IMG/VR virus record: IMGVR_UViG_3300042352_000378
Location: 1 to 22,942 of that record
Strand: one strand, 5' to 3'
Origin: a virus
Length of the DNA: 22,942 bases
Shown here one piece after another: positions 1 through 22,942 of this stretch; position 1 is the stretch's first letter; each line of letters opens with the position of its first letter. Under the pieces are notes generated by a model that was given only the letters and a program-made list of their open reading frames with translations, was not told where the DNA came from and searched no databases. The position numbers and the translations under genes were made by a program.

Positions 1-1
1 T

Positions 2-790
2 TCTAAAGGAAGGAAAGAATTGTTTGAAGGATATAAAGCTGATAGAGGTAAGAATCGTTTTAGGGTTAATCGTCAATACCCAGAAATGATGTCTCAAGAA
101 GATGAGCAAATTTCAATGAAAAGACAATTTGTGTGGTTAGTAGACTTGTTAGATAGTTTACCAATTACAACAATGATATATGATGGTATAGAAGCAGATG
201 ATGTAATCGGACACATTGCTAAGCATGTGCTTGGCGAAGGAGAAGAATGTTATATTGTTTCTACTGATAAAGATTTTCTACAATTAGTAGATGAGAAGAC
301 TTTTGTTTTTTCACCAACTAAAAAGAAACTTTATAATAGAGAATTAGTTAAAGAAGAATGGGGAATATATCCACAAAATCTTTTACTATTCAGAACATTA
401 GACGGTGATAACTCTGATAATGTACCTGGTGTTAAAGGATGTGGTTTAAAGACTGTACTAAAAAGATTTCCTGAATTATCGGAAGATAGAGAGATAACTT
501 TTGATGAGTTCTTTCAAATATGTGAAGATAGACGGAAGGAAGCTAAAATCTATGAAGATATACTTGCAGCTAAAGATGATGTTTTGAGAAATAGGCAAAT
601 CATGCAATTGCAAGAACCACATATCAATACAAATACAAAGTTGAAAATAAATGATAGATTCGCTGAACCAAACAAAAAGTTTGATAAGATGGAATTTATC
701 AGAGCCGCTATGAAGTATAAAATTCTTCAAAACTGGAAAGATATAAACGATTGGCTAAAATCAACATACACGAATATTATAGTAAAATAA
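2..790 (+). CDS. rnh: RNase H / FEN-family 5'-3' exonuclease (T4 Rnh-like), 5'-truncated
   Basis: The reading frame is open from base 2 without a stop, so the gene begins upstream of the window; 262 residues are visible. A TTG at 20 is in frame, but conserved sequence (SKGRKELFEGYKADRG) runs through it, so it is not the real start. The family removes RNA primers and 5' flaps during lagging-strand synthesis. Visible hallmarks are the YKADRG helical-arch region, an acidic EADDVIG metal-binding block, a second acidic block STDKDFLQLV, and the helix-3-turn-helix DNA-binding segment containing GDNSDNVPGVKGCGLKT. T4 RNase H has 305 residues, so roughly 40-50 N-terminal residues, including the first catalytic Asp, are probably missing. 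A promoter for the helicase gene begins directly after the TAA stop. Family assignment is strong; Rnh versus a PolA-type 5' exonuclease domain is inferred from the T4-like context. Confidence 0.88.
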   Translation, partial: SKGRKELFEGYKADRGKNRFRVNRQYPEMMSQEDEQISMKRQFVWLVDLLDSLPITTMIYDGIEADDVIGHIAKHVLGEGEECYIVSTDKDFLQLVDEKTFVFSPTKKKLYNRELVKEEWGIYPQNLLLFRTLDGDNSDNVPGVKGCGLKTVLKRFPELSEDREITFDEFFQICEDRRKEAKIYEDILAAKDDVLRNRQIMQLQEPHINTNTKLKINDRFAEPNKKFDKMEFIRAAMKYKILQNWKDINDWLKSTYTNIIVK

Positions 791-822
791 TTTGGTGGTA
801 TCACTAAATTGTTGTATATTTG
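791..822 (+). promoter_or_regulatory. Bacteroidetes-type promoter P1 for the helicase gene
   Basis: TTTG (791-794) and TATATTTG (815-822) are separated by 20 nt, matching the -33 TTTG / -7 TAnnTTTG architecture of the Bacteroidetes primary sigma factor. The -33 box carries an extension, TTTGGTGGTATC, shared with other promoters here. The element starts at the first base after the exonuclease stop codon, and the helicase ATG lies 17 nt after the -7 box. Confidence 0.8.
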
Positions 823-839
823 TAAACCAATAAAGATAA

Positions 840-2234
840 ATGCAGAGCGAAGACACACTTTCAAAATACGGACAATCATTTCAAACCAAAGTAATATCTG
901 CTTTGCTTACCGATGATAGAATGATGAATACATTATCCGATGTTATTCATAAAAAATTCTTTGAATCGGAAGCGAATAAGTGGATAGTGGATGAGATTGT
1001 ATCGCATCATAAAGATTACAATAAAGTGCCTTCGTTGGACGTATTCAAAGTTCAGGTATCTAAAATTGATAATCAATCTTTACAAAAAACAATTGTAGGA
1101 CAACTTAAAGAAATATATGGACAAATCGGTAATACCGATTTTGAATATATCAAAGATGAGTTTACTTCATTTTGTATTAATCAAAATTTAAAAAATGTAA
1201 TCGTACAATCTATTGACTTGTTGAAATCAGGTAACTATGATAAAATCAAAGACTTGGTTGATAAGGCAATGAAGGTTGGTGTTGATGCCGATTTGGGTAT
1301 GGATTACCTTATTGATTTTGAAAAAAGGTATGATGAAACAAAAAGAGATACTGTTGGTACTGATTGGGAATGTATCAATGAACTTATGAATGGTGGATTA
1401 GGACCTGGCGAATTGGGGGTTGTAGTTGCACCATCCGGTGTTGGTAAGACTTGGGTACTATGTGCTTTGGGAGCTGCAGCTGTAAGAGCTGGAAAGACTG
1501 TTGCACATTATTCATTGGAATTATCACAAGAATATGTTGGTTTACGATATGATACTGTATTTTCACACATACCATCACATGAATTGGTTGATAAGAAAGA
1601 AGAAGTATTAACATCTCTAAAAAAATTAAGAGGTAAACTTAAAATTAAATACTTCCCACCAAAAGGTGCATCTTCAAAAACAATTCAAGCTCATCTAGAA
1701 AAGATGATAGCAGCCGGTAATAAGCCCGATTTAGTTATTGTGGATTACGCTGATTTGTTATTATCACATTCAAACAAAACCGATAGTACATACGCTGAAC
1801 AAGGTGGAGTGTACATTGATTTAAGAGGAATGAGTGGTGAGTTGGGAATACCAATTTGGACAGCATCACAAACAAATCGTTCAGCAATTGATAGCGAAGT
1901 TATTGAAGCTGATAAGATTGCAGATTCATACGCTAAAGTAATGAACGCTGACTTTATTATGAGTTTGAGTAGAAAAGCTAAAGATAAGTTGAGTAACACT
2001 GCAAGAGTACATGTTATGAAAAACCGATTTGGACAGGATGGTATAACATTCCCTGCCAAAATGAATACAACCGATGGTACATTGGAAGTATATACAGCAT
2101 CATCAACCGATGGGGTATTAGCACAAAAGGCTAGTGCAAATGGGAATGAAATAGAAAGACAACTATTACATAAGAAATATGTTGAAAGTATGCCGGTTGG
2201 AAACAAACCGCAACTGGTTACGGGATTAGGATAA
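840..2234 (+). CDS. Replicative DNA helicase, DnaB / T4 gp41-like
   Basis: This 464-residue protein is a RecA-fold hexameric helicase that would unwind duplex DNA ahead of the phage polymerase. The N-terminal 150 residues are helical and resemble the DnaB/gp41 N-terminal domain. The core shows Walker A (APSGVGKTW, residues 197-205), the catalytic-Glu strand YSLEL (Glu227), Walker B (LVIVDYADLL, 298-307), the sensor motif TASQTNR (341-347) and a late KNRFG segment suited to the arginine-finger position. T4 gp41 is of similar length (475). No primase domain is fused and no primase is visible in the window. The ATG follows an A-rich tract without a Shine-Dalgarno sequence, 17 nt after promoter P1. 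The next gene starts 19 nt downstream and probably shares the transcript. Confidence 0.9.
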   Translation: MQSEDTLSKYGQSFQTKVISALLTDDRMMNTLSDVIHKKFFESEANKWIVDEIVSHHKDYNKVPSLDVFKVQVSKIDNQSLQKTIVGQLKEIYGQIGNTDFEYIKDEFTSFCINQNLKNVIVQSIDLLKSGNYDKIKDLVDKAMKVGVDADLGMDYLIDFEKRYDETKRDTVGTDWECINELMNGGLGPGELGVVVAPSGVGKTWVLCALGAAAVRAGKTVAHYSLELSQEYVGLRYDTVFSHIPSHELVDKKEEVLTSLKKLRGKLKIKYFPPKGASSKTIQAHLEKMIAAGNKPDLVIVDYADLLLSHSNKTDSTYAEQGGVYIDLRGMSGELGIPIWTASQTNRSAIDSEVIEADKIADSYAKVMNADFIMSLSRKAKDKLSNTARVHVMKNRFGQDGITFPAKMNTTDGTLEVYTASSTDGVLAQKASANGNEIERQLLHKKYVESMPVGNKPQLVTGLG

Positions 2235-2253
2235 CAATTAAAAAACAAAAACT

Positions 2254-2430
2254 ATGGCAACAAGTCAAGAATTATTTGAGCAAATCAAAGGACATTTTAC
2301 AACCTTTGAAACAGAACACAATGGTACTAAAAAAGTAAACAAATCAAGAGCTAGAAAAGCAATTGGTGAGTTGAAAAAATTAGTAACTGCTTATAAGAAA
2401 GCTTCAACAGAAGAAGGAAAGGCGGCATAA
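2254..2430 (+). CDS. Histone H1 / Hc1-like small basic protein
   Basis: This is a 58-residue ORF with an ATG preceded by an A-rich tract, 19 nt after the helicase stop. The sequence has an N-terminal helix (QELFEQIKGHF), a Lys/Arg-rich centre (KKVNKSRARKAIGELKKL) and a Lys-rich tail. The pattern NKSRARKAIGELKKLVTAYKK resembles the short histone-H1-like (Hc1-type) proteins common in Bacteroidetes and some of their phages, which bind DNA through lysine-rich helices. The role in chromosome compaction or replication is inferred. It is the last gene before a strong terminator, so it is probably co-transcribed with the helicase. The ORF looks genuine because of its position, start context and regular amphipathic composition; family assignment is from recalled pattern only. 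Confidence 0.6.
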   Translation: MATSQELFEQIKGHFTTFETEHNGTKKVNKSRARKAIGELKKLVTAYKKASTEEGKAA

Positions 2431-2434
2431 TGAT

Positions 2435-2458
2435 AGGGGAGAGCAACTCTCCCCTTTC
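2435..2458 (+). terminator. Intrinsic terminator after the helicase / H1-like operon
   Basis: A perfect 9-bp stem (AGGGGAGAG, 2435-2443, with CTCTCCCCT, 2447-2455) closes a 3-nt CAA loop and runs into TTTC. It lies 4 nt after the stop codon of the H1-like gene. The stem is GC-rich in a very AT-rich region; the U-tract is short. Confidence 0.85.
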
Positions 2459-2507
2459 TATGTTATAATAGACACCTATTTTAACAATTAAAAATATTTT
2501 AAAAAAA

Positions 2508-2602
2508 GTGGATTTTTTATCCACAAACTTGTATTGTTTAGTCAGGCACCTCATATTTATCTTTTTAAATTCAGGTTTTCCTGAAAAAATTTACTAAACA
2601 AT
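2508..2602 (+). promoter_or_regulatory. Structured leader upstream of the class II ribonucleotide reductase gene
   Basis: The 158 nt between the terminator and nrdJ hold no ORF but several inverted repeats. A 6-bp hairpin GTGGAT/ATCCAC (2508-2513 with 2519-2524) has a T5 loop. A perfect 10-nt inverted repeat, ATTGTTTAGT (2533-2542) with ACTAAACAAT (2593-2602), encloses a hairpin TTCAGG-TTTT-CCTGAA (2570-2585). TCAGG occurs twice (2542-2546 and 2571-2575), and either copy can pair with CCTGA (2580-2584), so two exclusive folds are possible. The right arm ends 16 nt before the nrdJ ATG. I see no canonical promoter box and no B12-box of a cobalamin riboswitch. A cis-regulatory RNA role is inferred. 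Confidence 0.55.
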
Positions 2603-2618
2603 TTAATTTTACAAAACA

Positions 2619-4475
2619 ATGGACATTTCAACACGAATTTTATCAGACATTACGGTGTATATGAAGTACGCTAAGTACCAGCCGGAATTACAAAGAAGAG
2701 AAACATGGGAAGAATTGGTTACTCGTAATATGGATATGCATATTAAGAAGTTTCCAAAATTAGAAAAAGAAATCAGAGAGAACTACAAATTCGTGTATGA
2801 TAAAAAGGTATTACCTTCAATGCGTTCAATGCAGTTTGCAGGTAAACCAATTGAAATTTCACCAAATAGAATTTACAACTGTGCATTCGCTCCAGCAGAT
2901 GATTGGAGAGTGTTTTCAGAAATTATGTTCTTACTATTAGGTGGAACGGGTGTAGGTTACTCTGTTCAAAAACATCACGTTGATGCTTTACCTGAAATTA
3001 GAAAACCAAATGCAGATAAGACAAGAAGATTTCTTATTGGTGATTCTATTGAAGGTTGGGCTGATGCGGTATTAGTATTAATGAAAGCATATTTCTTTGG
3101 TGGAAGTAAACCACAATTTGATTTCAGAGATATTAGACCAAAGGGTGCAAGATTAATCACTTCAGGTGGTAAAGCACCTGGACCTCAACCACTTAAAGAG
3201 TGTTTGATTAAAGTAGAAGGTATATTAGATGCACACAAAGACGGTGATAAATTAGAACCGATTGAAGTACATGATATTATTTGTCATATTGCAGATGCAG
3301 TATTGGCAGGTGGTATTCGTAGAGCAGCACTTATTTCACTATTTTCAGCAACCGATGAAAAAATGATTAGTTGTAAGAGTGGTGCATGGTGGGAAACAAA
3401 TCCGCAAAGAGGTAGAGCAAATAACTCTGCGGTATTAATGAGACATAAAATCACGAAAGATTATTTTATGGACTTATGGAAAAGAATTGAAGCAAGTGGA
3501 GCCGGTGAACCTGGTATCTATTTAAGTAATGATAAAGATTGGGGAACTAATCCTTGTTGTGAAATTGCATTAAGACCTTATCAATTCTGTAACTTATGTG
3601 AAGTAAATGTAAGTGATATTATAGACCAAACTGATTTGGAAGAAAGAGTTAAAGCAGCATCGTTCATTGGAACGTTGCAAGCGGGTTATACTGACTTCCA
3701 TTATTTAAGACCAATTTGGCAAAGAACAACTGAAAAGGATGCGTTGATTGGAATATCTATGACCGGTATCGGAAGTGGTGCTATTTTAAAGCATGATATG
3801 AAGGCAGCGGCTAAAATTGTTAAAGAAGAAAATAAAAGAGTAGCTGATTTAATGGGAATCAACGCTTCGGCAAGATGTACAACTGTAAAGCCTGCCGGAA
3901 CAACATCATTAACTTTGGGTACATCTTCTGGAATTCACGCTTGGCACAATGATTACTACATTCGTAGAGTAAGAGTTGGTAAGAATGAATCAATTTATTC
4001 TCATTTAGTATTACATCATCCTGAATTGGTTGAAGATGAATATTTCAGACCACATGATACTGCCGTAATTGGTATTCCACAAAAGGCACCAGCAGATGCA
4101 ATCTTTAGAACTGAATCTCCAATTCAACTATTAGAGAGAGTTAAGAGAGTGCATAGTGAGTGGGTTAAGCCTGGCCATAGAAGCGGTAACAATACACACA
4201 ACGTATCTGCAACTGTTTCTATTAGAGAGCATGAGTGGAAAGCAGTTGGTGAGTGGATGTGGGAAAACAAAGAATTCTATAATGGTCTTTCAGTATTACC
4301 GTACGATGGTGGAACTTATATCCAGGCTCCATTTGAAGATTGTACAAAAGAAAAATACGAAGAACTTATGAAAACATTGCACGATGTTGATTTAAGTAAA
4401 GTTATAGAATTAGAAGATACAACTGACTTAAGTGGTGAGTTAGCATGTGCGGGTGGTGCGTGTGAAGTTAAGTAA
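2619..4475 (+). CDS. nrdJ: Adenosylcobalamin-dependent (class II) ribonucleoside-triphosphate reductase
   Basis: This 618-residue enzyme would reduce ribonucleotides to deoxyribonucleotides using coenzyme B12. It matches the monomeric Lactobacillus leichmannii RTPR type. Catalytic residues can be placed: the redox pair Cys88 (YNCAF) and Cys324 (QFCNL), the thiyl-radical Cys313 and Glu315 in NPCCEI, and a C-terminal CAGGAC pair (Cys610, Cys615) that relays electrons from thioredoxin. An extra Cys314 replaces the glycine usual in NPCGEI. At 618 residues it is shorter than the 739-residue bacterial enzyme; phage forms are often compact. The ATG sits 16 nt after a structured leader. DUF5522-like and thioredoxin genes follow closely, and the thioredoxin is the expected reductant. 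B12 must come from the host or environment, since no cobalamin genes are visible. Confidence 0.92.
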   Translation: MDISTRILSDITVYMKYAKYQPELQRRETWEELVTRNMDMHIKKFPKLEKEIRENYKFVYDKKVLPSMRSMQFAGKPIEISPNRIYNCAFAPADDWRVFSEIMFLLLGGTGVGYSVQKHHVDALPEIRKPNADKTRRFLIGDSIEGWADAVLVLMKAYFFGGSKPQFDFRDIRPKGARLITSGGKAPGPQPLKECLIKVEGILDAHKDGDKLEPIEVHDIICHIADAVLAGGIRRAALISLFSATDEKMISCKSGAWWETNPQRGRANNSAVLMRHKITKDYFMDLWKRIEASGAGEPGIYLSNDKDWGTNPCCEIALRPYQFCNLCEVNVSDIIDQTDLEERVKAASFIGTLQAGYTDFHYLRPIWQRTTEKDALIGISMTGIGSGAILKHDMKAAAKIVKEENKRVADLMGINASARCTTVKPAGTTSLTLGTSSGIHAWHNDYYIRRVRVGKNESIYSHLVLHHPELVEDEYFRPHDTAVIGIPQKAPADAIFRTESPIQLLERVKRVHSEWVKPGHRSGNNTHNVSATVSIREHEWKAVGEWMWENKEFYNGLSVLPYDGGTYIQAPFEDCTKEKYEELMKTLHDVDLSKVIELEDTTDLSGELACAGGACEVK

Positions 4476-4516
4476 GATGCACGATAACTTGGTACAAAAT
4501 ATAGTAAACGGAATAT

Positions 4517-4717
4517 ATGGCTCGATTCGCGGAAACCGATAAGAACCTATATTACTTTGAAGGTAGTAGGGTAGTGTTTACACCAGAATACCACATAGAA
4601 CGTGGATATTGTTGTGGGAACGGGTGTAGACACTGTCCTTACGAACCTAAACACATAAAGGGAAATATAGAATTAGAAAAAATATATAAAAAAGAAAACG
4701 ATGAGCGTAGTAGTTAA
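4517..4717 (+). CDS. DUF5522-like small cysteine-rich protein
   Basis: This 66-residue protein has the sequence pattern of DUF5522 proteins of Bacteroidetes and other bacteria: aromatic-rich N-terminus (LYYFEGSRVVFTPEYHIERG) followed by YCCGNGCRHCPY, with Cys32, Cys33, Cys37 and Cys40. The clustered cysteines suggest a metal site or redox role, but the family has no established function. It lies between nrdJ (41-nt gap) and thioredoxin (17-nt overlap), so it is translated with a redox/dNTP-synthesis unit. This suggests, without proving, a role linked to ribonucleotide reductase or thiol chemistry. The last 20 residues are charged and probably disordered. Confidence 0.72.
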   Translation: MARFAETDKNLYYFEGSRVVFTPEYHIERGYCCGNGCRHCPYEPKHIKGNIELEKIYKKENDERSS

Positions 4718-4970
4718 AAAATTTGGAGCAGCGTGGTGTGGTCCTTGTAGAGCATTGGCACCTGTATTAGAGGGGATTAAAAAAGAGTTTGAAGGTAAAG
4801 CAACGTTTGTTGAATATGATGTTGATAATTCTCCAGAAGAATCAGAACAGTATAATGTTACATCTATTCCATTGGTAATAATTGAAAAAGATGGTGTAGT
4901 TTTAGAAAGATTTCAAGGTTTAGCAGCTAAAGTAGCATATACAAATGCTATTAATGAGGCTATAAAATAA
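4701..4970 (+). CDS. Thioredoxin
   Basis: This 89-residue protein has the thioredoxin fold markers: active site WCGPC (residues 12-16) and the cis-proline segment TSIP (Pro57). The gene overlaps the end of the DUF5522-like gene by 17 nt, and its own ATG follows an A-rich stretch. Thioredoxins reduce disulfides; here the likely client is the class II ribonucleotide reductase two genes upstream, whose C-terminal Cys610/Cys615 pair needs such a donor. It is short compared with bacterial thioredoxins (about 105-110 residues), with a trimmed N-terminal strand, as is common in phages. The TAA stop is followed within one base by the next promoter. Confidence 0.93.
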   Translation: MSVVVKKFGAAWCGPCRALAPVLEGIKKEFEGKATFVEYDVDNSPEESEQYNVTSIPLVIIEKDGVVLERFQGLAAKVAYTNAINEAIK

Positions 4971-4971
4971 A

Positions 4972-5003
4972 TTTGGTAATATCCAAAAAGTTTCGTAAAT
5001 TTG
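4972..5003 (+). promoter_or_regulatory. Bacteroidetes-type promoter P2 for asnB, predicted leaderless
   Basis: TTTG (4972-4975) and TAAATTTG (4996-5003) have a 20-nt spacer, with the shared extension TTTGGTAATATC and TTTCG just before the -7 box. The element begins one base after the thioredoxin stop. The asnB ATG is only 4 nt beyond the -7 box, so transcription should start at or next to the start codon. Confidence 0.82.
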
Positions 5004-5007
5004 TTAT

Positions 5008-6465
5008 ATGTGTGGAATAATAGGCGGTAATTGGTTTACTTCTAGTAAGCAGACCCATACCCATTTACAAAAAATAATTCATAGAGGTAGAGATGCTTCT
5101 ATTGTAGACGAGATAGACAGTGTCTTTGTTGGGCACAATCGTCTTTCAATTCAAGATTTATCTTCAACAGCAAACCAACCAATGTGGAATGGTGATAAGA
5201 CTGTATGTATTGTATATAATGGAGAGTTGTGGGATAGTAATTACACAAAAGAATTAAAAGATAAAATTACAATTCCATTTAAAACAAAATCTGATACTGA
5301 AATAATTCTTAATGCTTATTGTGAATTTGGAACTGATTCATTCAAAGATTTGGATGGGATGTTTTCATTTGCAATAGTTGATACCAAAATTAATAAAATA
5401 TTTGTAGTTAGAGATTACGTTGGTGAGTTACCTTTATGGTATGCAATTGATAACGATGGTAAGATGGTATTTTGTTCTGAAAAGAAAGGATTGCCAATAT
5501 CAGAACTTTATGAAAAGCAAGTAAAGGCAATTTATCCAGGAACTTATTTAGAATACAACTATAAAACATTAGAACATTCAACACAAACTTATTATAAACT
5601 TCCAAATGAAATAATAAATGATGATAGAGAAACTATCGTTACGAATATTAGAACAATGTTGGAAGAAGCTGTAAAAGTTAAGATGGTATCAGATGTTCCT
5701 ATTTGTACTATTCTTAGCGGTGGTATTGATTCCGTTATCACTACATATATTCTTTCTAAAATTAAACCTGATATTGAAGCATTCGTTGTATCAATGGGAG
5801 ATGGTGATACTAAAAATGATGATATAAAATACGCTAGAATTGCTGCAAAAGAATTTGGAGTAAAATTGCATGAAATTATTTTAACCGAACAGGATGTTGA
5901 AGATGCGGTTAAAGAAACTCTTTATGTTATTGAGCAAGGTAGATGGCAAAACGTTGGTAGTGCAATTGCACAAATAGCACTATCTAAAAAGATAAATGAG
6001 TTAGGATTCAAAGTTGTATTTAGTGGTGACCTATCCGATGAGATATGGGGTAGTTATGGGCACATTCAAGCGTTCCATTACAAACCCGAAGATTACGATA
6101 AGGCCAGAAGAAAATTAGTAGAAGATGTACATAAGACAAACTTCTTAACAACAAACCAATCTATTATGTGGGGTGGAACCGTTGAGGTAAGAACTCCGTA
6201 TAGTTGGAGACCGTTTGTTGAATATACTTTAAATATTCCACCATTATATCAAAAAGAAGGTGGACATATGAAACCTCTATTAAGGGCTGCATTCAAAGGT
6301 GAGATTTCCGATGAACTATTATATAGACCTAAAGTTTACTTCGCAAAAGGATGTAGGACAGGTGATATGATGGAAGCTAAAAAAGATATTTTGAAATCTC
6401 AATTAAAATCCTTATATTTGTATAAAGACGAACTAAACTTAAATAAATTCTTTCAATATGCTTAA
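5008..6465 (+). CDS. asnB: Asparagine synthetase, glutamine-hydrolysing (AsnB-like)
   Basis: This 485-residue protein has a class II glutamine amidotransferase domain followed by an ATP-pyrophosphatase synthetase domain. Met1 precedes Cys2 (MCGIIGG), the N-terminal nucleophile; HRGRD (25-29) and YNGEL (70-74) complete the glutaminase pocket. The synthetase domain has the PP-loop SGGIDS (237-242) and SGDLSDEIWGSY (339-350). It would make asparagine from aspartate, glutamine and ATP, although AsnB relatives can amidate other carboxylates. It is shorter than E. coli AsnB (554). HRGRD departs from the usual HRGPD, and VRTPYSW replaces the usual acceptor-side motif, so the acceptor need not be aspartate. 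It heads an overlapping cluster with GNAT and two methyltransferases. The required Met1-Cys2 start fixes the start codon, which sits almost on the promoter. Confidence 0.87.
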   Translation: MCGIIGGNWFTSSKQTHTHLQKIIHRGRDASIVDEIDSVFVGHNRLSIQDLSSTANQPMWNGDKTVCIVYNGELWDSNYTKELKDKITIPFKTKSDTEIILNAYCEFGTDSFKDLDGMFSFAIVDTKINKIFVVRDYVGELPLWYAIDNDGKMVFCSEKKGLPISELYEKQVKAIYPGTYLEYNYKTLEHSTQTYYKLPNEIINDDRETIVTNIRTMLEEAVKVKMVSDVPICTILSGGIDSVITTYILSKIKPDIEAFVVSMGDGDTKNDDIKYARIAAKEFGVKLHEIILTEQDVEDAVKETLYVIEQGRWQNVGSAIAQIALSKKINELGFKVVFSGDLSDEIWGSYGHIQAFHYKPEDYDKARRKLVEDVHKTNFLTTNQSIMWGGTVEVRTPYSWRPFVEYTLNIPPLYQKEGGHMKPLLRAAFKGEISDELLYRPKVYFAKGCRTGDMMEAKKDILKSQLKSLYLYKDELNLNKFFQYA

Positions 6466-6979
6466 TTTTGTAAAAGCTGAAAAAGGTACAACTGAAATGA
6501 TTGAAGCTGTAAATCAGGCTTCAACTATTATTGATTTGTATCCTGAAATATTTCCACACTTATATAAGCAAGGCTTTAAGTTGGAAAAGTATATTGAAAA
6601 AGGTGGTATGATACTGCAAGACGGTGTTGTTATCACTTTTGGAAAATATAAATCTCATGGTAGAATGAGTAAAAATGCTACCACATATAAAAAGAAAGGA
6701 GATTATATTCTTCATCAAATTGCAACAAATCACTCTAAAACAAATGCTTCAAAAGAAGTATTAGATGAGTTTGTAGAATATTGTAAATCACAACACGCAG
6801 AGAATCTATTCTTAACCGTTAGGGCATTCAATTATAGAGCCGTATTGTTTTATGAGAGATATGGTTTTGTAAAAGATAGTGATATAACTTGGACTAGTAA
6901 AAAAGACGGAGTTATAAATGGTATAGTATTCAGATTGAGATTGGTTGCAAACAAAAATATAGAAACAGTATGTATTTAG
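6458..6979 (+). CDS. GNAT-family N-acetyltransferase-like protein
   Basis: This 173-residue protein overlaps asnB by 8 nt. Residues 83-140 show the GNAT core: a strand (YILHQIATN), the acyl-CoA loop region and helix (HSKTNASKEVLDEFVEYCKS), then LTVRAFNYRAVLFYERYGF (119-137), the typical final strand and helix. The pyrophosphate-binding loop lacks the usual Q/R-x-x-G-x-G/A glycines (it reads HSKTNAS), so acetyl-CoA binding may be altered. GNAT proteins acylate amines of small molecules, proteins or nucleic-acid bases. The substrate is unknown. Tight coupling to an amidotransferase upstream and SAM methyltransferases downstream suggests a common modification pathway, but independent function is equally possible. 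Confidence 0.72.
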   Translation: MLNFVKAEKGTTEMIEAVNQASTIIDLYPEIFPHLYKQGFKLEKYIEKGGMILQDGVVITFGKYKSHGRMSKNATTYKKKGDYILHQIATNHSKTNASKEVLDEFVEYCKSQHAENLFLTVRAFNYRAVLFYERYGFVKDSDITWTSKKDGVINGIVFRLRLVANKNIETVCI

Positions 6980-8199
6980 AATATTTTGATAAATTTAAAG
7001 GTATGCAGCCATACCTATATATAAATTCAGAAGAATGGACTTATATTAAAAAAACATTTGATGTTAATGATGTTAAAGAATCATTAGCAGAAGTGTGTAT
7101 GGCATACGAATTGCCTTTTGCTGAAATAAGTGAAGATGATGCTAGAAAAGAATATCTTGCATTAAAAGGTATTCGTTGGAATGAATTATTTACCGAAGGT
7201 GAATGGTTTCCAAGAAAGGCATCAGATTTTAGATACTCTTTAGATTTTCAAGGTAAACCACAATACATTCGTAGATTAAATACCGGAAATGATGCATCAA
7301 ATCATTTTCAACAAGCAAATCGTTGGAGTGTAGATGGAACGGTATCACCTGGACCTTCTAGAACTTGGGCAAGCAAAGAATTTATGACAACTCTAATGGG
7401 TGGGTTATATACTCTTAAATTTGATGAAGTTGGTAGAAACCAATTAAGAGTGTGTTTAAGTTTGAGAAAATATATTTGTTCTCAATTTAAACCAAATGCA
7501 GCAAAAGTATTGTATGATTTTTATGCAGCTAAAAATGTATTAGATATATCAGCGGGATGGGGTGATAGATTATGTGGATTCTTTGCATCTGAAAATGGTG
7601 AACATTATGTAGGAATAGACCCTAGAAAAGAAAATCATCCAATATATCGTAAACAGGCCGAATTCTATACTAAACACAATTCATTCTTTGAAACTGAAAA
7701 GAAAGCTGATTTTATAGAATCACCGGCGGAAGATGCAGATTTAACTCAATATAAAGAGCACTTTGATATTGTATTTAGTTCACCACCGTATTTCAACGTA
7801 GAGAGATATTCTTACGATGATACTCAAAGTTGGGTTAGATATAAAAATATTGATGCTTGGAATAAAGAGTTTTTACATAAAACAATTGCAAACGTTTGGC
7901 CTACTTTAAAGAAAGGTGGTATCCTCGCAGTTAATATTGCAGATGTATATGCAAGTTCCAAAGGAGATGGTAAAGGTTATAAAGAGATATGTAATCCAAT
8001 GAATGATTTTATTCAAACATTAGGTGCAGAATACGAAGGATGTTTGGGAATGGAAATGGCGAAAAGACCTGGTAGTGCTGGAGCGGGTTCTATCATAGAA
8101 GGAGATGAGGAAAGATATAGCGAAGAAGCTTTGAAAAAGGCGGAAGAAGCCGGTGATAAAACATTTTGTGAACCTATTTGGATTTGGAAAAAATTATGA
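6970..8199 (+). CDS. SAM-dependent DNA methyltransferase-like protein, paralog A (SPPY type)
   Basis: This 409-residue protein has an N-terminal region of about 185 residues without a recognised fold, then a class I methyltransferase core. Motif I is DISAGWGDRL (192-201), the acidic end of strand 2 is GIDP (215-218), and motif IV is SSPPYF (270-275), followed by ERYSYDDTQS. SPPY is typical of amino-methyltransferases acting on DNA bases, often N4-cytosine, and motif I precedes motif IV with no target domain between. The N-terminal or C-terminal region may therefore choose the target. The neighbour downstream is a close full-length paralog, reached through an ATGA overlap; a third relative is encoded after the clamp gene. 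The start overlaps the GNAT gene by 10 nt. No restriction enzyme is visible, so a solitary modification enzyme is likely; an RNA or small-molecule substrate is not excluded. Confidence 0.78.
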   Translation: MYLEYFDKFKGMQPYLYINSEEWTYIKKTFDVNDVKESLAEVCMAYELPFAEISEDDARKEYLALKGIRWNELFTEGEWFPRKASDFRYSLDFQGKPQYIRRLNTGNDASNHFQQANRWSVDGTVSPGPSRTWASKEFMTTLMGGLYTLKFDEVGRNQLRVCLSLRKYICSQFKPNAAKVLYDFYAAKNVLDISAGWGDRLCGFFASENGEHYVGIDPRKENHPIYRKQAEFYTKHNSFFETEKKADFIESPAEDADLTQYKEHFDIVFSSPPYFNVERYSYDDTQSWVRYKNIDAWNKEFLHKTIANVWPTLKKGGILAVNIADVYASSKGDGKGYKEICNPMNDFIQTLGAEYEGCLGMEMAKRPGSAGAGSIIEGDEERYSEEALKKAEEAGDKTFCEPIWIWKKL

Positions 8200-9410
8200 T
8201 AAAAGAATACTTCAAAAAATTTTATGGGATGGAGCCGTATCTTCGTATTGAAAAAGACGAATGGCAAACTATTCTCAAAACTTATACGAAAGAAGAAATC
8301 ATAGATGAACTTTCAGAAGTATTGCATACATACCCACCACCAATACCAACTATCACAGAAGAAGATACGTTAGATGCTTATAAAAAATTAAAAGGAACTT
8401 GGTGGCCTGATATTTTAGTAGAAGGTAAATGGTTTCCGCGTAATGAAAGAGTATCAAAGTATCCATTAACTTATGATGGTTCTGAATATTATTTTAGAAG
8501 AACTAATGTAGGTAATAATGCATCCAATCCATTTCATATAGAAAATCGTTGGAAGGTTGATTGGGTTAGAACACCATCGGGTTGGAAAACTTGGCAAACG
8601 GTAGAAGGTATTAAAACAATCGTAAGAGCATACTTTACTTTGGATAAAATGTTATTGGATGTAAATTTGGAAACTCTTAAAATGGCAACTACATTAAGAA
8701 AGTATGTTGCATCACAATTTAAACCTGTTATTGCAAAAGCATTCTATGATAAGTTTCAAAGTAAAAATGTTATGGATTTTTCAGCAGGATGGGGTGACCG
8801 TTTAGCTGGATTCTTTGCAGGAGAAACAACAAAGTTTTATTTAGGTATTGACCCAAATAGTAGTAATCATCCTAACTATCAAAAACAAATTGAGTTCTAT
8901 AAAAAACATACAACATTCTTTGAAGAAGATAAAGATGCAAAGATGTTACAAGCGGCGGCTGAAGATGTAGATTATTCAGAGTATGAAAACTTCTTTGATA
9001 CAATCTTTACTTCACCACCGTATTTTAATACGGAAAGATACAGCTTTGATGATACTCAAAGTTGGATTAGATATAAAAAGTTTGATGATTGGAACAAAGG
9101 GTTCTTTCATACAACATTAGACAAAATTATACCAACCTTAAAAAAAGGTGGAATACTGGCAATCAATATTGCGGATGTATTTTCTGCACCTGATAAGGGG
9201 TATGTGGACATAGTTAATTCTATGAACGATTTCCTTCAATCCAGAGGGTTAATTTATAAAGGGTGTATTGGTATGGAAATGACAAAAAGACCCAATAGTG
9301 GGGGTGCTGGGATGGCTGTATCGGAATATTACTCCGATGAATTGAAGGAAAAGGCTGAAGAAACAAAAAACCACGCATTTGGAGAACCAATATGGATTTG
9401 GGAAAAATAA
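8196..9410 (+). CDS. SAM-dependent DNA methyltransferase-like protein, paralog B (SPPY type)
   Basis: I chose the ATG at 8196 rather than the in-frame ATG at 8178. It forms an ATGA overlap with the stop of paralog A, and MIKEYFKKFYGMEPYL aligns with the start of A (MYLEYFDKFKGMQPYL). The 404-residue protein is collinear with A throughout: FRRTNVGNNASNPFHIENRW matches A's RRLNTGNDASNHFQQANRW, motif I is DFSAGWGDRL (194-203), then GIDP, TSPPYF (272-277), ERYSFDDTQS and the end PIWIWEK. The pair is therefore a tandem duplication that has diverged well beyond recent copying, implying separate targets or partners. Catalytic motifs are intact in both. Base-methylating activity is inferred from SPPY. 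The TAA stop abuts promoter P3. Confidence 0.78.
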   Translation: MIKEYFKKFYGMEPYLRIEKDEWQTILKTYTKEEIIDELSEVLHTYPPPIPTITEEDTLDAYKKLKGTWWPDILVEGKWFPRNERVSKYPLTYDGSEYYFRRTNVGNNASNPFHIENRWKVDWVRTPSGWKTWQTVEGIKTIVRAYFTLDKMLLDVNLETLKMATTLRKYVASQFKPVIAKAFYDKFQSKNVMDFSAGWGDRLAGFFAGETTKFYLGIDPNSSNHPNYQKQIEFYKKHTTFFEEDKDAKMLQAAAEDVDYSEYENFFDTIFTSPPYFNTERYSFDDTQSWIRYKKFDDWNKGFFHTTLDKIIPTLKKGGILAINIADVFSAPDKGYVDIVNSMNDFLQSRGLIYKGCIGMEMTKRPNSGGAGMAVSEYYSDELKEKAEETKNHAFGEPIWIWEK

Positions 9411-9411
9411 A

Positions 9412-9443
9412 TTTGGTAGATTCAATAAAATATCGTATATTTG
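9412..9443 (+). promoter_or_regulatory. Bacteroidetes-type promoter P3 for the clamp-methyltransferase-polymerase operon
   Basis: TTTG (9412-9415) and TATATTTG (9436-9443) are 20 nt apart. The -33 extension is TTTGGTAGATTC and ATCG precedes the -7 box. It begins one base after the stop of methyltransferase B, and the clamp ATG lies 32 nt past the -7 box after an A-rich leader. Confidence 0.82.
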
Positions 9444-9475
9444 TATTCACAATTTAAAATTTAAACATAAACAAA

Positions 9476-10195
9476 ATGAACAAAGCAAAATTAACAAGAT
9501 TTATCCAAAAGTATAGTTTGGGTGGATTAGTAGAATCAGTTGCATGGAAAACGGAAGATAACAAATTAGTTACTCGTTTCATATCCGATGACAAAACTGT
9601 ATTGGGTGAAATTCAATTAGATAATTTCACATTTAGTGCACCTGATTTAGGAGTGTACACAACATCAGCATTATCAAAATTACTTTCGGTAGTTGGTGAA
9701 GATATTGAGTTGGAAGCACAAGAAATTGAAGGTAAAGCTGTAAACCTTTTCGTTAAAAGCGAAAACACAAAGGTTCAGTTTCAATTGGCAGATTTGGCAG
9801 TTATTCCAAATGTACCAGATTTGAAAAAACTTCCTGATTTTGATGTTGATATTAATTTTGATGGTGCGTTTATTGATAAATTTATCAAAGCTAAAAACGC
9901 ATTGAGTGATGTTGATACATTTACTATTCTTACTGAAAAGAAAGAATTAAAAGTTGTATTGGGTTATTCAAATATTAACTCAAATAGAGTTGTGTTCGTA
10001 GTTGATAAAGCATATGCAGGTGATGTTAAACCAATTTCTTTCTCAGCAAAGTATTTGAAAGAAATCTTAACTGCAAATAAAGAGGCAACTGCGGTTGTAC
10101 TTAAAGTATCAACACAAGGTATTTCGCACGTTGAATTTAAAATTGATGATTTCACTGCAAAATATTACCTAGTAGAACAACAATTAACTGCATAA
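9476..10195 (+). CDS. DNA polymerase sliding clamp (T4 gp45 / PCNA-like)
   Basis: This 239-residue protein matches the size of T4 gp45 (228) and has the alternating strand-and-helix pattern of a two-domain trimeric clamp. Acidic and hydrophobic strands repeat in each half (for example TRFISDDKTVLGEIQLDNF and LGVYTTSALSKLL). The C-terminus HVEFKIDDFTAKYYLVEQQ resembles the final strand of PCNA-type clamps. It would encircle DNA and tether the polymerase encoded downstream; the matching loader subunits are encoded at 15206-16147 and 16453-16902. In T4 the clamp-responsive late transcription system also uses gp45. The stop and the next start overlap by one base (TAATG), so translation with methyltransferase C is probably coupled. 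Confidence 0.85.
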   Translation: MNKAKLTRFIQKYSLGGLVESVAWKTEDNKLVTRFISDDKTVLGEIQLDNFTFSAPDLGVYTTSALSKLLSVVGEDIELEAQEIEGKAVNLFVKSENTKVQFQLADLAVIPNVPDLKKLPDFDVDINFDGAFIDKFIKAKNALSDVDTFTILTEKKELKVVLGYSNINSNRVVFVVDKAYAGDVKPISFSAKYLKEILTANKEATAVVLKVSTQGISHVEFKIDDFTAKYYLVEQQLTA

Positions 10196-11766
10196 TGAGT
10201 TTTAATTACAAAAAGAAATATTTCTACGAAAAGAATGACTGGTTGTACGAACCGGAAGTAAACTTATTATATGAAGATGTTCTTAAAATGCCATTCGCCG
10301 ATTTTGAAAGGTGGGTGGCATTTTTTAGAGAACTTGCAGTAAGAGTTTGGAATGAAACCGGAGCACCACCGAGAATCGGTGTTGATGAGGGTGAAATGAT
10401 TGAACAATTTTCTAAACTACAAACTTACAAAGTAGAAAAGTTTGAAGAAAAAGATGATGACGGAAACGAAGTCATCTTTAACTTCAATAAGTTTGCAACA
10501 CCAGTTAATCAATTCTTTCCTGCGATGTATAAGACGGGAATCGGTGGTTCGGCTTATGATAAGCCAAAACCATCAATCTACGATGTATTCGCAGATGATG
10601 CCTATTTGCCAGAATTTGTAAAACAAATGAGAAGATTAACTAGGCAAGATGGCATGTATCGTTTTTCTAAAACCTTACATTTAGATAATCCAGAATTTCA
10701 TAATTCACATATCCAAAGTGGTAAAGAGTGGATTGAAAAATGGGCAGCGGGTAATAAGAAAGAAGGATATGGATTTTGTTTATCACAAGCGGATAGCAAA
10801 GTTCCATCACCGCCAATTACTGCACAAGAAGTTAAAGACCTTTATGCAGCTGGTATATTGAAGTATGAAAACATATCTTCATTAAAAACTGCGGATTGGG
10901 GTGAGAATATTGATAATTTAGTTGATGTTCCAAAACAACCAATTCAGATTAAGATATACCCATTAGGACAAAGAATATTTCCTGAAGCAACTGCTGCATT
11001 TCGTATCGGTATGGGTACACAGGCGGTTGTAAACTTCCCACCACTTACTGCAAAATATCTTTATAAAAGATTTACGGAACATATTAAAGAACAGGATGTA
11101 ATTAACATCTATGACCCATCAGCGGGTTGGGGTGGTAGGATATTAGGAGCATTAAGTCTTGATGATAGAAATATTCATTACATAGGAAATGACCCTAATA
11201 CCGAAAACTATATTTCAGAAATCGGTAAGACTCGTTATGAGTATCTTGCGGAGTTCTTTAATAATAAAGTACCGGGTGCGGCTAATCCTTTTTGGGGACA
11301 CGCTAATACATACGAAATCTTTACAACTGGTTCTGAAATTATTAAAGATGAACCGAGATTTCAAAAGTATAAAGGTAAATTAGATTTTGCATTTACTTCT
11401 CCACCATACTTTGATAGAGAAAGATATTCTGATGATGATACACAATCATTTAAGAAATTTGGTAACTATGAAAGTTGGAGAGATGGATTTTTAAGACCAA
11501 CATTAGAAACTATATATGAGTATCTTCGTAATGACCGTTATGTATGTTGGAATATTGCTGATATTAAAGTTGGTCCTGATAAGTTTTATCCATTGGAGCA
11601 AGATAGTATTGATATACTTACTCAATTAGGATGTGAGTATAAAGGCAAATTAAGAATGACAATGAGTCCAATGACAGGAATGGATTTATCTAAAGCGAAA
11701 AATTGTATGCAGATTGAAGGGCAATTTTATAAGTACGAACCAATTTTTATATTTTATAAACCATAA
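10195..11766 (+). CDS. SAM-dependent methyltransferase-like protein, paralog C (SPPY type, long N-terminus)
   Basis: This 523-residue protein ends in the same catalytic block as paralogs A and B: motif I DPSAGWGGRILG (307-318), strand-2 acid in GNDP, motif IV TSPPYF (401-406), then RERYSDDDTQS and an aromatic-rich C-terminus (YEPIFIFYKP against EPIWIWEK in B). The first 300 residues are unlike A and B, with a long charged region around 60-100 and a distinct middle segment. It may carry a different target-recognition or partner-binding domain. It lies between the sliding clamp (1-nt overlap) and DNA polymerase (8-nt gap), so its expression is tied to the replisome. DNA base amino-methylation is the favoured activity, by motif only. 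Confidence 0.75.
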   Translation: MSFNYKKKYFYEKNDWLYEPEVNLLYEDVLKMPFADFERWVAFFRELAVRVWNETGAPPRIGVDEGEMIEQFSKLQTYKVEKFEEKDDDGNEVIFNFNKFATPVNQFFPAMYKTGIGGSAYDKPKPSIYDVFADDAYLPEFVKQMRRLTRQDGMYRFSKTLHLDNPEFHNSHIQSGKEWIEKWAAGNKKEGYGFCLSQADSKVPSPPITAQEVKDLYAAGILKYENISSLKTADWGENIDNLVDVPKQPIQIKIYPLGQRIFPEATAAFRIGMGTQAVVNFPPLTAKYLYKRFTEHIKEQDVINIYDPSAGWGGRILGALSLDDRNIHYIGNDPNTENYISEIGKTRYEYLAEFFNNKVPGAANPFWGHANTYEIFTTGSEIIKDEPRFQKYKGKLDFAFTSPPYFDRERYSDDDTQSFKKFGNYESWRDGFLRPTLETIYEYLRNDRYVCWNIADIKVGPDKFYPLEQDSIDILTQLGCEYKGKLRMTMSPMTGMDLSKAKNCMQIEGQFYKYEPIFIFYKP

Positions 11767-11774
11767 CATAATAG

Positions 11775-14327
11775 ATGTATCAAAACATTTTCTTTGAAAG
11801 AAATAGAAACTTAATTCATTTGTGGGATGACACTTTAGGGTATCGCACATTTCCATATAAAAAATATGCATATGTTAAAGACCCAAATGGGGAATATCAA
11901 TCTATGCATGGTGACCGTTTAAGTAAAGTATTTAAATGGGAAAAGGATAGTGGTGAGGAATTATTTGAATCAGATGTACCGGAAACCACCAGAGTATTAG
12001 TAGACCTATATGGGGATGATACTCCATCTAAAGGTCATATTGTTTTAACTTTTGACATTGAGGTAGAAATGATAACAGGACTTCCAAACATTGAAAAAGC
12101 CGAAAACGAAATTACTTCAATAGCAGCGTATGATGATGCCACAAAAGAGTATCATGTATTCGTTGTAGATAAAAAAGGTAAGGTAAACGGTAAATCGTTT
12201 CAAAAAGACGGTAGAGATGTGCATGTTCATATCTTTGGTAGTGAGCGTGAATTGTTGATGAAATACTTAACTTATGTTGAAAGTGTAAACGCAACGATTT
12301 GGACGGGATGGAATATTGATTTCTTTGACGTTCCATATCTTTATAATCGTATTAAGAATGTATGTGGCGAAAATCAAGCCAATCGTTTATCTTGTATAGG
12401 TAAAACATATTGGTCACCTTATCGTAATCGTTATAGTATTGCGGGTGTGAGTATTATGGACTATATCGGTTTGTATAAACGATACAACTTTGGTTTAGAG
12501 AGTTCATATACTCTTAATCATATCGCTATGAAAGAATTGGGTAGAGGTAAGGTTGAATATGAGGGAAGTTTGGATGACTTATTTGAGGATGATTTAGAAA
12601 AGTTTATTGAATATAACATTACTGACGTTGAGTTGGTGGTATCAATGGATACCAAACTTCAGTTTATTGAATTAAGTAGAGCGATTTGTCATTCTGGATT
12701 TACACCATATGAAGATTATATTTTCTCATCAAAGTATTTGGAAGGAGCTTGTTTAGCTTATCTTAAAAAGAAAGGATTGGTAGCACCTAATAAGCCAAAG
12801 AATCACAAAGATAAACTTGCAGAACAGGCTGAAGCTGGTGAAGAAAAATTTATTGGGGCATATGTTAAAGAACCAATTGTTGGTAAGTATGATTGGATTT
12901 ATGACTTGGACTTAACATCTCTATATCCATCAATCATTATGACCTTAAATATCTCACCTGAAACAAAGGTTGGTAAGATTTCAAATTGGGATCCTGAATC
13001 TTGGGTTAGGGGTGAAGATAGACAATATACGATTGTTGGTAAAACAAAAGAGTTTACATATAATAGAAAAGAATTAGAAGAAGTAATTAGAGATAATCAA
13101 TTAGGTGTTGCTGCAAATGGTGTGTTATATACACAAAAGAAACCTGGTTTGATTGCAGATATTTTAGATACTTGGTTTAAACAAAGGGTTGAGTTCAGAA
13201 AGTTGGAGAAGAAGTATGGTGAGGCGGGTGATACTGAAAAATATGAATTCTATGGTAAGAGGCAGTTGGTACAAAAGATTCTTTTGAACTCAATGTATGG
13301 TGTGTTAGGACTTGTTGCATTTAGATTCTATGATATTGATAATGCAGAAGCAGTAACGATTACCGGTCAAACTGTAATTAAGAAAACTGCCGAAATGGCA
13401 AATCTTAAATACCAAAAAGAGTTGGGTACAAAAGACGATTATAATGTTTACATTGATACCGATTCAATTTATATGATGGCAGAACCTTTGGTTAAATTTA
13501 GGTATCCTGAATATAAAACATTTGACCAAACTAGAATGGCATCTGAAGTTAATATCGTTGCAGAAGAAACTCAAGCATTCTTAAATTCATTTTATAACTT
13601 ACTAGCGGAAAGATTCTTTTGTATTCCAAAAGAGAAACACCGCTTTGAGATTAAGAAAGAGTATATCAGTAAAGCAGGATTTTGGGTAGCAAAGAAACGA
13701 TACGCACAATGGATGATTTTGAAAAATGGAATTCCGTGTGATAAGTTGGATGTTAAAGGATTGGATGTAGTTCGTTCATCATTCCCAAAAGCATTTCAGG
13801 AGTTTATGGCTAAAATGTTGAAAGATATTTTAATGGGTAAAACCAACGAAGAAATAAATGAATCACTTTTGGAATTTAAAAAGAGTATCTATACACTTCC
13901 GATAAATAAAATCGCAAAAGGTGGAGCTATTAAAGAATTGAGTAAATACGATAAAGGTAAGTGGAGAAAAGATAGTGGATTGGCGATTGCTAATTTTGAG
14001 AAAGGAACACCTGCACACGTTAAGGCTGGAATTGCGTATAATAGATTACTTAAATTCTTTGAATGTCCGTTTAAACATGAACCTATTAGAGATGGTGAAA
14101 AAGTTAAATGGGTATATCTTAAAAGTAATCCATTGGGAATAGATACTTTGGCATTCAAAGATTATAATGACCCAAAGGATGTATTGGATTTCATTGATAA
14201 GTACATAGATAGAGATGAAATATATAAAGCAGAATTAGAAAATAAACTAAATGACTTCTTCGGTGCTCTCAAATGGGAAATGGCATCGGTAGAATCACAA
14301 AACGCAAAAAAGTTTTTTGAATTCTAA
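11775..14327 (+). CDS. DNA polymerase, family B (T4 gp43-like)
   Basis: This 850-residue replicative polymerase has a complete 3'-5' exonuclease and polymerase core. Exo I is FDIE (Asp94, Glu96), Exo II TGWNIDFFD (177-185) and Exo III Y280-x3-D284. Polymerase motif A is DLTSLYPSII (Asp379), motif B is KILLNSMYG (501-509) and motif C is IDTDS (Asp561, Asp563); KKRYAQW follows. All catalytic acidic residues are present, so both proofreading and synthesis should be active. T4 gp43 has 898 residues. No intein or split is seen. The gene ends an operon with the clamp and methyltransferase C. Its last bases contain the -33 box of the next promoter and the left arm of a terminator-like inverted repeat. 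Confidence 0.95.
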   Translation: MYQNIFFERNRNLIHLWDDTLGYRTFPYKKYAYVKDPNGEYQSMHGDRLSKVFKWEKDSGEELFESDVPETTRVLVDLYGDDTPSKGHIVLTFDIEVEMITGLPNIEKAENEITSIAAYDDATKEYHVFVVDKKGKVNGKSFQKDGRDVHVHIFGSERELLMKYLTYVESVNATIWTGWNIDFFDVPYLYNRIKNVCGENQANRLSCIGKTYWSPYRNRYSIAGVSIMDYIGLYKRYNFGLESSYTLNHIAMKELGRGKVEYEGSLDDLFEDDLEKFIEYNITDVELVVSMDTKLQFIELSRAICHSGFTPYEDYIFSSKYLEGACLAYLKKKGLVAPNKPKNHKDKLAEQAEAGEEKFIGAYVKEPIVGKYDWIYDLDLTSLYPSIIMTLNISPETKVGKISNWDPESWVRGEDRQYTIVGKTKEFTYNRKELEEVIRDNQLGVAANGVLYTQKKPGLIADILDTWFKQRVEFRKLEKKYGEAGDTEKYEFYGKRQLVQKILLNSMYGVLGLVAFRFYDIDNAEAVTITGQTVIKKTAEMANLKYQKELGTKDDYNVYIDTDSIYMMAEPLVKFRYPEYKTFDQTRMASEVNIVAEETQAFLNSFYNLLAERFFCIPKEKHRFEIKKEYISKAGFWVAKKRYAQWMILKNGIPCDKLDVKGLDVVRSSFPKAFQEFMAKMLKDILMGKTNEEINESLLEFKKSIYTLPINKIAKGGAIKELSKYDKGKWRKDSGLAIANFEKGTPAHVKAGIAYNRLLKFFECPFKHEPIRDGEKVKWVYLKSNPLGIDTLAFKDYNDPKDVLDFIDKYIDRDEIYKAELENKLNDFFGALKWEMASVESQNAKKFFEF

Positions 14328-14336
14328 ACTTTTTTT
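14306..14336 (+). terminator. AT-rich terminator-like inverted repeat at the polymerase gene end
   Basis: AAAAAAGTTT (14306-14315) is a perfect inverted repeat of AAACTTTTTT (14326-14335), with a 10-nt loop and a 7-T run (14330-14336). The pairing is almost all A-T, so termination would be weak. It spans the polymerase stop codon and overlaps promoter P4. Confidence 0.35.
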
Positions 14337-14346
14337 CGTATATTTG
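14316..14346 (+). promoter_or_regulatory. Bacteroidetes-type promoter P4 for the dUTPase / clamp-loader operon
   Basis: TATATTTG (14339-14346), preceded by TTTTTCG as at other promoters here, has TTTG at 14316-14319 with a 19-nt spacer. The GGTRRTATC extension is absent. The -33 box lies inside the polymerase coding end. The next ATG is 19 nt beyond the -7 box. Confidence 0.68.
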
Positions 14347-14365
14347 TAAAACAAAATAAAATAAT

Positions 14366-14758
14366 ATGGCAAAGGCTAAAAAAACAAAAAAAGAAGAAGT
14401 AGTTGAACTAGAGCCGATTGGTGAAGTTAAACTAGAACAAAAAAAATATGAAGATTGTGAATGGTGTTTCCAATTTGACGAAGATGAACCACAAGTGTTT
14501 GCTTGGACTGATCCTGAAATTAGTGCAGATGAGAATCCTAAAATCATTTTTGAAATAACTAATGGGGAAAATTCATATATCACATTCACAAACGGTAAAT
14601 CAGGAAAAACATTTAAAATTTACGCTAGAGAAATTTCAGATGCTGGAAAAGAAATGAGAGAAGCTCAAAGACAGGCATTTAAAAACTCTCAAGCTGATTT
14701 AGAAAACTTTGATAAAAACATGGAAGATTATGCAAGTGAAAATAAAGAAACTGAATAG
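14366..14758 (+). CDS. Hypothetical acidic protein with Lys-rich N-terminus
   Basis: I do not recognise this 130-residue protein. It opens with a basic stretch (MAKAKKTKKEE), followed by an acidic central domain with probable beta strands (CEWCFQFDEDEPQVFAW, KIIFEITNGENSYITFT, KTFKIYARE). It ends in a charged helical tail (ISDAGKEMREAQRQAFKNSQADLENFDKNM) finishing DYASENKETE. The only cysteines are a CEWC pair. It is the first gene after promoter P4 and overlaps the dUTPase gene by 29 nt. An acidic C-terminus is also seen in phage single-stranded DNA-binding proteins, but there is no OB-fold evidence here, so no function is assigned. Confidence 0.7.
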   Translation: MAKAKKTKKEEVVELEPIGEVKLEQKKYEDCEWCFQFDEDEPQVFAWTDPEISADENPKIIFEITNGENSYITFTNGKSGKTFKIYAREISDAGKEMREAQRQAFKNSQADLENFDKNMEDYASENKETE

Positions 14759-15194
14759 TAACGCAGTAATTCCAACATACGCAAAAGATGGCGATGCTGG
14801 AATGGATTTAGTAGCAACTGAAATCCTTAAAGATACACCTGAACAAATCACATATGGAACAGGATTGGCAATGGAAATTCCTAAAGGATTTGTAGGATTA
14901 GTATTTCCTCGTTCATCAATCAGAAAAACTGGTTTACAATTAAGTAATTCGGTTGGTGTAATTGATAGTGGGTATAGAGGTGAACTACAAGCTACCTTTA
15001 ATAAAATATTTGGTGGTGAAGGGTTTTATGATGAAACGGTAGAAACTAAAGTTCCTGTTAATGACTTTTATAAAGTAGGAGACCGTATCGCACAAATTAT
15101 GATTATTCCACATCCTGAAATTGAGTTTAATGAAGTAGATGAATTATCAAATACAGAAAGAGGTGAAGGTGGATTCGGCTCAACTGGAAATTAA
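14730..15194 (+). CDS. dut: dUTP diphosphatase (dUTPase)
   Basis: The ATG at 14730 is preferred over the in-frame ATG at 14709, because MQVKIKKLNSNAVIPTYAKD matches the usual dUTPase start. This gives 154 residues, overlapping the preceding gene by 29 nt. Trimeric dUTPase motifs are all present: GDAGMDL (21-27), PRSS (60-63), GVIDSGYRGEL (76-86), GDRIAQIMI (117-125) and the C-terminal flap GEGGFGSTG (145-153). It hydrolyses dUTP to dUMP and pyrophosphate, keeping uracil out of phage DNA and feeding dTMP synthesis, which fits the ribonucleotide reductase and thioredoxin encoded upstream. No thymidylate synthase is visible in the window. Confidence 0.95.
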   Translation: MQVKIKKLNSNAVIPTYAKDGDAGMDLVATEILKDTPEQITYGTGLAMEIPKGFVGLVFPRSSIRKTGLQLSNSVGVIDSGYRGELQATFNKIFGGEGFYDETVETKVPVNDFYKVGDRIAQIMIIPHPEIEFNEVDELSNTERGEGGFGSTGN

Positions 15195-15205
15195 AAAATA
15201 AAAAT

Positions 15206-16147
15206 ATGTTTGAATTTAAAGAAGAAGAACAAATAAATCATTCACTTTGGGTAGAAAAATATCGCCCATCTAAATTGGATGATTATGTTGGTAATGAACA
15301 TTTGAAAAATAAAGTAGCAGGTTATATAGAAACCGAAGATGTACCACATCTTTTGTTCTTTGGAAAAGCCGGTACTGGTAAAACAACATTGGCGAAATTG
15401 ATTATCAAATCAATTGATTGTGATTATATGATTCTAAACGCATCAGATGAAAACAACGTTGAAACTGTAAGAACCAAAGTAAAGAATTTTGCATCATCTA
15501 TGGGATTCAAAAAGTATAAAATTATTATACTTGATGAGTTTGATTATATGACTCCAAACGCACAAGCGATTTTGAGAAACTTAATGGAAACATTTAGTAA
15601 ACATTGTAGATTCATTTTGACGTGTAACTATGTTGAAAAAATTATTGAACCTATTCAAAGCCGTTGTCAAACTTTTCAAATAACTCCACCTACTAAAAAA
15701 GATGTAGCTATTCAGATGAGTAAGATTTTAAGAGCAGAAGATGTTCAGTTTGACCCAAAAGATTTAGTTCCGATTATTGATTCTTCTTATCCCGATATTC
15801 GTAAGATTATTAATACTTGTCAATTAAACTCTCTTAAAGGTAAATTGCAAGTAGATGTTCAAAATCTTTTAGAGAATGATTACAAAATGAAAGTTTTGGA
15901 AATTCTTAAATCAAAAGATGATAAGAGAAACAAATATATGAATGTTAGACAAGCTATTTTAGATTCAAAGGCAACTGATTTTTCTGACCTTTATACATTA
16001 CTATATGATAAGGTTGACGAATATGCGGGAGAAAATACAGCAAACGTTATTCTTGTATTAGGAGATGGAGTAGCTAAATCAGCAGTAGCAATTGATAAAG
16101 AAATTATTGCAGCGGCAACATTAATTCAAATTTTAAATTTAATATAA
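15206..16147 (+). CDS. Clamp-loader ATPase subunit (T4 gp44 / RFC small-subunit-like)
   Basis: This 313-residue AAA+ protein loads the sliding clamp. It begins with the RFC-box-like VEKYRPSKLDDYVGN (16-30), followed by Walker A GKAGTGKTT (53-61), Walker B IIILDEFD (106-113; Asp110, Glu111), sensor 1 TCN (139-141) and the SRC arginine-finger motif (152-154). T4 gp44 has 319 residues. The DEFD form rather than DEAD is usual in gp44-like loaders. Its partner small subunit (gp62-like) is two genes downstream; a zinc-ribbon gene lies between them with a 1-nt gap on this side. The ATG at 15206 follows an A-rich tract 11 nt after the dUTPase stop. Confidence 0.93.
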   Translation: MFEFKEEEQINHSLWVEKYRPSKLDDYVGNEHLKNKVAGYIETEDVPHLLFFGKAGTGKTTLAKLIIKSIDCDYMILNASDENNVETVRTKVKNFASSMGFKKYKIIILDEFDYMTPNAQAILRNLMETFSKHCRFILTCNYVEKIIEPIQSRCQTFQITPPTKKDVAIQMSKILRAEDVQFDPKDLVPIIDSSYPDIRKIINTCQLNSLKGKLQVDVQNLLENDYKMKVLEILKSKDDKRNKYMNVRQAILDSKATDFSDLYTLLYDKVDEYAGENTANVILVLGDGVAKSAVAIDKEIIAAATLIQILNLI

Positions 16148-16148
16148 T

Positions 16149-16460
16149 ATGGCAAACATTATTGGACAAGGTGAAATTCCACAAATGCCAGGAGGACAAC
16201 CTAAAGTAGATATTTCACAATCGTTACCTATGGTATGTGAAAGTTGTGGTTATGATAAATTCATATCAACTGTAAAAGTTAGAAGATTATCAAAGTTATC
16301 ATTTGGTGGAGCACAAGATATGGTTATTCCATTTGATTTATTCATATGTGGAAGTTGTGGTGAAGAATTTGAACCACTAAAACCAATTGAATTAAGAGCA
16401 TTGGAAGCAAAAGATAAATTATCATCTCAACCAAAAATAGATTTAGATACAAATGCCTAA
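16149..16460 (+). CDS. Zinc-ribbon protein of unknown function
   Basis: This 103-residue protein has two CxxC knuckles, CESC (Cys30, Cys33) and CGSC (Cys67, Cys70), 33 residues apart, flanking a beta-rich segment. This is the pattern of a zinc ribbon. The N-terminus is Gly/Pro/Gln-rich and the C-terminus is a charged helix. No enzymatic motif is seen. It sits between the genes for the two clamp-loader subunits, 1 nt after gp44 and overlapping gp62 by 8 nt, which suggests it is made with the loader. A role in replication or clamp-linked transcription is possible but inferred only from position. Zinc ribbons are also common in transcription factors and nucleic-acid-binding accessory proteins. 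Confidence 0.8.
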   Translation: MANIIGQGEIPQMPGGQPKVDISQSLPMVCESCGYDKFISTVKVRRLSKLSFGGAQDMVIPFDLFICGSCGEEFEPLKPIELRALEAKDKLSSQPKIDLDTNA

Positions 16461-16902
16461 AGGATTATTTGACCATATCAACGCAATTACAAAAGACCAG
16501 GACCCAAAGTATTGGGATAAGCTAGATGATGCGGATAAAAAGACTTGGAGTAACTGGTTAATTCTTCGCTATATGTCTATGAATCCTGATTGGATAGAGA
16601 TGATAGCAGAGATACAACCCTATATTCAAGAAGCACCACCAAAAGCAGTTTATAAAGCACTTATTGGTGTTATACCAAAGGGTAAAACTTATCTTCGTTA
16701 TATGAAGGGCAAATCGGTAAAAGATTATGAACAATGGATTATTGATTTGGTAGCTAAATGGTACGAAGTTTCTACAAAAGAAGCATCTGAATATCTTGAT
16801 ATATTATATGAAAGTACCACCGGTAGAGAGGAAATCAAAAGAATTGCCGAAGCATATGGTACAGAACCCAAGTTAATTACCAAGTTAAAACTCAAAGTTT
16901 AA
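16453..16902 (+). CDS. Clamp-loader small subunit (T4 gp62-like)
   Basis: This 149-residue helical protein resembles the small, non-ATPase clamp-loader subunit of T4-like phages. The pattern near the start (LFDHINAITKDQDPKYWDKLDDADKKTWSNW) and the following LILRYMSMNPDWIEMIAEIQPY agree with remembered marine T4-like gp62 sequences, as does YKALIGVIPKGKTYLRYMKGK. T4 gp62 is 187 residues, so this is a compact version. In T4 one gp62 joins four gp44 subunits to load gp45; all three proteins are encoded in this window, though the clamp is in a separate operon. The C-terminal half is richer in acidic helices. Assignment depends on pattern and context because gp62 is poorly conserved. The stop abuts promoter P5. 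Confidence 0.7.
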   Translation: MPKGLFDHINAITKDQDPKYWDKLDDADKKTWSNWLILRYMSMNPDWIEMIAEIQPYIQEAPPKAVYKALIGVIPKGKTYLRYMKGKSVKDYEQWIIDLVAKWYEVSTKEASEYLDILYESTTGREEIKRIAEAYGTEPKLITKLKLKV

Positions 16903-16934
16903 TTTGGTAATATCACCATTTTTTCGTATCTTTA
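16903..16934 (+). promoter_or_regulatory. Bacteroidetes-type promoter P5 for the Cas4/RecB-like nuclease gene
   Basis: TTTG (16903-16906) with extension TTTGGTAATATC and TATCTTTA (16927-16934) have a 20-nt spacer; TTTTCG precedes the -7 box. It starts at the first base after the gp62-like stop. The last base of the -7 box departs from TAnnTTTG. The nuclease ATG is 14 nt further on. Confidence 0.72.
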
Positions 16935-16948
16935 TATAAATCAAACAA

Positions 16949-17815
16949 ATGGCAAAAGTATCATTTTCGCAGTACTCAATGTGGAGTAGCTGCCCTCAAC
17001 AATATAAGTTAAATTACATAGATAAATTAGGTGAAAGTTCTGGTAACATTCACACAATCTTCGGTACAGGAATGCATGAAACAATTCAACATTACCTTTC
17101 AGTTATGTATGGTGTTTCTAAAAAACAAGCTGATGAGATTAATTTAGATAAACTTCTTTTAGAAAAAATGAAAGATGCTTTTACTAAAGAAAAAGAATCT
17201 CTTACTGAAGGTACACCTTGTACTCAAATAGAATTAGAAGAATTCTATGGAGATGGTAGAAGAATATTAACTTGGTTTAAAAAATATTGTAGTAAATTTT
17301 ATTCTAAAAGTGGATATGAATTAGTTGGTATTGAAATTCCTTTAAATGCAACTATTAAAAACGGTGTACACTTTATTGGATTCATTGATATTGTATTGAG
17401 AGATTTAGCGGAAAACTCAATTATAATTGTTGACCTTAAAACTTCAACAATGGGATGGAATCAATATCAAAAGGCTGATAAATTGAAAAACTCTCAAATC
17501 CTTTTGTATAAAAAATATTATTCAGAATTGTTTAATATTCCAATGACTAAAATCAAAGTGGAATATCAAATTATGAGAAGAAAACTTCCTGAAGATTCTG
17601 CATTTCCAATTCCTTACATATCAAAACATATTCCGCCAAATGGAACACCATCGGTAAACAAAGTGTATGATGAATTTATGGAATTTATTAATACCGTTTT
17701 TGATGATGATGGAAACTTCAAAGATATCCCATTCCCAAAAGTACCTGGCAATAACAAAAAGAATTGTAAATGGTGTGAATTTATGAATAGAGGGATATGT
17801 GATGGTAAACCTTAA
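16949..17815 (+). CDS. PD-(D/E)XK nuclease, RecB / Cas4-like
   Basis: This 288-residue protein fits the RecB-family nuclease pattern. The N-terminal signature SFSQYSMWSSCPQQYKLNYI is followed by FGTGMHE (His43), Asp147 in GFIDIV, the DLK motif (Asp162, Lys164) and the QILLYKKYY helix (Gln183). These give the complete H-D-DxK-Q set. Cys15 near the N-terminus and Cys273, Cys276 and Cys284 at the C-terminus (CKWC ... GICDG) match the split four-Cys arrangement that binds an iron-sulfur cluster in Cas4 and AddB. A DNA end-processing or exonuclease role in phage recombination or replication is expected. No CRISPR array or other cas gene is present. It has its own promoter and follows the clamp-loader operon. 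Confidence 0.85.
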   Translation: MAKVSFSQYSMWSSCPQQYKLNYIDKLGESSGNIHTIFGTGMHETIQHYLSVMYGVSKKQADEINLDKLLLEKMKDAFTKEKESLTEGTPCTQIELEEFYGDGRRILTWFKKYCSKFYSKSGYELVGIEIPLNATIKNGVHFIGFIDIVLRDLAENSIIIVDLKTSTMGWNQYQKADKLKNSQILLYKKYYSELFNIPMTKIKVEYQIMRRKLPEDSAFPIPYISKHIPPNGTPSVNKVYDEFMEFINTVFDDDGNFKDIPFPKVPGNNKKNCKWCEFMNRGICDGKP

Positions 17816-17873
17816 TTTTCGTTTTTTTATTTTCTATATACTTATATATACAAATATATAAAACGATATTACA
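17816..17873 (+). other. Intergenic leader with weak promoter-like AT tracts
   Basis: These 58 nt are almost pure A/T with TTTTCG near the start and TATACTTA at 17837-17844, which loosely recall the -7 context of the other promoters. No TTTG is found at a 19-20 nt spacing, so a promoter for the following gene is possible but not demonstrated. Confidence 0.35.
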
Positions 17874-18074
17874 ATGAATCAAGAAAACACAAAGCTAACA
17901 ACTGTGAAAATCTTGAAAGATGTATATTCATCATTTAAAAAAGTATCTTTTGATTCCGATGTTACCCTTCAAAAATTGGTAAACCGAACTGTTGAAAGAT
18001 ATGTTTCTGACGAAGAATTTAGAAAAGAAATGAACGAATACTTAAAATTACAAATTTCAGGTTCACAATTTTAA
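17874..18074 (+). CDS. Ribbon-helix-helix-like putative DNA-binding protein
   Basis: This 66-residue protein matches the ribbon-helix-helix (Arc/MetJ) layout. A short N-terminal strand (TTVKI, residues 9-13) is followed by helix A (LKDVYSSFKKVSFDS), a turn, and helix B (TLQKLVNRTVERYV). A charged C-terminal tail (SDEEFRKEMNEYLKLQ) then follows. Such proteins dimerise and read the major groove with the strand pair; many are autorepressors or phage regulators. It precedes the two glycosyltransferase genes by 14 nt and may regulate its own AT-rich leader, but no operator was recognised. The fold call rests on pattern only. Confidence 0.6.
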   Translation: MNQENTKLTTVKILKDVYSSFKKVSFDSDVTLQKLVNRTVERYVSDEEFRKEMNEYLKLQISGSQF

Positions 18075-18088
18075 TGAAAAAATAAGTT

Positions 18089-19474
18089 ATGGCAAAAAAG
18101 AAAAAAATCCTATTACTTTCGGATGATTTAAGAATGGCAAGTGGTATAGCCACAATGTCAAAAGAATTCGTATTGGGTACGATACACAAATACGATTGGT
18201 ATCAAGTTGGAGCGGCAATTAACCATCCTGAACAAGGTAAGGTTTTGGATGTTAGCGAAGATATACAAAAAAATTATGGAGTAGCAGATGCTAGTTTAAA
18301 AATACTTCCTTGGAATGGGTATGGAAATGCTGATTTGTTAAGGCAGATTATTAATTCAGAAAACCCAGATGCAATCTTACACTTTACTGACCCTCGTTAT
18401 TGGACATGGTTGTATGATATCGAACACGAAATCAGACAAAATATTCCAATTTTTTTCTACGCAATTTGGGATGATTTACCAGACCCAATGTATAATAGAG
18501 ATTATTATGAAAGTTGTGATTGGATTGGATGTATATCAAGACAAACATATGGTATTATAAAAAGAATTACTTCTAGAACCGATAAAGTAACATGGAGACC
18601 TCTAAAAGATTGGCAAGTAAAGTATGTACCACATGGTATTAATACTGATATCTACAAACCAACCGAAGTACCTGCGGAATATCGTAATGAAATTTTAGGT
18701 GGTAAAGAATATGATTTTGTATTGTATTGGAGTAATAGAAATATCCGCAGAAAACAACCGGCCGATGTAATAATGGCATATAAAAGATTTTGTGAGATTA
18801 TTGGTAAAGATAAAGCGGATAAATGTCTTTTATTAATGCATACACAACCTGTTGATGAAAATGGAACTGACTTGTATGCTGTAATTGAAGAACTTGCACC
18901 TGGTATTAATATCCGTTTTTCTGAAAAAAGAAGAGTTCAACAAGAATTGAATTGGAACTATAATATAGCAGATGTAACAATCAATATTGCTAACAACGAA
19001 GGATTTGGATTAGCAACCGCAGAATCGGTAATGGCTGGAACACCAATCATTGTAAACGTAACCGGTGGATTGCAAGACCAATGTGGATTTAAAGTTGAAG
19101 GTAATGTATTGGTTGCAGATGATTATATTAAGATTGGTTCTTTACATGAATGGAGAAAATGGGAAGGTAAAGCAGAACCTGGTCCTTGGGCGTATCCTGT
19201 ATGGAGTAGAGCACAAGCATTAGCAGGTTCAGTGCCAACACCGTATATTTGGGATGATAGAGTTGATATAGAAGATGTTGCACAAGCAATTGCTAAATCA
19301 TACAATACACCAAAAGAAGAAAGAAAAGCAAACGCATTAATTGGTAGAGAGTTTTTTATTAATGAAGCGGGATTAACACATACCAATATGGCCCAACAAT
19401 TAATAGATGGGATTGAAGATGTGTTTGAGAATTGGAAACCAAGAAAAAGATTTGAAGTGTTCAAAATTAAATAA
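18089..19474 (+). CDS. GT-B glycosyltransferase, family 4-like (first of pair)
   Basis: This 461-residue protein has a two-Rossmann GT-B layout. The N-terminal donor/acceptor domain begins KKILLLSDDLRMASGIATMSKEF, the linker region contains YVPHGINTDIYKP (179-191), and the C-terminal nucleotide-sugar domain contains EGFGLATAE (Glu304 and Glu312, the EX7E motif of GT4 enzymes), followed by AGTPIIVN. It would transfer a sugar from an activated donor to an unknown acceptor. There is no signal peptide or membrane segment, so it should be cytosolic. It is 3 nt upstream of a second, divergent GT-B enzyme and about 1.9 kb from a Ser/Thr-rich collagen-like structural gene. Acceptors could be phage fibre, DNA or host glycans; sequence alone does not decide. 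Confidence 0.85.
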   Translation: MAKKKKILLLSDDLRMASGIATMSKEFVLGTIHKYDWYQVGAAINHPEQGKVLDVSEDIQKNYGVADASLKILPWNGYGNADLLRQIINSENPDAILHFTDPRYWTWLYDIEHEIRQNIPIFFYAIWDDLPDPMYNRDYYESCDWIGCISRQTYGIIKRITSRTDKVTWRPLKDWQVKYVPHGINTDIYKPTEVPAEYRNEILGGKEYDFVLYWSNRNIRRKQPADVIMAYKRFCEIIGKDKADKCLLLMHTQPVDENGTDLYAVIEELAPGINIRFSEKRRVQQELNWNYNIADVTINIANNEGFGLATAESVMAGTPIIVNVTGGLQDQCGFKVEGNVLVADDYIKIGSLHEWRKWEGKAEPGPWAYPVWSRAQALAGSVPTPYIWDDRVDIEDVAQAIAKSYNTPKEERKANALIGREFFINEAGLTHTNMAQQLIDGIEDVFENWKPRKRFEVFKIK

Positions 19475-19477
19475 GTT

Positions 19478-20782
19478 ATGAGTAAACCAACATTAGTATT
19501 TCAGGGACCTATTTTTACGAGAAGTGGATATGGGGACCATTGTAGAGATTTGATGAAATCACTACGCAAAATGGATAAATATGATATTAAGATTATCCCA
19601 CTTCGTTGGGGTAACACTCCACAAAATCAAGTAACTGACCAAGATGAATTTGGTAGATGGATGCTTGAAAGAGTTGTAGGAGTAGTAGAACAAAAGCCGG
19701 ATGTATTTATGCAAGTTTCGGTAGCAAATGAATTTGAACCAAAAGGACACTATAATATTGGTATAACTGCCGGTGTTGAAACTACAATTGCTCCAAAAGA
19801 TTTCATTGATGGTTCTAACAAAATGGATTTGATATTAGTACCATCTCATTTCACAAGACAAAATTTAGGTGGAACTGTTTATCAACAAAAAAATCAACAA
19901 ACTGATGAAATAGTTGGTGAAATTAGGGTTGTAAAGCCAATTGAAGTGCTTTTTGAAGGAGTTGATACCGATATATTTGAATCATCCGTACCATCTAAAA
20001 CAAATACTGATATTTTAGAAAATATAAAAGAAGATTTTTGTTTTTTAGTTGTTGGACATTGGCTGAAAGGAGATTTGGGACAAGATAGAAAAGATATTGG
20101 TATGGCAATTAAAACATTTGCAACCGTATTCCAATATACCAAAGAAAACAAACCAGCTCTTATCATAAAGACATCGCATGCCGGATTTAGTGTAATGGAT
20201 AGAGAAGCTACTAGAAAGAAAATTGAAGAAGTTATAAAGAGTTTTGGTGATAAGTGTCCACCTATTTATTTACTTCATGGTGATATGGAAGAAAGTGATA
20301 TGAGTAATTTATACCACCATCCAAAAGTTAAAGCAATGGTATCATTTGCTAAAGGTGAAGGATATGGTAGACCAATGGCTGAATTTAGTTTGACTGGTAA
20401 ACCAATTATAGCAAGTGGTTGGAGTGGACATACTGACTTTTTACCAAAAGAACATGCAGTTTTATTAGAGGGTTCGTTGACAAATGTACATGAATCGGCG
20501 GCAGACCAATTTTGTATGAAAGAAGCTCAATGGTTTACTGTAAATTATTCAAATGCAGCAAATAAATTATATGATGTGTATAAAAACTACAATACATACA
20601 AAACTCAATCGGTTGGTTTAAAAGATAATACTCTTAAACATTTTACTTTGGATAAAATGACGGAAAGATTTGAACAAATACTTGATACTTATGTAAAGAG
20701 AGCACCGCAAGTAGTTCCATTCAATGTTCCAAAAGTAAACAGTCAAAAGATAGAATTACCAAAACTTAAAAAAATAGGTTAA
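19478..20782 (+). CDS. GT-B glycosyltransferase, family 4-like (second of pair)
   Basis: This 434-residue protein shares the GT-B architecture with its upstream neighbour but is clearly diverged. It opens with LVFQGPIFTRSGYGDHCRDL, which holds a Gly-rich loop. It then has a VPSHFTRQN segment, LFEGVDTDIF at the interdomain region and the C-terminal EX7E motif EGYGRPMAE (Glu294, Glu302), followed by TGKPIIAS. It is a probable retaining sugar transferase. The 3-nt gap to the first glycosyltransferase and the TAATG overlap with the following gene indicate one operon. No membrane segment or secretion signal is present. Two enzymes in tandem suggest sequential addition of two sugars, which is an inference. 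Confidence 0.84.
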   Translation: MSKPTLVFQGPIFTRSGYGDHCRDLMKSLRKMDKYDIKIIPLRWGNTPQNQVTDQDEFGRWMLERVVGVVEQKPDVFMQVSVANEFEPKGHYNIGITAGVETTIAPKDFIDGSNKMDLILVPSHFTRQNLGGTVYQQKNQQTDEIVGEIRVVKPIEVLFEGVDTDIFESSVPSKTNTDILENIKEDFCFLVVGHWLKGDLGQDRKDIGMAIKTFATVFQYTKENKPALIIKTSHAGFSVMDREATRKKIEEVIKSFGDKCPPIYLLHGDMEESDMSNLYHHPKVKAMVSFAKGEGYGRPMAEFSLTGKPIIASGWSGHTDFLPKEHAVLLEGSLTNVHESAADQFCMKEAQWFTVNYSNAANKLYDVYKNYNTYKTQSVGLKDNTLKHFTLDKMTERFEQILDTYVKRAPQVVPFNVPKVNSQKIELPKLKKIG

Positions 20783-21300
20783 TGTCATACGGAACCTTAT
20801 ATAATAGAATAATAGAAAAAGAAACCATAGTTCCTAAATCAAAACTAGAAGCAAGAAGAGTTTATAAAATAGTTTCGTATGAGTATGTTGGTGGAAAACT
20901 TACTTCGTTTAGTGGGCCTGAAAGTGCTATTATTTTTTTAATTAGTATTACACCTGATAAAATATTACATTGTATAAAGATAAGTGAAGCGCGACCTAAT
21001 AAATTCTTTGATTGGTTAAAGTTAAATTTAAAAAGGGGATTGAAATACGATGCGATTAGAGAAATTGCAGAAAAAAATACTTTAGATGAGTTATTACCGG
21101 CCGATAATAGAACTGGTTCTAAAACATTTATGAATTTAAAAAGACATGGGATATATGAACATCAACCTGGTACATATAGAACTTATCTACTTAATAATGT
21201 GAAATCCATAAAGGAAGTTAAGTTTAATACCGATGAATTTTTAAAGTTTCTAAAGATACAAAAACCCACTCAACCGCCCACTAAATCGGAAAATCCTTAA
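20782..21300 (+). CDS. Conserved-looking hypothetical phage protein
   Basis: I cannot assign a function to this 172-residue protein. It starts with YGTLYNRIIEKETIVPKSKLEARRVYKI, has a mixed alpha/beta middle with ILHCIKISEARPNKFFDWLK, and ends with QPGTYRTYLLNNVKSIKEVKFNTDEFLKF and a Pro/Thr-rich tail. It recalls uncharacterised proteins near tail genes of marine T4-like phages, from memory only. There are no transmembrane segments or catalytic motifs. Its ATG overlaps the glycosyltransferase stop by one base, so it is coupled to that operon, while the next gene is separated by a 64-nt leader. A link to tail-fibre assembly or to the glycosyltransferases is possible. Confidence 0.72.
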   Translation: MSYGTLYNRIIEKETIVPKSKLEARRVYKIVSYEYVGGKLTSFSGPESAIIFLISITPDKILHCIKISEARPNKFFDWLKLNLKRGLKYDAIREIAEKNTLDELLPADNRTGSKTFMNLKRHGIYEHQPGTYRTYLLNNVKSIKEVKFNTDEFLKFLKIQKPTQPPTKSENP

Positions 21301-21334
21301 AAGTGTTTATTTCTTCCATTTATTTATATTTATT

Positions 21335-21348
21335 TGTGTAATTACACA
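21335..21348 (+). promoter_or_regulatory. 14-bp perfect palindrome in the fibre-gene leader
   Basis: TGTGTAATTACACA (21335-21348) is a perfect palindrome in the 64-nt gap before the fibre gene, 16 nt before its ATG. It follows an AT-rich TATTTATATTTATTTG tract that only loosely resembles the promoters above. An operator for a dimeric regulator or a late-promoter element is possible. Confidence 0.4.
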
Positions 21349-21364
21349 CAAGTAGAATAAAACC

Positions 21365-22942
21365 ATGGCAATAATAAAAAGAATACCAAAGGGTAGTCCC
21401 TTAACGGCGGCAGAAATGGATGCCAACTTGACGATTTTAGAAAACGTATCAAGTTCCGTAAATACATTATATACAACAACTGATAATTTAAATTCAACAT
21501 TAACATCAGTATCTTCATCCGTATCGAATCTATCAACTTTAAGTGGACAATTAAGCGGACAATTTACTGGTAGTGTTTTAATTTCTGGTAGTTTAAGATT
21601 TGATAATATTTCAACCGATGCTGTTGCAAGTGAAGTATTAGTTTACAATAGTTCTACAAAAACAATAGGAAAAACAACTTCAATAGCTACTGGACCAGCA
21701 GGAAGTGATGGTTCATCTGGTACATCTGGTAAAGATGGTACAGCGGGAAGTTCAGGTACATCTGGCTCATCTGGTACATCTGGTAAAGATGGCACGTCAG
21801 GAAGTAGTGGTAGTTCTGGAACTTCTGGAAGCTCAGGTTCATCTGGAACTTCTGGAGAGAGTGGTACTTCCGGTTCATCTGGAACATCTGGTAGTAGCGG
21901 TTCATCTGGTACATCTGGTAAAGATGGTACATCTGGTTCATCGGGTTCATCTGGAACTTCTGGACAAAATGGTGATAGATTTTCATCAACATCAAGTACT
22001 TCAAACGATATAAGCACTGGTTCTAAAAATTTCACAATAGGAACTGGATTACAATGGACTCCTGGACAGGCTATTATTATTTCTGAAAATGCATCAAATG
22101 TATTAGAAGGAACTGTAACATCTTACAATAGTGGTACAGGTGATTTAGTGGTTAATATAACAACTACATCAGGTAGTGGTACTGGTATAACTTCATGGTA
22201 TATAAATACGGCAGGTGCACCTGGTCAAAGTGGTTCATCTGGAACTTCTGGAAGCTCTGGTTCATCTGGAACTTCTGGTTCATCTGGTACATCTGGAAGT
22301 AGTGGTAGTTCTGGAACATCTGGTTCAAGTGGGTCTTCTGGTACATCTGGAAAAGATGGTACAACCGGTTTAGATGGTACAAGTGGTTCATCAGGAACTT
22401 CTGGAAGCTCTGGTTCATCTGGAACTTCTGGTTCATCTGGTTCATCTGGAATAAGTGGAACTGCAGGAACATCCGGTTTAACAACAACCGTATTTCCTTA
22501 TACCGGTTCTGCACTTATTAGTGGTTCTTTGCATATGACCGGTTCTATAAAAATTGGTAAAACACAATATGGTGGTGCATTATATGGACCCACAATTCAG
22601 TTTTTAGATTTAGGTTCTGATTCAAGAGGAGTAGATGAAGTTACATCATTTTTATGGTGGACTGATAAGAATGGTAATAATAAAGGTGAATTAGAAACAA
22701 CTGCGGGGGCTACTGGGTTTCATAAGTTGGCTATTAAAGAATTTGAAGAAATAAAGTTGAGTCCTAGTGATGCAATTACAATGACGAAATCGGTTGGTAT
22801 TACTGGTTCTTTATTTGTAAGTACATCTTTGAGTGCATCTTTAAGAGAAGGATATGCTTGGGTAGGTGGTCCTAATAATAGAACAATTTTAGTAGCAACA
22901 TCTTCATTTGGTAGTGCTGGTAGTGGTACTGGAATATTTGCG
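21365..22942 (+). CDS. Tail-fibre-like structural protein with collagen-like repeats, 3'-truncated
   Basis: An open frame of 526 codons runs from the ATG to the last base with no stop, so the gene continues beyond the window. The N-terminus, MAIIKRIPKGSPLTAAEMDANLTILE, is the type found at the start of many phage tail-fibre and virion-decoration proteins. A Ser/Thr-rich coiled region follows to residue 109. There are two Gly-X-Y blocks, residues 110-202 (31 triplets) and 284-373 (30 triplets), mostly GSS and GTS with occasional GKD. Between them is a compact module (FTIGTGLQWTPGQAIIISENASNVLEGTVTSYNSGTGDLVV) known from other fibres. A beta-rich region (LYGPTIQFLDLGSD, GYAWVGGPNN) follows. Proline is nearly absent from the collagen blocks. 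It probably forms a trimeric fibre involved in host contact. Confidence 0.82.
   Translation, partial: MAIIKRIPKGSPLTAAEMDANLTILENVSSSVNTLYTTTDNLNSTLTSVSSSVSNLSTLSGQLSGQFTGSVLISGSLRFDNISTDAVASEVLVYNSSTKTIGKTTSIATGPAGSDGSSGTSGKDGTAGSSGTSGSSGTSGKDGTSGSSGSSGTSGSSGSSGTSGESGTSGSSGTSGSSGSSGTSGKDGTSGSSGSSGTSGQNGDRFSSTSSTSNDISTGSKNFTIGTGLQWTPGQAIIISENASNVLEGTVTSYNSGTGDLVVNITTTSGSGTGITSWYINTAGAPGQSGSSGTSGSSGSSGTSGSSGTSGSSGSSGTSGSSGSSGTSGKDGTTGLDGTSGSSGTSGSSGSSGTSGSSGSSGISGTAGTSGLTTTVFPYTGSALISGSLHMTGSIKIGKTQYGGALYGPTIQFLDLGSDSRGVDEVTSFLWWTDKNGNNKGELETTAGATGFHKLAIKEFEEIKLSPSDAITMTKSVGITGSLFVSTSLSASLREGYAWVGGPNNRTILVATSSFGSAGSGTGIFA
21692..21970 (+). repeat. Collagen-like Gly-X-Y block 1 (31 triplets)
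   Basis: Thirty-one uninterrupted Gly-X-Y codon triplets, nearly all GSS, GTS or GKD, with one GPA and one GES. The underlying DNA is degenerate tandem 9-nt units such as GGTTCATCT and GGAACTTCT. The block would form an extended collagen-type triple helix in the fibre. Confidence 0.9.
22214..22483 (+). repeat. Collagen-like Gly-X-Y block 2 (30 triplets) with an internal 59-bp duplication
   Basis: Thirty Gly-X-Y triplets, again mainly GSS and GTS. Bases 22229-22287 recur at 22382-22440 with a single mismatch over 59 bp, 153 bp (51 codons) apart and in the same frame, so unequal recombination would change the block length by whole triplets. Confidence 0.88.

Follow-up and report, generated by a model that had tools for sequence, protein, structure and literature searches.

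Three methyltransferase genes, A, B, and C, lie among the replication genes of a phage. The reading that we favor, with a little better than even confidence, is that they encode orphan SAM-dependent DNA amino-methyltransferases of different specificities, which mark phage DNA against restriction. In many aquatic phages, members of their family, which is large and has no assigned function, occupy recurrent spots among the replication genes; its target, once known, would show how these phages handle restriction in their hosts, which are probably Bacteroidota. The least ordinary and new element is a wider unit that the original prediction missed, in which A is joined to a GNAT acetyltransferase and an asparagine synthetase homologue (AsnS).

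Gene layout and predicted transcription units

The window, i.e., the whole stretch of DNA that was analyzed, comprises positions 1-22,942 (22,942 nt) of the IMG/VR virus record IMGVR_UViG_3300042352_000378. Judged by Pfam matches and annotation of its genes, it belongs to a phage replication region and has genes for a nuclease, a DnaB-type helicase, ribonucleotide reductase, a PCNA-like clamp, a family B polymerase, dUTPase, large and small clamp-loader subunits, and an exonuclease. All three methyltransferase ORFs are complete in the window and lie on the positive strand: A (409 aa) at 6970..8199, with a match to PHROG 12517 at E=1.4e-17; B (404 aa), a duplicate of A, at 8196..9410; and C (523 aa), a member of its own subfamily, at 10195..11766. 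The start of B was placed at the ATG at 8196, in the ATGA overlap with the stop codon of A, and a TTG start at 8178 was dropped in its favor.

The gene junctions are tight. The gene for the glutamine-dependent AsnS (5008..6465, positive strand), which has GATase and synthetase domains, overlaps that for the GNAT (6458..6979, positive strand), which in turn overlaps A. As originally described, C is placed between the sliding-clamp-like protein (9476..10195, positive strand; weak PCNA_C match), whose stop codon it overlaps by 1 nt, and the family B DNA polymerase (11775..14327, positive strand), which starts after an 8-nt gap. The interval first proposed for the system, 6970-11766, does contain A, B, and C, but the conserved unit begins upstream of it, at AsnS (5008). 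The same arrangement was found in a related 274-kb contig, where most proteins were 96-100% identical and one small zinc-ribbon gene was 84% identical; a fourth, remote family match lies at 233.7 kb of that contig. No cognate restriction endonuclease adjoining A, B, or C was recognized within the window.

The pattern TTTG-N18-22-TANNTTTG, which is of the Bacteroidota promoter type, occurs 7 times in the window as opposed to 1.6 expected, and none of 100 shuffled sequences reached 7. Five of these promoter-like sites are placed immediately ahead of genes. Three of the five precede the helicase (791-822), AsnS (4972-5003), and the gene at 14366 (14316-14346). A further site on the positive strand, 38 nt before the GNAT start (6390..6420), would drive gnat-A-B, and one in the gap between B and the clamp (9412..9443, positive strand) would drive clamp-C-polymerase. 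Upstream of the clamp, 17 of 37 unique relatives had a looser form of the motif, versus 2.2% of random windows, and a sigma-70 promoter scan of the window gave nothing above chance. Because these sites are of the Bacteroidota type, a Bacteroidota host is likely and two transcription units are predicted, with C probably cotranscribed with the clamp and the polymerase.

Family, fold, and candidate specificity segment

The shared motifs AGWG[DG]R and SPPYF are present and intact in A, B, and C. In A, motif I reads DISAGWGDR (residues 192-200) and motif IV SSPPYF (residues 270-275), and the N-terminal domain spans approximately residues 1-165; the corresponding motifs of C read DPSAGWGGR and TSPPYF. 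A search of the window with A alone returned B at E=1.3e-136 and C at E=1.6e-24, and the similarity of the three sequences is far beyond chance. A and B proved collinear over their full length, as claimed, with 51% identity. Identity between A and C is 24-27% and is mostly confined to the catalytic part; the different N terminus ascribed to C comprises 276 residues unrelated to A and B, close to the 300 first given.

The ERYSxDDTQS block, which forms the loop following motif IV, had been called invariant. Apart from its variable position, this holds for A, B, and C, but it fails in the wider family, where Twort-type relatives lack the DDTQS part. In the family alignment, the residues that never vary are, in order, D...G...R, E, F-x-SPPYF-x-x-E-x-Y, Q, W, and a terminal E. 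The aromatic C-terminal end is likewise shared; in the model of A, it is not a tail but the last beta-strand of the methyltransferase fold (residues 398-408), and for this reason a clamp-binding role was rejected. At the other end of the protein, members of the C subfamily (window 10195-10240; L254, L342, L339, and L079) start with a conserved K-[YF]-[FY]-Y-E-K that resembles the polymerase C terminus, KKFFEF; speculatively, it could be a clamp-binding peptide.

In the profile search that had been suggested for defining the family, 30 of 30 diverse members matched PHROG 12517 (best E=1.2e-21), a family without an assigned function that includes A, B, and C. Twenty-two of the 30 also matched PHROG 498 (DNA methyltransferase), which, together with PHROG 67, makes up the DNA methyltransferase families matched. 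B scored above the curated cut-off of Pfam N6_N4_Mtase (27.6 bits; cut-off, 26.7), A and C scored below it, and type II methyltransferase profiles of PADLOC matched enzymes of the family. Pfam gave no match to a ParB domain in the A, B, or C polypeptide; a ParB-like annotation is carried by some of the weaker relatives. Among cultured phages, Bacteroides phage DAC16 encodes a member of the family.

The predicted models of A (AlphaFold pLDDT 88) and C (AlphaFold pLDDT 90) display a class I Rossmann methyltransferase fold. SAM motif I is a variant, xAGWGxR instead of FxGxG, and motif IV conforms to [DNS]PP[YFW], being SPPYF in A, B, C, and every aligned family member. SPPY has been described as a hallmark of N4-cytosine methyltransferases (PMC6712171). 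Found in all three enzymes, it is compatible with adenine N6 as well, and cytosine N4 is probably the likelier target base of A, B, and C. The best PDB profile match was the DNA cytosine-N4 methyltransferase N4CMT (PDB 8s9n), in circularly permuted order: the alignment covers SPPY and the final E-I-F-x-F-x-K strand, whereas motif IV stands ahead of motif I in N4CMT, unlike in A, B, and C. The closest viral structure models carry the name of cytosine-N4 DNA methyltransferases, assigned by homology, and a phmmer search of C alone against solved structures gave no match.

The fold does not name the substrate, because the PDB fold search returned generic class I methyltransferases, headed by enzymes that act on RNA or small molecules. 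The presence of tRNA methyltransferases among these top matches would suit methylation of RNA or protein, e.g., in host hijacking. Such a target is nevertheless very unlikely in view of the SPPY motif, the matches to DNA methyltransferase profiles, and the DNA-modification-type neighbors found in some relatives.

No known target-recognition domain was detected by Pfam in A, B, or C. In a subfamily tree rooted by midpoint, the B subfamily (branch 100/100) was nested within the diversity of A, whereas C formed a separate deep clade, as did a fourth subfamily, D (about 350 aa). Because of this topology, we regard A and B as a true duplication and C as an older, separate subfamily that is not a recent copy of either. 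The N-terminal part was 59% identical within A and 39% identical between A and B; for the core, the respective values were 68% and 58%. Twelve alignment columns had one fixed residue in A and another in B; 8 of these columns fell at residues 114-144 of A (7309..7401, positive strand), and the density of distinguishing columns was 0.113 per site at residues 80-150 versus 0.016 in the core. A specificity segment would look like this, which makes residues 114-144 of A a candidate recognition segment. The difference between A and B in this segment offers a ready test of specificity change after duplication.

Replication neighbors, restriction, and possible lateral exchange

The clustering with replisome genes, noticed at the outset in the window, is real and conserved across relatives. 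At loci retrieved with several queries, C adjoins the clamp or the polymerase; B adjoins the clamp or A; A adjoins the GNAT, B, the clamp, or the polymerase; and D adjoins the helicase or the clamp loader. Half of the D loci had a small clamp-loader subunit close to D. The neighbor counts cover near-identical contigs as well as overlapping loci, and they are not independent. These replisome neighbors recur in several different gene orders in divergent aquatic phages. The replisome slot of this methyltransferase family is real and recurrent, a trend, and it is not obligatory. In L070-L080, C (76-78% identical) belongs to a cluster that lacks these replication genes, and a polymerase of the window's type was not found in five C-bearing records of this set, some of them partial; IMG/VR contigs are often fragments, so such absences are weak. 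Because C occurs in phages with no recognizable polymerase of this type, coupling to replication is not required. The dedicated, replication-coupled base modification system of multiple specificities that had been proposed is retained in part: DNA amino-methyltransferases of different specificities are the best reading, but C also resides outside the replisome.

Restriction shielding by orphan methyltransferases is an already known strategy. Lactococcal 936-type phages carry, like this phage, several methyltransferases without a nuclease in replication or packaging regions; these enzymes have been methylome-mapped, and some were shown to protect against restriction enzymes (PMC4190342). In jumbo phages, the presence of several methylases was suggested to counter several restriction systems (PMC7824862). 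Unlike the 936 enzymes, A, B, and C belong to PHROG 12517, have the motif order I-IV, and are devoid of a recognized target-recognition domain, and their family occupies recurrent slots beside the clamp and the polymerase. By analogy with these phages, an anti-restriction role is the best reading for A, B, and C.

Under this reading, SAM would be bound at the AGWG[DG]R loop, and the target base, likelier cytosine (N4) than adenine (N6), would be held and methylated at SPPYF, with the E-x-Y-S...Q-S loop past SPPYF shaping the active site. The N-terminal domains would read DNA. A and B would do so with a common architecture and one differing segment (114-144 in A), and C with an N-terminal domain of its own, so that up to three sequences might be marked. 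The two predicted transcription units, gnat-A-B and clamp-C-polymerase, would be active with replication, and new phage DNA would be methylated ahead of cutting by host restriction.

In L182, C was 78% identical as opposed to 58% for the polymerase, and at loci picked by D or the GNAT, C was either at least 77% identical or present only as a 28-45% relative. This pattern suggests that C spread by lateral exchange. The view of C as a slowly evolving part of the replisome core was abandoned: the first comparison was biased, its loci having been chosen by C, and the loci picked by D or the GNAT point to exchange. The same data bear on whether the three enzymes place regulatory marks on the phage's own DNA, governing late transcription timing, packaging, or recombination control, and are not directed against restriction. 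Regulatory marks would suit the conserved position among replication genes and the high conservation of C within its subclade, a comparison biased by selection on C. They are quite unlikely, since the lateral pattern is patchy, as in L182, and C is found in phages without this replisome, which fits the exchange of defense-type genes.

Some family relatives adjoin ParB or HNH/GmrSD proteins, and the HNH/GmrSD proteins are in some cases directly beside A or B. In L079 (15988-18946), a phage record without this replisome, a GmrSD_N-HNH protein matching a PADLOC type II restriction profile (E=2.4e-12) adjoins a B-type methyltransferase. Cellular restriction systems were rejected as the source of the family: a genome scan yielded contigs of MAGs, single cells, and isolates, and Pfam recognized no restriction enzyme among ten neighbors.

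The AsnS-GNAT-A cassette

Plain methylation does not account for the AsnS and GNAT partners of A. AsnS was located directly upstream of the GNAT in 30 of 30 contigs fetched with the GNAT, and A was downstream of the GNAT in those of the 30 that reached far enough. In two long contigs (G008 and G015), asn-gnat-A was intact though roughly 13-20 kb away from C, and a diverged AsnS adjoins C in L022. In L041, L048, and record G012, A has neither the GNAT nor AsnS nearby.

The GNAT, which has the signature FPH...HQI...VR..N..A..FY, also occurs with other methyltransferases. Of seven lineages with enough flank in a search with the GNAT alone, five had a methyltransferase that matches the profile of the A/B/C family within 3 kb, and two further GNAT-methyltransferase lineages, found through the methyltransferase, were D-like. 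A wider GNAT search placed the family beside C-type enzymes in L330-L332, L338-L341, L333, and L342 and near another N6_N4 methylase in L334-L337; loci selected by the methyltransferase added L094, a D-like case with a ParB gene, and L091. Two GNAT lineages had no visible methyltransferase. The GNAT family pairs with different methyltransferase subfamilies across several independent lineages, and the literature searched yielded no description of such a pair. The recurrent pairing raises the possibility of a new base chemistry, for which mass spectrometry of nucleosides would be a direct test.

That chemistry could be a DNA hypermodification, in which a methyltransferase-fold enzyme (A or another GNAT-linked member) marks the base, an acyl group is added or amidated by the GNAT (in this lineage together with AsnS), and the methyltransferase subfamilies choose the sequences. 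If this is true, the base would carry an acylated or amidated group, bulky in comparison with a simple methyl mark, and the phage system would be an undescribed one. The overlapping AsnS-GNAT-A genes that stay together away from the replisome speak for it, as do the GNAT-found and D-like lineages and the diverged AsnS beside C. There are also precedents. In the CmoA/CmoX/CmoY system, as here, a phage asparagine synthetase homologue is encoded beside a DNA-methyltransferase-like gene, and it ligates glycine to carboxymethylcytosine in phage DNA; a second, GATase-bearing cluster in that study is uncharacterized (PMC12783734). Mom of phage Mu is, like the protein encoded here, a phage-borne GNAT-like enzyme with a proposed tie to DNA base modification, and it modifies adenine (PMC7824862).

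Neither precedent explains the methyltransferase-GNAT cassette. A, B, and C are SPPY amino-methyltransferases as opposed to the SPPC C5-type CmoX with its cysteine nucleophile, and a GNAT is present here, unlike in the Cmo system. A carboxymethyl route via Cx-SAM was rejected, as a search with the CmoA profile gave no hit in 18 related records of up to 274 kb, several of them incomplete. Mom identity was rejected as well: Mu Mom scored 0.4 bits with the profile of this GNAT, which has its own signature and, unlike Mom, is encoded beside a methyltransferase. Together with the loci where A lacks the GNAT and AsnS and the lineages where the GNAT lacks a methyltransferase, these results make hypermodification unlikely.

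For the cassette alone, it is quite possible, if somewhat short of even, that AsnS and the GNAT are unrelated metabolic or host takeover genes that share the operon of A, which is compatible with protective methylation by A, B, and C. The AsnS score exceeds the TIGR01536 cut-off, and host proteins are a frequently predicted target of phage GNATs (PMC7824862), but the pairing of the GNAT family with different methyltransferase subfamilies in independent lineages argues against coincidental neighbors.

Several other genes were seen around these loci. In marine-type relatives, the gap between gnat and A contains an HNH/GmrSD-type gene (L298:6166-7764, L174:7166-8701, and L320) or a gene that appears ParB-like by eye from a DG-x-x-R pattern (L300, L305, L306, L309, and L319); Pfam confirmed only the HNH/GmrSD ones tested. 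An aspartyl/asparaginyl beta-hydroxylase-like dioxygenase (PF05118; L333:5643-6263, L339:4408-5007, L342:5488-6108, and L328:3778-4944) adjoins the GNAT or lies close to it in three lineages, and two of these encode a C-type methyltransferase as well; the dioxygenase was rejected as a third component, having no good match in the window's relatives. The window itself encodes a glycosyltransferase matching GT4-conflict (PF20706) at 18089-19474, followed by a gene without a Pfam match at 19478-20782, and a small cysteine-rich DUF5522 protein at 4517-4717, a related domain of which is found near the methyltransferase-GNAT pair in L333 and L342. In L334 (5609-9727), the N6_N4 methylase gene that adjoins the GNAT is split by intein and homing endonuclease domains.
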